From Chloroflexota bacterium (GTDB lineage Bacteria; Chloroflexota; JAJPGV01): 64,000 nucleotides of DNA. A program made the translations under genes and the position numbers. The DNA is taken from NCBI GenBank assembly GCA_021325635.1, contig JAJPGV010000023.1, positions 1 to 64,000 on the forward strand. The letters run 5' to 3'. The notes below the pieces were generated by a model, which ran no database searches, was not told the origin of the DNA, and was given only the letters and a program-made list of their open reading frames with translations. Shown one piece after another: positions 1-64,000 of the stretch (positions are counted from its first letter, which is position 1; the number at the start of each line of letters is the position of its first letter).

Positions 1-111
1 GATCTGATCGTCGGCCAGGGCGACGTTCGCGCCCGGCAGCGACAGGAACAGGGTCGCCAGGATGAGCATGTGCGAGATCCATCGGCTCAGGCGCATCAAA
101 ACCAGCTTCAC
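1..111 (-). CDS. N-terminus of a secreted protein (partial)
   Basis: Thirty-seven in-frame codons run from a GTG at 111 (or ATG at 96) to the window edge. The translation is a classical signal peptide: a basic N-region (K, R, R), a hydrophobic core containing LILATLFLSL, and a likely signal peptidase I site after VALA, before DDQI. Only the export signal is inside the window, so the mature function cannot be told. The gene is divergent from nurA and shares its upstream region, which holds a CRP-type palindrome. Confidence 0.55.
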   Translation of the reverse strand, partial: MKLVLMRLSRWISHMLILATLFLSLPGANVALADDQI

Positions 112-284
112 CCTGTACTGGGCTCGGCGGACCAGCCGCGCGGGCATGGACGGGCGAGCGTGGACCTGGCAAGGGCCGCCGGGCAGCGACCTGCATGCAG
201 GAACCCAACGGCTCGTCCGTCTTCTTCACTCCCGGCGGAGGCCCCCCACCACCGGCCTGCATCGCGGCTTCGCGAGCCGAATGT

Positions 285-312
285 ACGCTAGCCCGCTATG
301 CCGTGGGCGCAA
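285..312 (-). promoter_or_regulatory. Candidate promoter of the secreted-protein gene
   Basis: Read on the minus strand, TTGCGC (307-312) is followed after 16 nt by TAGCGT (285-290). The predicted transcription start near 278 places the palindrome at 339-354 about 68 bp upstream, close to where class I CRP-family activators bind. This is motif matching only. Confidence 0.3.
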
Positions 313-338
313 CTGTACAGCAGACGGGCGCCAATTGC

Positions 339-354
339 TGTGATCTAGATCACA
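339..354. promoter_or_regulatory. CRP/FNR-family consensus operator
   Basis: The 16-bp sequence TGTGATCTAGATCACA is a perfect palindrome. It equals the ideal enterobacterial CRP core (TGTGA-N6-TCACA) including its optimal centre, and the right flank continues TTT as in the extended consensus. It lies between two divergent genes. No CRP-type regulator gene is in the window, so the cognate factor is unknown. Confidence 0.6.
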
Positions 355-503
355 TTTGCCTGCTTCTTTACAAAAAAGCAGCCGGCATCGCGTTTGGGCG
401 GGTGGTCGGCCGGGGACTCTTTTGAAATGAGCAGGAATCAGTCGGGGGATGGGCCGGCCGCGAGGGCCCGCCCTATCTCAGGTTGATGGACAGCCGGGTG
501 CTG

Positions 504-533
504 TGGACAAATCTAGAGCAGATGTTCTATACT
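504..533 (+). promoter_or_regulatory. Candidate upstream nurA promoter
   Basis: TGGACA (504-509) and TATACT (528-533) are separated by 18 nt, close to the sigma-70 pattern. Transcription would start near 540 and give nurA a leader of about 48 nt. Confidence 0.4.
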
Positions 534-542
534 TGGGCAGGG

Positions 543-571
543 TTGATTGTCACTAAACCACCCTGTATCGT
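543..571 (+). promoter_or_regulatory. Candidate proximal nurA promoter
   Basis: TTGATT (543-548) and TATCGT (566-571) have an ideal 17-nt spacer. Transcription would start about 10 nt before the nurA ATG. No Shine-Dalgarno sequence lies in that short leader. Confidence 0.45.
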
Positions 572-587
572 GATCTAGCGATCGTTT

Positions 588-1805
588 ATGCCCGCCTTCA
601 CCGACAAATTCATTGCCGAGCTGGAGGAGCAGCACGGGCACTTTCGAGCCATCTTCTCGGCCGATGTCAATTCGCCGCTGGAGGAGCGCCTGGAGGCGCG
701 CATCGCAGCCAGCTGGCATCCGCTGCCTGAAACGTCGCCAGGCGACCGGCCGGCGCCGGCGGTCTTCGCCGTCGACGGGTCCGAGGCCACGCGGAACTTC
801 TCCAACGCTTCCTGGCTGCTGATCTGCCAGGCCCTCATGCTCGGTCCGGAGATCGAGCTGCCCACCCTGCAGCTGAGGCTCGTGCCGGGCAACGTGCCCA
901 GCCAGGTGGTGGACAGCTACTCCAGCCGGCTGATGCGCTGGCTAGAGCTGCGGCTGGCGCTGGACCACCTGGGGCGGGTGGCCGGTCAGACGCTGATCCT
1001 GGACGGCTCGCTGTATTCCACGCTGCCGCACCTGCTGTATCCGCTCGACGCGCTGCAGGGGCAGCCGGGCTGTGCCGACGACGCGGACCTGCCGATTCGC
1101 ATCCTGGAGGCGTACCTGGACCTGTTCGACGCCTGTCGGGCGCAGGACGTCCTGCTGCTGGGTATCTCCAAGACCACCCAGGACCGCGTGCTGACCCACA
1201 CCTTGCTGCATCTGCCAGACGACGTCGATCGTCTGAGCATCGACATGGCGGAGCAGATCGAGCTCGAGGGCGATGCGCGCATTCCGCCGGATGCCGAAGC
1301 GCTCGATCGCTGGACGGGCATGGCGGCGGGCTGCAGCTCGCCTGTCCTGCTGGGCATGTACTCGTTCGGCCGCTTTCGCGAAGTGCTGCTGTCCGAGCCG
1401 GAGCGCATCGTCGACTCCTTTGCCCGCTGCAGCCGGCGCACGCCCGCGCAGCTGGTGCGCATTGTCGATCGGCTGCGGCAGGCCGCGGCCATCGCCACGT
1501 TCCACGTTCGTCTGGCGGACGGCGACGATTGCATCCGGGTGGACCTGCCGGCCTACGCGCTCGGCTGCGCCGACCGCCTGGTAGATTTCTCCTGCGGGCT
1601 CGGCCCAAGCGAGCCGCTCGAGCCCGTCCTGCGCCTGCTGCAGGCTTGCTATGGTGGGCCGAACGTGTATAACGCGCCGCTGTACGCGGTCGATAAACAG
1701 GTGCGCTTGAGCAACGACATGGTGGATGGTCCGTTCTTATCGATCCTGCGCTCCGTCGTCCGTCCCGATATCCGCTACAACCGCTCGGCCAGGAGATTCC
1801 TATGA
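588..1805 (+). CDS. nurA: NurA-family 5'-3' nuclease
   Basis: NurA is an RNase H-like-fold nuclease that works with the HerA translocase to resect DNA double-strand ends. This 405-residue protein shows the family's acidic motifs: AVDGS (Asp63) and a second LDGSL (Asp139), followed by GISK (Lys195) and a late YAVDKQ segment. All are typical of the metal-binding core. It is somewhat longer than the roughly 340-residue archaeal proteins I know. It is first in the cluster, and its stop overlaps the herA start as ATGA, so the two are translationally coupled. The ATG start has no Shine-Dalgarno but lies just below a plausible promoter. Family assignment is firm; activity is inferred. Confidence 0.88.
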   Translation: MPAFTDKFIAELEEQHGHFRAIFSADVNSPLEERLEARIAASWHPLPETSPGDRPAPAVFAVDGSEATRNFSNASWLLICQALMLGPEIELPTLQLRLVPGNVPSQVVDSYSSRLMRWLELRLALDHLGRVAGQTLILDGSLYSTLPHLLYPLDALQGQPGCADDADLPIRILEAYLDLFDACRAQDVLLLGISKTTQDRVLTHTLLHLPDDVDRLSIDMAEQIELEGDARIPPDAEALDRWTGMAAGCSSPVLLGMYSFGRFREVLLSEPERIVDSFARCSRRTPAQLVRIVDRLRQAAAIATFHVRLADGDDCIRVDLPAYALGCADRLVDFSCGLGPSEPLEPVLRLLQACYGGPNVYNAPLYAVDKQVRLSNDMVDGPFLSILRSVVRPDIRYNRSARRFL

Positions 1806-3520
1806 ATGAGCCGCCGAATGAGCCACCTGCAGCCCAGCCGGCCCGAGGCACGAGCCTGAGCCCGGCCGAGCGCGAAGCCCTCGGCAGCCCCATTGGCTAC
1901 ATCGTGGGCGAGACCCACCCCATGGAATTCACCTTCGTCACCGATCAGCAGTCCGTTCCACCGCGGCTGGAGTACATCACCGTGCCGGACGTGCCCGAGC
2001 GCATCAATGGCGAGCTCGTGCCGGTGGAGCTCCTGGCCCAGGTGCACGAGATCGGCATCTCTTCCCCGGTGATCTCCGATCAGCTCAGCTTCGGCGAGAC
2101 CGAAACGCTGCTGCGCAACCGCTACGGCGCGCTGCCCAAGGTGCTGTGCCGGGCCAAGGTGGTGGGCTACCTGGTGGATGGGAAGGTGCATACGTCCCGA
2201 TCGGCGGCGCTGCCCGGCCAGGCGGTGCACGTCGCCAGCGACGGCCTGCTGGAAGCGTTCTTCAGCAACAACGTCAGGGCGGGCATGGAGGTGGGCACGC
2301 TGATCACGCGCGACAGCGTACCGGTGCTGCTGGATCCGAACGGCCTGCGCCGCCATCTGGCGGTGATCGCCCAGACCGGCGCGGGCAAGTCCTACCTGGT
2401 GGGCAAGGTGCTGGAGAGTCTGCTCGACCTGGGCGGCACCATCCTGGTGTTCGATCCCAACTCCGACTACGTGCAGATGCGCAAGGCCCAGGGGGACAAG
2501 GACAAGGCCTACGCCGTCGCCCGCCCGGTTGAGCTGGCCGACCGCATCGACGTGTTCCGCATTCCCGGCCTGCAGGGCCGCCGCTATCCGGACGAGATGG
2601 TGGGCCTGACCGAGGAGTTCACCGTCAAGTTCTCCAGCCTGGAGCCGGACGAGGTGGCTGAGCTGGCCGGGGTGCCCAGCAGCGCCGCCAACATCCGCAA
2701 AGCCATCCAGGATGCCTGCAAGAAGCTGCGCAAGGACGGCAGCGACTACCGTCCGACCGAGCTCAAGGAGCAGCTCAACTGGGCGGCGGCCAACGACCAG
2801 GACCTTGACTGGCGCACCGGCGCCATGCGCGCCGTGAAGTACGTCGAGATTCTCGAGAACTACCCCATCTGGGGCTTCAAGGACGTCGACGTCGACCACC
2901 TCATCAAGCCGCGGCACATGTCCGTCATCGATCTTGCCGGCGCGGACAAGAGCGTCTCAGCCTACGTGGTCGACCGCGCCCTGCGATCCATCTGGGCGCG
3001 AGCCACAACGGGCCAGCTCGTCCATCCGGTGTTCGTAGTGCTGGAGGAAGCGCACAACCTGGTGCCGGCCGATAGGGAGCGCCGCGAGAGCCTATCCTCC
3101 CGCATCATCAACACGGTGGCCAGCGAGGGTCGCAAGTTCAAGGTGTTCCTGGTGGTCATCACCCAGCGGCCGTCGAAGATCCATCAGGACACGCTGTCGC
3201 AATGCGGCAGCCAGCTGATCATGCGGCTGACCAACCCGGACGATCAGATTGCCGTGCAGAAGGCCTCCGAGGCCATCTCCTCGGACCTGCTGCGCGACCT
3301 GCCGGCGCTGGATCAGGGCGAGGCGATCGTGCTTGGCACGCTCACCCGAGTGCCGGCCATGATCAAAGTCGGCCGCCGCCGGTCGGCCGAGGGCGGGTCG
3401 GACGTCGACCTGGTGGAGGCGCTGCGCCAGGCGAGCCAGGACTCGCGGCTGGACAAGGTGTTGGAAGAGTCGATGGCGGTGGTCCGGGGCGCCAGCAAGC
3501 GCCAAGAGGAGGAGTGGTGA
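1802..3520 (+). CDS. herA: HerA-type DNA translocase ATPase
   Basis: HerA is a hexameric FtsK/HerA-superfamily ATPase that pumps DNA into NurA during end processing. The 572-residue protein has an N-terminal beta-rich (HAS-barrel-like) part to about residue 170. Walker A is AQTGAGKS near residues 190-197, and Walker B is FVVLEEAHN with its acidic pair near 414-415. A TQRPSK sensor-like segment follows, then RLTNPDDQ where the arginine finger of the family lies. The start overlaps nurA (ATGA) and the stop overlaps the mre11 start (GTGA). The full domain set and length match bacterial and archaeal HerA. I see no sign of a SIR2 or DUF4297 partner as in HerA defence systems; the partner here is NurA. 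Confidence 0.9.
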   Translation: MNEPPNEPPAAQPARGTSLSPAEREALGSPIGYIVGETHPMEFTFVTDQQSVPPRLEYITVPDVPERINGELVPVELLAQVHEIGISSPVISDQLSFGETETLLRNRYGALPKVLCRAKVVGYLVDGKVHTSRSAALPGQAVHVASDGLLEAFFSNNVRAGMEVGTLITRDSVPVLLDPNGLRRHLAVIAQTGAGKSYLVGKVLESLLDLGGTILVFDPNSDYVQMRKAQGDKDKAYAVARPVELADRIDVFRIPGLQGRRYPDEMVGLTEEFTVKFSSLEPDEVAELAGVPSSAANIRKAIQDACKKLRKDGSDYRPTELKEQLNWAAANDQDLDWRTGAMRAVKYVEILENYPIWGFKDVDVDHLIKPRHMSVIDLAGADKSVSAYVVDRALRSIWARATTGQLVHPVFVVLEEAHNLVPADRERRESLSSRIINTVASEGRKFKVFLVVITQRPSKIHQDTLSQCGSQLIMRLTNPDDQIAVQKASEAISSDLLRDLPALDQGEAIVLGTLTRVPAMIKVGRRRSAEGGSDVDLVEALRQASQDSRLDKVLEESMAVVRGASKRQEEEW

Positions 3521-4731
3521 GCGGCGCAGGGGGCAGGGCTCAGGGGTCAGACCCGGCGGCGCTGCCGCGAAGGCCGGTGCGTGCGGTTGTGACCGCCGAC
3601 AACCACCTGAGCCGCGGGTACGCCAAGATGTCGCCGCAGAAGCTGGACGTGCGACGGCAGTGGCTGCGCAAGGGCTTCCGCCAGGCGGTCGATTTTGCCA
3701 TCGAATCCCAAGCGGACCTGTTCCTGCACGCCGGCGACCTGTTCGACTCGCCGCAGCCGCGGAACGTCGACCGGGCGTTCGTCGCCCATGAGCTGCGCCG
3801 GCTGGCCGCGGCCGGGATTCACAGCTTCGGGATCGCCGGCACGCACGACTCGCCCAAGATGATGACGGTCGAGGGCGGGACCACGCCCCAGAAGATCTAC
3901 GAGCAGTTCGAAGCCATGCGCATGTTCAACGACTTCGACGATCCCTCTCCGGTGGTCGTCGACGTCGCCGGCACGACGGTCGCCGTGGGCGGCGTGAGCT
4001 TCAATCCGGTGCTCATGGCGGCCGACGATCCGCTGGCCGGCATCGACTTTCCGCGCCGGGCCGACGTCGGCATCATGCTGGTGCACTACAGCGTCGAGGG
4101 CGCCTGCTACGACGAGTCCAACGAGCCGGTCATCTCCAAGGCCAGCATCGCCGCCCTGGCCGGCGTGGACCTGCTGGTGGCCGGGCACTACCACGAGTTT
4201 CGGCAGTTCGGGATAGGTCCGGTCAAGGTGATCGTGCCCGGGGCCACCGAGCGCATGATCTACGGCGCCGAGCGCGATGCCAGCTTTGCCTACGTGGAGC
4301 TGCTGCCGGGAAAGGCCGACCGCGTCCAGAAGGTGGAGGTCGACGCCCAGGACTACCGGCCGGTGATCGTCCGGACGACCGAGCTCGATCAGGCAGAGCC
4401 GTTCGAGTCGGCCTGCCGCCGCCTGGAGACGGCGCTCACCTCCGGGGCGGTGGTCAAGGTCAAGCTGGAAGGGCCGCTGTCGCGGGAGATGTACCGCGGG
4501 CTGCGCATCCGCGACCTGCTGCAGTTCGGCAACAATCATGCCTTCCACATGGAGATCGACGCCAGCGGGCTGATGCTGGTCGATGAGCGGCTGGACAGCG
4601 CCGGCAAGGGCATCCGGCTGTCGCAGAAGGAAGAGATCGGCCTGGTGGCCTGCGAGCTCATGGGCCAGGAGCCCGAGCGAAAAGAGGTCCTCGAGAAAGC
4701 GATGAAGGAGCTGCTGCTTGCCTACGACTGA
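3517..4731 (+). CDS. Mre11/SbcD-type DNA exonuclease
   Basis: This is a calcineurin-like metallophosphoesterase of 404 residues that pairs with the downstream Rad50-like ATPase. The phosphoesterase motifs appear in order: DNH (28-30), GDLFD (Asp74), GTHD (108-111), VHYS (His190) and GHYH (224-226). The usual GNHD motif reads GTHD, so the metal-bridging Asn is Thr. After about residue 270 comes a capping region. I chose the GTG at 3517 because it overlaps the herA stop as GTGA; the conserved domain begins about 20 residues later, so GTG 3577 is a possible alternative. It could equally be called YhaO-like. Loss of the Asn could weaken nuclease activity. Confidence 0.87.
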   Translation: MSGAGGRAQGSDPAALPRRPVRAVVTADNHLSRGYAKMSPQKLDVRRQWLRKGFRQAVDFAIESQADLFLHAGDLFDSPQPRNVDRAFVAHELRRLAAAGIHSFGIAGTHDSPKMMTVEGGTTPQKIYEQFEAMRMFNDFDDPSPVVVDVAGTTVAVGGVSFNPVLMAADDPLAGIDFPRRADVGIMLVHYSVEGACYDESNEPVISKASIAALAGVDLLVAGHYHEFRQFGIGPVKVIVPGATERMIYGAERDASFAYVELLPGKADRVQKVEVDAQDYRPVIVRTTELDQAEPFESACRRLETALTSGAVVKVKLEGPLSREMYRGLRIRDLLQFGNNHAFHMEIDASGLMLVDERLDSAGKGIRLSQKEEIGLVACELMGQEPERKEVLEKAMKELLLAYD

Positions 4732-4761
4732 GCCGGCCGCCGTGAGGAGGGCCGGCGAGCG

Positions 4762-7700
4762 GTGATCAAGCTCATCTCTCTGCGGGCCGCGAAGTTCAAG
4801 CAGCTCGACGACGTGCAGCTGGCCTTTCCGGAGCGCGGCAGCGTGCTGGTGCAGGGCGCGAATGAGGCCGGCAAGTCGACGCTGTTCGAAAGCGTGTTCT
4901 TCGCCCTGTTCGGCAAGGCGCTGGTAACCGAGGACAATGCCGGCAAGCTCGACGATCTCATCCACTACGAATCGCCCCGCGCGGTCGTGCGCCTGGCCTT
5001 CTCCACGGATAGGGCAACCTTTCAGGTGAGCCGCTCGCTGAATCGCGGCAAGGCCAACAACGCGGTGCTGGAGATCCGGTACGCGGGCGGCAAGAGCGAG
5101 ACCGTGACCAACCTCAGCGCTGTCAATCGCCGCATCGTCGAGGAGCTGGGGCTGGACGGCGAGGCGCTGTTGAACTCCTGCTTCGTGGAGCAGAAGAAGC
5201 TGGAGAAGCTGGAGTCGATGAACGCGCAGCAGCGCCGTGAGACGCTCCTGCGGCTCCTCAACCTCGATCGGCTCAGCGCCCTGGAGGGGCAGTACAAGCC
5301 GGCGTCGTCGGACGAGTACGAGCTGCAGCGCCAGCGGGATCGGCTGCGCCTGGCCGAGGTCCAGCGCGACCTGCCGGCAACCGGCCAGCGCATCGAGGTG
5401 GTGGATCGCGAGCTTCGGCTCATCCACGGCGCCAGGCTGCGGGCCCAGGTCGAGGAGCTCGATCGAGGCGTGGCGGCCGAGCAGCGAGACCAGGAGGCCC
5501 TGCGCGAGCAGGAGAGCGGGCTGAGCGCAGCGCTGGCCGAGGTGGAGGGCCTGAAGCAGGTTCGTGACCTGGCGCGAGTGGCCGGCGAGACGCTGGTAGG
5601 CATCCGCCAGGAAGAAGACGAGCTGACTCGCCTGGACAGCGAGATCCAGGCCCTGCGCCAGGATGCGGCGCGCTGCCCCGAGCTGCAGAGGAAGCTGTCG
5701 TCGCTGGAAGCGCAGGCTGAGGAGATGGCCGGGATAGCCGCGGCCGAACAGCGCCTGGTGGAGGAGCGCCACCGACTGGAACGTCTGGACAGCGCGGTGA
5801 CACGCGCGGCCGAGCTGCGGCAGACGCTGGCCGAGCGCCGGCAGACGCTGGCGGCCATTGAGACGCAGCTGGCCGATGCCCGGCAGGACGTAGAGCAGGC
5901 GGACCGTATTGAGCGTCAGGGCCGTCTGGCCGAGCTGTTGCGCAGCTGGCTGCAGATCCGCGAGGTGGCCCACATCGCGGCCGAGGGCCAGGCGCGGCTG
6001 GAGGCTCTGCAGAGCGAGGCGTCGGATCTCGACGCGAACGCGGCAGCGCATGCCCTCGCGCATACCAGCAGCCAGCGGACAGCCATTGGCTTGACGGCGG
6101 CGACCTTGGTGGCGCTGGTGGGCGGCATCCTGGCGCTGGCGACCGGACTCGCGGTTGGAGCTGCCGGGCTCGTGATCGCCCTGATCGGGGCGGCTCTGAG
6201 CTTGCGCTGCTGGCGTCTGGCCGAAACACAGCAGCAGCGGCGGCGATCGGCCGAAGCGTCGGCCGCGGCCGTACGTATGGAGGTCCACCGCCGCGAGGGC
6301 GAGCAGGCCCTGGCCCAGCGCACCGGCCAAGATCCGGCTCGGTTGGGCCAGATCGAAAGCGAGCTGGCAGCGCTTGGTGCCGCTGTCCCGGCGACGGTGG
6401 AGGATGCTCACGCCGCTCTCGACAGGCTTGGCCTGGGCGCTGCCCCGGCCGATGGCGCGCCGAACGGCAGCGGCGGAACGCGATCCGCCAGCGAAGCACG
6501 CCACCTGGCCGGGACGCTCGAGGGCCAGCGCGACAGCGTTCGGGCCGAGATCGGCAAGCTCGAGCAGCAGCTCGAGCGCGAAGGTGACGTGGCGGCCGAA
6601 GCCGAGCTGGTACGCGCCGAGATCGAGCGCGCCGCGCGTGATGCGGCCGAGCGCCGGGCCGCCGTGGGCAGTCAATTCGCGGACGCTGGTGACGTGCGAG
6701 CCCAGGCTGCCGCTGTGCGGGCGGCACTGGACATGGCGACGGACGCGTCTCGAAAGGCCGAGGGCCTGGCTGCCGCGGCCGCCGAGCGGCACCACGCTTT
6801 GACCGCGCGCCGGGCGGAGTTCGCTCGCAGCTGGGAGGAGCTGGCCGGCCTGCGCCCCGACGTCGGCCAGGACGTCGACGCCTGCCGCCAGCTGTGGCGT
6901 GAGTGCAGCGATCAGCTGGCGCTGAAGGACGAGCCTGGCCTACGGCGCGAAGCCATTGGCGTCAGCCAGCAGCTTGCCGGTAGTCAGGAACGAGCGAGAG
7001 CAGCGGGGCAGCGCATCGCCCTGATCCAGGCGGAGCTGGCCGAGCTGGCGCTGGACGAAGCGCAGCTGCAGGCCCATGCCGCGCCCACAGCCGAGGACGA
7101 GCACAGCTTGCGCTCCGAGAAAGACGAGCTGCTGGGTCGGCAGCGCTCGCTGCGCGACCAGCAGGCGGAGCTGGAGCGACAGCTGAGTCTGCAGGGTGTG
7201 GAGCTGGACTACGCCGAAGCCGTCGAAGCGCTTGCTGCCTTCGAGGAGCGCCTGGAGGTCCGCAGGCAGGCTTACCGCATCGTAACCCTGGCCCGGCGCA
7301 ACATCGTCGGCAAGGTGCTGCCGAGCACCGAACGTAACATGGGCCTGTTGCTGCCGTTGCTGACCAATGACCGCTATCGCGACGTAGTCGTCGATCCGGA
7401 AACCTACAAGATCAAAGTCTGGGATGAGCTGGCGCGCGGCATGAAGGCCAAGGACATCTTTTCCGGAGGCACCCGCGATCAGTTCTCGCTGGCGCTGCGG
7501 CTGGCTTTCGCGCTGGCCACGCTGCCGGAAGAGCTGGGCACCGCCCCGGGCTTCATCTTCCTGGACGAGCCGTTGAGCTCATTCGATCACGCTCGGGCAG
7601 AAGCGCTGGTCAACCTGCTGACTCGCGGCCTGATCGCCTCCAACTTCGAGCAGATCTTCGTCATCTCGCACAGCCGCTCGTTCGACGAGCAGCAGTTCGA

Positions 7701-7845
7701 CTTTCACCTGCAGCTGGAGAGCGGCCGCGTCGCGGCGAGCGACCTGCCGGCGCTGCCGTCTGAGGCCGGCGAAGGCCGCCAGATCGGCCTGGCGCTCGAC
7801 GCTGCGCCCGTCACGGCAGCCGCCGCAGCCGGCGCCGGACGGTGA
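4762..7845 (+). CDS. Rad50/SbcE (YhaN)-type SMC-like ATPase with apical membrane hairpin
   Basis: This is the ABC-type ATPase partner of the Mre11 nuclease (1027 residues). Walker A is GANEAGKS (32-39), the signature is SGGTRDQ (901-907), Walker B is FIFLDEP (Asp935-Glu936), and the switch His is in VISHS (His970). Two long Glu/Gln/Arg-rich coiled coils fill the middle. No CxxC zinc hook exists; the nearest candidate is a lone CPEL near residue 310. Instead residues about 440-482 form two adjacent hydrophobic helices rich in Ala, Leu, Gly and Val, placed at the expected coiled-coil apex. The SGGTRDQ form is typical of the YhaN/SbcE branch as I remember it. The start is GTG 4762, with AGGAGG at 4745-4750, 30 nt after mre11. 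Confidence 0.88.
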   Translation: MIKLISLRAAKFKQLDDVQLAFPERGSVLVQGANEAGKSTLFESVFFALFGKALVTEDNAGKLDDLIHYESPRAVVRLAFSTDRATFQVSRSLNRGKANNAVLEIRYAGGKSETVTNLSAVNRRIVEELGLDGEALLNSCFVEQKKLEKLESMNAQQRRETLLRLLNLDRLSALEGQYKPASSDEYELQRQRDRLRLAEVQRDLPATGQRIEVVDRELRLIHGARLRAQVEELDRGVAAEQRDQEALREQESGLSAALAEVEGLKQVRDLARVAGETLVGIRQEEDELTRLDSEIQALRQDAARCPELQRKLSSLEAQAEEMAGIAAAEQRLVEERHRLERLDSAVTRAAELRQTLAERRQTLAAIETQLADARQDVEQADRIERQGRLAELLRSWLQIREVAHIAAEGQARLEALQSEASDLDANAAAHALAHTSSQRTAIGLTAATLVALVGGILALATGLAVGAAGLVIALIGAALSLRCWRLAETQQQRRRSAEASAAAVRMEVHRREGEQALAQRTGQDPARLGQIESELAALGAAVPATVEDAHAALDRLGLGAAPADGAPNGSGGTRSASEARHLAGTLEGQRDSVRAEIGKLEQQLEREGDVAAEAELVRAEIERAARDAAERRAAVGSQFADAGDVRAQAAAVRAALDMATDASRKAEGLAAAAAERHHALTARRAEFARSWEELAGLRPDVGQDVDACRQLWRECSDQLALKDEPGLRREAIGVSQQLAGSQERARAAGQRIALIQAELAELALDEAQLQAHAAPTAEDEHSLRSEKDELLGRQRSLRDQQAELERQLSLQGVELDYAEAVEALAAFEERLEVRRQAYRIVTLARRNIVGKVLPSTERNMGLLLPLLTNDRYRDVVVDPETYKIKVWDELARGMKAKDIFSGGTRDQFSLALRLAFALATLPEELGTAPGFIFLDEPLSSFDHARAEALVNLLTRGLIASNFEQIFVISHSRSFDEQQFDFHLQLESGRVAASDLPALPSEAGEGRQIGLALDAAPVTAAAAAGAGR

Positions 7846-8273
7846 TTCGCACGCCGGCCGACGGCTCGGAGGCGACCGGCCTGGGCTCGGGCTCACTCGA
7901 GCCGCACGCCGTCGTTACCTGGGCGCGACTGTTCAGCGGAGGCTTGGCTGCCGCCTCGGGACTGGCGCTGACCGGGCTGGTCCTGCTGCGCGATCCTGGT
8001 CCGGAGGAGCAGCGGCTGTTCGTCGTCCTGGCCATGATCTGCGGCATGGCGCTGAGCACCGCCGGCCAGCTCGCGCTGCTGGGCGCGGTCGAGGCACCCA
8101 TTGGGACGGTGCTTCGGGCGTTCAGGCGCGCCGTGCTGATCGGTCTGGCCTGCGCCGGCGCAATCGTGCTCCAGCTCAACTCCGCCTTCACCCTGCCGAA
8201 CCTGGCGTTCATGCTGCTGGTGCTGCTGATTGTGGAGATGATCTTCCTGGCCCGGCGCCAGGATGCATCCTAG
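7842..8273 (+). CDS. Small four-helix membrane protein coupled to the Rad50-like gene
   Basis: I do not recognise this 143-residue protein. After about 25 polar residues it has four predicted membrane helices, including GLALTGLVLL, FVVLAMICGMAL, AVLIGLACAGAIVL and FMLLVLLIVEMIFL, and it ends in ARRQDAS. The GTG start overlaps the Rad50-like stop as GTGA, so it is translated as the fifth member of the resection cluster. Because its partner also carries a membrane hairpin, it may help anchor or shield that complex. That role is inference from position only. Confidence 0.7.
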   Translation: MIRTPADGSEATGLGSGSLEPHAVVTWARLFSGGLAAASGLALTGLVLLRDPGPEEQRLFVVLAMICGMALSTAGQLALLGAVEAPIGTVLRAFRRAVLIGLACAGAIVLQLNSAFTLPNLAFMLLVLLIVEMIFLARRQDAS

Positions 8274-8281
8274 AGCCCCAC

Positions 8282-9322
8282 GTGGGCGGCGCTTCCGGCT
8301 CTTCCTACAATTCGTCCATCGATCTGAACCGTCCCCGCCTCCTCGATCTGCTCGAACGCTTTGCCGGTCGTAAGCTGCTCGTGCTGGGGGACATGGTGGC
8401 CGACGAATACTGGTTCGGCCATCCCACCGGCCGGATCTCGCGCGAGGCACCCATCCCGATCCTGCGGGAGACGTCCCGCGAGACGAAGCCCGGCGGGGCC
8501 ACGAACCCCGGGTACAACGCGCGTACGCTAGGAGCGGAGGTCTTCCTCGCCGGTGTGGTCGGCGACGATGGCTCCGGCCGGGCGCTGTGTCAGACGCTGG
8601 GCCAGGCAGGCATCGACGTGGGCGGCCTGGTGGTCGATCCGCGGCGGCCGACCTACACCAAGATCCGCGTGGTGGCCGGCAGCACACAGGAGATGCCGCA
8701 GCAGGTGGCGCGCATCGATCGCTTCGATGACGGTGAGCTCGATCCGGCGGTGACCAAGCGGGTCATCGAGCACGCCTGCCGGCTGATCCCACAGGTCGAC
8801 GCGCTCCTGATCTCCGACTACGAGAACGGGGTCATCAGCCAGGAGATCGTGGAGGCCTGCCTGCCGGAGGCTATTGCACGGGGCAAGCTGACGTGCGTGG
8901 ATTCGCACGGCGACCTGTTTCGTTTCAGGGGCGCCACAGTGGCTACCCCCAACCAGCCGGAGGCCGAGGCCACGCTGCACCGGACCTTCCACGACCAGGC
9001 TGAGCTGGAGGCCGGCGGCATGGAGCTGGTGCGGGGCATGCAGGCTCGCGGTGTGCTCATCACCCGCGGTAGCGAAGGGATGTCGGTGTTCGAGGTGGAC
9101 GGCACCATCCACCACCTGCCCGTATCCAACCTGTTCGAGGTGCGAGACGTCACCGGCGCCGGCGATACTGTCGCCGCCACGTTCGTGCTGGCGCTGCTGG
9201 CCGGGGCCAACATGCTCGAGGCGGCGCAGCTGGGCAACGTGGCTGCCGGCCAGGTCGTCCGCAAGGTGGGCGCCGCTACCGTCACCCGTGACGAGCTCGC
9301 CCGAGCCATAGCGGCGGGTTAG
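8282..9322 (+). CDS. D-glycero-beta-D-manno-heptose-7-phosphate kinase-like (PfkB family)
   Basis: This ribokinase/PfkB-fold sugar kinase of 346 residues corresponds to the N-terminal half of HldE (RfaE domain I), which phosphorylates heptose 7-phosphate at C1. Visible features are the N-terminal VLGDMVADEYWFG strand-loop, the Gly-rich PGGATNPGYNARTLG segment, and the C-terminal DVTGAGDTVAATF motif with the catalytic Asp and anion hole. The next gene is the matching adenylyltransferase, so the usually fused enzyme is split. The start is GTG 8282; about 20 extra residues precede the domain, so a later start is possible. No gmhA, gmhB or hldD gene is in the window, so the pathway product is uncertain. 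Confidence 0.83.
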   Translation: MGGASGSSYNSSIDLNRPRLLDLLERFAGRKLLVLGDMVADEYWFGHPTGRISREAPIPILRETSRETKPGGATNPGYNARTLGAEVFLAGVVGDDGSGRALCQTLGQAGIDVGGLVVDPRRPTYTKIRVVAGSTQEMPQQVARIDRFDDGELDPAVTKRVIEHACRLIPQVDALLISDYENGVISQEIVEACLPEAIARGKLTCVDSHGDLFRFRGATVATPNQPEAEATLHRTFHDQAELEAGGMELVRGMQARGVLITRGSEGMSVFEVDGTIHHLPVSNLFEVRDVTGAGDTVAATFVLALLAGANMLEAAQLGNVAAGQVVRKVGAATVTRDELARAIAAG

Positions 9323-9329
9323 ACAGCCT

Positions 9330-9800
9330 GTGTCGACGCTTACCGAAGCCGCCGACCAGGTGCGCCGCGCTCAGCGCAGCGGCCGGCGCGTGGTGTTCAC
9401 CAACGGCGTGTTCGATCTGCTGCACGTTGGCCATCTGCGCTACTTGCAGGAGGCGCGCGAGCTTGGCGACATGCTGGTGGTGGGGCTCAACAGCGATGCG
9501 TCGACGCGGACGATCAAGGGCGACAAGCGGCCCCTGGTGCAGGAGTCGGAGCGGGCGGAGCTGCTGCTCGGCCTGCGCTGCGTGGACCTGGTCGTGCCGT
9601 TCGACGAGCCGACGGCCGAGCGCCTGGTCGACGCGCTGCGACCCGACGTCTACGTCAAGGGCGGGGACTACAGCGTCGACCAGCTGCCCGAAGCGCGCAT
9701 CGTGGAGCGCTACGGGGGCGAAGTGAAGGTGCTGCTGCAGGTCGAGGGCCGATCGACGACCGACCTCGTCGATACCATTCGGCAGCGCTTTTGTCCGTAG
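9330..9800 (+). CDS. D-glycero-beta-D-manno-heptose 1-phosphate adenylyltransferase-like
   Basis: This 156-residue nucleotidyltransferase of the cytidylyltransferase-like fold matches HldE domain II (RfaE2). VFTNGVFDLLHVGHLRYL holds the HxGH nucleotide-binding motif, VGLNSDAS follows, and the C-terminal GRSTTDLVDTI contains the STT motif. It would convert heptose 1-phosphate to ADP-heptose. GTG 9330 lies 7 nt after the kinase stop, and the end overlaps murJ. The same family also includes enzymes for other sugar phosphates, so the exact substrate is inferred from the kinase neighbour. Confidence 0.85.
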   Translation: MSTLTEAADQVRRAQRSGRRVVFTNGVFDLLHVGHLRYLQEARELGDMLVVGLNSDASTRTIKGDKRPLVQESERAELLLGLRCVDLVVPFDEPTAERLVDALRPDVYVKGGDYSVDQLPEARIVERYGGEVKVLLQVEGRSTTDLVDTIRQRFCP

Positions 9801-11431
9801 ATCCGCCGGCGGCAGCTGCATTCGTGGAGGAGGCAAAGCCGCAGCGCCGGCCCATCACTGTAGCCCGCGCCGCCGGATTGATCATGGCTGGGCAAATTGC
9901 CAGCCGTGTGCTGGGCTTCGCTCGCGACGCGGTCACGGCGGCGCTGTTTGGGCGAACGGGCGCGACCGATGCCTTCTTTGCTGCCCAAACGGTGTCGCAA
10001 ACGGTCTACGACCTGCTGGTCGGAACGACGATCACCGCGGCGCTGATCCCCATCTTCTCGGAGCACGCGGACCGCGAGGATCTGTCGGAGCTGTGGCGGA
10101 TCGCCAGCGTGGTGATCACGCTGGGCATTCTGCTGCTGTCCGGCCTGGCGGCGGTGCTGGTGGTCTTCGCCCCCCAGGTGATGGGCGTGACGGTGCAGTT
10201 CGGCGAGGTCGCGGATCAGCAGCTGGCCGTGTCGCTGGCCAGGATCGTGATGCCCTCGTTCGTCTTCCTGGGCCTGTCGGGGATCGTGTCCTCGCTGCTG
10301 TATTCCATGCGCAACTTCCTGTACTCGGCGTTCTCCGTGGCCGCCTACAACGGCGCCATCGTCGTCAGCGCCATCCTGTTCCATCGCCAGCTGGGCGTCG
10401 GATCCCTGGCGGCGGGCATGGTTGTCGGGTCGCTCGGTATGGTGCTGCTGCAGCTTCCGCCGCTGATGCGTACCCGGATGCGCTTCCGCTTCTCACTGAA
10501 CCTGAAACACCCCGAGGTGCGGCGGATCGGCCGGCTGTACCTGCCCGTGGCGCTGGGCATGATCGTGACGATCATCGGCATCATCGTCGACCGGCGCCTG
10601 GCGTCGCAAACCGGCTCGGGCAACATCTCGGCCATGCAGTACGCCACCAAGATCGTGCAGCTGCCTCTCGGCCTGATCTCGACGGCCCTGGGCGTGGCCA
10701 TCCTGCCGACGCTGGCCCGGCACGCGCTTCAGCCGGGGCTGGAGCAGTACAAAGCCGTCCTGACGCGCGGCCTCAAGTTCGTGCTGGCGCTGATCCTGCC
10801 CATGACGGTGGCGGTCCTGGCGCTGAACAACCAGATCCTGGGCGTGGTGTATCAGCACGGGCAGTACACTGCCGGCGACCGCCAGGTCACGGCGCTGGCG
10901 CTGTACCTGTATGCGCCGCAGCTGCCCTTCGCCGCCATCGACTATCTGCTGATCTCCGCCTTCTATGCCCTCAAGAACACCCTCGTGCCCGCGGCGCTGG
11001 GGGCAGTTGGCGTCTGCATCTACCTGGTCGTGGCTCTGACACTGGTCGGCCGGTTGGGCTTTCCCGCCCTGGTGCTGGCCAACACCGTGCAGAACTCGGC
11101 CCACGGGGTCATCCTGCTGGTCCTGCTGTGGCGCCAGCTTGGTGGGCTGCGTGGCTATACTCTGGCCGAATCGACCCTGAAAATGCTCGCTGCCTCGGTG
11201 GCCATGGCGGCCGCTTCGCTCCTGGTGCTCAACGGGTTGAACCTCGTGACCAGCGTCAACAGCCTGCGTGGCCAGCTCGCCGAGCTGGTGCTGGCAGGAG
11301 GCGCCGGCATAGCGGCTTATGCCGTCCTGGTGTCCGTGCTGCGCGTACCTGAAGCGCGCCTGGTGTGGGACGTCGTGGGCCAGCGGCTGCGCAGCGCCCG
11401 ACGGCTGCCCGAGCTGAGCGAAGAGGCATGA
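9791..11431 (+). CDS. murJ: MurJ/MviN lipid II flippase
   Basis: This is a MOP-superfamily membrane protein that flips lipid II during peptidoglycan synthesis. The 546 residues contain about 14 hydrophobic helices. The N-terminal AGQIASRVLGFARDAVTA followed by ATDAFFAAQ is the hallmark of the family. I accept the TTG start at 9791, which overlaps the preceding stop by 10 nt, because the next ATG (about 9883) would cut into the first helix. Downstream the stop overlaps the UbiA-family gene as ATGA. Its presence with the heptose and polyprenyl-phosphate genes marks an envelope operon. Confidence 0.9.
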   Translation: MSVDPPAAAAFVEEAKPQRRPITVARAAGLIMAGQIASRVLGFARDAVTAALFGRTGATDAFFAAQTVSQTVYDLLVGTTITAALIPIFSEHADREDLSELWRIASVVITLGILLLSGLAAVLVVFAPQVMGVTVQFGEVADQQLAVSLARIVMPSFVFLGLSGIVSSLLYSMRNFLYSAFSVAAYNGAIVVSAILFHRQLGVGSLAAGMVVGSLGMVLLQLPPLMRTRMRFRFSLNLKHPEVRRIGRLYLPVALGMIVTIIGIIVDRRLASQTGSGNISAMQYATKIVQLPLGLISTALGVAILPTLARHALQPGLEQYKAVLTRGLKFVLALILPMTVAVLALNNQILGVVYQHGQYTAGDRQVTALALYLYAPQLPFAAIDYLLISAFYALKNTLVPAALGAVGVCIYLVVALTLVGRLGFPALVLANTVQNSAHGVILLVLLWRQLGGLRGYTLAESTLKMLAASVAMAAASLLVLNGLNLVTSVNSLRGQLAELVLAGGAGIAAYAVLVSVLRVPEARLVWDVVGQRLRSARRLPELSEEA

Positions 11432-12351
11432 GCAGCGAAGCCGCGGTCGCTCCGTCGACGGTGAGTCAGCAGGGCGTCGTGCCCGCTCTGCTGTCGAGTG
11501 CGCGCCCTAAGCAGTGGACCAAGAACCTGATCCTGTTTGGGCCGCTCGTCTTTGCCTACGATCTGTTCCAGGGCCACCTGGCCATCCTCGCGGCGGGGGC
11601 CTTCGTGGCCTTCTGCCTGGTGTCCAGCGCCATCTACGCCGTCAACGACCTGGCGGACGTCGAGAACGACCGGCAGCACCCGGTCAAGCGCTACCGCGCG
11701 CTGGCCGCAGGGCGCGTCACCAGCTCGCAGATGGCGGCATGGGCCTGCCTGCTGGCCGCGGCGGGGCTTGCCGTAGCGTTCGTGGTCGACCCCGCTGTCG
11801 GCCTGGCGGCGGCGGCCTACCTGGTGCTCATGCTGGCCTATTCCCTGAAGGTGAAGCACCTGGTCATCCTGGACGCCTTCGCCATCGCCGCCGGGTTCAT
11901 CCTACGGGCGGTCGCCGGTGCGCTGGCGATTCACGTGGTGATCTCCCCCTGGCTGTACGTCTGCACCCTGCTGCTGGCGCTGTTCCTCGGCTTCAGCAAG
12001 CGCTACAACGAGCTGCTGGTCCTGCAGGACGGCGCCGGCGACCACCGTCCCATCCTGGATGAGTACACGCCCGAGATGCTGCAGCAGCTGATGTCGATCA
12101 TCGTGGCCTCGACCATCATGGCCTACTCGCTGTACACCTTCTCGGCCGATTCGCTGCCTGCCAATCACAGCATGATGCTGACCATTCCCTTCGTGATGTA
12201 CGGCGTTTTCCGCTACCAGTACCTGGTCCATCGAAAGAACCTCGGCGGCGCCCCGGAGCAGGTGCTGCTGCGGGACGTGCCGTTGATGATCGACATCCTG
12301 CTGTGGGGCCTTACGGCCGTGCTGGTGCTCTACTTGGGGCTGAACAGATGA
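11428..12351 (+). CDS. UbiA-family decaprenyl-phosphate phosphoribosyltransferase-like protein
   Basis: This is an integral-membrane UbiA-superfamily transferase of 307 residues. ARPKQWTKNLILFGPLVF and YAVNDLADVENDRQHP (the NDxxDxxxD prenyl-diphosphate site) are characteristic of the actinobacterial DPPR synthase group (Rv3806c type), which makes decaprenylphosphoryl ribose-5-phosphate for arabinan precursors. The second site reads FLGFSKRYNEL. ATG 11428 overlaps the murJ stop as ATGA. It may make a lipid-linked pentose donor. Other UbiA enzymes such as MenA or UbiA proper are less likely given the KQWTKN motif. Confidence 0.8.
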   Translation: MSSEAAVAPSTVSQQGVVPALLSSARPKQWTKNLILFGPLVFAYDLFQGHLAILAAGAFVAFCLVSSAIYAVNDLADVENDRQHPVKRYRALAAGRVTSSQMAAWACLLAAAGLAVAFVVDPAVGLAAAAYLVLMLAYSLKVKHLVILDAFAIAAGFILRAVAGALAIHVVISPWLYVCTLLLALFLGFSKRYNELLVLQDGAGDHRPILDEYTPEMLQQLMSIIVASTIMAYSLYTFSADSLPANHSMMLTIPFVMYGVFRYQYLVHRKNLGGAPEQVLLRDVPLMIDILLWGLTAVLVLYLGLNR

Positions 12352-12370
12352 GATCGCACTTAGGGAGGAC

Positions 12371-13501
<1,131 letters not shown>

Positions 13502-13596
13502 CGTGACGCTCGCCCTCGGGCCGGTCCCTGGCTGATCCGCGGGCGCCGGGGCGCTATCGCCTGCGGCGCAGCCTGCTGTTATGCGCCGCCGGGGCA

Positions 13597-14538
13597 GTGG
13601 TGGGCTTCCTGGCGCTTGGCCTGTACGGCGATTTGTCGAAGGTCGGCGGCGCCCTGTTGCATTTCCGCTGGGTCCTGCTGCCGGCCATTCTCGGCCTGAC
13701 GCTGGCAAACTACGGCATTCGCTTCCTGAAGTGGCACTACTACATGGGGCAGCTGGGAGTGGACATCGGCTGGCGCGACAGCCTGGCGGTGTTCCTCGGC
13801 GGGCTGGCGATGGTGGTGACGCCGGGCAAGGTGGGCGAATTCTTCAAGGCTTACCTGGTGCGCCGGGTGGCCGGCACGCCGGTGGCCCGCACCATGCCTG
13901 TCGTGGTATGCGAACGGCTGACGGACGGCGTGGCGATGATCGGCCTGTCGTCGGCCGGGCTGGTGCTGTTCGGCTACGGCTGGCAGGCGATTGCCGCCGT
14001 AGCCGCGCTGGCCGTCGCGCTGATCGTGGCGGTGCAGTACCGGCCGCTGGCGCTGGCCCTGCTGTCCCTGGGCGAGCGCGTGCCCTTCCTTGCCGGCCGG
14101 ATGCACCACCTGCACGAGTTCTACGATGCCGCGTACCGCCTGCTGCGGTTCCGCAACCTGGCCCTGGCCGTGGGCATGGGCCTGGTCTCATGGGCGGGCG
14201 AATGCATCGCCTTCTACCTGGTTCTCACCGGCTTGGGATTGAGCGGAGATCGGCTGCTGACGGCATCGTTCTTCGTGCTGGCCGTCTCCACGCTGCTGGG
14301 GTCGCTGTCGCTGCTGCCGGGCGGCCTGGGCGTGGCCGATGGCAGCATCACCGGGCTGCTGCTGGCGGTGGCTGTGGTCGGGCGGGACGAGGCGGTCGCC
14401 GCCACGCTGCTGATCCGCTTCTGCACGCTGTGGTTCGGGGTCAGCCTGGGCCTGGCGACGCTGGCCGTCTGCCGCTCGCGCTTGGGCCTTGGCAAAGGGC
14501 TCGCGCCGTCGCTTACCGCTTCGGCGCCCGCTTCCTGA
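13597..14538 (+). CDS. Lysylphosphatidylglycerol synthase TM-region / flippase-like membrane protein
   Basis: This polytopic protein of the YbhN/UPF0104 (LPG_synthase_TM) family has about eight helices. The family hallmark VTPGKVGEFFKAYLVRR is present, with PVVVCERLTDG after it and LLPGGLGVADGSITGLL near the C-terminus. These proteins are thought to move lipid-linked compounds. The first ATG/GTG/TTG in frame is GTG 13597, yet the open frame upstream (from 13507) encodes RYRLRRSLLLCAAGA, which looks like the missing basic cap and first half of helix 1. CTG 13561 or CTG 13528 may be the true start. Confidence 0.83.
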   Translation: MVGFLALGLYGDLSKVGGALLHFRWVLLPAILGLTLANYGIRFLKWHYYMGQLGVDIGWRDSLAVFLGGLAMVVTPGKVGEFFKAYLVRRVAGTPVARTMPVVVCERLTDGVAMIGLSSAGLVLFGYGWQAIAAVAALAVALIVAVQYRPLALALLSLGERVPFLAGRMHHLHEFYDAAYRLLRFRNLALAVGMGLVSWAGECIAFYLVLTGLGLSGDRLLTASFFVLAVSTLLGSLSLLPGGLGVADGSITGLLLAVAVVGRDEAVAATLLIRFCTLWFGVSLGLATLAVCRSRLGLGKGLAPSLTASAPAS

Positions 14539-14565
14539 AGAAGCCCGCTGCGCTAGCCTGTCAAC

Positions 14566-14571
14566 TACAAT
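14566..14571 (+). promoter_or_regulatory. -10 hexamer just upstream of tlyA
   Basis: TACAAT overlaps the first possible ATG (14570) and ends 10 nt before the second ATG (14582). This favours initiation at 14582 from a very short or absent leader. No clear -35 was seen. Confidence 0.3.
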
Positions 14572-15373
14572 GGCCGCGAGGATGCGATTGGATGTCCTGC
14601 TTGTCGAGCGCGGCCTGGCGCCGTCTCGAGAGCGCGCACAGGCACTGATCCTCGAGGGCGCGGTTCGGGTGGCCGGCGAGACTTCCGCGCGGGCCGGAGC
14701 GGCAGTAGCCGTCGACGCTTCCATCGAAGTGGCCGAAGACCGCCAGCCTTTCGTTTCTCGCGGAGGGCTGAAGCTGCGCCGGGCCCTGGACGCGTTTCAC
14801 ATCGACGTGGGCGGCCGGATCTGCCTGGACGTGGGATCGAGCACCGGCGGCTTCAGCGACTGTTTGCTGCAGGCGGGCGCGGCCCGCGTCTACGCCATCG
14901 ACGTCGGGCGCGGCCAGCTGGATTGGAAGCTGCGGCAAGATCCCAGGGTCGTGGTGATGGAGAAGACCAATATCCGCTATCTAACCGCGCTTCCCGAGCG
15001 GCCGGAGCTCGCCGCCGTCGACGTGTCGTTCATCTCCTTGAGCAAGGTGCTGGAGCCCGTCACCGGGCTGCTGCTGGGCAGCGAGCAGGTCGGCGAGGGC
15101 GCTGGCTGGCCGCAAATGGTGGCGCTGGTCAAGCCGCAGTTCGAGGCGGGGCCGAAGGGCGCGCCGAAAGGCGTGGTGCGCGACCCGGAGGTCCACAAGC
15201 GGGTGCTGCTGGCGGCCACCGGCCATGCCCGCGAGCTCGGCTGGGCAGCGCGCGGGCTGGTCGAGTCGCCAATCACCGGACCGGCGGGCAACCGTGAGTT
15301 CCTGCTGTGGCTGGCGCGAACCGGCGAGGACGTCGTGGACGCGGAGGCGGTGGCGCGATGCGTGGCCGGGTGA
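14570..15373 (+). CDS. tlyA: TlyA-family rRNA 2'-O-methyltransferase
   Basis: TlyA methylates ribose 2'-O positions of 16S and 23S rRNA (C1409/C1920 in mycobacteria). The 267 residues start with an S4 RNA-binding domain (RLDVLLVERGLAPSRERAQ) and continue with an FtsJ-like Rossmann domain, with CLDVGSSTGGFSDCLLQ as the SAM site. Lys, Asp and Glu positions in GGLKLRRAL, AIDVG and KPQFEAG fit the catalytic set. ATG 14570 and ATG 14582 are both possible. The last 16 bases overlap nadK. The tlyA-nadK-recN order is common in bacteria. Confidence 0.88.
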   Translation: MAARMRLDVLLVERGLAPSRERAQALILEGAVRVAGETSARAGAAVAVDASIEVAEDRQPFVSRGGLKLRRALDAFHIDVGGRICLDVGSSTGGFSDCLLQAGAARVYAIDVGRGQLDWKLRQDPRVVVMEKTNIRYLTALPERPELAAVDVSFISLSKVLEPVTGLLLGSEQVGEGAGWPQMVALVKPQFEAGPKGAPKGVVRDPEVHKRVLLAATGHARELGWAARGLVESPITGPAGNREFLLWLARTGEDVVDAEAVARCVAG

Positions 15374-16206
15374 AGACGGTCTCGGTCCTCTACAACCCGG
15401 CCGTTCCCGGCGCCGAGGAGCTGTCGCTGGCGATCGACGCCATGATGGCCGAGCGCGGTCTGACCGTCAGCAGGTGTCCAATCGAGCGCCGCACCGAGTC
15501 GAAGCCGTGCATCGATGGGGCGGAGCTGATCGTAACCCTGGGGGGCGACGGCACGCTGCTGCGGGCGGCGCACTTCGCCGCCGAGCCGGGCATTCCGATC
15601 CTTGGGGTCAATCTCGGCAAGCTTGGCTTCCTGTGCGACATCGGGCCGGACAACGTGCTCGCTCGGATGCCGGCCTACCTCGACGGACAGAGCGAGATCG
15701 AAGAGCGGCTGATGCTGGAGGCGACGCACCTGCGAGGCGGCCGTCCCATCTCCTGCGGCCACGGGCTCAACGACGTGGTGCTCGGGCATGCGTCCATTTC
15801 CAACATCATCCGGGTCAACGCTTCCATCAACGGCAACACCTTGACCGCGTTCGCGGGCGATGGGGTTATCGTGGCAACGCCGTCGGGATCGACAGGCTAC
15901 TCGTTTGCCGCGGGCGGTCCCATCGTCCATCCCGCCGACCAGCACCTGCTGCTGACGCCTATCAATCCGCACAAGCCCCGTTTCGGGTCCGTCGTCGTCC
16001 CACCGCAGTCGGTCATCAGCCTGGAGCTGGATACGGATAGGCCGGCCGTGATGAGCGTCGACGGCGAACCGGCGACGCCGGTCGAGAGCGGCGACGTGAT
16101 CGAAGTTCGGGAGAGCCCCTACCGCACACGACTGCTGCGGCGGGATTCGGAACGGTACTTCTTCGAAGCGCTGCGGCGGACGCTGAAGTATGGCCTGGAG
16201 CCGTGA
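15358..16206 (+). CDS. nadK: NAD kinase
   Basis: This ATP-NAD kinase makes NADP+. In 282 residues it shows VTLGGDGTLLRA (GGDG), NLGKLGFL, LNDVVL (the Asn-Asp/Glu pair), and TPSGSTGYSFAAGGP, all diagnostic. ATG 15358 lies inside the end of tlyA, so the genes are coupled; GTG 15370 is a possible alternative start. Confidence 0.92.
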   Translation: MRGRVKTVSVLYNPAVPGAEELSLAIDAMMAERGLTVSRCPIERRTESKPCIDGAELIVTLGGDGTLLRAAHFAAEPGIPILGVNLGKLGFLCDIGPDNVLARMPAYLDGQSEIEERLMLEATHLRGGRPISCGHGLNDVVLGHASISNIIRVNASINGNTLTAFAGDGVIVATPSGSTGYSFAAGGPIVHPADQHLLLTPINPHKPRFGSVVVPPQSVISLELDTDRPAVMSVDGEPATPVESGDVIEVRESPYRTRLLRRDSERYFFEALRRTLKYGLEP

Positions 16207-16237
16207 CGAAGAGGGCCGCCAGGGGTCGTAAGCCCGC

Positions 16238-17962
16238 GTGAGCGCTGCTTCGAGCTCGGCCGCGGGGTCATCCGCGCCGCCGGCGGCCGTTACCTCGCCG
16301 CCGCCGGGATCGCTGATCGAGCTGCGCATCAAAGACTTCGCCATCATCGACGAGCTGTCGCTGTCACTGGAGCCTGGCCTGAACGCGCTGACCGGTGAGA
16401 CGGGCGCAGGCAAGTCGATCCTCATCGATGCGCTGGGAGCGGTCCTCGGCGAGCGCACCGGGCCTAACGTGGTGCGCGCCGGCGCCCAGCGCGCGCTGGT
16501 CGAGGCCACGTTCGTCCGCCCGGTCGATCTCCCGGACGAGCTGGAGCTGGACGGCGAGGATGACGTCATCATCCTGAGCCGCGAGATTGGGAGCAACGGT
16601 CGGGGTGGGGCGCGCCTGAACGGCCGCACGGTGCCGGTCTCCCTGCTGCAGGTCGCCGGCAGGGCGCTGGTCGACGTCCACGGACAGAGCGATCATCAGT
16701 CGCTTTTCCGGCCGGTCGGCCATATGCGGCTGCTCGATCGCTTCGGCGGGCTGGAGGGGCAGCGCCAGCAGGTCGCCGCCGCGGTTCAGCAGCTGCGTCA
16801 GGTGGGCCAGCAGCTCGAGGCCCTGCGCGGCGCGGCCAGAGACCGTGCGCGCCAACAGGACCTGCTGCGCTTCCAGGCGGACGAGATCGAGGCCGCTCAG
16901 CTTACACCGGGCGAGGACGAAGATCTGGCCCACCGCCGGCTGCTGCTGGCCAGCGCGGAGAAGATTCGCGAGGCCGTTTCGGAAGCGCTGGCCCGGCTGA
17001 ACGACGACGGCCAGGCGATGGATGCCGTCCAGGCGGCGGCCAAGCAGCTGTCGGACGCCATTCGGCTCGACCCGGCGCTGGAGCAGCCGGCCCAGGAGCT
17101 CGAGCTGGCGCTGACCGGCCTGCAGGATGCGGGCAGGTCACTGGCTCGCTACCTGGACGCGGTCGAAGCCGATCCGGCTGAGCTGCAGCGGATCGACGAT
17201 CGCCTGGAGCTCATTCGTGGGCTCAAGCGCAAGTACGGCGATAGCCTCGACGAGGTGCTGGCCTTCGGCCGCGATGCCGCGCTGCAGCTGGCCGAGATCG
17301 AAGGCGCCGACGCTCGGATCGAGGAGCTGGACGTCCAAGCGCAGCGGCTGCTGGAGGAGGCCAACGTCCTGGCCGCGGCGCTTTCCGAGGCTCGTCAGGA
17401 TGCTGCCGAGCGGCTGGCTTCGCAGGTCGGCGTGGAGCTGGCCGAACTGAGCATGAAGGGCGCCCAGTTCGCGGCCAGCGTGAGGCGGCGGGAGGGCCCG
17501 GACGCCCTCCAGCCCGGAGGCCTCGACGAGGTGGAGTTCCTGTTGTCGGCCAACCGAGGTGAGCCGCTGCGCCCTCTGGCTCAGGTGGCTAGCGGCGGCG
17601 AAGCGTCGAGGGTCATGCTGGCCCTGAAGTCGGTGTTCTCGGCGGCCGATCAGACACCCGTGCTGGTGTTCGACGAGATCGAGGTTGGGGTAGGCGCGCG
17701 CAGCGGTCACGTCATCGGCGACAAGCTGCGCCATCTCGCCGCCGGCCACCAGGTGCTGTGCATCACCCACCTGGCGCCGGTGGCCGCCAGGGCCAACGCC
17801 CATTTCAAGGTCACCAAGGGCACCGACGGTGAACGCACAGGCACGCTGGTGCTGCGGATCGAGGGCGAGGCGCGCGTCCGGGAGATGGCGGAGATGCTGG
17901 CCGGCCATCCTATCAGCGAAGCGGCGATCGAGAGCGCGAGACAGCTGCTGGCAGCCTGCTGA
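16238..17962 (+). CDS. recN: DNA repair protein RecN
   Basis: RecN is an SMC-like ATPase recruited to double-strand breaks. The 574-residue protein opens with a Ser/Ala/Pro-rich stretch of about 24 residues. Then come the RIKDFAIIDEL strand and Walker A TGETGAGKSIL, the DVHGQSDHQSL segment typical of RecN, a central coiled coil, the signature ASGGEASRVMLALK and Walker B VLVFDEIEVGVG. A His switch follows in CITHLAPVA. The GTG start at 16238 may be too early, since the conserved domain begins near residue 25. It is the third member of the tlyA-nadK-recN block. Confidence 0.92.
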   Translation: MSAASSSAAGSSAPPAAVTSPPPGSLIELRIKDFAIIDELSLSLEPGLNALTGETGAGKSILIDALGAVLGERTGPNVVRAGAQRALVEATFVRPVDLPDELELDGEDDVIILSREIGSNGRGGARLNGRTVPVSLLQVAGRALVDVHGQSDHQSLFRPVGHMRLLDRFGGLEGQRQQVAAAVQQLRQVGQQLEALRGAARDRARQQDLLRFQADEIEAAQLTPGEDEDLAHRRLLLASAEKIREAVSEALARLNDDGQAMDAVQAAAKQLSDAIRLDPALEQPAQELELALTGLQDAGRSLARYLDAVEADPAELQRIDDRLELIRGLKRKYGDSLDEVLAFGRDAALQLAEIEGADARIEELDVQAQRLLEEANVLAAALSEARQDAAERLASQVGVELAELSMKGAQFAASVRRREGPDALQPGGLDEVEFLLSANRGEPLRPLAQVASGGEASRVMLALKSVFSAADQTPVLVFDEIEVGVGARSGHVIGDKLRHLAAGHQVLCITHLAPVAARANAHFKVTKGTDGERTGTLVLRIEGEARVREMAEMLAGHPISEAAIESARQLLAAC

Positions 17963-17969
17963 CGTCCGC

Positions 17970-17996
17970 TTGTCCGGGGCAGCCGGATTCTATAAT
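17970..17996 (+). promoter_or_regulatory. recJ promoter, probably giving a leaderless mRNA
   Basis: A perfect TATAAT (17991-17996) is followed by exactly 7 nt and then the recJ ATG at 18004, the spacing expected if transcription starts at the A of the start codon. TTGTCC at 17970-17975 is a weak -35 with a 15-nt spacer. No Shine-Dalgarno precedes the ATG. Confidence 0.55.
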
Positions 17997-18003
17997 CGCG
18001 CCA

Positions 18004-19758
18004 ATGGCACTAGCCTCGGCTGAGCTTCAGCACAAGCCGAAGCGCTGGGTGCTGGCCGGGCTGCCCCCGCTCGAGCTGCAGCAGACTCTGCCGGAGGTCC
18101 ATCCGCTCAAGCTGCGCCTGCTGTATAACCGCGGCTTGACCGATCCGGAGACCATTCGCCGCCACCACGAGCTGAGCTTCGACGACCTGCACGATCCGCT
18201 GCTCATGCCGGCCATGGAGCGGGCGGTCGAGCGCCTGTCGCGGGCGGTTCGCGGCGGTGAGCTGATCGTCATCTATGGGGACTTCGACGCCGACGGCGTC
18301 ACCGGCTCGGCCATCCTCGAACGGGCGTTGGGCGCCGTGGGGGCGCGCACCCGGAGCTACATCCCCAAGCGCCTGGAGGAGGGCTACGGCCTGCACGCGG
18401 CGGCCATCGAGCTGCTGGCTGCCGAGGGCGCCAAGATCATCATCACCATCGATTGCGGCATCACCTCGGCAGCCGAGGTGCGGCGCGCCCGCGAGCTGGG
18501 CGTGGACACGATCGTATGCGACCACCACAAGCTGCCTGAGCTATTGCCGGAGGCGCTGGCGCTGCTACACCCGGGCATGGGCGGGTATCCGTTTCCGCAG
18601 CTGTGCGCGGCGGGTGTGTGCTTCAAGCTGGCGCAAGCCCTGCTGGCGGCGCATGGCCTGCCCATCGATCCGCAGGATCTGACCGACTACGCCGCCGTGG
18701 GAACGCTGGCCGACATGGTGCCTCTGAGCGGCGAGAACAGGGTGCTGGTCCGGCACGGATTGGACAAGCTGCGGCGCCGGCCCAGCCTGGGCCTGGCAGC
18801 GATGATGGAGCTGGCGGGCATCGAGCGCCAGCGCTTGACCTGCAGCGACGTGAGCTTCACCCTGGCGCCGCACATCAACGCTTCCGGCCGGCTGGACGAC
18901 GCCGGCCTGGCCTTCCAGCTGATGGTCACGGCCGACGAGAGCAGCGCGGCCGAGCTCGCGGCGCGCCTGCGCCTGCTGAACGAGGAGCGCCAGCGCCTGA
19001 CGCAGGAGGTGCTGGCGGCGGCGCGCGAGCAGGTGAGGGCCGCGGACCCGGACCAACTGGCCTATGTCGTGGGCGGGGAAGGCTGGCCGCCGGGGGTGGT
19101 CGGTCTGGTGGCCGGCAAGCTGGTCGAGGACACCGGCCGGCCCGCCTTCGTGGCCGAGCTGGGGCCGGACGTCTGTCGGGGCTCTGCTCGCGGAGTGGCC
19201 GGGTTTGACCTGGTGGAAGCGATGACGGCCTGCAGCCAGCTGCTGCTGCGCTTCGGCGGGCATCCGCGAGCCGCGGGCTTTACACTCGCCCGCTCAGCTT
19301 TCCCGGAGTTCAGCGAAGCAATCGTGCGGGCGGCAAACGCTAAACTGACGGGACAGGATCTGGAACCGATTATCTCAATCGATTCCGAATTGAAAATGCG
19401 ACATCTGAATTGGGACATTCATCGAGTCATCCAAGAGGTGGGACCATTCGGCGTCGGCAACCCTACGCCCACCTTCTTGATCCGCGGCGTGCGGGTGCTC
19501 GATGCCCGCTGTACGCCCCGCGATCACCTGCGGATGAAATTCAAGAGCGATGACGGCCAAACCATCGACGCCTTCGGGTTCGGGCTCGGGCACTGCTCCC
19601 GGTGGCTGGCCGAGCGCTCGTACGTGGACCTGGTCTTCGAGATGAGCAGCAGCCAGTTCAAGGGCTACGAAGCGCTGGAGCTGCGCGTGCGCGACCTGCG
19701 TGAGGCGGTACCGGCGGCCCCTGCCAACGATTCGGCCCCCGTCGCTCGGACGTCCTAG
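18004..19758 (+). CDS. recJ: Single-stranded-DNA exonuclease RecJ
   Basis: This is a 5'-3' ssDNA exonuclease of the DHH phosphoesterase superfamily (584 residues). Its motifs are YGDFDADGVTGSAI, IDCGITSAAE, VCDHHKLPE (the DHH motif) and the DHHA1 part HINASGRLDDAG. A further GGHPRAAGFTL segment and a C-terminal OB-like domain follow. The stop is directly followed by the rel start. In recombination and repair it could cooperate with the NurA/HerA/Mre11/Rad50 group upstream and with RecN. Confidence 0.92.
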   Translation: MALASAELQHKPKRWVLAGLPPLELQQTLPEVHPLKLRLLYNRGLTDPETIRRHHELSFDDLHDPLLMPAMERAVERLSRAVRGGELIVIYGDFDADGVTGSAILERALGAVGARTRSYIPKRLEEGYGLHAAAIELLAAEGAKIIITIDCGITSAAEVRRARELGVDTIVCDHHKLPELLPEALALLHPGMGGYPFPQLCAAGVCFKLAQALLAAHGLPIDPQDLTDYAAVGTLADMVPLSGENRVLVRHGLDKLRRRPSLGLAAMMELAGIERQRLTCSDVSFTLAPHINASGRLDDAGLAFQLMVTADESSAAELAARLRLLNEERQRLTQEVLAAAREQVRAADPDQLAYVVGGEGWPPGVVGLVAGKLVEDTGRPAFVAELGPDVCRGSARGVAGFDLVEAMTACSQLLLRFGGHPRAAGFTLARSAFPEFSEAIVRAANAKLTGQDLEPIISIDSELKMRHLNWDIHRVIQEVGPFGVGNPTPTFLIRGVRVLDARCTPRDHLRMKFKSDDGQTIDAFGFGLGHCSRWLAERSYVDLVFEMSSSQFKGYEALELRVRDLREAVPAAPANDSAPVARTS

Positions 19759-21927
19759 ATGGCTGTCGCGGCCCCGACTCCGATCCCCGAGCTGGCCGAG
19801 AAGGTTCGCAAGTACTACTCGGAAGCGGACGTGGCCGTCCTGGAACGGGCCTACGAGTTCGCCGTGCGAGCTCATGGCTCGCAGGTGCGCGCCTCCGGTG
19901 AGCCTTACGTCCAGCACCCGTACGCCGCCGCCTGCATCCTGGCCGACATGCAGCTCGATCTGCCCAGCCTGTGCGCCGCGCTGCTGCACGACGTGCCCGA
20001 AGACACCGAGATCACGCTCGACGAGATCGAGCATGAGTTCGGCCCCGAGGTGGCCAAGCTGGTCGACGGCGTCACCAAGCTGAGCCGTATCAGCTGGGAC
20101 ACGCTGGAGGAGAAGCAGGCTGAGAACCTGCGCAAGATGTTCCTGGCCATGGCGGAGGACGCCCGCGTGGTGCTGATCAAGCTGGCCGACCGGCTGCACA
20201 ACATGCGCACACTGTCGGTGCTGCCCGACGGCAAGCGCCGCAAGATCTCACAGGAGACGCTGGACATCTTCGCGCCGCTGGCGCACCGGCTGGGCATCTG
20301 GGAGATCAAGTGGGAGCTGGAGGACCTGGCGTTCCGCTACCTGGAGCCGGAGCGCTACCGGGAGATCGTGGCGCTCCTGGCGGCCCGCCGGGGAGAGCGA
20401 GAGGCCTACATCGCCCGCGCTGTGGAGGCGCTCAAGACCGAGCTGGAGCGGGTGCAGATCCACGCCGACGTGAAGGGCCGTCCCAAGCACATCTACAGCA
20501 TCGCCAAGAAGCTGGAAGGTCAGGGCAGCGTCGACTTCAGCCGCATCTACGACCTGCAGGCCGTTCGCGTGCTGGTAGACGAGGTCAAGGACTGCTACGG
20601 AGCCATCGGCGTGATCCACGCGCTGTGGAAGCCGATACCGGGGCGGTTCAAGGACTACATCGCCATGCCCAAGCCGAACGGCTACCAGTCGCTGCACACG
20701 ACGGTGTTCTGCTTCGACGGCCAGCCCCTCGAAGTCCAGGTTCGCACCTTCGAGATGCACCGCGTGGCCGAGATCGGCGTTGCCGCGCACTGGCATTACA
20801 AGGAAGGCAGCGCGACCGATCCCGACTTCGACTCCAAGGTCGCCATGCTGCGTCAGATCCTGGATTGGCAGCGGGAGGTGTCGGCCAAGGAGTTCGTCGA
20901 GTCGGTCAAGATCGACCTGTTCCAGGACCAGATCTTCGTCTTCACCCCCAAGGGCGCGGTCAAGACGCTGCCGGCCAAGTCCACGCCGGTGGATTTCGCC
21001 TACCGTATCCACACCGACATCGGCAACCGCTGCGTGGGGGCCAAGGTGAACAACCGTATGGTGTCCCTGGACTACCAGCTGCGCAACGGCAACATCGTCG
21101 AGATCCTGACCAGCAAGGCGGCCAAGGGCCCGAGCCGCGACTGGCTGGACATCGTCCGCACGCCCGGCGCCCGCGAGAAGATCCGCCAATGGTTCAAGCG
21201 CCAGCAGCGCGACGAGAACATCGCCCGCGGGAAGGAGCTGCTGGACAAGGAGCTGCGCCGGCTGGCTGGGCAGAGCCTGGCCGCTGTGGGCGACCGCCTA
21301 CCCGGCATCGCCGAGGCGCTCCACTACAAGAGCGTCGAGGAGCTGTTCGACGGCCTGGGCTACGGCGCGCTGACCTCTGCCCACGTCATTACCAAGCTTG
21401 GCTTCCGCGAGGAGCAGCCTCACGTGGTGGTGCCCACCGAAGACGCGGCGGTCAAACAGCCGGCCTCGACCTCGGCCATCACGGTGCGGGGCGTAGGCGA
21501 CCTGCTGACGCGCCTGGCCAACTGCTGCAAGCCTGTGCCGGGTGACGCCATCATCGGCTTCATTACCCGAGGTCGCGGCATCACCGTGCATCGCAAGGAT
21601 TGCTTCAGCGTGCGGAACGAAGATGAGGTCGAGCGGCTGGTCAAAGTCGAGTGGGCGCAGACCAAGAAGGATCTCTATCCGGTCCGCATCCGCGTCGAAG
21701 CCTGGGATCGTGAAGGTCTGCTGCGCGATATGGCCACGGTCATCGCCGAGGAGAAGGTCTCCCTCGTGGCCGCCAGCGCCACGGCCCATCCGGACCAGAC
21801 CGCGACGCTGACCGCGACGATCAACATCAGCGACCTGGATCAGCTGAGCCGGCTGTTCACCAAGCTGGAGAAGATCAAGGACGTTTTCTCGGCCGAGCGC
21901 GACAGCTCCACGCTAGCCGCGAGCTGA
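19759..21927 (+). CDS. Bifunctional (p)ppGpp synthetase/hydrolase (Rel)
   Basis: This is the long RelA/SpoT homologue (722 residues) of the stringent response. The HD hydrolase domain shows VQHPYA, LLHDVPED and LADRLHN. The synthetase domain has the bifunctional-type RxKD motif in GRFKDYIAMPKPNGYQS rather than the RelA-type ExDD. A TGS domain (IFVFTPKGAVKTL) and a C-terminal ACT domain follow, with a conserved-cysteine region (LANCCKPVPGD) between. The ATG directly abuts the recJ TAG. Both synthesis and hydrolysis are expected because the HD residues are intact. Confidence 0.93.
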   Translation: MAVAAPTPIPELAEKVRKYYSEADVAVLERAYEFAVRAHGSQVRASGEPYVQHPYAAACILADMQLDLPSLCAALLHDVPEDTEITLDEIEHEFGPEVAKLVDGVTKLSRISWDTLEEKQAENLRKMFLAMAEDARVVLIKLADRLHNMRTLSVLPDGKRRKISQETLDIFAPLAHRLGIWEIKWELEDLAFRYLEPERYREIVALLAARRGEREAYIARAVEALKTELERVQIHADVKGRPKHIYSIAKKLEGQGSVDFSRIYDLQAVRVLVDEVKDCYGAIGVIHALWKPIPGRFKDYIAMPKPNGYQSLHTTVFCFDGQPLEVQVRTFEMHRVAEIGVAAHWHYKEGSATDPDFDSKVAMLRQILDWQREVSAKEFVESVKIDLFQDQIFVFTPKGAVKTLPAKSTPVDFAYRIHTDIGNRCVGAKVNNRMVSLDYQLRNGNIVEILTSKAAKGPSRDWLDIVRTPGAREKIRQWFKRQQRDENIARGKELLDKELRRLAGQSLAAVGDRLPGIAEALHYKSVEELFDGLGYGALTSAHVITKLGFREEQPHVVVPTEDAAVKQPASTSAITVRGVGDLLTRLANCCKPVPGDAIIGFITRGRGITVHRKDCFSVRNEDEVERLVKVEWAQTKKDLYPVRIRVEAWDREGLLRDMATVIAEEKVSLVAASATAHPDQTATLTATINISDLDQLSRLFTKLEKIKDVFSAERDSSTLAAS

Positions 21928-21995
21928 CTTCGCCGGCGGGCAGGCTCCCGCTTGTGTCCTGTCACTCAGTGCCGTCGCTGGGCGAACGGCCGCGG

Positions 21996-22001
21996 TACAG
22001 T
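21996..22001 (+). promoter_or_regulatory. -10 hexamer of the 51-codon ORF
   Basis: TACAGT is followed by 8 nt and then the GTG at 22010. This matches the leaderless spacing seen at recJ. No clear -35 was seen. Confidence 0.3.
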
Positions 22002-22009
22002 GATCGGGC

Positions 22010-22165
22010 GTGACCGAGAGCGAGCTGAAGGCCGACCTGGAGCTCCGCCGGCGGCTGATCCTCGACGCTATCGAGCGCGTCTGGCAGGTCGATCTGCGTG
22101 AGATCCGGCCGCTGCTGCATCTCGAAGAAGTCCTGGGACGGCCGGACTCGGCACGGAATGCCTGA
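22010..22165 (+). CDS. Small hypothetical protein upstream of the amidase
   Basis: This 51-codon ORF begins at GTG 22010 and ends in a TGA that overlaps the amidase ATG by 8 nt. The product is charged and predicted largely helical (Glu, Asp, Arg and Leu rich, e.g. LRRRLILDAIERVW). It has no signal peptide or membrane helix. GC-rich third positions and coupling to the next gene support coding. It is much shorter than GatC and does not look like the AtzG small subunit, so I assign no function. Confidence 0.5.
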   Translation: MTESELKADLELRRRLILDAIERVWQVDLREIRPLLHLEEVLGRPDSARNA

Positions 22166-23531
22166 TGCGCTGACGCCCGGTATGAGCGCAGCCGCTCTTG
22201 TCCGGGGTTATCGATCGGGTGCGCTGTCGCCGGTCGAGGTTGCCGACCACGCTCTCGAGCTGGCGCGCGCCGTTCAGCCCCGGCTGAATGCCTTCATCAC
22301 CTTCCTGGACGAGGACGCGCGGACGGCGGCGCGCGCGTCGGAGCAGCGCTATCGTCGCGAGCAGCCGCTGGGGCCATTCGACGGTGTGCCGGTCGCGATG
22401 AAGGACCTGGTTCACATGGCCGGCGTTCGGACCACGGCCGCCTCCAAAGTCCTGGCGGACTACATTGCCACCGAAGACGCGGAGGTGGTGCGCCGCCTGA
22501 GGGCCGGCGGCGCGGTGATCCTGGGCAAGACCAACCTGCACGAGTTTGCCTATGGCCCCACCGGCGTCCTCTCTTCTTTTGGTTCCTGCCGCAACCCGCG
22601 CGACGTGGGGCGCATGGCTGGCGGCTCCAGCAGCGGGTCGGCAGCCGCGGTAGCCGCTGGCGTGTGCCCCGTGGCAGTGGGGAGCGATACCGGGGGATCG
22701 ATCCGCATCCCCGCGGCGCTGTGCGGCGTCGTGGGCCTGAAGCCGACCTATGGCCGCGTGTCGACCAGCGGCGTCCTGCCGCTGTCGTGGAGCCTGGACC
22801 ACGTTGGTCCCATTACCGCGACGGTCGAGGACGCCGGGCTGGCGCTGGCGGCCATGAGCGACTTCACCTGGCCGTCGCCGGGCCCGCTCGACAGGCCGCT
22901 TCGGGTTGGCGTGTGCCGCGATCACTTCTTCGAGCACCTGGACGCCGCGGTTCGGGAGTGTGTGGAGCGCGGTATTCGGCTGCTGGGTGAGCCGCGCGAA
23001 GTACGCATGCCGAGCATTCGGCTGTCGGCCGCGGCGCAGTCGCTCATATTGGCCTCCGAGGCGCGCGCGTTCCACCAGCGCTGGCTGGCCGAGCGGGGCG
23101 ACGACTACGAGCCGGGTGTGCGCAACCGGCTGGAGGCGGCGCTCGAAGTCCGCGGCGTCGACTACGTCCAGGCGGCTCGGCTGCGGCGGGTCATGGTGGA
23201 CGAGATGCGTGCCGCGCTGGAGGGAGTGGACGTGCTGGCCATGCCGGCGGTGCCCGTCCCGGCGCCGCCTCTATCTGCGACGGACGTCGCCGTCGAGGAC
23301 GGAAGCATCAATGTCCTGTCCGCTCTCCTGCAAAACACGTCGCCGGTCAACTTCACCGGCTTTCCGGCGATCTCGGTGCCCTGCGGAGAGACCGATTCGG
23401 GGCTGCCGGTTGGCCTGCAGCTGGTCGCCCGACCCTGGCAGGAGGCCCATCTGCTCGCCGCGTCCTGGCGCTTGGAGCAGCTGCTCGGCGCCTCCCGAAT
23501 GAACGGGATCCCGGGGCGGCGGGGTCAGTAG
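22158..23531 (+). CDS. Amidase-signature-family hydrolase
   Basis: This 457-residue amidase (GatA-like fold) has the Ser-cisSer-Lys triad in order: Lys in VAMKDLVHM, cis-Ser in GGSSSGSAAAV, and nucleophile Ser in SDTGGSIRIPAALCG. It would hydrolyse an amide. The gene is not in a gatCAB operon, so a catabolic amidase is more likely than Glu-tRNA amidotransferase; the substrate is unknown. ATG 22158 was chosen because it couples to the 51-codon ORF and precedes the first conserved helix. The end overlaps the convergent transporter gene by 7 nt. Confidence 0.85.
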   Translation: MPDALTPGMSAAALVRGYRSGALSPVEVADHALELARAVQPRLNAFITFLDEDARTAARASEQRYRREQPLGPFDGVPVAMKDLVHMAGVRTTAASKVLADYIATEDAEVVRRLRAGGAVILGKTNLHEFAYGPTGVLSSFGSCRNPRDVGRMAGGSSSGSAAAVAAGVCPVAVGSDTGGSIRIPAALCGVVGLKPTYGRVSTSGVLPLSWSLDHVGPITATVEDAGLALAAMSDFTWPSPGPLDRPLRVGVCRDHFFEHLDAAVRECVERGIRLLGEPREVRMPSIRLSAAAQSLILASEARAFHQRWLAERGDDYEPGVRNRLEAALEVRGVDYVQAARLRRVMVDEMRAALEGVDVLAMPAVPVPAPPLSATDVAVEDGSINVLSALLQNTSPVNFTGFPAISVPCGETDSGLPVGLQLVARPWQEAHLLAASWRLEQLLGASRMNGIPGRRGQ

Positions 23532-24286
23532 CCGAGCAGCCTGGGGACCGCGTTGCCCAGGAGATAGCCGCCGCCGGCGGAGGCTGTGCCCACGAGCACG
23601 ATCTCTCCGATGCTGCGCAGCAGGCTGAGGCTGGCCAGCTTGCCCTTGATCCAGCCGACGATCGCCAGGGCCACGAACGTCAACGCCAGCGACGCCGGAA
23701 TGGCGGAGGGAATGGGCAGGAAGAAGTAGGCGATAAGGGGGAAGATCGAGCCGACGACGTAGGATAAGCCGATGGTCAGCGCTTCCGGCACACGCACCGT
23801 CTCCGGGTCGAGCTGCAGACCGAGCTCGCGGCCCACCATGACGTTGGCGTACGGCCGTGGGTAGCGCGCCAGGATGCTGCTGATGGCGCGGGCATCCTCG
23901 ACGCTCATGCCATCCAGACGCATCATGTTCTCCAGCTCCCACAGCTCGAAGCCCGGCACCCGCTCCATCCGGGTGAGCTCCTTCTCGATCTCCTTCTGCT
24001 GGACCTGAGCCTCCGCCCGCCCGGAAATGAATTCGCCGGCGCCCATCGACAGCGCGCCGGCGAAAGCTTCGGCCAGGCCGGCGACAATGACCGCCTTGGT
24101 GTCCCCGGTGCCTCCTGCCACGCCGCTGATGACGCCCAACGGCACCAGCAGCCCGTCCAGGGAGCCGAAAACGAGCTGGCGAATACGCCCCAGCCGCTCG
24201 ATGCGCTTCCGCTCATCGGCCAGCTGGGCCACGTACTCTTCCCGGATCGCCGGCCTGCCGGAGTCGTCCGTCTCTTCTGCTTCCAC
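23525..24286 (-). CDS. VIT1/CCC1-family metal transporter
   Basis: This 253-residue membrane protein is related to vacuolar iron/manganese transporters. The first helix segment FGSLDGLLVPLGVISGVAGG and the second ALSMGAGEFISGRAE are diagnostic. A cytoplasmic helical metal-binding-like domain (QQKEIEKELTRMERVPG) follows, then three C-terminal helices. It probably exports Fe2+ or Mn2+. The start is GTG 24286. It is alone on the minus strand between the amidase and metH. Confidence 0.85.
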   Translation of the reverse strand: MEAEETDDSGRPAIREEYVAQLADERKRIERLGRIRQLVFGSLDGLLVPLGVISGVAGGTGDTKAVIVAGLAEAFAGALSMGAGEFISGRAEAQVQQKEIEKELTRMERVPGFELWELENMMRLDGMSVEDARAISSILARYPRPYANVMVGRELGLQLDPETVRVPEALTIGLSYVVGSIFPLIAYFFLPIPSAIPASLALTFVALAIVGWIKGKLASLSLLRSIGEIVLVGTASAGGGYLLGNAVPRLLGY

Positions 24287-24483
24287 GCCTGTCTCTGCTC
24301 CGATTGTGCCCTAACCCGGCTGGGCACGTGAGCATGACGCGAGCCAACCAGCCATGGCGAATGTCGCGCCAAGCTGAGAGGTCGCAATTCCGCGCGCGTC
24401 AGAATGACAGGCGACGCCCAGTGGCCGCTGAAGAGCGGGCCTATACTTGTCGAGAATACTTATCGAGGCATTAGCTTGAGTTA

Positions 24484-27400
24484 ATGGAATTGCCGTTTGC
24501 CACCCGTGGCTATCTCGATGCGCTCGCCGATCACGTCGTTGTGTTCGATGGGGCCATGGGCACGTCTATTCAGCGCTACAACCTCGGCGCCGAGGATTTC
24601 GGCGGCAAGCTGGGCTGCAACGACTACCTCACGCTCACCAAGCCGGAGGTCATCGAGGAGATCCACCAGAGCTTCCTGGAGGCGGGCGCCGAGGTGCTCG
24701 AAACGTGTACCTTCCAGGCGACGAGTCGGCGGCTGCGCGAATGGGGCATCGAAGACCGCACCTACGAGCTGAATTTCCAGGCCGCGCAGCTCGCCAGACG
24801 CCTGGCCGACCGCGCCGGTGGGCGCTTCGTGGCCGGATCGATGGGGCCGACCGGCATGCTGCCGTCGTCGTCGGATCCGGGACTGAGCGCCATCACCTTC
24901 CGCGAGCTGCAGGAGCTGTTCCGCGAGCAGGCGCAGGCCCTGATCGAGGGCGGCTGTGACTTGCTGCTGGTGGAGACCGCGCAGGACATGCTGGAGGTGA
25001 AGGCCGCCCTGTTCGGCATCCGGCAGGCCATGGAAGAATCCGGCAGGCGGATTCCCGTCCAGGCCCAGGTGACGCTGGACCTCACCGGGCGTATGCTGTT
25101 GGGCACTGACGTATCCGGTGCCCTGGCCACGCTGGAGCACCTGCCCTGCGACGTGGTGGGCCTCAACTGCTCGACCGGGCCGGAGCATATGCGCGAGCCC
25201 ATCCGCTACCTGTGCCAGAGCTCCACCAAGCCGGTGTCCTGCATTCCCAACGCCGGGCTGCCGGTGAACGATGGCTCGGGCGAAGCAGTCTACCTGCTGC
25301 AGCCTGAGCCCATGGCCAGAGACCTGAAGGACTTCGCGGTCGAGTTCGGCGTAAACGCGGTCGGCGGCTGCTGCGGCACCCGGCCCGAGCACATCCGCCA
25401 GGTGGCTGATGCCGTCCGCGGACTGAAGCCCCGCGCTCCGGTCGGCCGAAAGGGGCAGCCGAGGCCCGAGCCGCGGCTGGCCAGCGCCGTCCGAGCGGTG
25501 TCCCTGTGGCAGGAGCCGCGGCCGCTGATCATCGGCGAGCGGGTCAATACCCAGGGCAGCAGGCGAGTCAAACAGCTGCTGCTGACCGACGACTACGATG
25601 AGGTGGTCCAGATTGCCCGCGGCCAGGCCGACGACGGCGCGCACGCGCTCGATGTGTGCTGCGCGCTTACGGAGCGATCGGACGAGGCGGCGCAGATGCG
25701 CGAGCTGGTTCGGCGGCTGACCCCGGCGGTCGAGGCGCCGCTGGTCATCGACTCCACCGAGGCGGACGTGATCGAGGTGGCCCTGGAGAGCTATCCCGGC
25801 CGGCCGATCGTGAATTCGGTGCACCTGGGCGAGGAAGACCGGCTGCGCAAGGTCATGCCGCTGGTGAGGGACCACGGCGCCGCGGTGGTCGCCATGTGCA
25901 TTGACCAGGTGGGGATGGCCAAGACCGCCGCGCGAAAGCTCGAGGTGGCTCGCGCGATCCATCGGGTTGCGACTGAGGAGTACGGTCTGGCTTCCGAGGA
26001 TCTCATCTTCGATACCCTGACCTTCCCGCTGTCCACCGGGCAGGAGGACCTGATCGAGTCGGCCATCGAGACCATCGGCGCGATTCGCGAGATCAAGCGC
26101 GCGCTGCCTGGCGTGCTCACGGTCCTGGGGGTCAGCAACGTGTCCTTCGGGTTGGTGCCGCGCAGCCGGCCGGTGCTGAACTCGATGTTCCTGCATCACG
26201 CCTTGGCGGCGGGCCTCGACGCCGCCATCGTCCATCCGTCACACGTCTTGCCGGTCAGCGAGATCGCGGAGGAGCAGCGCGAGCTGGCGGAAGATCTGAT
26301 CTTCAATCGCCGGCCCGACGCCCTGCCGCGCTTCATCGCCTACTTCGAGAGTCAGTCGACCGGCAGGGCCGCTGCCGAAGCGCAGGCCGAGGCGGCGGCG
26401 GACGACTCCCTGCCGGCCGAGGAGCGCATCCACCTGCAGATCCTGCACCGCAAGAAGGCGGGCATCGAAGCGGCCATCGACGAGGCGCTGAGCCGCCATT
26501 CCCCGGTCGAGGTGCTGAACGAGGTGCTGCTGCCGGCGATGAAGCACGTGGGCGACCTGTTCGGCGCCGGCGAGCTGATCCTGCCCTACGTGCTGCAGTC
26601 GGCCGAGGTGATGAAGGCCGCAGTGGCCCACCTGGAGCAGTTCCTGGAGAAGCGAGAGGGTTACACCAAGGGCAAGGTGGTCCTGGCAACCGTCTTCGGC
26701 GACGTGCACGATATCGGCAAGAACCTGGTCGGGACGATTCTGTCCAACAACGGCTACACCGTGTTCGACCTGGGCAAGCAGGTGCCCATCAACCTGATCA
26801 TCGACAAGGCGGTCGAGGTGCAGGCCGACGCGATAGGCCTTTCGGCCCTGCTGGTCTCGACCTCCAAGCAGATGCCGCTGTGCGTGCAGGAGCTGCACCG
26901 CCGGGGGATGAACATTCCGGTGCTGGTAGGTGGCGCGGCCATCAATCCGCGCTTCGGCCACCGCATTCTGTTCGTCGAGGAGGGCCAGCCGTACGCCCCC
27001 GGCGTGTTCTACAACAAGGACGCCTTCGAAGGGCTGGCGGCCATGGACGCGCTCACCGACCCCGAGCGCCGCGAGGGCTTCGTGGCCGAGCGCAAGACGC
27101 AGGCGGCGCACTCGATTGAGGTCGAGGCCAAGCGAGAGGCGCTGCGCGACCAGGCTCCACGCGCTGGCCACAGCGCCGTCGAGCCGGTGGATCCGCCTGT
27201 CCCCCCCTTCTGGGGAGCGCGAGCTCTGGAGGACATCGATCTCGATGAGCTGCTGCAGATCGTCGACCGCAAGACACTGTTCTCGTTGCACTGGGGCGGC
27301 AGCAAGAAGCACGGCGCCGAGCGTGAGAAGCTCTTCAAGGAGGAGTTCGAGCCGCTGCTGGCCGATCTCTGGGCGGAATGCACGGGATCAGGTCTCATCC

Positions 27401-27915
27401 GGCCCTGGGCAGTGTACGGCTACTTCCATGCCCGTGCCGACGGAGACACGCTGGACGTGGAGGGCCGGCGCTTCGACTTCCCGCGGCAGCCGGCCAACGA
27501 ACGGCTGTGCTTGGCGGACTACTTCGGCCAGGACGACGTGGCCGCGCTGCAGTTCGTCACGGTGGGCGGCAGCGTGAGCCGCCGCATCGAAGAGCTGCAG
27601 GCGGAAGGCGAATACTCGCGCATGTACTTCCTGCACGGGCTGGGCGTCTCGACCGCTGAAGCGGTGGCCGAATACGTGCACCGCCACATCCAGCGCGAGC
27701 TGAACCTGCCGGCCGGACAGGGCAAGCGCTACAGCTGGGGCTACCCCGCCTGCCCCGACCTCGGCCAGCACCGCCTGGTATTCGACCTCCTGCCGGCACG
27801 GTCTCACCCGGACGTCGATCTGACCGAGGGCAACGAGCTCGTGCCCGAGCAATCTACCGCGGCGCTGGTGGTCCACCATCCCCAAGCGATCTACTTTGCG
27901 ATGCATGATGTGTAG
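24484..27915 (+). CDS. metH: Cobalamin-dependent methionine synthase
   Basis: MetH transfers a methyl group from methyltetrahydrofolate to homocysteine through cobalamin. All four modules are present in 1143 residues. The homocysteine/Zn domain has GLNCSTG and GGCCGTRPEHI. The pterin-binding domain shows IGERVNTQGSR and LIFDTLTFPLSTG. The cobalamin cap and Rossmann domains contain DVHDIGKNLVG, with the axial His. The C-terminal reactivation domain binds SAM (YSWGYPACPDLGQH). I saw no recognisable cobalamin or SAM riboswitch in the 197 nt upstream. metF follows 12 nt later. Confidence 0.95.
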   Translation: MELPFATRGYLDALADHVVVFDGAMGTSIQRYNLGAEDFGGKLGCNDYLTLTKPEVIEEIHQSFLEAGAEVLETCTFQATSRRLREWGIEDRTYELNFQAAQLARRLADRAGGRFVAGSMGPTGMLPSSSDPGLSAITFRELQELFREQAQALIEGGCDLLLVETAQDMLEVKAALFGIRQAMEESGRRIPVQAQVTLDLTGRMLLGTDVSGALATLEHLPCDVVGLNCSTGPEHMREPIRYLCQSSTKPVSCIPNAGLPVNDGSGEAVYLLQPEPMARDLKDFAVEFGVNAVGGCCGTRPEHIRQVADAVRGLKPRAPVGRKGQPRPEPRLASAVRAVSLWQEPRPLIIGERVNTQGSRRVKQLLLTDDYDEVVQIARGQADDGAHALDVCCALTERSDEAAQMRELVRRLTPAVEAPLVIDSTEADVIEVALESYPGRPIVNSVHLGEEDRLRKVMPLVRDHGAAVVAMCIDQVGMAKTAARKLEVARAIHRVATEEYGLASEDLIFDTLTFPLSTGQEDLIESAIETIGAIREIKRALPGVLTVLGVSNVSFGLVPRSRPVLNSMFLHHALAAGLDAAIVHPSHVLPVSEIAEEQRELAEDLIFNRRPDALPRFIAYFESQSTGRAAAEAQAEAAADDSLPAEERIHLQILHRKKAGIEAAIDEALSRHSPVEVLNEVLLPAMKHVGDLFGAGELILPYVLQSAEVMKAAVAHLEQFLEKREGYTKGKVVLATVFGDVHDIGKNLVGTILSNNGYTVFDLGKQVPINLIIDKAVEVQADAIGLSALLVSTSKQMPLCVQELHRRGMNIPVLVGGAAINPRFGHRILFVEEGQPYAPGVFYNKDAFEGLAAMDALTDPERREGFVAERKTQAAHSIEVEAKREALRDQAPRAGHSAVEPVDPPVPPFWGARALEDIDLDELLQIVDRKTLFSLHWGGSKKHGAEREKLFKEEFEPLLADLWAECTGSGLIRPWAVYGYFHARADGDTLDVEGRRFDFPRQPANERLCLADYFGQDDVAALQFVTVGGSVSRRIEELQAEGEYSRMYFLHGLGVSTAEAVAEYVHRHIQRELNLPAGQGKRYSWGYPACPDLGQHRLVFDLLPARSHPDVDLTEGNELVPEQSTAALVVHHPQAIYFAMHDV

Positions 27916-27927
27916 GGGCCAGAAGCT

Positions 27928-28806
27928 ATGAAGATCGTCGACGCGTTCGACGGAGGGCGGCCGGTGTTCTCGTTCGAGTTCTTCCCGCCCAAGACGCCGG
28001 AGGCGGTGGACCAGCTGTACCGGGTCATCGCCGAGGAGCTGCGACCGCTGCGGCCGACGTTCGTGTCGGTGACGTACGGCGCGGGCGGCAGCACCCGTGA
28101 GTTGACGGTGGACCTCGTGAGCAACATCAAGCGCGAGCTGGGCATCGAAGCCATGGCCCACCTCACCTGCGTGGGCCAGACCGCCGCCGAAATCTCGCAG
28201 GTGCTCGACCGGCTGCGTGCCGGGGGTATCGACAACGTCCTCACGCTGCGCGGCGATCCTCCGCGCGGCGAGACCACGTTCGTGAAGCCGGAGGGCGGCT
28301 TTGGGTTTGGCCAGGAGCTGGCGAGGTTCGTGCGCGCTCACTACGACTTCTGCCTGGGGGGTGGCTGCTACCCCGAGGTCCATCCCGAAGCGCCGGACGC
28401 TGAGACCGACCTGCGCCATCTCAAGGAGAAGGTCGATTCGGGCGTTCAATTCCTGATCACCCAGCTGTTCTTCGCACCGGCGGTGTACTTCGACTTCGTT
28501 GCCCGGGCGCGGGCCGCGGGCATCACCGTGCCCATCGTGCCGGGCATCATGCCGGTGACGAACCTGGCGCAGATCGAGCGCTTCACCAGCCTGTGCGGCG
28601 CATCGATCCCGGCGGTCCTGCGCTCTCGCCTGCAGGCGTGCCCGGAGCCCGACGTGCCAGCCGTAGGCGTTGACTGGGCGAGAGAGCAATGTAAGACGCT
28701 GCTGGATGGCGGCGCCCCCGGTATCCACTTCTACACGCTCAACCGCTCGCCCTCAACCCGAGCGATCCTGCGCAACCTGGGTCTCGCCGAGCAGGCCCAG
28801 CGCTGA
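27928..28806 (+). CDS. metF: 5,10-methylenetetrahydrofolate reductase
   Basis: This FAD-dependent TIM-barrel enzyme supplies methyltetrahydrofolate to MetH. The 292 residues contain FSFEFFPPKTPEA with the catalytic Glu, VSVTYGAGGSTRE, TLRGDPPRGE, a QLFF strand and VPGIMPVTN. Gene position right after metH makes a two-gene methionine operon. Confidence 0.95.
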   Translation: MKIVDAFDGGRPVFSFEFFPPKTPEAVDQLYRVIAEELRPLRPTFVSVTYGAGGSTRELTVDLVSNIKRELGIEAMAHLTCVGQTAAEISQVLDRLRAGGIDNVLTLRGDPPRGETTFVKPEGGFGFGQELARFVRAHYDFCLGGGCYPEVHPEAPDAETDLRHLKEKVDSGVQFLITQLFFAPAVYFDFVARARAAGITVPIVPGIMPVTNLAQIERFTSLCGASIPAVLRSRLQACPEPDVPAVGVDWAREQCKTLLDGGAPGIHFYTLNRSPSTRAILRNLGLAEQAQR

Positions 28807-28976
28807 ATTCCCCTTCGCGCCGGGTCAATCACGCTGCAAGCGCGTGGCGAACACAACTCTTGCTAGGATTCTCCGTCATGCAGGGCCGTCTGAGCCCTGC
28901 GCGTCCTACGTAGGCTCCGATCCAGGCCAGCAGCGGCGCTGGCTGATGGACCGATAACTCGCAGGGGAGGAATGAC

Positions 28977-30257
28977 ATGAAGGCATTCAGCAGGAGCAGC
29001 GGCGGATCCATCCTGGCTATCATCGCGGCCATTTCGCTGGTGGGCTGCGGCAGCGGAGCAGCGGCTCCATCAGCCGCTTCCAGCCCGCCCGCGTCCGCGG
29101 CGGCATCGGCCGCGTCAAAGCCGGCCCAGGCTTCTGCCTCGGCCGCGGCCCCAGCAAGCGCTTCAGCGGCGGCGTCCGCCAGCGCTTCCGGGACGGCCTA
29201 CGAGCTGGGGGCGGTCGTCTCTCAGACCGGGAGCATCAGCCAGCTCGGCATTGGCGAGGGCAATTCCGTCAAGATGCTGGTGGACCAGACGAACCAGAAG
29301 GGCGGCATCGATGGCCATCAGATCCACCTCACGCTGCTGGATGACGCCAGCACGCCCGACCAGGCGGTCAAGGCGGCGCGCCAGCTGCAGCAGCAGAAGG
29401 TAGCCGCCATCCTGGGCCCGACCATCGCCGCCGCCTGCAACGCTGTCGCGGCTCTGGCGGAGACGTCGGGGCCGGTGAACTACTGCTTCTCGCCCGGCAT
29501 CACGCCCAAGGACAACTCCTACATCTGGTCCTCCAGCGTGTCCACCCGCCTGCTGGCGCAGCGCATGATGGTTCACTGGAAGAGCCAGAACATCACCCGC
29601 ATCGGCTTGATCAGCACTACCGACGCCAGCGGGCAGGATGGGGCGAAGTCGGTCCGCGCCGCCGTGCAGGACACCGGAGGCACCATCGTGGCGGACGTGA
29701 GCTACGCCCCCGACGCCGTGGATGCAACCCCCCAGCTGGAGCAGATCCGGACCAGCAATCCGCAGGCGATCGTGGTCTGGTCCAGCGGCACGCCGGCTGG
29801 CGTAGCCTTCAAGGGCATCAGTCAGCTGGGTATCGACGTCCCGATGGCGACCACCAACGCTAACCTGGCCTACGCCTTCGTCAAGCGCATAGCCGACTAC
29901 ACCCCCAAGACGTTCCTCATTCCGGCCCCCCAGGATTTCTGGTGGGACCAGATCCCGGCCGGGTCGCCGCGCTACAACCTGGAGAAGGCCTTCCACGATG
30001 ACTACCAGAAGACCTACGGTGAGCCCCCGGATCTGGGGCCGTCGCTGGCCTACGACCCGACTCTGATCGTGCTCGATGCGCTCAAGCACGTTGGTTCCGA
30101 TCCGGCCAAGATCAAGACCTACATCGAGGGCTTGAAGGGCTTCGAGGGCGTGGAGGGGACGTACAGCTTCTCGCCGACCGATCACCGCGGCCTGACCCTC
30201 GACGACGTGGCGATGATCCAGGTCAAGAACGGCAGCTTCGTCTTCGCCGGCAAGTAG
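28977..30257 (+). CDS. ABC transporter substrate-binding lipoprotein (LivK type)
   Basis: This extracytoplasmic receptor of the branched-chain-amino-acid (HAAT) uptake class has 426 residues. A lipoprotein signal ends at LVGC (Cys about residue 24). An Ala/Ser-rich low-complexity linker of roughly 50 residues follows, and then the two-lobe binding domain. A strong GGGGAGG Shine-Dalgarno precedes the ATG. Permeases and ATPases follow in order, so the whole importer is here. The ligand may be an amino acid, amide or aromatic acid; the nearby amidohydrolase does not settle it. Confidence 0.88.
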   Translation: MKAFSRSSGGSILAIIAAISLVGCGSGAAAPSAASSPPASAAASAASKPAQASASAAAPASASAAASASASGTAYELGAVVSQTGSISQLGIGEGNSVKMLVDQTNQKGGIDGHQIHLTLLDDASTPDQAVKAARQLQQQKVAAILGPTIAAACNAVAALAETSGPVNYCFSPGITPKDNSYIWSSSVSTRLLAQRMMVHWKSQNITRIGLISTTDASGQDGAKSVRAAVQDTGGTIVADVSYAPDAVDATPQLEQIRTSNPQAIVVWSSGTPAGVAFKGISQLGIDVPMATTNANLAYAFVKRIADYTPKTFLIPAPQDFWWDQIPAGSPRYNLEKAFHDDYQKTYGEPPDLGPSLAYDPTLIVLDALKHVGSDPAKIKTYIEGLKGFEGVEGTYSFSPTDHRGLTLDDVAMIQVKNGSFVFAGK

Positions 30258-30269
30258 GGATTTGCCGGC

Positions 30270-31133
30270 ATGCAGGTGCTGGTTGGCGGGCTGACGGTAG
30301 GGGCGGTTTACGCCCTGGTCGCTCTGGGAATGTCGCTGATCTTCTCGATCAGCGGCGTCATCAACCTGGCTCAAGGCGGGTTTGTCGTGCTGGCCGCGCT
30401 CCTGGCCGTTGCCCTGCAGGGGCACCTTGGCCTACCGCTGGCAGCCGACTTGGCGCTGGTGATTGCGATCATGGTCGTGCTGCTGGCGGCGGTCGAGCGG
30501 GTAGTCGTCCGCCCGGCGGTGCACCGCGGGAACAACGAGCGGGTGCTGCTGGTGACGGTCGGCCTGCTCCAGGCCACCGGCGGGCTGCTGCTCGTGGCCT
30601 GGGGCAACCTGCCGTACACCATGCGGCCGTTCAATGGCACCCAGTCCCTGCACGTCGCCGGCGCGTCGGTCCCGACCCAAACGTTGTGGGTGCTGGGAGC
30701 CCTGGTGCTGGCCGTCCTCGGCTTGTGGTGGCTCCTCAACCGGACCGACATCGGCCTGACGCTGCGGGCAACCGCGGCCAAGCCCGACGCGGCCAGGCTG
30801 ATGGGCGTCGACGTGGACCGCATGCGGCTCATCAGTTTCAGCGTCTCCGGCTTTATGGCGGCGCTGGCCGGCGTGACCATCATCCCGCTGACCTTTGCCG
30901 GCTATGACACCACCACTCCGTACGCCGTCAACGGCTTCATCGCGGCCGTGCTGGGTGGTCTCGGCCGGCTGTGGGGCGCGGTCGCCGGCGGACTGATCCT
31001 AGGCCTGCTCAACGCGCTGTTCGGCCGTTTCCTGTCCGGAACGCTGGCGCAGGTCGTGGCCATCGGGATCCTGATCCTGGTCCTGCTCGTACGCCCGACC
31101 GGTTTGTTCGGCGCGAGCGAGTCTCGCCGGTAA
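30270..31133 (+). CDS. livH: Branched-chain amino acid-type ABC permease (LivH)
   Basis: This 287-residue integral membrane permease has about eight helices. MSLIFSISGVINLAQGGFVVL at the N-terminus and the late GFIAAVLGGLGRLWGAVAGG are LivH hallmarks. It lies 12 nt after the binding-protein gene. It pairs with the LivM-like permease that follows. Confidence 0.88.
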   Translation: MQVLVGGLTVGAVYALVALGMSLIFSISGVINLAQGGFVVLAALLAVALQGHLGLPLAADLALVIAIMVVLLAAVERVVVRPAVHRGNNERVLLVTVGLLQATGGLLLVAWGNLPYTMRPFNGTQSLHVAGASVPTQTLWVLGALVLAVLGLWWLLNRTDIGLTLRATAAKPDAARLMGVDVDRMRLISFSVSGFMAALAGVTIIPLTFAGYDTTTPYAVNGFIAAVLGGLGRLWGAVAGGLILGLLNALFGRFLSGTLAQVVAIGILILVLLVRPTGLFGASESRR

Positions 31134-31141
31134 GCGCCGCG

Positions 31142-32119
31142 CTGGCCTCGACCAAATCCCGGGCCGGGTCCGAGCAGGCGCTGTCAGTCGCCCTTCGTGC
31201 GCTGCTCATCCTGGCGGTCCTGGCCGTTCCCGTGGCCGTTCCCCGCTGGGCCAACTTCCTGGTGATCGCCGGCGTGTTCTACCTGGTTGTGCTCGGTCTC
31301 GACGTCCTCATGGGCCAAACCGGCCAGGTCTCGCTGGGGCAGACGACGTTCATGGCCCTGGGGGCATACGGCGGTGGGCTGTTGAGCTTGAAGGTGGGCT
31401 GGCCGACGGCGGCCGCCGCTGTGGCTGCCCTCGCCGCCTCGATCGTGCTGGCCGTTGCCCTCGGCAAGACCCTGCTGCGGCTGCGAGGCTATTACCTGGC
31501 GCTCGCGACCCTTGGCCTGGCCGTCATCACGCAGGGCCTGGCCACCAGCCTGGTGGACGTTACCGGTGGGCCCTCCGGCCTGGTTGGCATTCCCAACCTG
31601 ACCATTGGTCCGCTGACCTTCGCCGACGATACCAGCAACTACTACCTGGTCGCCGTGCTGTGCATTGCGGCCTGCTGGTTCTCGCGCAATCTGACCCGCT
31701 CCCAGACCGGCCGTGCGCTGGCGGCCATCGCCGCCGACCAGACGGCCGCGGCGATGCTGGGCGTGGACCCAGCAGCCTACAAGACGCGGGCATTCGTCCT
31801 CTCGGCGGCGTATGCTTCGGTGGCCGGCAGCGTTTACGCGTACTACTTTCGGTTCTTTTCCCCGGACATGGTCGGCGTGGTGGTGGCCTTCAGCCTGGTG
31901 GTCATGCTGGGGCTGGGCGGCAGCCGATCGCTGATCGGGCCCCTGCTGGGTGTGCTGCTGCTGCAGCTCATTCCGCAGGGTGGGCAGCGGATCGCGATCT
32001 TCGAGCCGCTGATTGCCGGCATCATCCTCATCGTCGTCATGACTTACCTACCCACCGGGCTATGGGGCGGCATCCGCCAGCTGCCCTGGGCGCTGCGGCG
32101 GGCGATGACGTCGCGATGA
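31142..32119 (+). CDS. livM: Branched-chain amino acid-type ABC permease (LivM)
   Basis: This is the second permease of the importer, with about 9-10 helices. Diagnostic segments are LDVLMGQTGQVSLGQTTFMALGAY and, near the end, VVMLGLGGSRSLIGPLLG. The start is a problem: the first GTG after the livH stop (31232) would remove helix 1 (ALLILAVLAVPVAVP), while the only earlier one (30971) lies deep inside livH. I place the start tentatively at CTG 31142, just after livH. The stop overlaps livG as ATGA. Confidence 0.78.
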   Translation: MASTKSRAGSEQALSVALRALLILAVLAVPVAVPRWANFLVIAGVFYLVVLGLDVLMGQTGQVSLGQTTFMALGAYGGGLLSLKVGWPTAAAAVAALAASIVLAVALGKTLLRLRGYYLALATLGLAVITQGLATSLVDVTGGPSGLVGIPNLTIGPLTFADDTSNYYLVAVLCIAACWFSRNLTRSQTGRALAAIAADQTAAAMLGVDPAAYKTRAFVLSAAYASVAGSVYAYYFRFFSPDMVGVVVAFSLVVMLGLGGSRSLIGPLLGVLLLQLIPQGGQRIAIFEPLIAGIILIVVMTYLPTGLWGGIRQLPWALRRAMTSR

Positions 32120-32880
32120 CCGAGCCGCTGCTGCGGGCCGATGGCCTCAGCCGATCCTTCGGCGGCGTGCAGGCGCTGTCGGAGGTGTCCTTCGCCGTTC
32201 TGCCGGGGCAGATCCGGGCCATCATCGGCCCTAATGGGGCGGGAAAGACCACGCTGCTCGACGTGCTGACCGGCTTCACCCCGGCCGACGCCGGCCAGGC
32301 CTACCTGGATGGTCAGCCGATCCTCGGTCTGCCTCCTCATCGGCTGCCCGGCATGGGCCTCATGCGCACCTTCCAAACCGCCAGGCTGATTCCCACGCTC
32401 ACCGTCCGGGAAAACGTCATGCTGGGCGGCCATCACCTCACCCGATCGCGCTTCCTTGCCCACGGCCTGGGCTTGCCGGTGGCGCGGCGAGAGGAACGGG
32501 CGCTGCGGGCCAGGGCGGATGAGATCCTGCGCTTCCTCGAGCTGGAGCGGCTGGCCGAGAGCCCGGCGGCTGCGCTGCCGGCCGGTCTCCAGCGGCTGGC
32601 CGAGGTTGGCCGGGCGCTTGCCGCCGGGCCTCGGCTGCTGCTGTTGGATGAGCCGGCCGCCGGCCTCAACGACAGCGAGACGCTCGAGCTGGCCTCGGTG
32701 CTGAAGGCGGTGCGCGGGAAGGGCGTGACGGTGGTCCTGATCGAGCACAACGTGAACCTGGTGATGAGCGTCAGCGACGCCGTGCTGGTGCTCAGCGCGG
32801 GGATGGTTATTGCGGATGCCCTGCCCGAGCAGGTGCAGCGCGATCCGGTCGTGCAGGCGGCCTACCTGGGGGACAGGTAG
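32116..32880 (+). CDS. livG: ABC transporter ATP-binding protein (LivG)
   Basis: This is one of the two ATPases of the importer (254 residues). Walker A is GPNGAGKTTLL, Walker B is LLLLDEPAAGLN, and the switch His is in VLIEHNV. The signature reads LPAGLQRLAEVGRALA, so the usual LSGGQ is degenerate, as is common in LivG. ATG 32116 overlaps the livM stop, and livF begins directly after the stop. Confidence 0.9.
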   Translation: MTEPLLRADGLSRSFGGVQALSEVSFAVLPGQIRAIIGPNGAGKTTLLDVLTGFTPADAGQAYLDGQPILGLPPHRLPGMGLMRTFQTARLIPTLTVRENVMLGGHHLTRSRFLAHGLGLPVARREERALRARADEILRFLELERLAESPAAALPAGLQRLAEVGRALAAGPRLLLLDEPAAGLNDSETLELASVLKAVRGKGVTVVLIEHNVNLVMSVSDAVLVLSAGMVIADALPEQVQRDPVVQAAYLGDR

Positions 32881-33666
32881 GTGGACCTGGTCGTTTCCGG
32901 ACTGAGAGCCGGTTACGGCGCGGTAACCGTGCTGCGCGACATCTCGCTGGAGGTCACGGCGGGCCGGATCGTGACCCTGGTCGGGCCCAACGGAGCGGGC
33001 AAGTCGACGCTGCTGCGCTGCCTGTCCGGCCTGCACCGTCCGTGGAAGGGCTCGGTCCGCCTCGATGGCGCGGAGGTTGCCGGCCTGCCTGCTCATCGAG
33101 TGGCGCGCATGGGGCTGGCGCTGGTGCCGGAGGGACGCCAGCTGTTCAGCGATCTGACGGTCGAGGAGAACTTGAGGATGGGATTGCACGGCTGCGTGCC
33201 GCGCGGCCAGCATGAGGAAATAGCCCGGCGGCTGGGGCAGGTCTATGACCTGTTTCCAGTCCTGCGCGAGTTTGCCCGGCGCCGCGCGGGCGCGCTGTCC
33301 GGGGGACAGCAGCAGATGCTGGCCATTGGCCGCGCCCTGGTTCGTGAGCCCAAGGTGCTGATGCTGGACGAGCCTTCACTCGGCCTGGCACCGAAGCTGG
33401 TGAGCGAGATCTTCGATCGCCTGGAAGACCTTCGGGCGATTGGCACGGCCGTCCTGCTGGTGGAGCAGAATGCAGCGGCGGCATTGCGCGTCGCCGACCA
33501 GGGATGCGTGATGGATACCGGGCAGCTCAGCCCTCCGCGGCCCGCGGCCGAGCTGCTGGCCGACGAGCACGTGGGCCGCGCCTACCTCGGCGCCGGCGCA
33601 AGCGCGATCGATCGTGCCCCAGCCTCGAACGTGCCCGACCTCATGGGCCGTCCCCTTTTCCCGTAG
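32881..33666 (+). CDS. livF: ABC transporter ATP-binding protein (LivF)
   Basis: This second ATPase (261 residues) carries GPNGAGKSTLL, a canonical LSGGQQQMLAIGRAL signature, Walker B VLMLDEPSLGLAP and LLVEQNA. GTG 32881 directly abuts the livG TAG. It closes the five-gene importer operon that starts at 28977. Confidence 0.9.
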   Translation: MDLVVSGLRAGYGAVTVLRDISLEVTAGRIVTLVGPNGAGKSTLLRCLSGLHRPWKGSVRLDGAEVAGLPAHRVARMGLALVPEGRQLFSDLTVEENLRMGLHGCVPRGQHEEIARRLGQVYDLFPVLREFARRRAGALSGGQQQMLAIGRALVREPKVLMLDEPSLGLAPKLVSEIFDRLEDLRAIGTAVLLVEQNAAAALRVADQGCVMDTGQLSPPRPAAELLADEHVGRAYLGAGASAIDRAPASNVPDLMGRPLFP

Positions 33667-33687
33667 TCCGCGCTCGACGCCGAGCCG

Positions 33688-33711
33688 GGATCGGCGGAAC
33701 GGTCCCGATCC
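33688..33711. terminator. Hairpin between convergent livF and amidohydrolase genes
   Basis: GGATCGG (33688-33694) pairs with CCGATCC (33705-33711) across a 10-nt loop. There is no U-tract on either strand, so this is at best a weak or factor-assisted bidirectional terminator. Confidence 0.3.
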
Positions 33712-35178
33712 TCAGCGCGCTGCCGCGAGCTCCAATCCCGCCGCCTGCTCGACGCGGGTGCCACGGAAGAAGTCCGGGTTCATGCCGCCGTGCAGCTGGA
33801 CGACGTTGCTGAAGGTGAACTTGCGGAAGTCGGCCTCCGTGATCAGCCCATGCTCGACCAGCTCCCACGCCTCCTCCAGCACTTCGGTGGAATCGGGGAC
33901 GTCGAAGTGCGAGATGTCTGAGCTGAACATCGCTTTCAACGGCAGCCGCATACGAGGGTCGAAGGCCCAGGCCGCCGTTGGGTCGTCCGCTTCGCAGCCG
34001 AAGTAGAAGTTGCTGGTGAACAGCCGGCGGATGTCGTCCGGACCGCCGATCGTCAGGCGCGCAAAGTCATCGGAGTCGCCGGCCCGCTGAGCCACCTGAT
34101 CCAGCGTCTCGAAGGGGGCGGATAGATCGAGGTTGTGCTCCAGGATGTCGTCGATGTGCTTTCGCAGGCGGTCGTCGGCGTACTGCTCGAAGAGCTCTCG
34201 AATCCGACCGGTGTCCAGGTTCGACGGATTCAGGCGCTCGCGCATGGCCTGGCGGTTGCGCTTTTCCCAGTGGCCGATCAGATCGAGGCAGAGATTGCTC
34301 GCCCAGGCCGCGCCGCCCTCCAGGAAGGCGAAGTTAAGCTTGGGGAAGCGCTGGGTGACGCCGCCCAGGAACAGGCCGCAGGCGGCAGTGTAGTGGGCGT
34401 TCGCAAAATGCCCGGTGTGGTTGAACACCATGTTGGTCGGCGAGGTTCGACCGCCCCAGCCGAAGCCCTGGCTGTGATCCAGCACGGCCAGCTTGAGCTC
34501 GGTGAGCTTAGCCCACAGCGGGTCGTAATCGTAGGGGCTGTCGATGCCCAGGCAGTCGACGTACTGCCGCCGCTTCCCGGGCTCGGGCTGCCAGTCCGCG
34601 TCGGCTTCGACCGGGCGGGTGACGATGCAGCCCAGACGGACCGCCTTGATGCCCAGCTGCTTGACCATGAACTCGCACTCTTCGATCGCCTCCTGAGGTG
34701 TGCCATTGGGCGATACCCCCACGGGCGCAATCCGGTCCGCGTACGGCCGCCACAGCTCGGCGGCCATGCGGTTGTAGGCGCGCACGCACACGCGCCTCAG
34801 GTCGCGCTGGGGCATATGGGCAAACCTGCCGCCGAGCGACGGCATGAGCACCACGAAGTCGATGCCAAAATCGTCCAGGCGCCGGTACAGCAGCTCGGGC
34901 AGCATACCGGTAGCTCGATCGAGGGTGTTGCCGGTCAAGGCCCAGTACTGCGGCCGGGTGATGCGCGACCTTATGCGCTCCTCGGGTGCCGCCTGATACC
35001 ACGGACCGCGGCGCATGTGCTTCCTGGCGTCGTCAACGGCGGATTGGCCGCCGTCTTCCTTCAAGAAATCCAGAAAAAGTGGAATCGGCTCCAGCCAGTG
35101 CCCATCCGCGTCCACCACGGGATGGTCCAGCCGCGCACGCACGCGCGCCGAGCTCGATTCCACTGTTGCCTGCGCCAT
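33712..35178 (-). CDS. Amidohydrolase-2 family metal-dependent hydrolase
   Basis: This TIM-barrel hydrolase or decarboxylase of the amidohydrolase-related (ACMSD-like) superfamily has 488 residues. The N-terminal metal site reads VVDADGHWLEP, a variant of DxHxH. Other segments are LAVLDHSQGFGWG, NFAFLEGGAAWASN and MFSSDISHFDVPD, the last carrying the conserved Asp and His. The ATG at 35178 has a perfect AAGGAGGA Shine-Dalgarno. It is convergent with the importer operon. The substrate is unknown. Confidence 0.82.
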   Translation of the reverse strand: MAQATVESSSARVRARLDHPVVDADGHWLEPIPLFLDFLKEDGGQSAVDDARKHMRRGPWYQAAPEERIRSRITRPQYWALTGNTLDRATGMLPELLYRRLDDFGIDFVVLMPSLGGRFAHMPQRDLRRVCVRAYNRMAAELWRPYADRIAPVGVSPNGTPQEAIEECEFMVKQLGIKAVRLGCIVTRPVEADADWQPEPGKRRQYVDCLGIDSPYDYDPLWAKLTELKLAVLDHSQGFGWGGRTSPTNMVFNHTGHFANAHYTAACGLFLGGVTQRFPKLNFAFLEGGAAWASNLCLDLIGHWEKRNRQAMRERLNPSNLDTGRIRELFEQYADDRLRKHIDDILEHNLDLSAPFETLDQVAQRAGDSDDFARLTIGGPDDIRRLFTSNFYFGCEADDPTAAWAFDPRMRLPLKAMFSSDISHFDVPDSTEVLEEAWELVEHGLITEADFRKFTFSNVVQLHGGMNPDFFRGTRVEQAAGLELAAAR

Positions 35179-35595
35179 TGGGTCCTCCTTGTGGCCTGGT
35201 CTATGCGTAGGCGGCTCTGCCGCACGCATGACTCGCTCGAAATGTACGTCGATGGTACTGAAAAGTGTGTCTCGAGCCCGTCGCCCGAGCCCCCTTGTGC
35301 CGCGCATCTCCGCAAGCCGCAGGCAGGAGCAGGCGCAGGCGATCCGGACGTGCTCCCAGCCGCGGTCGGACTCATCGCTGCCAGGGCAGTGGCGCAGCGT
35401 CAATGGGTACGCTCGGTCGAAAGCGCAAAACGAAGGCCATGTGAATTGGCTGTTGAAGACAAGAACCGGCGGAATATTCGGAGGATTCAGCCGTTGACCG
35501 GCCAGGGCAGGCGGGCGTACGATACGGCCCTCGGAAGTAAGCAGCGGCCTGAGTGCGATCCGGCCAGCTGGCGTTCGAAGTCCGGGAGGGTCGAC
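35179..35595. other. Divergent intergenic region
   Basis: These 417 bases lie between the amidohydrolase (minus) and the response regulator (plus). They hold the amidohydrolase ribosome-binding site at the left edge and one good plus-strand promoter at 35494-35523. I see no convincing small gene, tRNA or riboswitch in the rest. Confidence 0.5.
35494..35523 (+). promoter_or_regulatory. Response-regulator promoter
   Basis: TTGACC (35494-35499) and TACGAT (35518-35523) have an 18-nt spacer. The predicted start near 35530 leaves a leader of about 65 nt that ends in a GGGAGGG Shine-Dalgarno before the ATG at 35596. Confidence 0.45.
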
Positions 35596-36018
35596 ATGGA
35601 AGCCAATAATTGGGTCCTCATCGTGGAGGACGATGACTCCATCGCGGATCTGCTGATGGAGATCGTCGAGCAGAGCGGCTGCCCGGCCTTGCGGGCCAGG
35701 GATGGAGCCGAGGGGTTGGAGGTGGTCATCACGGCCCGGCGCCCCCCGGCGCTGGTGCTGCTGGACTTGATGCTTCCCCGGATGGACGGCGAGACACTGT
35801 GCCACGAGCTTCGGGCGCATTGCGACGTGCCGATCGTGGTGGTTTCGGGCGATCGGCCCGACCGAGTCGAGAGCGCCGCGCGGCGCATTGGAGCGATAAC
35901 CTCCCTCAAGAAGCCATTCGACCTCGATGCCCTGAGCTGGCTCTTGGACCGCCTCGTTCCGCCTCGCAAAGTCGTGCGCAGAAAGCGCCAGCCCGCCCGA
36001 GACCTGGTCACCGCCTGA
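35596..36018 (+). CDS. Single-domain response regulator (CheY-like)
   Basis: This 140-residue receiver protein has the acidic cluster in LIVEDDDS, the phospho-acceptor Asp in LVLLDLMLP, Ser in VVVSGD and Lys in LKKPFD. A basic tail (RKVVRRKRQ) follows, with no output domain. No histidine kinase lies in the window, so it is an orphan. The ATG at 35596 was chosen for its Shine-Dalgarno; the open frame extends far upstream without coding character. Confidence 0.85.
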   Translation: MEANNWVLIVEDDDSIADLLMEIVEQSGCPALRARDGAEGLEVVITARRPPALVLLDLMLPRMDGETLCHELRAHCDVPIVVVSGDRPDRVESAARRIGAITSLKKPFDLDALSWLLDRLVPPRKVVRRKRQPARDLVTA

Positions 36019-36099
36019 TCGAAGCTCAACCCGGTCCCCACGTGTAGCGCCGGCCCTTGCGGCCCGTTCCCGTCCGATTCGGGCCGAGAGACAGAGAAG

Positions 36100-36242
36100 C
36101 GAAAACAGCGATGCAGCGCAGCGCCTTGCGGCCCGCCCGTTCCCGGTAGCCGATTCGCGCACAGCGCTCGAACCAGGACACGATGGGTGGGCTCACTGGG
36201 TACGGGCGGGGCGCAAGGCGCTGCGCTGCATCGCTGTTTTCG
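36100..36242. repeat. 41-bp inverted repeat with 61-bp spacer
   Basis: Bases 36100-36140 and 36202-36242 are reverse complements with one mismatch (40 of 41). An imperfect direct copy of the inner part of the left arm plus its flank (the CTTGCGGCCCG...CCGATTCG segment) lies at about 36054-36081. RNA would form a very long stem. The element lies about 80 nt after the response-regulator stop. No transposase, target-site duplication or U-tract is evident, so it may be a MITE/REP-like element or a structured 3' end. Confidence 0.7.
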
Positions 36243-36283
36243 GGGGCAACGCTGCCTTCGACCGTGCTCCCTCTTCGGAAGGG

Positions 36284-36559
36284 CTAGTCCTCTGTCTGCC
36301 CTATGGTCGCGGGCGCCAGTGGCAGCGGACAGCGGCCGTCGCGCCAGCGCTGGCACCTTCCATCGGCGGCGCACTCGACGAACGTGCCCTCGAAGCTGCC
36401 GATGGGTGACACGCGGACATTGCAGCCTTCGGACCGGAGCTGTTCCAGCCACACCCACAGACTGACGCCGGGCGGCCATCCTTCGAGGCCGCAGGTGGCC
36501 TTGGGGTGGTCGACGGGACCCACGATGATGCCGACGTGCGGCAGCCGCGCTGCGCTCAT
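36284..36559 (-). CDS. Small hypothetical protein, Cys/Trp-containing
   Basis: This 91-residue ORF has strongly G/C-biased third positions, unlike its opposite-strand shadow. The N-terminal half (HVGIIVGPVDHPKATC) looks like a compact fold, and the C-terminal part contains four cysteines in CNVRV, VECAADGRCQRW and GRCPLP. There is no signal peptide and no recognised domain. It stands alone between the inverted repeat and the M23 peptidase gene. Confidence 0.5.
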   Translation of the reverse strand: MSAARLPHVGIIVGPVDHPKATCGLEGWPPGVSLWVWLEQLRSEGCNVRVSPIGSFEGTFVECAADGRCQRWRDGRCPLPLAPATIGQTED

Positions 36560-36708
36560 GTTTCGTCAATGGTGGCGGGCTGTCCGTGAATGAGACGTGA
36601 ATACCGCGTATCGGTTGCGCAAACTGTCCGCGCGCACCTTCCCCAGGTACAGGCGGACGCTGGATTTGCGTAACGGCTGGAGAGGTTGTCCGTTTCAGCC
36701 AATGCCCC

Positions 36709-38052
36709 ATGCAGCTTCGCAGGATTGCGCTGGCAGGCGCGTTGAGCAGCGCTCTGGTGCTCGCGTCGGCTGCGCCGGCACCGGCCATCTCGCCGGCGCT
36801 GCTGTTGCCGCTGCCGGCGCCCAAGCCAGCCGCTTCGCCAACGCCGAGCGCGCCTGTGCCGCGCGGTCCGAGAATCTACAAGCTGCCCTTCCCCGGCGGG
36901 CAGACGTTCAACGTGTGCCAGGGGAACAATCACGCCGGCTGGACACACGTGGGGCTTGGAGCCTACGCCTGGGATTTCTGCATGCCCGTAGGAACGCCTG
37001 TGACCGCCGCCCGTGGGGGGACCGTGCGCTCAGTTCGACAGGACTCGAACGTTGGTGGCTGGGGGCCGAAATTTGCCGACGACGGGAACTTCGTCGTCGT
37101 CGACCATGGCGATGGGACCTCGGGGCTGTACATGCACCTGATGTTCAACGGCGCGCGGGTGAAGCTGGGCGATCGGGTGCAGACGGGTCAGCTGCTGGCC
37201 TACAGCGGCAACACCGGCTGGACCTCAGCTCCGCACCTGCACTTCATGGTCGAGGAATCGTCCAGTGACGACTACTACACGCAGTCGCTGCCGGTCCTGT
37301 TCCAAGACGTCCAGACGAATGGCGGGCTGCCCCTCGAAGATCAGGACTACACCTCAGGCAACCTCGCGATCGACCCGAGGCTGTTCTCTCCTACCGGCCC
37401 TCCGCCGTTCGTGCCCTACTGGATCCAGAGCTTCCGCGCCACGACGCTGTGGTCGGGCCCGGACGACAAGGCCGTCCGCTTCGGGCCGGCGGGGCAGTGG
37501 CAGTACTTCCAGGTGACCGCCCCGCAAAGCGGAAGCCGTCTGCAGGTGACGGTGGCGGCAACGGGGCTGCCGGCGTTCGTGTCCGCTGCCGACGTTGGGC
37601 CAAGCGGCCCGCCGCCGAATACGCCGCCGGGCGCCGCGGCGTTGGCGCCGGCAGCCGCCAGCGTTCCAAGCGGGGACACGGCCGCCATCTCGTCGCAGCA
37701 GGTAGTCGTGGGACCGGGCGATACCCTGTCGTCCATCGCTCGAGCGCATCAGCTCGGCGTAGACCAGCTGGTTGGCGCCAACCACCTGCCGGATCCCAAT
37801 CGGCTCACGTTGGGGCAGATCCTGCTCCTGCCTGGAGCGCCTGCCTCTGCGCCTTCCGGGGCTGCGGCGCCTGCCGCGTCAGCGGCGCCACTGCCGCCCG
37901 CCCCGGTGGCGCTGTCCGTCACCGTCTCCTCCGGCGACACGCTGTCCTCGCTCGCGGCGGCCAACCACACCACGGTTGCCAAGCTCATCGCCGTCAATCA
38001 GCTCGGTGATCCCGATCAAATCCAGGTGGGCCAGGTGCTGAAGCTGGCCTGA
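36709..38052 (+). CDS. Secreted M23 peptidase with two LysM domains
   Basis: This is a cell-wall-directed metallo-endopeptidase of 447 residues. A signal peptide (IALAGALSSALVLASAAPAPA) is followed by a Pro/Ala linker. The M23 domain has AYAWDF with the metal Asp and APHLHFMVEE with the HxH motif. A beta-rich segment follows, then two LysM repeats (VVVGPGDTLSSIARAHQLG and VTVSSGDTLSSLAAANHTT) separated by an Ala/Pro linker. LysM modules would hold the enzyme on peptidoglycan. It is convergent with purA. Confidence 0.88.
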   Translation: MQLRRIALAGALSSALVLASAAPAPAISPALLLPLPAPKPAASPTPSAPVPRGPRIYKLPFPGGQTFNVCQGNNHAGWTHVGLGAYAWDFCMPVGTPVTAARGGTVRSVRQDSNVGGWGPKFADDGNFVVVDHGDGTSGLYMHLMFNGARVKLGDRVQTGQLLAYSGNTGWTSAPHLHFMVEESSSDDYYTQSLPVLFQDVQTNGGLPLEDQDYTSGNLAIDPRLFSPTGPPPFVPYWIQSFRATTLWSGPDDKAVRFGPAGQWQYFQVTAPQSGSRLQVTVAATGLPAFVSAADVGPSGPPPNTPPGAAALAPAAASVPSGDTAAISSQQVVVGPGDTLSSIARAHQLGVDQLVGANHLPDPNRLTLGQILLLPGAPASAPSGAAAPAASAAPLPPAPVALSVTVSSGDTLSSLAAANHTTVAKLIAVNQLGDPDQIQVGQVLKLA

Positions 38053-38080
38053 GCCGCCAGCCTGGATCCGTGTAACGCGG

Positions 38081-39379
38081 TTAGACGGTAACCCGCTCCC
38101 TGGCGAGCGGATCTTCGCGCACGATGGTGTCGTCTCGCCCCTGCCCCGTGCCGATGATGGTGATGGGCACACCAAGCAGCTGCTCGATACGCCGCACGTA
38201 GCTTTGCGCATTGGGTGTGAGCTCGCCAAACGTTCGAGCGCCCGCTATGGGCCCAAACGGTGGCTGGTCCTCGTACACCGGCGTGCACCGCGCCAGGGCT
38301 TCGACAGACGCGGGAAAGGTGTCGACCGTCTTGCCGTCGATCTCGTAGCCGGTGCAGATCTTGACCCCGGGCTGGTCGTCCAGCACGTCAGGGCAGGTCA
38401 GGAAGACGCGATCGATGCCATTCACTTCTACGGCATAGCGGCCGGCGACGGCGTCGAACCAGCCGATGCGTCGCGGGCGGCCGGTGGTGGTGCCGTACTC
38501 CTTGCCGCGCTCGCGGATGTGCTCGGCGAGGGCGCCGTGCAGCTCGGTCGGGAACGGCCCGCTGCCAACCCGGCTGTTGTAGGCCTTGAACACACCGAAC
38601 ACGCGGTCCACGCGGTTGGGAGGAATCCCCGCGCCCAGGCATAAGCCGGCGCTGCTGGAGGACGACGAAATGTAGGGGTAGGTCCCATGATCCACGTCGA
38701 GCAGAGCCGCCTGCCCGCCCTCGAGGACGATCAGCTCGCCTCGCGCCAGGGCGCCCTGAATGGCGGCGTTGGTATCCCCGATATATGGCCGCAGGCGAGC
38801 CGCGGCTTGCAGGAGCTGGCTCAGCCCGGGCTCCGTGGAGACTGTCGGAACGCCGTAGAAGGCTCGGAACAGGCGGTTCTTCTCACCCACGGCCTGCTGG
38901 TACTTGGCCCGGAACAGCTCCTCGTCCAGCAGGTCGATGGCGCGAATGCCGTTGCGGGCCCACTTGTCCGTATAGGCGGGAGCGATGCCATTGCCGGTGG
39001 TGCCGTGGCGGTCGTCGCCGCGGCGCTGCTCGTTGAGCCGGTCCAGCTCCAGATGGTAGGGCAAAACCAGGTGGGTCCGATCGCTGATCAGCAGATTGCG
39101 GGTATCGACTCCGCGCTCGGCCAGCTCGTCGAGCTCTTCGAGCAGCTTGATCGGGTCCATCACCACGCCGGGACCGATGACACAGGTGACGTTGGGGTAC
39201 AGCATGCCGGAGGGAATGAGGTGGAAGTGGTACTCGCGCCCGCCGGCCACCACGGTATGCCCGGCGTTCCTCCCTCCGTTGGCGCGAACGACCAGCTTGG
39301 CTCGCTCGGCCAGGAAGTCTACGAGCTTGCCCTTGCCTTCATCGCCCCAGTGGCCGCCAACGACGGCGATTACAGGCAT
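38081..39379 (-). CDS. purA: Adenylosuccinate synthetase
   Basis: PurA makes adenylosuccinate from IMP, aspartate and GTP. The 432 residues show the P-loop GGHWGDEGKGK, NAGHTVV with the catalytic His, and the late STTGRPRR-equivalent TTTGRPRRIGWFD. The usual Gln before Trp in the P-loop region is His here, while the catalytic Asp is kept. The ATG at 39379 has a TAGGAG Shine-Dalgarno. It has its own promoter and a structured leader downstream of pgk. Confidence 0.92.
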   Translation of the reverse strand: MPVIAVVGGHWGDEGKGKLVDFLAERAKLVVRANGGRNAGHTVVAGGREYHFHLIPSGMLYPNVTCVIGPGVVMDPIKLLEELDELAERGVDTRNLLISDRTHLVLPYHLELDRLNEQRRGDDRHGTTGNGIAPAYTDKWARNGIRAIDLLDEELFRAKYQQAVGEKNRLFRAFYGVPTVSTEPGLSQLLQAAARLRPYIGDTNAAIQGALARGELIVLEGGQAALLDVDHGTYPYISSSSSSAGLCLGAGIPPNRVDRVFGVFKAYNSRVGSGPFPTELHGALAEHIRERGKEYGTTTGRPRRIGWFDAVAGRYAVEVNGIDRVFLTCPDVLDDQPGVKICTGYEIDGKTVDTFPASVEALARCTPVYEDQPPFGPIAGARTFGELTPNAQSYVRRIEQLLGVPITIIGTGQGRDDTIVREDPLARERVTV

Positions 39380-39421
39380 GCAGCAGCTCCTAGCGGGAAG
39401 TTCAGTGGGATGGGCGCGGCG

Positions 39422-39465
39422 CTTCGGGTATGGCCTGCCCTGCGGGGGGCCTGCCAGGCCCGAAG
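39422..39465 (-). other. Structured 5' leader of purA
   Basis: CTTCGGG (39422-39428) and CCCGAAG (39459-39465) are exact complements and enclose a further GGGCCTG/CAGGCCC palindrome. The structure lies in the predicted leader between the promoter and the purA ribosome-binding site. It resembles no purine riboswitch I know; it may only be a stable GC-rich fold. Confidence 0.35.
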
Positions 39466-39516
39466 GGCGTACTCGACGTGGTGATCTGTAAACAACCCGA
39501 AAAATGGCCGGACGGG

Positions 39517-39544
39517 ATTATAACCAACGAAAAGCCGGTCGCAA
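39517..39544 (-). promoter_or_regulatory. purA promoter
   Basis: On the minus strand TTGCGA (39539-39544) is followed after 16 nt by a perfect TATAAT (39517-39522). Transcription from near 39510 gives purA a leader of about 130 nt. Confidence 0.6.
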
Positions 39545-39613
39545 GGCGCGCGCCGCTTCCGCTGGACCAAAGGTCACCAAGCCTGGCCGGAAAAGCCCGA
39601 TGGACCGCCCGGC

Positions 39614-40795
39614 CTATTCCTTGTCCTGGAGCGCGGCGACTCCTGGTAGGACCCGCCCCTCCAGCAGCTCCAGAGTAGCGCCTCCACCCGTCGAGACGTG
39701 GGTCACATTGGCGGCCAGGCCTGCCCGCTCCAGAGCAGCCACGGCATCTCCACCGCCTACAATCGTCACGCCGGTGCAGGCGGCAATGGCCTCGCCGACT
39801 CCTCTGGTGCCCTCGGCGAAGCGCTCCATCTCGTATACACCCATGGGCCCGTTCCAAACCACCGTGCGGGCAGTAATGATGATGTCGGAATACTGCTTCA
39901 CCGTGGCCGGGCCGATGTCCATGATGCGCCAGCCGTCGGGCGTTTGCTGGCAGGACACGGTCTTGCTTTCGGCGTCGTTGGCGAAGGCTGAGGCAACGAC
40001 CACGTCGCGCGGCAGGATGAGCTGGACAGCGCTGCTGTCGGCCAAACGAATGAGCTCGCGCGCTTCGGATACCTTATCGCGCTCGACCAGCGACTCACCC
40101 ACCTGACAACCGATGGCCACGAGGAAGGTGTTGGCCATGCCGCCGCCGATCAGCAGCGTGTCCACTTTGCCGATGAGATTGCGCAGCAGGCCGATCTTGT
40201 CCGACACCTTGGCCCCGCCGATGATGGCGATGAAGGGCCGCTTGGGATCTTCCAGCGCCTGTCCGATGACGTCGATCTCGGCCTGCATCAGCAAACCAGA
40301 CACCGCCGGCAGGTAGCTGGCCACCCCCGCCGTCGAAGCATGGGCGCGATGCGCGGCGCCGAAGGCGTCGTTGACGTACACGTCGCCCAGGCGTGCCAGC
40401 TGCTGCGCGAAGCCCTTGTCGTTGGCCTCTTCCTCTGGGTGAAAGCGGAGGTTTTCCAGCAGCGCGAGCTGGCCGGGTGCGAGCGCGGCGACCTTCTGCT
40501 CGACCTCTGTGCCCACGCAGTCGGCAAGGGATTCCACCGGCCGGGCCAGGAGGTCGCTCAGCCTGCGCGCCACCGGAGCGAGCTTGAGCTCGTCCTTCAC
40601 CTTACCGTCGGGCCGTCCCAGATGGGACATCAGCACGACGCTTGCCCCCTGGTCGAGCAGGTATTGCAGGGTGGGCAGCGTGGCGCGGATGCGCGTATCG
40701 TCGGTTACGCGGCCACCCTCCATGGGCACGTTGAAATCGACCCTGACCAGTACCCGTTTGCCCTTTACGTCGACGTCCTTGACGGACTTCTTCAA
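39614..40795 (-). CDS. pgk: Phosphoglycerate kinase
   Basis: This glycolytic kinase (393 residues) shows [20 protein letters not shown], the [14 protein letters not shown] hinge segment and the C-terminal [13 protein letters not shown] nucleotide loop. The start is TTG 40795, because no ATG or GTG precedes the conserved [16 protein letters not shown]. It lies 33 nt after gap in a gap-pgk operon. Confidence 0.94.
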
Positions 40796-40828
40796 AGGCA
40801 GCTCTCAGCTCCCGGAAATGGAATCGAC

Positions 40829-41872
40829 TTACGACGCCGCGGCGACGGCTACCTGCCGCGCACCGGTACCGGCGCTGGCCACCATGGCCGTGAGATCCGA
40901 GATGCGGCAGGCATAGCCCCACTCGTTGTCATACCATGCCGCCACGCGGGCCATGTTTCCATCCACCACCATGGTGGACAGGGCATCGACCACGGACGAG
41001 TAGGTCGTGCCTTTGAGGTCCATCGAGACGACAGGATCGGTGACCACGGACAGAATGCCCTTCATCCGCCCGGCGGCGGTCTTGTTCATGGCGGCGTGGA
41101 TCTCGTCGATTGTCACGTCCCGCTCCAGGTCGACCACGAAGTCGACGATTGAGACGGTGGGCGTGGGGACCCGATAAGCCAGCCCGTCGAACTTGCCCTT
41201 GACCTCCGGAATCACCAGGGCGACGGCCTTGGCGGCGCCGGTGGCCGCGGGAACGATGTTCAGCGCGGCTGCCCGTGCGTCACGGAGATCCTTGCTGGCC
41301 AGATCGAGCGTCTTCTGGCTGTTGGTATAGGAGTGCACGGTGCTCATGAGGCCGTGCTTGATACCGAAGTTGTCCAGCAGCACCTTGACCACCGGGGCCA
41401 GCCCGTTGGTCGTGCAGGAGGCGTTGGAGATGATGTTGTGAGCCGCGGGATCGTACTTCTCGTCGTTGACCCCGAGCACGATGGTGATGTCCTCCTCTTT
41501 GGCTGGGGCGGAGATGATGACCTTCTTTGCTCCCGCGGCCAGATGCTTGGCGGCGTCTGAGCGCGCAGTGCCAACCCCGGTCGACTCGATGACCAGCTCG
41601 ACGCCGAGCTTGTCCCAGCCGAGCTTGGTCCAATCCCGCTCGGCCAGCACCTGGATGTGCTTGCCGTTGACGATCAGCGCATCGGTCCTGGCTTCGACGG
41701 TGCCCGGAAATGGTCCGTAGTTCGAGTCGTACTTGAGCAGGTGGGCGTTCGTGGCGGTGTCGAACAGGTCATTGATGGCCACGATTTCAACGTCGGGGTG
41801 GCGCTCCAGCAGCGCTTTGAATGACTGCCGGCCAATGCGGCCAAAGCCATTGATGCCGACCTTCATGGTCAT
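40829..41872 (-). CDS. gap: Glyceraldehyde-3-phosphate dehydrogenase
   Basis: This NAD(P)-dependent type I enzyme has 347 residues. [12 protein letters not shown] is the nucleotide-binding start, [13 protein letters not shown] holds the catalytic Cys, HSYTN the base His, and [11 protein letters not shown] is conserved near the end. I chose the ATG at 41872, with AGGAGGA 11 nt upstream; ATG 41866 is the other candidate. It is the first gene of the gap-pgk operon and divergent from the glycosyltransferase gene. Confidence 0.95.
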
Positions 41873-42030
41873 TGGGAGTCCGTCCTCCTGCAGAGTTGTT
41901 AGAGGGGGCAAGCCGCGCTGTCGTCGCGGAGCTGCAATAAGTCTACCAGTGAGCAGGGGCCGCGTGAGGGCCTGGCGGGAGCTTTTGGGCCTCCCCATCG
42001 CCGCGGGGCGCGTAGACTGACAGCAGTTTC

Positions 42031-44403
42031 ATGTCAGCCTCCGCGGTGCCCGCTCCGTCCGGCACGTCCGCCGGCGCTGAGACGGCGGAGACCCGCTCCT
42101 GGCCGCGATCGGCGGCGCTGTATGGCTCGCTGGTGATGGTGCTCGCCGTGGCGGCGTACACCCGTTTGTGGCGGCTCGACCTGATCGAGTTCAAAGCTGA
42201 CGAGGCGCAGACGGCAGCCCTGGCGCTGGACGTCCTGGCCGGGAAATGGCCGGTGGCGAGCATTGCCACGTCCGTCGGTCCTTTCAACCCACCGCTGGTG
42301 GTCTACCTCTTCGCGCTTGGCGCGCTGGTTTCCCGCAACCCGCTGTGGATGGGCGCCGTGCAAGGCCTCCTGGGCGTGCTGGCGGTGCTGGTGGTGTTCC
42401 TGTCGGGCCGGCGTTTCTTCAATGCGCGCACGGGGCTGGTGGCGGCGCTGTGCTTCGCCGCGGACGCCTATGCCGCCGTGTTCGCCCGCAAGATGGGCGG
42501 GACGTTTCTCGAGCCCTTCTTCGCGGCGCTGCTGCTTGCGTTCCTGCTGGCCGCGGTCACCGCCAGCCCGAAGACGCGTCTGAACTGGGCCTGGGGGGCG
42601 GCCATCTTCGCCTGGGCGCTGCTGCTCCAGCTGCACTACGGTGCGTTGCTGCTCGGCCCCGTGCTCGGAGTCCTGTTCGCCGGCAGTCTGATCCGCGCCG
42701 GCCGAGATGCCATCGCCTGGCTGAGGCTCATCGTGCCCGCGCTGCTGGGCTCGGCCGCCGGCGCGCTGCTGTTCGCCCCGTACGTGGCCTACGAGCTGCG
42801 GCAGCAGCCCGACTTTGTGGCCAAGCTCCTGGCGGCTGCCGCCGGCCCGTCCCACTGGGATTGGGGGCCCTTCCGGTTCGCCTGGACGCTGGTCAGCTCG
42901 CCGGCCTATGGCGACGTCACGGGCCCTTCGTCCGCGCTGTTCAACTCCGAGAGCAGCGCCGGCTGGGTCACGCCGGCCATTGGTGTGGCTGCCGTGACCG
43001 GACTGCTGCTCGCCTCGAGACGCTGGCGCGATCCGCGCTGCGCGGCGCTGGCGGTATTCGTGCTGGCGCCCTTGATCCTGATCATCCGGCACGCGGTGGA
43101 CCTGCAGATCCACTACTTCCTGTTCCTCGAGCCGGCGCTGTTCCTCCTGGCAGGCCTTGCCTGCGACTGGGTCATGCGGCTGAACGGCCCGGTTCGGGCT
43201 GCGGTGGGAGTCCTTCTGGCGGTCCTGCTCGCGGTCCAGGTCCTGGCCTTCAATCACTTCACCGAGTTCCTGGGCAGCCATTCGCTCATCGACAGCTATG
43301 GCGCGCCGCTGGGCTATCAAGTGCGGCTCTACGAGCGCGCCGCCGAGCTGTCGTCAGGGCGGGCCGTGCTGGCTGCCGTCGCCGGCCGCGATCAGACAGA
43401 AGCGGCCCGCTATCTCCTGGCCGACGTGCCCACTATCCCGGTCGATGCCACCGCCGGCTTGCTGCTGCCGGCCGTCGGGGCCGTGTACACCAGCCTGGAC
43501 AGCTCGACGCCCGACGGAAGGCTGCTGTCCGGCACGCTGGCGCCGCTGTACGCCGAGCCGCTGCCGGGGGATGTGATGGCGGGCGTCTACCTGCTGCCTC
43601 CGGATGCGCCGTCGCTGATTGCCGGCGGCCGTGCCATGGATTCCGGCCGCGCTGCCACCTGGCGCAACGGTATGCGTCTGGAAGGGGTGCAGGCCCCCGC
43701 TGAGCTGCCTGGCGTCCTGGCCGCGCTATGGGGAGTAACGCAGCCGGTTGATGGCAGCACGGTGTTCTTCAATCAACTCCGCGACGCTGACGGCAAGCCC
43801 TGGTTCGATCGCGACTCCAGGCCGGCCGACGCGGCGCGCTGGGCGCCTGGAGACAGCATACTGGTCCTGGTGCCGGCCGAGCTGCCCGCGGTCGCCCCGC
43901 GCCAGGCGTATGACTGGCTCCTCGGCATGTACCAGGATGGGGGACGAAGGATAGCCATGGCCGCGGGGGCGTCGGAGCTCGATGTTGCGCGGCTCCGAGG
44001 AGGCACCGCCGCGGCCGCTGGCGGACTGCCGGCCGGCGCGCGACTTCCCGAGCCGCTCCCGACGCCAGCCGTGTTCGGCGGCAGCGTCCGTCTGGATGCT
44101 GCCGCGGTCGATGCCGCGGGCGTGAGCTTGCGCTGGACTGCCCTCCGGCCTCCGAATCGTGACTTCACGGTGTTCGTCCATGCGCTGGATGGGCGCGGCG
44201 TGGTCGTGGGCCAAAACGACAGCCAACCGAGGGGAGGTCGTTACCCGACGTCCCTATGGGCTGCCGGCGAGTCGGTGACCGATCGCGTGGCTCTGGCTGT
44301 GCCCCCTGGCGCGGAGATAGAGGTTGGTCTGTACGAGCTGAGCAGCGGAGCGCGGCTGCGCCTGCCCGACGGCAGCGACCGCGTGCTGCTGCCGGGGCCC
44401 TGA
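42031..44403 (+). CDS. GT-C (GT39/ArnT-like) membrane glycosyltransferase
   Basis: This 790-residue polytopic protein has a short cytoplasmic tail and a first helix, then a periplasmic-loop FKADEAQTAALALDVL with the acidic pair typical of polyprenyl-phosphate-sugar-dependent transferases. About ten further helices run to about residue 430. The C-terminal third is a soluble, probably extracytoplasmic domain with beta-strand character. It probably glycosylates an envelope molecule. A TAGACT -10-like hexamer lies 12 nt before the ATG. Confidence 0.78.
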   Translation: MSASAVPAPSGTSAGAETAETRSWPRSAALYGSLVMVLAVAAYTRLWRLDLIEFKADEAQTAALALDVLAGKWPVASIATSVGPFNPPLVVYLFALGALVSRNPLWMGAVQGLLGVLAVLVVFLSGRRFFNARTGLVAALCFAADAYAAVFARKMGGTFLEPFFAALLLAFLLAAVTASPKTRLNWAWGAAIFAWALLLQLHYGALLLGPVLGVLFAGSLIRAGRDAIAWLRLIVPALLGSAAGALLFAPYVAYELRQQPDFVAKLLAAAAGPSHWDWGPFRFAWTLVSSPAYGDVTGPSSALFNSESSAGWVTPAIGVAAVTGLLLASRRWRDPRCAALAVFVLAPLILIIRHAVDLQIHYFLFLEPALFLLAGLACDWVMRLNGPVRAAVGVLLAVLLAVQVLAFNHFTEFLGSHSLIDSYGAPLGYQVRLYERAAELSSGRAVLAAVAGRDQTEAARYLLADVPTIPVDATAGLLLPAVGAVYTSLDSSTPDGRLLSGTLAPLYAEPLPGDVMAGVYLLPPDAPSLIAGGRAMDSGRAATWRNGMRLEGVQAPAELPGVLAALWGVTQPVDGSTVFFNQLRDADGKPWFDRDSRPADAARWAPGDSILVLVPAELPAVAPRQAYDWLLGMYQDGGRRIAMAAGASELDVARLRGGTAAAAGGLPAGARLPEPLPTPAVFGGSVRLDAAAVDAAGVSLRWTALRPPNRDFTVFVHALDGRGVVVGQNDSQPRGGRYPTSLWAAGESVTDRVALAVPPGAEIEVGLYELSSGARLRLPDGSDRVLLPGP

Positions 44404-44470
44404 GGCGGCTCGGACGTCTACGCCGTGGCTGCTAGATAGCTAATTTAAAAGCCAGCTCCGCACGTCGCGT

Positions 44471-45568
44471 TTAGGCCGCGGCGCGATAGATAGCCAGCAG
44501 GTCGTCGAGGGGATAGCGTGAGCCGCTGATCGGTTCCGCCGCGGCCCGGATTTGCTCGGGCGTGAGGTTGTAGGCCGAGAGGTGCTGGGGCAGCCCGAGG
44601 CGGCCGACCAGCTCGTACACCGCGTCGGCCGCGGCCGACGCCAGCTCTTCGGCATCCGCTCCCGGCCGCGCGACTCCCATGGCAGGTGCCATCAGGGCCA
44701 TCCTGCTCGCTTGCGACCGAGCGCGATAGCGCATGACGTGGGGCAGCAGCAGGCACGAGGTGACACCGTGGGGAATGCCGAAGGGCGAGCCGATCTGCTT
44801 GCCCAGCACGTGGCTGAGGCCTCCGGCCGCCCGCGGGAGGCTGTAGGAGAACCAGGCGGCGACCTGGTTGTCGCCGCGAATGGCGGCGGAGGCGGGCTCA
44901 GCTTTCGCCGCGGGCAGCGAGATGAACAGCCGGCGGATGCTCTCCAACGCCAGCGTGTCGGGATAAGGGTGATCCCCTGATTCGAGGATCGTCTCCACGG
45001 CGTGATCGAGCGACCGGATCCCGGTCGACAGCCACAGATCGAGCGGCGTATGCAGCGCCAACTCGGCATCGTAGAAGACCACACTTGGCGTGAGCCGCGA
45101 ATCCCGAAGGCCGCCCTTCTGGCCGCGCGAATCCGTCATCCCAGCCGTCGGTGCAAGCTCGGCGGTCGACAGCGTGGTCGGGATGGCGGCGTGCGGTAGG
45201 CGTCCTTCCCCGTTCGACTTCTCGCCCAGTCGCAAGGCCACGATTTTCGCGGCATCGATCGGGCTCCCGCCACCGGCGCTGACGATGCCGTCGGGATCGG
45301 CCGCCTTTGCCGTTCGGATCGCGTCTTCCACGTCTATCTCCGGCGCGTGCTGGCCGATGGCCCCGGAGATGCCTGCAAGCTCCCGGCCGGCGGCGTCCCT
45401 AATGCGCTGCAGCAGGCCGGCATTGGCCACGACGGAGCGCGTGCTCACGAGGTACGGACGCTTGACCCCCAGGCTGTCCAGCTCTTCCGACAGGTGCTCC
45501 AGAGATCCTGGGCCCCAGTAGATGGTGGTGGGGTTTGCATAGTGAAAAACACCGCTCATGCGCTCCAT
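44471..45568 (-). CDS. Iron-containing alcohol dehydrogenase family protein
   Basis: This group III (iron-type) dehydrogenase or maleylacetate-reductase-like protein has 365 residues. The nucleotide site is SAGGGSPIDAAKIVAL. The likely metal ligands lie in LDHAVE, LSHVLGKQ and GIPHGVT. The start is ATG 45568 or the second Met (MSGVFHY). Its substrate is unknown. It could serve aromatic or aldehyde metabolism with the nearby PaaX-type regulator and aldehyde dehydrogenase, but no operon links them. Confidence 0.83.
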   Translation of the reverse strand: MERMSGVFHYANPTTIYWGPGSLEHLSEELDSLGVKRPYLVSTRSVVANAGLLQRIRDAAGRELAGISGAIGQHAPEIDVEDAIRTAKAADPDGIVSAGGGSPIDAAKIVALRLGEKSNGEGRLPHAAIPTTLSTAELAPTAGMTDSRGQKGGLRDSRLTPSVVFYDAELALHTPLDLWLSTGIRSLDHAVETILESGDHPYPDTLALESIRRLFISLPAAKAEPASAAIRGDNQVAAWFSYSLPRAAGGLSHVLGKQIGSPFGIPHGVTSCLLLPHVMRYRARSQASRMALMAPAMGVARPGADAEELASAAADAVYELVGRLGLPQHLSAYNLTPEQIRAAAEPISGSRYPLDDLLAIYRAAA

Positions 45569-45664
45569 CGTAACGAGCCTGCCTCGGGGCGGTACATCCG
45601 AAGCCGGGTAAGCGCGTCAACGGGGAACGGGCGGCGCGAGGCCTCTCGCTGCACGTGGCTTGGT

Positions 45665-45695
45665 CGCCCTACGGGGCCGGTGCCCGTATAGGGCG
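45665..45695. terminator. Imperfect hairpin downstream of the second response regulator
   Basis: CGCCCTACGGG (45665-45675) pairs with CCCGTATAGGGCG (45683-45695), leaving a 2-nt bulge and a 7-nt loop. It lies just after the response-regulator stop on the minus strand. There is no U-tract, so terminator function is uncertain. Confidence 0.35.
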
Positions 45696-45702
45696 GCCCG
45701 CT

Positions 45703-46128
45703 CTAGGCCATGGTGAGCTGGCTAGCGGTGAAAGGGTGCTCTGGCCAAGGTCGCAGCAGCATGCCAATAGCGTTCAGCAGCACGTTCAGCTCGAACGGCT
45801 TCTTCAGATGATTCTGAACGCCAAGCTGAACGGCCTGTGCGAGCATGCTGTCCGCCGCGGACATGGCGATCACCGGAATGGTCGCGCCGGGCCCCTGCTT
45901 GCGGAGCTCTTGCAGGAACGTGCAGCCGTCCATGCCGGGCATCATCATGTCCAGCACGATGAGATCGGGCTGTCGCCGTGCCATATGGCGAAGCGCCTCG
46001 TGGCCGTCGCCCGCGTCGTCGGTGTCATAGCCCTCCTCCTGGAGAACCTGCACGAGCAGTTGGCGGATGGCGGAATGGTCGTCTACGACCAAGATACGTG
46101 GCTTCTGTCGATTGATGGTTGGCTGCAT
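45703..46128 (-). CDS. Single-domain response regulator
   Basis: This 141-residue receiver protein has ILVVDDHS, the phospho-acceptor in LIVLDMMMPGMDG, Ser in VIAMSAAD and Lys in HLKKPFE. A short tail follows with no output domain. No kinase gene is adjacent. A 20-bp inverted repeat lies 7 nt before the ATG. Confidence 0.87.
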   Translation of the reverse strand: MQPTINRQKPRILVVDDHSAIRQLLVQVLQEEGYDTDDAGDGHEALRHMARRQPDLIVLDMMMPGMDGCTFLQELRKQGPGATIPVIAMSAADSMLAQAVQLGVQNHLKKPFELNVLLNAIGMLLRPWPEHPFTASQLTMA

Positions 46129-46134
46129 CTCGAT

Positions 46135-46154
46135 CCATTCAACGACCGGAATGG
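46135..46154. promoter_or_regulatory. Inverted repeat before the response-regulator start
   Basis: CCATTC (46135-46140) and GAATGG (46149-46154) are perfect complements around an 8-nt centre, immediately upstream of the start codon at 46128. It could be an operator or a small leader hairpin. Confidence 0.3.
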
Positions 46155-46235
46155 TTCAAAACTGAAACGGGCGGGACTTTGAGGCTGAGTGCTTTCGGCA
46201 ACGGCTCCATCCCCCGGACGGGCTACTCGGAGATC

Positions 46236-47048
46236 CTATGCGGCCGATGCCACCCGGTCGAAGTGCCGGTTGGCGGCTGCGGCCAGCCGGTCGTGGAGGT
46301 CGGCGAACAGCGTCGCGGCGCGGAAGCCTTCCCAGCCTTCGGGCAGCAACTCCAGCGGCAGGCCCGGGTCTCGAAAGGGGAAGCGGCGATAGCTGTTGAG
46401 CAGCCGGCAGCGGACCACAAAGCACTCTTTGTCGCTCAGGCCGCGGATATCGCCGCAATAGGCATCAAAGGTGCGGACGAAGCTCGCGTAGCCCTCATTC
46501 AGCGCCGCCAGGTCCCAGCAGTGCGCAGCGAGCGCACGATCGTCGCCCGGCAGCACGTGCTCACCTCGGAAGAGAGTCACGTTTTCCGCCAGGCCATAGC
46601 GCTCGGCCAGTTCGCCAATCTCGCGGCGGTGATCCCGCGGCGATACGAACAGGCCGCTGCCCAAGCCGCCGAAGCCCAACCAGCCAAGCTCGGTACGGAA
46701 GCGATCGCGCAGCTCGCGCCGGGACTCCGGTATGGTGTAGGTTACGAGCGCCCAGCGGCCATCCCAATCATGCTTGGGGCCATGCATGATGCGCTCGCGT
46801 CCCCGATCGATCAGCTCGCGGCCGGCATCGGTGAGACCGTAGTAGCTGCGTGCTCCTACCCGCCGAACGGCGAACCAGCCATCGCGCTGCAGCCGTAGCA
46901 GCGCTGAGCGGATGGCCCGCTCGCTGATGTCGAAGTCGGCCGCCAGAACGATAAGACTGCCGGTCCACAGCTCACGCGAGCGGTACTCGACGTAGTCCCC
47001 AAATAGATCGAAGAGCCAGGCGCGAGGCTTGACAGCAGGCATGGACAT
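46236..47048 (-). CDS. PaaX-family transcriptional regulator
   Basis: PaaX-type repressors bind DNA through an N-terminal winged helix and respond to CoA thioesters such as phenylacetyl-CoA. The 270 residues open with AWLFDLFGDYV, then the helix-turn-helix in ISERAIRSALLRLQRDGW, and continue with the PaaX core (WALVTYTIPESRRELRDRF, LGFGGLGSGLFVSP). ATG 47048 and ATG 47042 are both possible. No phenylacetate genes are in the window. It is divergent from a 61-residue protein gene, and a palindrome covers its own promoter. Confidence 0.85.
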   Translation of the reverse strand: MSMPAVKPRAWLFDLFGDYVEYRSRELWTGSLIVLAADFDISERAIRSALLRLQRDGWFAVRRVGARSYYGLTDAGRELIDRGRERIMHGPKHDWDGRWALVTYTIPESRRELRDRFRTELGWLGFGGLGSGLFVSPRDHRREIGELAERYGLAENVTLFRGEHVLPGDDRALAAHCWDLAALNEGYASFVRTFDAYCGDIRGLSDKECFVVRCRLLNSYRRFPFRDPGLPLELLPEGWEGFRAATLFADLHDRLAAAANRHFDRVASAA

Positions 47049-47050
47049 AG

Positions 47051-47063
47051 ATATGCTGCATAT
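47051..47063. promoter_or_regulatory. Palindromic operator candidate at the paaX-like promoter
   Basis: ATATGCTGCATAT is a perfect 13-bp palindrome. It overlaps the predicted -10 box and transcription start of the PaaX-type gene and lies about 95 bp upstream of the divergent 61-residue gene. Its place suits autorepression. Confidence 0.5.
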
Positions 47064-47088
47064 TAGCAACGACCGTCGAAAATGTGAA
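47060..47088 (-). promoter_or_regulatory. Promoter of the PaaX-type gene
   Basis: On the minus strand TTCACA (47083-47088) and TAATAT (47060-47065) are separated by exactly 17 nt. The predicted start near 47053 leaves only about 5 nt before ATG 47048, so the mRNA is nearly leaderless. Confidence 0.55.
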
Positions 47089-47155
47089 GCGTCGGCGCCC
47101 GGTTCGCTGGGCCGGTCGAGGTTGCGTAACAACAGCTGGTTCAGGAGAAGCAGGC

Positions 47156-47341
47156 ATGGCAGAGACCCAAGTCGATCTGGTGGAGCTCGACAAGCACTTG
47201 AGTGACGTCGTGAAGTCGGTGCAGGCGGGCGTCACCTGGGGCATGTCTCATCGAGACGATCCCGAAGCCTTGAAGAAGGCGCTGGCCGACTGCAAGGAAG
47301 TCATCGACGAGGTGATGGACGCGTCTGTCCTCTCCTGGTAG
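47156..47341 (+). CDS. Small hypothetical acidic protein (61 aa)
   Basis: This 61-residue protein has an AGGAGA Shine-Dalgarno 7 nt before ATG 47156. It is acidic and predicted helical, with DLVELDKHLSDVVKSV, a WGMSHRDDPEALKKAL centre and a C-terminal SVLSW. No domain is recognised. It is divergent from the PaaX-type regulator and ends just before a strong hairpin, so it is a complete monocistronic unit. Confidence 0.65.
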   Translation: MAETQVDLVELDKHLSDVVKSVQAGVTWGMSHRDDPEALKKALADCKEVIDEVMDASVLSW

Positions 47342-47364
47342 TCCTGCCGTCCGGTACGGAACGT

Positions 47365-47396
47365 AAAAAGGCCGCTCGCCAATTGGCGAGCGGCCT
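47365..47396. terminator. Bidirectional Rho-independent terminator
   Basis: AGGCCGCTCGCC (47369-47380) and GGCGAGCGGCCT (47385-47396) form a perfect 12-bp stem with loop AATT. The AAAAA just upstream gives a U-tract on the minus strand, so termination of the zinc-ribbon gene should be strong. The plus-strand tail TCCTGTT is weaker. Confidence 0.8.
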
Positions 47397-47418
47397 TCCT
47401 GTTAGGACTGAAACTGAG

Positions 47419-47745
47419 CTAGCGCCAGCTGGTGGAGCGGCTCGAGAGGCGCTCGCGCGTGTAGCAGTCGCTGCAGTAGACCGGCCGGCCCTCGGTCGGC
47501 TTGAACGGAACCTGCGCCGGCTTGCCGCAGCTGCTGCAGGTCACATCCACCATCTCGCGCCGCCCGGCGGAAGCACCACCAGGCCGGTCGCCACCACGCG
47601 CGCGTCGCGCGGATCGGCACTCGGGACAGCGGGATGGGTCGTTCTGGAAGCCCCTCTCCGCGAAGAACTGCTGTTCGCTCACGGTGAAGGTAAAGGGTTG
47701 GCCGCAGTCGCGGCAGGTTAGGGTTTTGTCGGCGAAGCTTATCAA
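47419..47745 (-). CDS. Double zinc-ribbon protein
   Basis: This 108-residue protein has two CxxC-CxxC zinc ribbons. The first is CRDCG with CPECR, and the second is CSSCG with CSDCY. The linker between them is Arg/Gly-rich. Similar small proteins are common in environmental bacteria; their role is not known to me, and nucleic-acid binding is plausible. The start is TTG 47745 (MISFADKTLTC). A strong terminator follows. Confidence 0.8.
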   Translation of the reverse strand: MISFADKTLTCRDCGQPFTFTVSEQQFFAERGFQNDPSRCPECRSARRARGGDRPGGASAGRREMVDVTCSSCGKPAQVPFKPTEGRPVYCSDCYTRERLSSRSTSWR

Positions 47746-47892
47746 GAAAGCTGGCCCTCCATATTGGGAAGAATTAGGTACGTCTTAGGGCCAGCGTAGG
47801 GAAGCGAGGACCTAGGGCGGATACCGGGCCGAAGTCTACCACAGCAAATCAGGCGGCAGGCGTCGGAAATGCGAGTGTGATAGGAGCGAGCA

Positions 47893-49353
47893 ATGGCCGT
47901 AAATGTCGAGCGCATTGGGCTGATCGTGGGCGGCACGCAGGTGCCCGCCAAGAGCGGAGCCACGTTCGAAAGCATCGATCCGTCGAGCGGAAAACCGCTG
48001 GCCGTCGTGTCGCAGGCGCAGGCGGAGGACGTGGACGCCGCCGACGCCGTCGCCAGAGAGACCTTCGAATCCGGACGCTGGTCCAGGCTGAAGCCGGTCG
48101 AGCGCGCCCGCCTGCTCTGGAAGACGGCTGAGCTCATCCGGCGCGACGCGGACGATCTGGCGCGCACGGAGAGCCGCGACAACGGCAAGCCGCTGCGCCA
48201 GGCGCGCACGGACGTTGAGGTGGCGGCCCGCTACTTCGAGTTTTACGCCGGAGTGGCCGACAAGCTGATGGGCAGCACCATTCCACTCGGGCCTGGCCTG
48301 CTGGATTACACCGTGAAGGAGCCGTTCGGCGTTTCGGGCCACATCGTGCCCTGGAACTACCCAATCCAGATTGGCGCCCGCGGCGCCGCCCCCGCGCTGG
48401 CCGCGGGCTGCTGTGTGGTCATGAAGCCTTCGTCCGAAGCGCCGCTGACCGCCCTGCGGCTGGCTCAGCTGGCGATCGAAGCGGGTCTGCCGGCGGGCGT
48501 GCTCAACGTCGTGCCGGGCCGCGGTGCGGAGGCCGGCGAGCGGCTGGCTTCGCACCCAGGGGTCGATCAGCTCACCTTCACGGGCTCAGTCGAGACCGGT
48601 ATACGCGTGATGAAGCTAGCCGCCGATCACGTCTGCCCGGTGGTCATGGAGCTGGGCGGCAAATCACCCAACGTAGTCTTTGCCGACGCCAACCTGGACA
48701 TCACTATCCCAGGCGTGGCCAACGCCATCTTCCAGAATGCCGGCCAGACCTGCTCGGCCGGCTCCCGGCTGCTGGTGGAAGCCGGAGCGCACGACAAGGT
48801 GATGCAGCTCCTTACGGACACCGCCCGTGGCATGCGTCTGGGCCCGGGTGTCGAGGACCCGGACATGGGGCCGGTGATCTCCAAGACGCAGTTCGACAAG
48901 GTCCTGGATTACGTCGAAACAGGCCGCCGGGAAGGCGCGCGCCTGGCGGCTGGCGGTGGGCGCCCGCCCGACGAGCGGCTGCGCGAGGGATACTTCGTGG
49001 AGCCCACGCTGCTCGACGGTGTGCGTCCCGGGATGAGAGTGCACCAGGAGGAGATCTTCGGGCCTGTGCTGGCAATCAGCTCGTTCACGGACGTCGACGA
49101 AGCCGCCGAGCTGGCCAACCGGACCGATTATGGTCTGCTGGCAGGCGTCTGGACGCGGGACGTGAACAAGGCGCTCTACCTGGCCGACAGGATCAAATCC
49201 GGCCAGGTCTATGTGAATACGTATGGCGCGGGCGGCGGCGTGGAGCTGCCGTTTGGCGGCTACAAGAAGAGCGGCTTCGGCCGGGAGAAGGGCCTGGAGG
49301 CGCTGAACAGCTACCTGCAGACAAAGAACGTGTGCGTGAAATTCTCCGCCTAA
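47893..49353 (+). CDS. NAD(P)-dependent aldehyde dehydrogenase
   Basis: This ALDH-superfamily enzyme (486 residues, about family size) has IVPWNYP, the cofactor segment VVMKPSSEAPLTA, FTGSVETG, Glu in MELGGKSPN and the catalytic Cys in NAGQTCSAGSR. It is of the betaine-aldehyde or general aliphatic type; the substrate cannot be told. GGAG lies just before the ATG. It has no cotranscribed neighbour. Confidence 0.9.
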   Translation: MAVNVERIGLIVGGTQVPAKSGATFESIDPSSGKPLAVVSQAQAEDVDAADAVARETFESGRWSRLKPVERARLLWKTAELIRRDADDLARTESRDNGKPLRQARTDVEVAARYFEFYAGVADKLMGSTIPLGPGLLDYTVKEPFGVSGHIVPWNYPIQIGARGAAPALAAGCCVVMKPSSEAPLTALRLAQLAIEAGLPAGVLNVVPGRGAEAGERLASHPGVDQLTFTGSVETGIRVMKLAADHVCPVVMELGGKSPNVVFADANLDITIPGVANAIFQNAGQTCSAGSRLLVEAGAHDKVMQLLTDTARGMRLGPGVEDPDMGPVISKTQFDKVLDYVETGRREGARLAAGGGRPPDERLREGYFVEPTLLDGVRPGMRVHQEEIFGPVLAISSFTDVDEAAELANRTDYGLLAGVWTRDVNKALYLADRIKSGQVYVNTYGAGGGVELPFGGYKKSGFGREKGLEALNSYLQTKNVCVKFSA

Positions 49354-49442
49354 GGGGAGAACTCAGGGCCGGGGGTCAGGGCCAGAGGGACCGGGTGAAA
49401 TCGAGGCCGGTGGCGTACGGAACTCCGGTTGGTGGGGACCGG

Positions 49443-52400
49443 CTAAGCGAGCTCGGGGCCGGAGGTCACGTCTTCGGGCTGGGCAGAGCGAGTGACGCGC
49501 TGCGGCTTGATGCCGTTGTGCAAAGCGCCGCCGTTCTGGCTGGGGTGGGCGATGGCCAGCTCTTCGGGAGTCAGCTGGCGCGGCTTGGTGAAGCGCCTGA
49601 CGAAGCGCAGCAAGGCGGACTGCACGTCGTCGAAGATGGTGTACATCGACGGCACGAACACGAGCGTCAGCAGCGTGGACGTGATAAGGCCGCCGATGAG
49701 CACGACGGCGGCCGCTTTCAACAGCTCCGATCCCTCTTCGAAGCCGGAGGCGATGGGCAGCAGGGCGACGATGATCGACATCGTGGTCATGACGATGGGG
49801 CGCAGCCGTGTAGGGCCGGCCTCCAGGAGCGCTTCCGTCCGGGGCAGGCCGCGCTTCCGCAAGGTATCGGTGTAGTCGACCAGCAGGATGGCGTTCTTCC
49901 CCACCAGCCCGATGAGCAGGGTGAAGCCAAGCAGCGAGAAGAGGGTGAACGGCGTAACGGTAATGGCCATTGCGCCCAGGGAGCCGACGACTGCCAACGG
50001 CAGCGACATCATGACCGCCAGCGGGAGGGTCACCGATCCGAACAGCATCAGCATGAGCACGTAGATCAGCAGGATGCCGATGGCGCTGGCTTTGTAGATG
50101 TCGCTGAAGGCGCTGCCGCCCTGCTGCGCCTGCCCGAAATACTGAATCGAATAGCCCGGCGGAAGCGGGATCTTGGCGACGTTCGCTTCCACCTCGCGCT
50201 GCACGTCGCCTACCAGCCGGCCAGACGTCGAGGCATTGACGATAACCGAGCGGTCGCGGTTCACGTGGTCGATCTCGGTTGGGGCGCTGCTGGTCTGGAT
50301 GTCGCCCACCTGCCCCAGCGACACAATCGTGCCTTTGTTGGTCAGCAGCGGCAAGCCGGCCAGGTTGTCCGGGGAAGCTCGGAACGCATCGTCGGCCAGG
50401 AGCCTGATGTCGACGTCGTCCTGCCCCGGGCGGCGAAACTTGCTGACGACCTGTCCGTCGACGCCGATGCGCAGGGCGGTCGCGGCTTGCTGGGCCGTCA
50501 CGCCCAGGTCGGCGGCCCGGTCACGGTTGACGTGCACGACGAACTGCGTCTGCACGTTCTCATTGGCGTTGTTGATGTCCACTGCCCCGGGCACGCTCTT
50601 GACGGCGGCAGTGACCTGGTCCACGAGGTTGTTCAAGACGTCCGGGTTGGGTCCGCGCACGGCCACCTGGATCGGCTGTGTGCCGAAACCTCCGAAGCCG
50701 AAGGCGTTCTGCAGGCCGGTGCGGATCTTGAGCCCCGGAATGCCGTCGGCCAGCTTGGCTCCCATATCGTCCGCCACCTGGGCGGCGCTGCGAGCTCGCG
50801 AACCCGGGGGCGAGAGGAGGATGCGCATGAGCGCGGTGTCCCCGGTTGGGGTAACCGAGCTGCCGTTGCCCAGGCTGGCTCCGACGATCGAGTTGACCTG
50901 CTTCACCTCGGAATAGCGTTTGACGCGGGCCTCCAGCTCACGCACCACCCCATCAGTCTGAGCGAGGGTCGTGGCGGGGGGCATGATGATGGTGAGATCG
51001 ACCTCGCTCTGGTCGCCGCTGGGGAAGATGTCGAAGCCGATGCGGCCGGTCGCCAGTGTGGACAGCCCGATCACGAGGCTGAGCAGTCCGATGCCGACGA
51101 CCACCCAGCGCATACCGCGCCGGTGGAGGACCCTTCGGAGCAGCCGGCGGTAATAGCCTGCGAGGCTTTCGAACTTGCGGTCCCATACCTGGCCAAAGCG
51201 GGTCAACGGTCCAACTCGCTCCGGCGTGTCGCTTTCGGCATGCAGGAAACGGCTGGCAAGCAGTGGCGTCAGGGTGAAGGACACGATCAGCGACGTCAGC
51301 GTGGCGCAGGTAATGACCAGCGCGAACGGCCGGATGAACTCGCCCGCGATTCCCGGGATCAGGGCAATGGGCAGATACACCGCAACGTCGACCATGGTGA
51401 TGGTGATGGCGGCCAGGCCGATCTCGCTGCGGCCGTTGATCGCCGCCACCCAGGGCGGCTCGCCCAGACCCATGTGGCGGTAGATGTTCTCCAGCACCAC
51501 GATGCTGTCGTCTACCAGGATGCCCACCGACAGCGTCAGGGCCAGCATAGAGAACAGGTTCAGGTTCATGCCCAGCAGGTTCATCATCCCGAAGGTGGTC
51601 AGCACCGACGTGGGGATCGAGACCAGGACGATGAGTGTGCTGCGCCAGGTGTGCAGGAACAACAGCAGAATCAGGCCGGTGAACAGCACCGCTTCGCCCA
51701 GCGTGTTCTGGATGGTGTTGAAGGACTGCTGAGTGTACAGGGCGATGTCGTAGGCGACGTCGAAGTGCATGCCCTGCGGCAGCGAGGGCTGAAGCTGAGC
51801 GATCACCTTACGGATGTCACTGGACACGCTGAGGCTGCTGGCCGACGCCAGTTTGGTAACGGTCAGCGAGACCGAAGGTGCGCCGTCGACCCGGCTGATG
51901 GTGGTCGTCTTCTTAAAGGTGTCCTGCACGGTGGCGACATCCTTGACGTACACCGGTCCCCCGGTCGTGTCGGCCACCACGATCTGCTCTAACTGGGCCG
52001 GCGTCTGCACCAGCCCACTGAGCCGCACGTTGACGTCCTTGGTAGCCGACGTCAGCGAGCCCGCCGGCATCTCCAGCTGCTCGGACTGCAGCGCTTGCTG
52101 CAACGAGTTCAAGCCCAGGCCGTGCGCCTGCAGCTTGTCAAGGTCGGCTTTGACCTGAACCTCGCGCGTCGGCCCGCCCTGAAGGGCAACTGAGGCGACG
52201 CCGGACACCGCTTCGAATGGCCGCTGAACCCGGTCTTTGGCCACCTGCTGGATCTGGTCGATGGGCTGTGTCCCCGACAGCGTGACCACGATGACTGGAA
52301 TCTGGCTGGTGTTGAAGGTGGCGATAGACGGCGGATCCGCTTCCGAGGGCAGCGTGTTTCGAGCCGAGTTCACCGCCCGCTCTACGTCGACGGGCACCAG

Positions 52401-52706
52401 CTCCGAGTTGGCCGCCGTGGTGAATTGCACCGAGATCACCGAGATCCCTTCGTTGGAGAACGACTGGATCTGGTCGATGTTGGGCAGGCTCGATACCGCG
52501 TCTTCGATGGGCTTGGTGATCTGCGACTCGATCGTTTGGGGGTCAGCGCCGGCATCGGTGGTGACGATGGTCACGCCCGGGAAGCTGATGTTGGGCACCA
52601 CGCCGATGCCCATGCTGCGATAGGAGTACAGGCCGAAGCAGGCCAGCACGATGGCCACGGCGGTGACCACGAGGGGATTTCGCAGCGAGAATTGGGTGAG
52701 CTTCAC
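49443..52706 (-). CDS. RND-family efflux transporter (AcrB/HAE1-like)
   Basis: This proton-driven efflux pump has 1087 residues and about 12 helices in two repeats with large extracytoplasmic loops. Typical parts are NPLVVTAVAIVLACFGLYSY, the helix-4 LTLSVGILVDDSIVVLEN with the paired Asp, and in the second half GLVGKNAILLVDYTDTLR. GTG 52706 lies 3 nt after the adaptor stop. No outer-membrane TolC gene is in the window, so the complex may be bipartite. Confidence 0.92.
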   Translation of the reverse strand: MKLTQFSLRNPLVVTAVAIVLACFGLYSYRSMGIGVVPNISFPGVTIVTTDAGADPQTIESQITKPIEDAVSSLPNIDQIQSFSNEGISVISVQFTTAANSELVPVDVERAVNSARNTLPSEADPPSIATFNTSQIPVIVVTLSGTQPIDQIQQVAKDRVQRPFEAVSGVASVALQGGPTREVQVKADLDKLQAHGLGLNSLQQALQSEQLEMPAGSLTSATKDVNVRLSGLVQTPAQLEQIVVADTTGGPVYVKDVATVQDTFKKTTTISRVDGAPSVSLTVTKLASASSLSVSSDIRKVIAQLQPSLPQGMHFDVAYDIALYTQQSFNTIQNTLGEAVLFTGLILLLFLHTWRSTLIVLVSIPTSVLTTFGMMNLLGMNLNLFSMLALTLSVGILVDDSIVVLENIYRHMGLGEPPWVAAINGRSEIGLAAITITMVDVAVYLPIALIPGIAGEFIRPFALVITCATLTSLIVSFTLTPLLASRFLHAESDTPERVGPLTRFGQVWDRKFESLAGYYRRLLRRVLHRRGMRWVVVGIGLLSLVIGLSTLATGRIGFDIFPSGDQSEVDLTIIMPPATTLAQTDGVVRELEARVKRYSEVKQVNSIVGASLGNGSSVTPTGDTALMRILLSPPGSRARSAAQVADDMGAKLADGIPGLKIRTGLQNAFGFGGFGTQPIQVAVRGPNPDVLNNLVDQVTAAVKSVPGAVDINNANENVQTQFVVHVNRDRAADLGVTAQQAATALRIGVDGQVVSKFRRPGQDDVDIRLLADDAFRASPDNLAGLPLLTNKGTIVSLGQVGDIQTSSAPTEIDHVNRDRSVIVNASTSGRLVGDVQREVEANVAKIPLPPGYSIQYFGQAQQGGSAFSDIYKASAIGILLIYVLMLMLFGSVTLPLAVMMSLPLAVVGSLGAMAITVTPFTLFSLLGFTLLIGLVGKNAILLVDYTDTLRKRGLPRTEALLEAGPTRLRPIVMTTMSIIVALLPIASGFEEGSELLKAAAVVLIGGLITSTLLTLVFVPSMYTIFDDVQSALLRFVRRFTKPRQLTPEELAIAHPSQNGGALHNGIKPQRVTRSAQPEDVTSGPELA

Positions 52707-52709
52707 GCG

Positions 52710-54353
52710 TCAGCTCGCGGGAGCGGGCGGGATTGAGGCAGGCGTCACGGCATCGCCGTCGGCCAGGTTTACGGAGCCGGGCAGAATCACTCGATCTCCG
52801 GCCGCCAAGCCGCTCAGGATCTGGACGTTCTTATCGTCGCTGGCGCCGGTCTGGACCGGTTGGAGCTTGGCGTGTCCGCTGGCGTCGACGAACACCATGG
52901 TCTGGCCGCCGCGCTGGACGATTGCATCCTTGGGGATCAGCAGCGCGCTGGCCTGCTGCCCGGTCTGAACCTTCACCGTGGCGGACATGCCTGCCCGCAG
53001 CGGCGTGCCGGCTGCCAGGGGCGCAACCTTGATGGTGAACTTACGAGTCTTGGGATCGGCCGACGGCGAGACCAGGAGGACCTTGCCGTCGATGTCCTGC
53101 TGCGGCGCGGCCGCAATGCTGATCGAGGCCGGCTGGCCCTCTTTGAAGGTGGTCACCTGGCTCTCTTCGACTGCGCCATCCACCTCGAGGTCCGGGGACA
53201 GCAGCGTGGCGATAGGCGTGGTTGGGCCAACCAGGGAGCCCAGGGCGATGGGTACGTCGCTGATCACGCCGCTGGCGGGCGCCGCAATCGTGGCGTCACT
53301 GGCCGCGGTTTGGGCAGACTGCAGCCCCGCCTTGGCCACGTCCACGGCTGCTCGGGCCTGGGCGATGTCCTCGCCGGTGTAAGGCTTCGCGGCCTTCGCG
53401 GAGATAGCTTGCTGAGCGTTGCCCTGCTGCTGCGCCTGCTGCACCTGTGATTCGGCGGCCGTCACCGCCTGCTGCAGCTGTGCGATGTCCTCGGGTCGGT
53501 TGGGCTGTTTAGCCAGGGCGAGGGCCTGCTGATCGGCGTCGACCGCTGCCTTCGCCTGGGCGACATCTTCAGGTCGCGGAGGCGCGGTCAGCTTGTCCAG
53601 GGCGGTGTTTGCCTGGTCGATGGCCGTCTGATCGACGGTGAGCGCGGCCTCACGCTGCTCCTTGCTCATGATTCCTTGGGCTACCTGGCGGTCATAGGTC
53701 GTCTGGTCGGCAAAGAGCTTGTCTTTGGCCTGCTCGACCGCCAGCCGCGCGTTGGTAACGTCCTGCTGGGTGGGGCCGTTCTGCAGCTTGTTCAGCGCGG
53801 CCGTATCCGCGTTCAGCTTCGCCTGCGCCTGCTGCACAGCCTCCGGCCGGCCGCCGGCTTGAGCGGCCGCCAGCTTTTGCTTGGACGATTCCAGGCTGGC
53901 TTGAGCCTGCGAGACTCCGGCCTGTGCCGCGGCTGCATTCGCCTGCGCTGCCGCCACGTCCTCGGGCCGCGCGCCTGCCAGCAGGCTGTTCAGCTTGGCC
54001 TGCGCGGAGGTGAGGTTCGCCTGTGCCTGGGCTACCTGGTCATCCAGAGAGCGATGATCGATCACCGCCAGCACGTCGCCCTGGTTCACCTGCTGTCCTT
54101 GCTGGACACGGAGATCGACGATCTGGCCCTGGGTCTTGGGCAGCACGGTAACTGTCCAGCGGGGGACGACGCTGCCGCTCATGCTGGCCACGGACGAGAT
54201 CGCGCCTTGAGACACCCCCGCCTCCGCGACGGTGATGGTGGTGGTGGGCCGCTGGCTGGCGGTGCCCGGCTGGGCGCCGCAAGCGGCCAGCAGCGATATG
54301 AGTCCGAGGCCCGCCAGCCGCGGGCCGTGCGAACGGAGGGAAACAAGCTTCAT
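52710..54353 (-). CDS. RND efflux periplasmic adaptor lipoprotein
   Basis: This membrane-fusion protein (547 residues) has a lipoprotein signal ending LLAAC. The lipoyl halves are GQIVDLRVQQGQQVNQGDVLAVID and ATIAAPASGVISDVPIALG, with a beta-barrel domain at the C-terminus. The alpha-hairpin is unusually long (about 270 residues) and built from six related segments such as RPEDVAAAQA, RPEDVAQAKA and GEDIAQARA. ATG 54353 has an AGGA site. It is the first gene of the pump operon. Confidence 0.88.
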   Translation of the reverse strand: MKLVSLRSHGPRLAGLGLISLLAACGAQPGTASQRPTTTITVAEAGVSQGAISSVASMSGSVVPRWTVTVLPKTQGQIVDLRVQQGQQVNQGDVLAVIDHRSLDDQVAQAQANLTSAQAKLNSLLAGARPEDVAAAQANAAAAQAGVSQAQASLESSKQKLAAAQAGGRPEAVQQAQAKLNADTAALNKLQNGPTQQDVTNARLAVEQAKDKLFADQTTYDRQVAQGIMSKEQREAALTVDQTAIDQANTALDKLTAPPRPEDVAQAKAAVDADQQALALAKQPNRPEDIAQLQQAVTAAESQVQQAQQQGNAQQAISAKAAKPYTGEDIAQARAAVDVAKAGLQSAQTAASDATIAAPASGVISDVPIALGSLVGPTTPIATLLSPDLEVDGAVEESQVTTFKEGQPASISIAAAPQQDIDGKVLLVSPSADPKTRKFTIKVAPLAAGTPLRAGMSATVKVQTGQQASALLIPKDAIVQRGGQTMVFVDASGHAKLQPVQTGASDDKNVQILSGLAAGDRVILPGSVNLADGDAVTPASIPPAPAS

Positions 54354-54546
54354 GGCATTCCTATGCGGGGTGCGTTGGCTGTCGCAGACATTGGACGTGC
54401 CGCTTCCGTCCGAAGTTGCAGCACCGCGGCCCTCAGTTTTGTGACACCTGTCGGGCGCTCGGCTGGTTGGCCCGGCCCCCGCCGGCAAAACTACCTTAGC
54501 ATCGACACGATGCGGCTGCCGCCACTCCTCGGGGCAGCTCTGCCAC

Positions 54547-54552
54547 TACCAT
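54547..54552 (+). promoter_or_regulatory. -10 hexamer of the aminotransferase gene, leaderless spacing
   Basis: TACCAT is followed by exactly 7 nt and then ATG 54560, the same geometry as at recJ. No Shine-Dalgarno lies upstream of the ATG. Confidence 0.4.
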
Positions 54553-54559
54553 TGGCGCC

Positions 54560-55732
54560 ATGCCGCACATCTCGGACAAAGCCAGCCGGTTCACTGAGTC
54601 AGTTATCCGCGACATGACCAGGCAGGTGCTCGAGTACCACGGCACAAAGGGCGTGAACCTGGCCCAGGGCTTTCCGGATTTTCCGGCCCCGGCGGAGATC
54701 AAGGCGGCGGCCTGCGCGGCCATCGAGGACGATTTCAATCAGTACGCCATCACCTGGGGTCAGCCTCCGCTGCGACGTGCGATCGCTGCCAAGCTGACGG
54801 CGGCCTGGGGCAGGGCGGTGGACCCCGAGCGCGAGATCACGGTGTGCTGCGGCGCCACCGAAACCATGCTGGCGTCGATCATGGCGATCATCGACCCCGG
54901 CGACGAGGTTATCTGCTTTTCCCCTTTCTATGAGAACTATGGTCCGGACTGCATCCTGTCCGGCGCCACGCCTCGCTACGTCACGCTGCATGAGCCGGAC
55001 TGGTCGATCGACCCGCAGGAGGTGGCGGCCGCGTTCAACGGCCGAACGCGCGGCATCATCGTCAATACGCCCCACAATCCGACCGGCAAGGTCTACAGCC
55101 GCGCCGAGCTGGAGCTCATCGCGCGCCTGTGCGTCGAGCACGACGTCGTGGCCTTCACCGACGAGATCTACGAGCACCTGGTGTACGAGGGCGAGCACGT
55201 CAGCATGGCCACTCTGCCTGGTATGGCCGAACGGACGGTGACCATCAGCGGCCTGTCCAAGACCTTCAGCGTGACCGGCTGGCGCCTGGGCTACGCAGTC
55301 GCCTGTCCGCAGCTGACCGACGGCATCCGCAAGGTGCATGACTTCATGACGGTGGGCGCGGCCGCGCCGCTGCAGATGGCGGCGGCGGTGGCGCTGCAGC
55401 TGCCTAGCAGCTACTACTCGAGTCTCCTGGCGGGCTACCGCGAGCGCCGGGCCTTCCTGCTGGATCTGCTGCCGGGGTTGGGATTCCGCGTATTCGAGCC
55501 TGCCGGGGCGTATTACGTGATGACCGACATCGCCTCCTTCGGCTACGCCAGCGACGTCGAGTTCGCCACCTACCTGGTTCGGGAGATTGGCGTAGCGACC
55601 GTGCCGGGCAGCAGCTTCTATCACGATCCCACGCTCGGCCGGAGCAAGATCCGCTTCGCTTTTCCCAAGAAGATGGAAACCCTGCGCCGGGCCGCCGAGC
55701 TCCTGCAGAAGGTGCGCCCGAAGGTAGGCTAG
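54560..55732 (+). CDS. PLP-dependent aminotransferase (class I/II)
   Basis: This fold-type I aminotransferase has 390 residues. Its features are NLAQGFPDFPAP, NTPHNPTGKV, the Asp in AFTDEIYEHLVYEG, the PLP Lys in SGLSKTFSVTGWR and the late Arg in KIRFAFPK. It resembles the kynurenine/methionine aminotransferase (YbdL/KAT) group, with a broad keto-acid acceptor range. Its end overlaps the convergent HAD gene by 4 nt. Confidence 0.9.
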   Translation: MPHISDKASRFTESVIRDMTRQVLEYHGTKGVNLAQGFPDFPAPAEIKAAACAAIEDDFNQYAITWGQPPLRRAIAAKLTAAWGRAVDPEREITVCCGATETMLASIMAIIDPGDEVICFSPFYENYGPDCILSGATPRYVTLHEPDWSIDPQEVAAAFNGRTRGIIVNTPHNPTGKVYSRAELELIARLCVEHDVVAFTDEIYEHLVYEGEHVSMATLPGMAERTVTISGLSKTFSVTGWRLGYAVACPQLTDGIRKVHDFMTVGAAAPLQMAAAVALQLPSSYYSSLLAGYRERRAFLLDLLPGLGFRVFEPAGAYYVMTDIASFGYASDVEFATYLVREIGVATVPGSSFYHDPTLGRSKIRFAFPKKMETLRRAAELLQKVRPKVG

Positions 55733-56397
55733 GGCCTTAAAGGCCCTCCGGGCACCAATCGGTCGAAGGCATCCTCGGACAGCTCGTCCAGGCTGTCCAC
55801 GCCGATTTCGGCCGACGCGCTGGCGCGCCGCACGCCCACCGTCCGAAAGCGCGCCGAGCGTGCGCCTTCCACGGCGTCGGGAGCGTCTTCCACCACCACG
55901 CATCGCTCGGGTGGGACCTGCAGACTGGTGGCAGCGGCCAGGAAGACTTCCGGATCCGGCTTGCCCCTGGCCACGTCGGCGCCGCTGATCACCCGCTCGA
56001 AGTAGGGCCTGGTGTGGGTGACCTCGAGGACCAGCTCCAGGTTTTCGGGCGGCGCGGATGAGCCGATGGCCTGCCGCCAGCCGCCGGCGCGGAGTCGGTC
56101 CAACCAGTCGGCAACGCCCCGGAGTAGCTCGAGGCCCCCGGCCCGAACCTGCTGGCGGTAGTCCTCCTCCTTGCGCCGGGCCACCTGTTCGATGGTCTGT
56201 GGCGACACCTGAGGGCCCAGCAGCATGCGCATGATGCTGTCGTTGCGCAGTCCGAAGGTGCGGGCAAAGTCCCCGTCGGTGAAGTCGTAGCCTACCTCGG
56301 CCAGCGCCCGCCTCCACGCGGCCCGATGGTACTCAGAGGAGTCGACCAGGGTGCCGTCGACGTCCCAGATAACGGCTCGTGGCGGGAGCTGGCGCGT
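55729..56397 (-). CDS. HAD-family phosphatase/phosphomutase without a canonical start
   Basis: This HAD hydrolase resembles beta-phosphoglucomutases. Motif I is VIWDVDGTLVDSS, motif II is in AIGSSAPPEN, the Lys is in GKPDPEVFL and the acidic motif IV is CVVVEDAPDAVEGA. The only early ATG (56232) would delete motif I, so it cannot be the true start. The open frame begins right after the sortase TAG (56398-56400), and the codons before motif I are ACG CGC CAG CTC CCG CCA CGA GCC GTT ATC, with no ATG, GTG or TTG. The coordinates span this open frame. Rare-codon initiation, reinitiation after the sortase stop, or a sequence error are all possible. Confidence 0.75.
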   Translation of the reverse strand, partial: TRQLPPRAVIWDVDGTLVDSSEYHRAAWRRALAEVGYDFTDGDFARTFGLRNDSIMRMLLGPQVSPQTIEQVARRKEEDYRQQVRAGGLELLRGVADWLDRLRAGGWRQAIGSSAPPENLELVLEVTHTRPYFERVISGADVARGKPDPEVFLAAATSLQVPPERCVVVEDAPDAVEGARSARFRTVGVRRASASAEIGVDSLDELSEDAFDRLVPGGPLRP

Positions 56398-57096
56398 CTA
56401 GCTCACCAATCGCGTGTAGACGACGAGCCGCTTGTCGTAGTTCATGGTGCCGCGGTCGAACACCCCATTGCAGGTGACGAGGTTGAGCATGGGTGGATCG
56501 GCCGGGCCGAAGATGCGATCGATCGGCGCGCGGTCGAAGGGGTAGACCTCGCTGCCGATCACCTGGAAGGTCATTTGGGCGCCGCCTTCGGTCTTGACCA
56601 GCACCTTATCCGCCGGCTTCAGCTTGTTCAGGTCCCAGAACACCGCTCGCCCGGTGGTCGAGTCCAGGTGGCCGGCAACCACGGCCGAGCCCTTCTCCCC
56701 CGGCCGGTAGCCCAGGTCGAACCAGCCTACGTCCTCCCACTGCCGCGGGACGTCCATGGCGCCGTCGGGTGTCTTGCCAACCTGCTCGACCACGGCATCG
56801 ACCTTGATGGCGGGAATGACGAGCTCTTTGGGCAGGGGCGGCCGCGCCGGCGCAGGACTGGCGGCGACAGCCGAGGCGCGAACCGAAGCGGCGCTGCCGG
56901 TCGCGGCCGGCGAGGCCGTGGGCGCGACCGACGCTGCCGGCGCCGACGGAGCGGCGGCATCCGTATGGCTCGCCGGTGGTACCGTCGAGGCGCCAGCCGG
57001 GCTATTTGCGGCTGGGCCGCCGCAGCCAACGAGCAGCGCCGCAGCCAGGACGCACAGGGCCGGCCAGGTGTTGGAGCGCGAGCCAAAACGTGCCAT
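56398..57096 (-). CDS. Sortase (class E/F-like) with lipoprotein signal
   Basis: This sortase-fold transpeptidase has 232 residues. The catalytic His is in VVAGHLDS, Cys in LNLVTCNGVF and Arg in the C-terminal VVYTRLVS. Instead of the usual single N-terminal membrane anchor it has a lipoprotein signal ending LLVGC, then an Ala/Ser/Pro linker of about 70 residues. The ATG at 57096 begins the signal; the longer open frame upstream is unlikely. No LPxTG-type substrate was found in the window. Confidence 0.85.
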   Translation of the reverse strand: MARFGSRSNTWPALCVLAAALLVGCGGPAANSPAGASTVPPASHTDAAAPSAPAASVAPTASPAATGSAASVRASAVAASPAPARPPLPKELVIPAIKVDAVVEQVGKTPDGAMDVPRQWEDVGWFDLGYRPGEKGSAVVAGHLDSTTGRAVFWDLNKLKPADKVLVKTEGGAQMTFQVIGSEVYPFDRAPIDRIFGPADPPMLNLVTCNGVFDRGTMNYDKRLVVYTRLVS

Positions 57097-57148
57097 AGGT
57101 AACCTGCCGACTAGTCTAGCGAGCAGCGTGCCGGAGGTGGCCAGCGAC

Positions 57149-57183
57149 AATTCCGACACGGAAGGTCGGGAATTTGGTATGCT
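57149..57183 (+). promoter_or_regulatory. Rrf2/suf promoter with overlapping dyad
   Basis: AATTCCGA (57149-57156) and TCGGGAATT (57166-57174) form an inverted repeat with one extra base. An extended -10, TG-n-TATGCT (57175-57183), follows at once. A second weaker dyad (GAGTCGGATT with AATCCGGCACTC) lies at about 57197-57236. The arrangement suits repression by the Rrf2 regulator encoded next. Confidence 0.4.
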
Positions 57184-57259
57184 TTTCCTAGCGGTCGAGT
57201 CGGATTTTCGGGTGGAGCTGTCTGAATCCGGCACTCCAAACCGCGGAGCTTATGCGGGA

Positions 57260-57742
57260 ATGAGAATCTCTTCTAAAGGGCACTACGGGCTGCTGGCTGT
57301 GGCCGAGCTCGCCCGTCACTACGACGACGGGCTGGTGTCGCTGGCCGAGATCGCGCAGGCCGAACATCTGCCGCTGCCCTACCTGGAGCAGATCATCGCG
57401 CCGCTGCGCATGGCAGGCATCGTGGAAGCCACGCGCGGCTTGCACGGCGGTTACCGCCTGGCGCGAGATCCCTCGCAGGTGAGCGTGGGAGACGTCGTAC
57501 GCTGGCTCGAAGGGCCAATCGCCCTGGTGGAGTGCACCACCGAGGGCTACGTCAGCGGCAGCTGCGAGCGCGAGACAGGGTGCACCTCGCGCGGCGTTTG
57601 GAAGCAGGTGTCGGACGCGATCAACGATGTGCTCAACACCTTGAGCCTGGCCGACCTGATAGCGAACGAAGCCGCACAGGCCGAGCGCGACAGGCGTTTC
57701 GTCACCATCAGCGCTTCAGCGCAGGCGGTGCCGGCCCTATGA
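57260..57742 (+). CDS. Rrf2-family [2Fe-2S] transcriptional regulator of the suf operon
   Basis: This 160-residue protein has the Rrf2 winged helix (RISSKGHYGLLAVAELA, LEQIIAPLRMAGIVEATRGLHGGYRLA). Three cysteines sit in CTTEGYVSGSCERETGC with spacing x9 and x5 (IscR has x5 and x5). It probably senses iron-sulfur status or oxidative stress and controls the operon it heads. Its stop overlaps sufC as ATGA. Confidence 0.88.
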   Translation: MRISSKGHYGLLAVAELARHYDDGLVSLAEIAQAEHLPLPYLEQIIAPLRMAGIVEATRGLHGGYRLARDPSQVSVGDVVRWLEGPIALVECTTEGYVSGSCERETGCTSRGVWKQVSDAINDVLNTLSLADLIANEAAQAERDRRFVTISASAQAVPAL

Positions 57743-58521
57743 GCGAGCCATCCCTGCTGATCGACAACCTTCACGTCACGGTTGAGGGGCGGGAGATCCT
57801 GCGCGGCGTGAACCTCACTGTGCCGCGCGGCGAGACCCACGCGCTGATGGGCCCCAATGGCTCAGGCAAGAGCACGCTGGCATACACCCTCATGGGGCAT
57901 CCGAAATACAAGGTCACGGCCGGCAAGGTGCTGTGGAAGGGCCAGAGCCTGCTCGACCTGACGCCCGATCAGCGGGCGAAGAGCGGACTGTTCCTCGCGT
58001 TTCAGTACCCGGTTACCGTGCCTGGCGTGTCGATGGTCAACTTCCTGCGCCAGTCGCTTCGCGCCGTTCGGGGCAAGGAAGTTGCCGTGCGGGATTTCCG
58101 CAAGGACCTCAAGAGCGCCATGGACGTGCTCAAGATGGATAACCAGTTCGTCACCCGCTACCTGAACGACGGCTTCTCAGGAGGCGAGAAGAAGCGCGCC
58201 GAAATGCTGCAGATGGCCATGCTCAAACCGGAGATGGCCATCCTGGACGAGACCGATTCGGGCCTGGACATCGATGCTCTACGGATCGTGTCGGAAGGCG
58301 TCAACTCGCTGGCCGGGCCGGAGCTGGGCGTTCTGATCATCACCCATTACCAGCGCATCCTCAACTACATCAAGCCGCAGCACGTGCACGTGCTGTACCG
58401 AGGACGAGTCATCGTTTCGGGCGGCCCCGAGCTGGTGGGACGTCTGGAAAACGAGGGCTACGACAACATCATCAAGGAATTTGGGCCGGCGGACGACGAT
58501 GCGCCGCAGGCCGCGGCGTAG
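57739..58521 (+). CDS. sufC: Fe-S assembly ATPase SufC
   Basis: This is the ABC-type ATPase of the SufBCD scaffold (260 residues). Walker A is GPNGSGKSTLA, the signature is FSGGEKKRAEML and Walker B is MAILDETDSGLD, with the SufC-specific FQYPVTVPGVS between. It has no membrane partner. ATG 57739 is coupled to the regulator gene. Confidence 0.94.
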   Translation: MSEPSLLIDNLHVTVEGREILRGVNLTVPRGETHALMGPNGSGKSTLAYTLMGHPKYKVTAGKVLWKGQSLLDLTPDQRAKSGLFLAFQYPVTVPGVSMVNFLRQSLRAVRGKEVAVRDFRKDLKSAMDVLKMDNQFVTRYLNDGFSGGEKKRAEMLQMAMLKPEMAILDETDSGLDIDALRIVSEGVNSLAGPELGVLIITHYQRILNYIKPQHVHVLYRGRVIVSGGPELVGRLENEGYDNIIKEFGPADDDAPQAAA

Positions 58522-58554
58522 GTCGCGGTCAGCCCATCCTCAGGGGAACGAGAC

Positions 58555-59961
58555 ATGGCAGTAGCAGCTAAGGACGTTCAGAGCGGAACGGACTACAAAT
58601 TCGGCTTCCACGACGAGGAAGACTATGTCTTCAAGTCGCAGCGCGGGCTGAACGAGCAGATCATTCGCGACATCTCGGCTCACAAGAAGGAGCCGGAGTG
58701 GATGACCAAGTTCCGGCTTCGCGCCTACAAGCACTTCCTCAACCGTCCCCTGCCGAACTGGGGCGGAGACGTGTCGGACATCGACTTCGACAACATCTTC
58801 TATTACATCAAGCCGGCGGCCGAACAGGGCAAGACCTGGGGCGACGTCCCGGAGTACATCAAGGAGACGTTCGACAAGCTGGGTATCCCGGAGGCCGAGC
58901 GCAAGTTCCTGGCGGGTGTGTCGGCCCAGTACGAGTCCGAGGTGGTGTACCACTCCATCCGTGAGGACCTGGAGAAGATGGGCGTCGTCTTCACGGACAT
59001 GGACACCGGGCTGCGGGAGCACGGCGACGTCGTCAAGAAGTACTTCGGCACGGTCATTCCACCCAACGACAACAAGTTCGCCTCGCTCAACAGCGCGGTA
59101 TGGTCCGGTGGCTCGTTCGTGTGGGTCCCGGCCGGGGTGAAGGTGGAGGTCCCGCTGCAGGCGTACTTCCGCATCAACGCCGAGAACATGGGCCAGTTCG
59201 AGCGGACCTTGATCATCGCCGAGCCGGGCAGCTTCGTGCACTACGTGGAGGGCTGTACCGCGCCTATCTACTCCACCGACTCGCTGCACAGCGCCGTGGT
59301 CGAGCTCATCGCACTCGAAGGCGCCCGCATCCGTTACACCACCATCCAGAACTGGTCCAACAACGTCTACAACCTGGTGACCAAGCGCGCGCTGGCGTAC
59401 CGCGACGCCACTGTGGAGTGGGTGGACTGCAACCTGGGCTCCAAGCTGACCATGAAGTACCCCGCCGTCTACCTCATGGAGCCGGGCGCGCACGGCGAAG
59501 TGCTGTCCGTGGCCATGGCCGGGGCGGGCCAGCACCAGGATGCCGGCGCCAAGATGGTGCACGTAGCGCCCAACACCACGTCGATCATCACCTCCAAGTC
59601 GATCGCCAAGGGCGGCGGGCGCACCACCTATCGAGGCCTGGTGAAGGCCTACAACGGCGCGCACGACGTTAAATCCAAGGTGCGCTGCGACGCCCTGCTG
59701 ATGGACGACGAGTCGCAGTCGGATACCTATCCGTACATGGACATCGAGGATGAGAAGGTCGACGTCGGCCACGAAGCCACCGTCTCCAAAGTGGGCGAGG
59801 ACCAGCTGTTCTACCTGATGAGCCGCGGTCTCACGGAAGCCGAAGCGACCAACATGATCGTCAACGGCTTCATCGAGCCCATTGCCAAAGAGCTGCCGAT
59901 GGAATATGCCGTCGAGCTGAACCGGCTGGTCCAGCTGGAGATGTCGGGGAGCGTGGGCTGA
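58555..59961 (+). CDS. sufB: Fe-S assembly scaffold SufB
   Basis: SufB is the main Fe-S assembly scaffold subunit (468 residues, usual length). [33 protein letters not shown], and the C-terminal [20 protein letters not shown] are diagnostic. GGGGAA lies just before the ATG. It acts with SufC and SufD. Confidence 0.95.
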
Positions 59962-60016
59962 TGGTTTGCGCCGGAGCGCCACGACCCGAGGGACAGGGAC
60001 CGGTCCGAAGGTAGGC

Positions 60017-61246
60017 ATGGCCTTTACTCGCGAGACCGTGGAGCAGGTGAGCGCTCAGCGGTCCGAGCCGTCCTGGCTGCGTGAAGCCCGGCTGCAGGCC
60101 TGGGAAGCCTTCGAGCGTATCCCCATGCCCGACTCCCAGCGGGATGAGGACTGGCGCCGGACCGACATCAGCCAGCTCGACCTGGCGGCCTTTGCGCGGA
60201 CTCGCAACGGCGCCAACGCTCCCGAGCTGAGCGGACCGGAGACGCTTCCCAAGGGCGTCGTGTTCAACAGCCTCGAGCGCGCCGTCCGCGACTGCCCGGA
60301 CCTCGTACGCGAGCACCTGGAGCCGGCCGCGGGCAAGTTCATGGCGTTGAATGCCGCCCTATGGTCCGGCGGCGCCTTCGTGTACGTCCCGCCCGACGTG
60401 ACGGTCGAGCTGCCGCTGCAGGCGACTTACGGCGCGGAATCTGCCGCGACGTCCAGCGCTGCGCCGGCCCTGTTCCCGCGCACGCTGATCGTGGTCGACC
60501 GAGGCGGGAGCCTGACCTTCGTGGACCATTTCGGTGCGGACTCGGCGGCGGTGGCCTCGACGCTCTCATCCGCGCACACCCACATCGTGGTGCGCGACGG
60601 CGCCCGGCTGCAGTACGTCAGCCTCCAGGAGCGCGACGAGCGGACGTGGCACTTTTCCACCGAACGGGCCGTCATCGGACGCGATGCGCGCGTGGACGTT
60701 GTCATCGCCGCCCTGGGCGGTGGGCTGTCGAAGAGCTACGTCGAAACCGTCCTGGCCGGCCCAGGGACCGAGGCCAACATCGTTGGGCTGGTGCTGACAG
60801 ACGGCCGGCAGCACGTCGATCACCAAACGCTGCAGGAGCATCGCGCGCCGCATACGACCAGTAACCTGCTGCTGAAGTCGGCCGTCAAAGGTCACTCGCA
60901 ATCGATCTTCGCCGGGCTGGTGCGCATGCCCAAGGAAGCCCAGCAGAGCGACGCTTTCCAGGAGGCCCGGGCGCTGCTCTTGAGCGAGCACGCCAAGGCC
61001 GACGCCATCCCCAAGCTCGAGATCATCGCCAACGACGTCCGCTGCACGCACGCCGGCGCCATCGGGCAGGTGGACGAAGAGCAGAAGTTCTATCTCATGA
61101 GCCGCGGCATCCCCGAGCGCGAGGCGGAACGGCTCATCGTGACCGGCTTCTTCGAGCCGGCTCTCGAACGTATTCCGGTGGAAGCGATCCGCGAAAGCAC
61201 GCGCAGGGCGCTCGCGGCCCGGCTGGGGACCATCCATCATGGTTGA
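60017..61246 (+). CDS. sufD: Fe-S assembly protein SufD
   Basis: SufD is a SufB paralogue (409 residues). SRGIPEREAERLIVTGFFEP and the FVYVPPDVTVELPLQ strand match the family, and DEDWRRTDISQLDLAAF is the typical N-terminal part. ATG 60017 was chosen over the earlier open frame, which lacks coding character. Its end overlaps the Rieske gene by 8 nt. Confidence 0.93.
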   Translation: MAFTRETVEQVSAQRSEPSWLREARLQAWEAFERIPMPDSQRDEDWRRTDISQLDLAAFARTRNGANAPELSGPETLPKGVVFNSLERAVRDCPDLVREHLEPAAGKFMALNAALWSGGAFVYVPPDVTVELPLQATYGAESAATSSAAPALFPRTLIVVDRGGSLTFVDHFGADSAAVASTLSSAHTHIVVRDGARLQYVSLQERDERTWHFSTERAVIGRDARVDVVIAALGGGLSKSYVETVLAGPGTEANIVGLVLTDGRQHVDHQTLQEHRAPHTTSNLLLKSAVKGHSQSIFAGLVRMPKEAQQSDAFQEARALLLSEHAKADAIPKLEIIANDVRCTHAGAIGQVDEEQKFYLMSRGIPEREAERLIVTGFFEPALERIPVEAIRESTRRALAARLGTIHHG

Positions 61247-61589
61247 CGGCTGGATTCGCATCCCGCTGAGCGGGATCGCCGGCGCAGCTCCCGGGCGTGG
61301 TGTCAGGGTAGTTGGCAACGATGGGCAGCGCATCGCGCTGTTTCGGGTGGGTGACAAGTTCTACGCCATCGACGACACCTGCACGCACGAGGAGGCATCG
61401 CTGTCCGAAGGCACGGTCTATGACGACGATGAGGACGAGCCGCAGGTGGAATGCCCCAAACACGGCGCCATCTTCGACATCACCAGCGGTGCAGTGCGCA
61501 GCTTGCCGGCGGTCAAGTCGGTCAACAGCTACGACACCAAGGTAGACGGCGAGTACGTGTACGTGGCCACGACCCCGAGGGCCGCCTAG
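61239..61589 (+). CDS. Rieske-type [2Fe-2S] ferredoxin in the suf operon
   Basis: This 116-residue Rieske ferredoxin has the two cluster boxes CTHEEASL (Cys-x-His) and CPKHGAIFD (Cys-x2-His), like the small ferredoxins of dioxygenase systems. It sits between sufD and sufS, overlapping both. It probably passes electrons during cluster assembly or is a housekeeping ferredoxin. Confidence 0.9.
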   Translation: MVDGWIRIPLSGIAGAAPGRGVRVVGNDGQRIALFRVGDKFYAIDDTCTHEEASLSEGTVYDDDEDEPQVECPKHGAIFDITSGAVRSLPAVKSVNSYDTKVDGEYVYVATTPRAA

Positions 61590-62842
61590 TGACCCCGAGC
61601 ATGGATCTCGGCAGGCTTCGCGCCGACTTTCCCATCCTCGAACGCCGGATACGGGGCAGGCCGTTGGTCTACCTCGACAGCGCGGCTACCTCGCAAAAGC
61701 CGCAGGCCGTCATCGATGCGCTGGTCGATTGCTATCGTAATTACAACGCCAACGTGCATCGCGGCGTGTATTCGATCTCCGAGGAGGCGACCGAGAAGTA
61801 CGAGGGCGCGCGCGATAAGGTCCAGGGCCTCATCGGCGCCGCCAAGCGGGAGAGCATCGTCTTCGTGCGCAGCACCACCGAGGCGATTAACCTGGTGGCG
61901 TACTCCTGGGGCCGTCAGAACATTGGCCCCGGCGACGAGATCCTGCTCACCGAGATGGAGCACCACTCCAACCTGGTGCCGTGGCAGATCCTGGCTGCCG
62001 AAAAGGGCGCGGTGCTGCGGCACCTGAGCGTCAGCGAGGAAGGCACGCTCGACCTGGACGAAGCACGACGCCTGATCACCGAGCGGACCAAGCTGGTGGG
62101 CGTGGCCCACATGTCCAATGTGCTTGGGACGATCAATCCGGTCAAGGAGCTGGGACGGCTGGCCCACCAGGCCGGCGCGGTGATGCTGGTGGACGGCGCG
62201 CAGAGCGTTCCCCATCTGCCGGTGGACGTACGCGACCTCGACTGCGATTTTCTCGCCGCTTCCGGGCACAAGATGCTCGGTCCGACCGGGATCGGCTTTC
62301 TCTACGGCAAGACGGAGCTGCTGGAGAGCATGCCGCCGTTCATGGGTGGAGGGGACATGATCAGCCAGGTGTGGCTGGACCATGCCTCATACAACGACCT
62401 GCCCTGGAAGTTCGAGGCCGGCACGCCGAACTTTGCCGATGCGATCGGTCTGGGCGTGGCCGTGGATTACCTGCAAGCGATCGGCATGGACGTCATCCGC
62501 GAGCACGAAAAGCAGCTCACTGCCTACGCCCTGGGCACGCTGGGTGAGCTGCCGGACGTACAGGTGCACGGCCCGCGGGACATCGACATTCGCGGTGGCG
62601 CGGTGTCATTCTGTTTGGGAGACGTGCATCCGCACGACCTGGCGCAGGTGCTGGATCAGGAGGGCGTCTGCATCCGCGCCGGCCATCATTGCTGCCACCC
62701 GCTCATGCGCAAGCTGGGCGTGTCCGCGACCGCCCGAGCCAGCTTCTATCTCTACAACACCGAGAATGAGGTCGATGTGCTCGTCAGCTCGCTAGACAAA
62801 GCCCGAGCGATGTTCGGACAGTTCGGTCCGGCCGGTAACTGA
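61589..62842 (+). CDS. sufS: Cysteine desulfurase SufS
   Basis: This group II PLP-dependent cysteine desulfurase has 417 residues. YLDSAATSQKP opens the fold, EMEHHSNLVPW is conserved, the PLP Lys is in ASGHKMLGPTGIGFLYG and the active Cys is in RAGHHCCHPLM. GTG 61589 overlaps the preceding TAG; ATG 61601 is an alternative. It hands sulfur to SufU. Confidence 0.94.
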   Translation: MTPSMDLGRLRADFPILERRIRGRPLVYLDSAATSQKPQAVIDALVDCYRNYNANVHRGVYSISEEATEKYEGARDKVQGLIGAAKRESIVFVRSTTEAINLVAYSWGRQNIGPGDEILLTEMEHHSNLVPWQILAAEKGAVLRHLSVSEEGTLDLDEARRLITERTKLVGVAHMSNVLGTINPVKELGRLAHQAGAVMLVDGAQSVPHLPVDVRDLDCDFLAASGHKMLGPTGIGFLYGKTELLESMPPFMGGGDMISQVWLDHASYNDLPWKFEAGTPNFADAIGLGVAVDYLQAIGMDVIREHEKQLTAYALGTLGELPDVQVHGPRDIDIRGGAVSFCLGDVHPHDLAQVLDQEGVCIRAGHHCCHPLMRKLGVSATARASFYLYNTENEVDVLVSSLDKARAMFGQFGPAGN

Positions 62843-62897
62843 CGTGCCTGCTCCATCCTCAAGCCTGAACCCGTGCTTGGCGCTGGCCTAGTCAATC

Positions 62898-63338
62898 ATG
62901 TCTCTACCGCTCGACGATCTCTACCGCGAAATCATCCTGGATCATTACAAGCGCCCCAGGAACCGCGGCGAGCTCGATCCACACACCGTGCGGGCCGAAG
63001 GCAACAACCCGCTGTGCGGCGACGAGATCCAGGTCGACGTGCGGCTGGCGGATGGGAAAATCGAGGCCATCGCCTTCCAGGGGCGGGGCTGCTCCATCAG
63101 CCAGGCGTCCGCTTCGATGATGACCGAGGCGGTCAAGGATCAAGACCTGAAGGACGTCGCTGAGCTGGTCGACATCTTCAAGCGCATGATGCACGGCGAA
63201 GACGTGGACCTGGACGAGCTGGGCGACATCGAAGCGCTGGAAGGCGTGCAGAAGTTCCCGGTGCGCATCAAGTGCGCACTGCTGGCCTGGACGACGCTGG
63301 AACAAGCCCTCGACGAAGCAGCTGAAGAGACACCGTAG
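62898..63338 (+). CDS. sufU: Sulfur-transfer protein SufU
   Basis: This zinc-containing IscU-fold protein (146 residues) accepts sulfur from SufS. The ligands lie in NPLCGDEI, RGCSISQASASMM and RIKCALLAW. The extra segment between the second and third Cys, typical of SufU rather than IscU, is present. It is the last suf gene, 55 nt after sufS. Confidence 0.93.
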   Translation: MSLPLDDLYREIILDHYKRPRNRGELDPHTVRAEGNNPLCGDEIQVDVRLADGKIEAIAFQGRGCSISQASASMMTEAVKDQDLKDVAELVDIFKRMMHGEDVDLDELGDIEALEGVQKFPVRIKCALLAWTTLEQALDEAAEETP

Positions 63339-63483
63339 CAGGGTTACCGCCTCGCAAGGACGTCGCACCCCGTCGCAGCTGAGCTTTGCCATACGGCCTG
63401 CTGGTCTACGCTTAGATGCCATCCGCGATCCCTTGGGGGAGCGACCGAGCGAATGCGAACGTATTGAGGAGCAGGGCTAGTCG

Positions 63484-64000
63484 ATGAACTATGGGGTGGC
63501 GTCCGGAAAAGCCGTCGGGCGCAAGACCGACGCGATCGTGGTCGAGGTGTTCGAGGGCGAGAAGGTCAACGGCGACTTGAAGGAGATTGACGCGCTGCTG
63601 GGCGGGCTGCTGTCCCAGGTGCTGGCCTCCGGTGAATTCGACCCAAAGTCCAGCAAGCCGCTGCTGCTGTATGCCGGCGGAGGTCGGGTGCTGCTGATCG
63701 CGGCCGGCAAGCGGGAGAGCTACGACTTCGAGAAGGCCGCGCAGACCGCCGGCACCGCCGTTCGAGCCCTGCCGAACGTGTGTACGTCCGCCACCTTCGT
63801 GCTGCGGGGCGGTCTCGATCCGCGGGTGGCCGGACAGGCTGTTTCGGAGGGCATCGGCCTGGCCCTGTTCCGGTCGGACTTCTACAAGTCGGAGCGCAAG
63901 GACTCGAAGCTGGAACGCATCGAGGTGCTCTGTTCGAAGGCCGACGTCCGAGCGGTCGAGCGCGGCATCGAGGACGGCAGCGTGCTGTCCGAGGCCACGA
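63484..64000 (+). CDS. Leucyl aminopeptidase (M17), N-terminal part
   Basis: This gene runs off the right edge. The 172 visible residues are the N-terminal macro-like domain of M17 aminopeptidases: KTDAIVVEVFEGEKVNG, an LLYAGGGRVLLIAAGKRESYD strand pair, and FRSDFYKSERKDSKLERI. The metal-binding catalytic half lies beyond the window. GAGGAG lies upstream of ATG 63484. Confidence 0.82.
   Translation, partial: MNYGVASGKAVGRKTDAIVVEVFEGEKVNGDLKEIDALLGGLLSQVLASGEFDPKSSKPLLLYAGGGRVLLIAAGKRESYDFEKAAQTAGTAVRALPNVCTSATFVLRGGLDPRVAGQAVSEGIGLALFRSDFYKSERKDSKLERIEVLCSKADVRAVERGIEDGSVLSEAT

Follow-up and report, generated by a model that had tools for sequence, protein, structure and literature searches.

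In archaea such as Sulfolobus, Pyrococcus and Thermococcus, Mre11, Rad50, HerA and NurA are encoded together in an mre11-rad50-herA-nurA operon. The coiled coil of canonical Rad50 ends in a zinc hook (CxxC) that joins two molecules, and models of Mre11-Rad50 treat this coiled-coil tip as central to DNA-end bridging and allostery. Among bacteria, the NurA-HerA pair of Deinococcus has been investigated (PMC9960219). The occurrence of archaeal resection genes in bacteria is not new in itself, and the cluster reported here, which we call type B, is a variant in which Rad50 carries a hydrophobic hairpin in mid-coil. In the searchable open-licence literature we found no description of a cluster with such a Rad50, and nothing relevant on Rad50 proteins with transmembrane (TM) segments, on the function of YhaN/YhaO or on NurA-HerA in Chloroflexi or Dictyoglomus.

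The cluster lies in a 64,000-nt stretch of DNA from a Chloroflexota bacterium (the whole of which we refer to as the window), at the beginning of contig C25, in a genome of 4.64 Mb in 63 contigs that is 96% complete. ORFs and profile matches revealed that the overlapping four-gene end-resection cluster of archaeal type claimed by an earlier sequence-only reading is real (588-7845): nurA, herA, mre11 and rad50 are joined in one operon-like cluster, the arrangement by which an archaeal-type resection cluster is defined, and the junctions proposed in that reading were recovered when the letters were read again (ATGA for nurA/herA, followed by GTGA, a 30-nt gap and GTGA for the 4-nt overlap of rad50 and gene 5). 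The order nurA-herA-mre11-rad50 is not due to chance, because the same order recurs in other phyla. The nuclease and ATPase motifs of the cluster are intact, the single exception being an Mre11 ligand (GNHD to GTHD).

Table 1. Positions of the type-B cluster genes, the Rad50 hairpin and gene 5 in the window.
Feature	Position	Strand	Description
nurA	588-1805	+	ATG start; 405 aa; RNase H-fold 5'-3' nuclease; PF09376 46.6 bits (cutoff 21)
herA	1802-3520	+	572 aa; hexameric FtsK/HerA-type DNA-translocating ATPase; PF01935 114.7 bits; NCBIfam HerA 1.6e-55
mre11	3517-4731	+	GTG start; 404 aa; Mn-dependent phosphodiesterase; PF00149; NCBIfam Mre11_Sulfo 4.7e-18
rad50 (type B)	4762-7845	+	GTG start; 1027 aa; ABC/SMC-type ATPase with long coiled coil; PF13476 53.5 bits; NCBIfam Rad50 1.6e-31
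Rad50 residues 440-481	6079-6204	+	predicted membrane hairpin of two helices, capping the tip of the long helices at the zinc-hook position
gene 5	7842-8273	+	143-aa 4-TM protein; four hydrophobic segments; nothing in Pfam scored above cutoff

NurA combines the PF09376 domain with the catalytic acidic residues: D63, E120, D139 and D319 are kept in all type-B relatives and align with those of solved archaeal NurA (the first three with both 3tai and 2ygk, the last, as RVD319, with 2ygk). HerA possesses the Walker A motif and the ATPase core that mark a HerA translocase, and its profile matched a chain of a solved HerA-nuclease complex (9x1l, 7.9e-70) as well as 4d2i. Mre11 retains DxH, GD, H190 and GHxH, the third of its five phosphodiesterase motifs being GTHD in place of the GNHD/E usual in Mre11 (residues 108-111, window positions 3838-3849). 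GTHD is also found in five of seven relatives, the other two having GNHD, and the Mre11 proteins of soluble relatives retain GNHD/E. In Mre11 proteins that have been characterised, the Asn of GNHD binds metal as a ligand, so the activity of the GTHD form may differ from that of GNHD forms. Since homologous Mre11 proteins begin at the equivalent of GTG 3577, the start at GTG 3517 may be wrong and GTG 3577 may be the true one; GTG 3517 itself is preceded by a good AGGAGG. Finally, Rad50 displays the split ABC ATPase head of Rad50/SbcC proteins with all motifs (Walker A GANEAGKS, signature FSGGTRDQ, Walker B FIFLDEP and the H-loop), a long coiled coil, and a match to solved Rad50 heads (5f3w, 1.8e-31).

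The zinc hook CxxC was absent from all eight type-B Rad50s examined and a hydrophobic hairpin, flanked on both sides by basic or polar residues, took its place; these eight were recovered from three phylum-level groups including Caldisericota (the Dictyoglomota and 'archaeon' contigs end before rad50, and their Rad50 is not among the eight). CxxC is also missing from several soluble type-A Rad50s and present in two, so that the hook is not strictly defining. First, the longest run free of D/E/K/R/H/N/Q measures 42 residues in the window Rad50 (approximately 440-481) and 19-45 residues across the eight type-B proteins, compared to 9-12 residues in eight soluble type-A controls, and shuffled sequences reached the type-B run length in 0-0.3%. 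Second, the KD19 maximum was 2.4-2.6 in type B versus 1.1-1.3 in six type-A controls. Third, an AlphaFold model built from the eight sequences placed a turn (461-465), inside the hydrophobic stretch, between two long helices (305-460, 156 residues, and 466-522), with modest confidence (pLDDT 71, pTM 0.42, and roughly 59-72 around the hairpin). A fold search of the PDB with the Rad50 model returned SMC/Rad50 matches, for which global superposition is meaningless owing to the long coils.

Our preferred explanation, which we consider moderately likely, is a complex that resects DNA double-strand ends while held in the inner membrane by Rad50, the anchor being a prediction. The ATPase heads of Rad50 dimers, jointly with Mre11, would bind a DNA end, which Mre11 would open or clip; the HerA hexamer would then pump the duplex into the NurA dimer, and NurA would degrade the 5' strand, leaving a 3' single strand for RecA. 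We infer this resection chemistry from the characterised NurA-HerA and Mre11-Rad50 proteins. At the place of the zinc hook, the two-helix hairpin of Rad50 is predicted to insert into the inner membrane, such that the coiled-coil arm would serve as a tether from the membrane to the DNA end. The purpose of anchoring is speculative; tethering might keep ends, or sister ends, at membrane-associated sites of replication or segregation. Counted against a resection machine is that deletions of NurA-HerA in Deinococcus and Thermus had a modest effect or even improved damage resistance (PMC9960219). The sequence-only reading had noted membrane segments in two of the five proteins, correctly so (the carriers are Rad50 and gene 5), and had suggested a membrane-tethered machine, an idea that stays tenable for Rad50, with the hairpin as its predicted anchor, but not for gene 5.

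Alternatively, the resection machine could be soluble, with the hairpin staying outside the membrane and serving, as a hydrophobic hook in place of zinc, in the dimerisation or cohesion of Rad50 molecules. The hairpin does sit at the coil tip as the zinc hook does, and zinc seems dispensable in so far as some type-A Rad50s lack CxxC too. Moreover, the hairpin of the window Rad50 is rich in Ala and Gly, and on the octanol scale its segments are only weakly favourable (-3.0 and -2.7), no better than some control head-domain helices, and therefore the membrane reading rests mostly on conservation across relatives. A hydrophobic hook is nevertheless unlikely: the length of the hairpin suits two membrane-spanning helices, the long uncharged runs and basic flanks are kept in every type-B Rad50 recovered, the hairpin is strongly hydrophobic in the AT-rich members, and a comparable central hairpin appears in two YhaN-like relatives of Rad50 that adjoin Mre11-like genes.

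The sequence-only reading had taken archaeal-type resection genes to be rare in bacteria, a view at odds with the sampled genomes of the same phylum, as NurA occurs in 236 of 400 (59%) and eight loci that we read (L124-L131) hold soluble clusters with mre11, rad50, a NurA-sized ORF at the place of NurA, and herA. These are type A, and the window cluster is a second, patchy, multi-phylum kind distinct from it. A scan of a genome collection with the window HerA uncovered six close relatives at 45-53% identity (two Caldisericota, two Dictyoglomota, MAG-56 and one bin labelled archaeon). When genomes were searched with a HerA profile, with membership of the clade in the same phylum set at E<1e-80, type-B HerA was detected in 12 of the 400 same-phylum genomes, and the same search gave 5/201 genomes in the phylum of MAG-56, 2/54 in that of the Caldisericota genome and 2/23 in that of the bin labelled archaeon. 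The full four-gene cluster is present in three of the 400, namely the window and two genomes of family f17. In the remaining same-phylum genomes HerA of this clade is mostly alone, one having an adjoining Mre11-like gene and two lying on short contigs. At the same-phylum loci L082-L089 (families f52, f75 and f47), HerA of this clade mostly had no NurA or Rad50 detectable nearby, and an Mre11-like gene was present in L084 only.

The gene order is nurA-herA-mre11-rad50 throughout type B, Caldisericota excepted, where nurA lies approximately 4 kb downstream of rad50. A histone-deacetylase-family gene (PF00850) is placed between herA and mre11 in Caldisericota and overlaps both (L033:11683-12591). 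In the HerA tree the window groups with the two same-phylum clusters and with lone HerAs (100/99 for nine, 94/89 for three), and the Rad50 head tree gives the window the same neighbours (83/92) while placing type-B, type-A and YhaN-like proteins in three separate groups.

Known defences include HerA-nuclease and SMC-nuclease systems, and the sequence-only reading had offered an anti-phage or anti-plasmid system as one option, in which a membrane-anchored complex would degrade linear DNA entering the cell. Weak PADLOC matches for HerA and Rad50 and the patchy distribution (three full clusters in 400 same-phylum genomes) are in keeping with a defence role. The PADLOC matches, however, reflect superfamilies, and NurA and Mre11 had none; we saw no defence genes flanking the examined clusters, whose neighbours are housekeeping genes, and the flanks are syntenic among the related genomes L037, L121 and L122. 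The HerA and Rad50 trees agree, and the cluster holds the only NurA and the only Rad50 of the window's genome. Neither a SIR2/DUF4297 effector nor a defence island accompanied HerA, which scored far short of the NCBIfam HerA_antiphage cutoffs (120 of 850 bits). On the basis of the housekeeping context, the synteny of related genomes and the agreement of the two trees, we favour repair and regard a defence system as quite improbable. Nor is an origin from mobile elements indicated, as the search of phages and plasmids for HerA returned distant superfamily members only (22-31% identity among the best matches listed).

Gene 5 is probably not part of the resection machine; instead of encoding a subunit, it probably neighbours the sugar-kinase/adenylyltransferase genes downstream. 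Following rad50 are opposite-strand genes in L037, L080, L081, L121 and L122, and in two Caldisericota a same-strand membrane gene of the Lit family, which was rejected as the counterpart of gene 5 because the two are not homologous. A search of viral contigs with gene 5 gave no match. Thus, of the five-gene order for which the sequence-only reading had suggested a search, the first four genes recur in other phyla and the fifth is absent; that reading had itself named a lack of conservation of the fifth gene as grounds for abandoning it as a component, and this is what we found. A five-protein membrane complex with the 143-aa protein at its core, as the GTGA overlap with rad50 and the four hydrophobic segments might suggest, is most improbable given that no other type-B cluster examined encodes a homologue, that the Lit-family protein after rad50 is unrelated, and that the pfkB-type sugar kinase gene, beginning 8 nt after gene 5, is nearly as close to it as rad50.

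None of RecBCD, AddAB and AdnAB was seen in the window's genome (96% complete) by a PF12705 search that detected the E. coli, B. subtilis and actinobacterial enzymes as controls, in line with the absence of recBCD/addAB that the sequence-only reading had raised. Only two proteins of this genome matched PF12705, a stand-alone nuclease of 404 aa and a Cas4-like protein adjoining Cas1. The former, a RecB-like PD-(D/E)XK nuclease (L091:681-1895, near the start of contig C17 of G000), has genes for a DNA cytosine methylase and a UvrD-type helicase nearby; the latter belongs to a CRISPR-Cas locus that further comprises a Cas3-like helicase, Cas1 and a repeat array (L092, contig C15 of G000, 93000-105465). 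Other resection routes exist in the genome, since RecJ is present (18112-19695), with RecN just before it and both 8-12 kb from the cluster. A tlyA-type methyltransferase, NAD kinase, RecN, RecJ and RelA/SpoT are encoded one after another on one strand (14414-21924, 6-14 kb downstream), and the adjacency of recN and recJ brings further break-repair genes into the neighbourhood of the cluster. Type B need not replace AddAB and is not strictly its substitute, because two same-phylum type-B genomes also have long AddA/AddB-like ORFs.

Returning to resection anchored via Rad50, we see an even chance that type B is an overlooked break machine of several phyla, in which a membrane hairpin replaces the hook and Mre11-Rad50 retains ends at the inner membrane before passing them on to HerA-NurA. 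If so, resection would take place tethered to the membrane, which would stand in for the hook, and type B would point to membrane-tethered break repair in bacteria. A lineage in which the heads, Mre11 and HerA-NurA are retained but a membrane hairpin has taken over from the hook would make the role of the hook directly testable.

Compared to the archaeal operon, the window cluster contains the same four families, clustered and co-oriented with conserved catalytic residues, and among solved structures its HerA and Rad50 most resemble, in sequence, those from archaea. It departs from that operon in its gene order, in the GTHD of Mre11, and in a Rad50 with FSGGTRDQ and NEAGKS motifs and a predicted membrane hairpin for the zinc hook. 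The soluble type-A cluster of the same phylum also has Mre11, Rad50, a NurA-sized ORF and HerA close together. By contrast, its order is mre11-rad50-nurA-herA, its Rad50 has an SGGEQ signature, an NG[AS]GK[ST] Walker A motif and no membrane segment, and its HerA belongs to a different clade. YhaN-like ATPases (PF13514) resemble type B in their Mre11-like partner, NEAGKS Walker A motif and G(T/S)R[DE]Q signature, and in the mid-coil hydrophobic hairpin of two of the three examined in the same phylum (L137:5263-8412 and L136:4796-7762, both beside Mre11-like genes). Because these two share the central hydrophobic stretch, membrane-anchored Rad50-like proteins may extend beyond type B. Unlike type B, YhaN-like proteins form a separate clade in the head tree, and neither HerA nor NurA was recognised in the stretches examined. 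An identification of the window Rad50 as YhaN (AAA_27) was rejected: it scored 25.9 bits with PF13514 versus 230 for a clear member, matched AAA_23 better and fell into a separate clade. Lastly, Deinococcus shares with the window a bacterial NurA and HerA in a genome with RecJ and without RecBCD/AddAB, whereas the window has Mre11 and Rad50 in the same cluster and the hairpin on Rad50.
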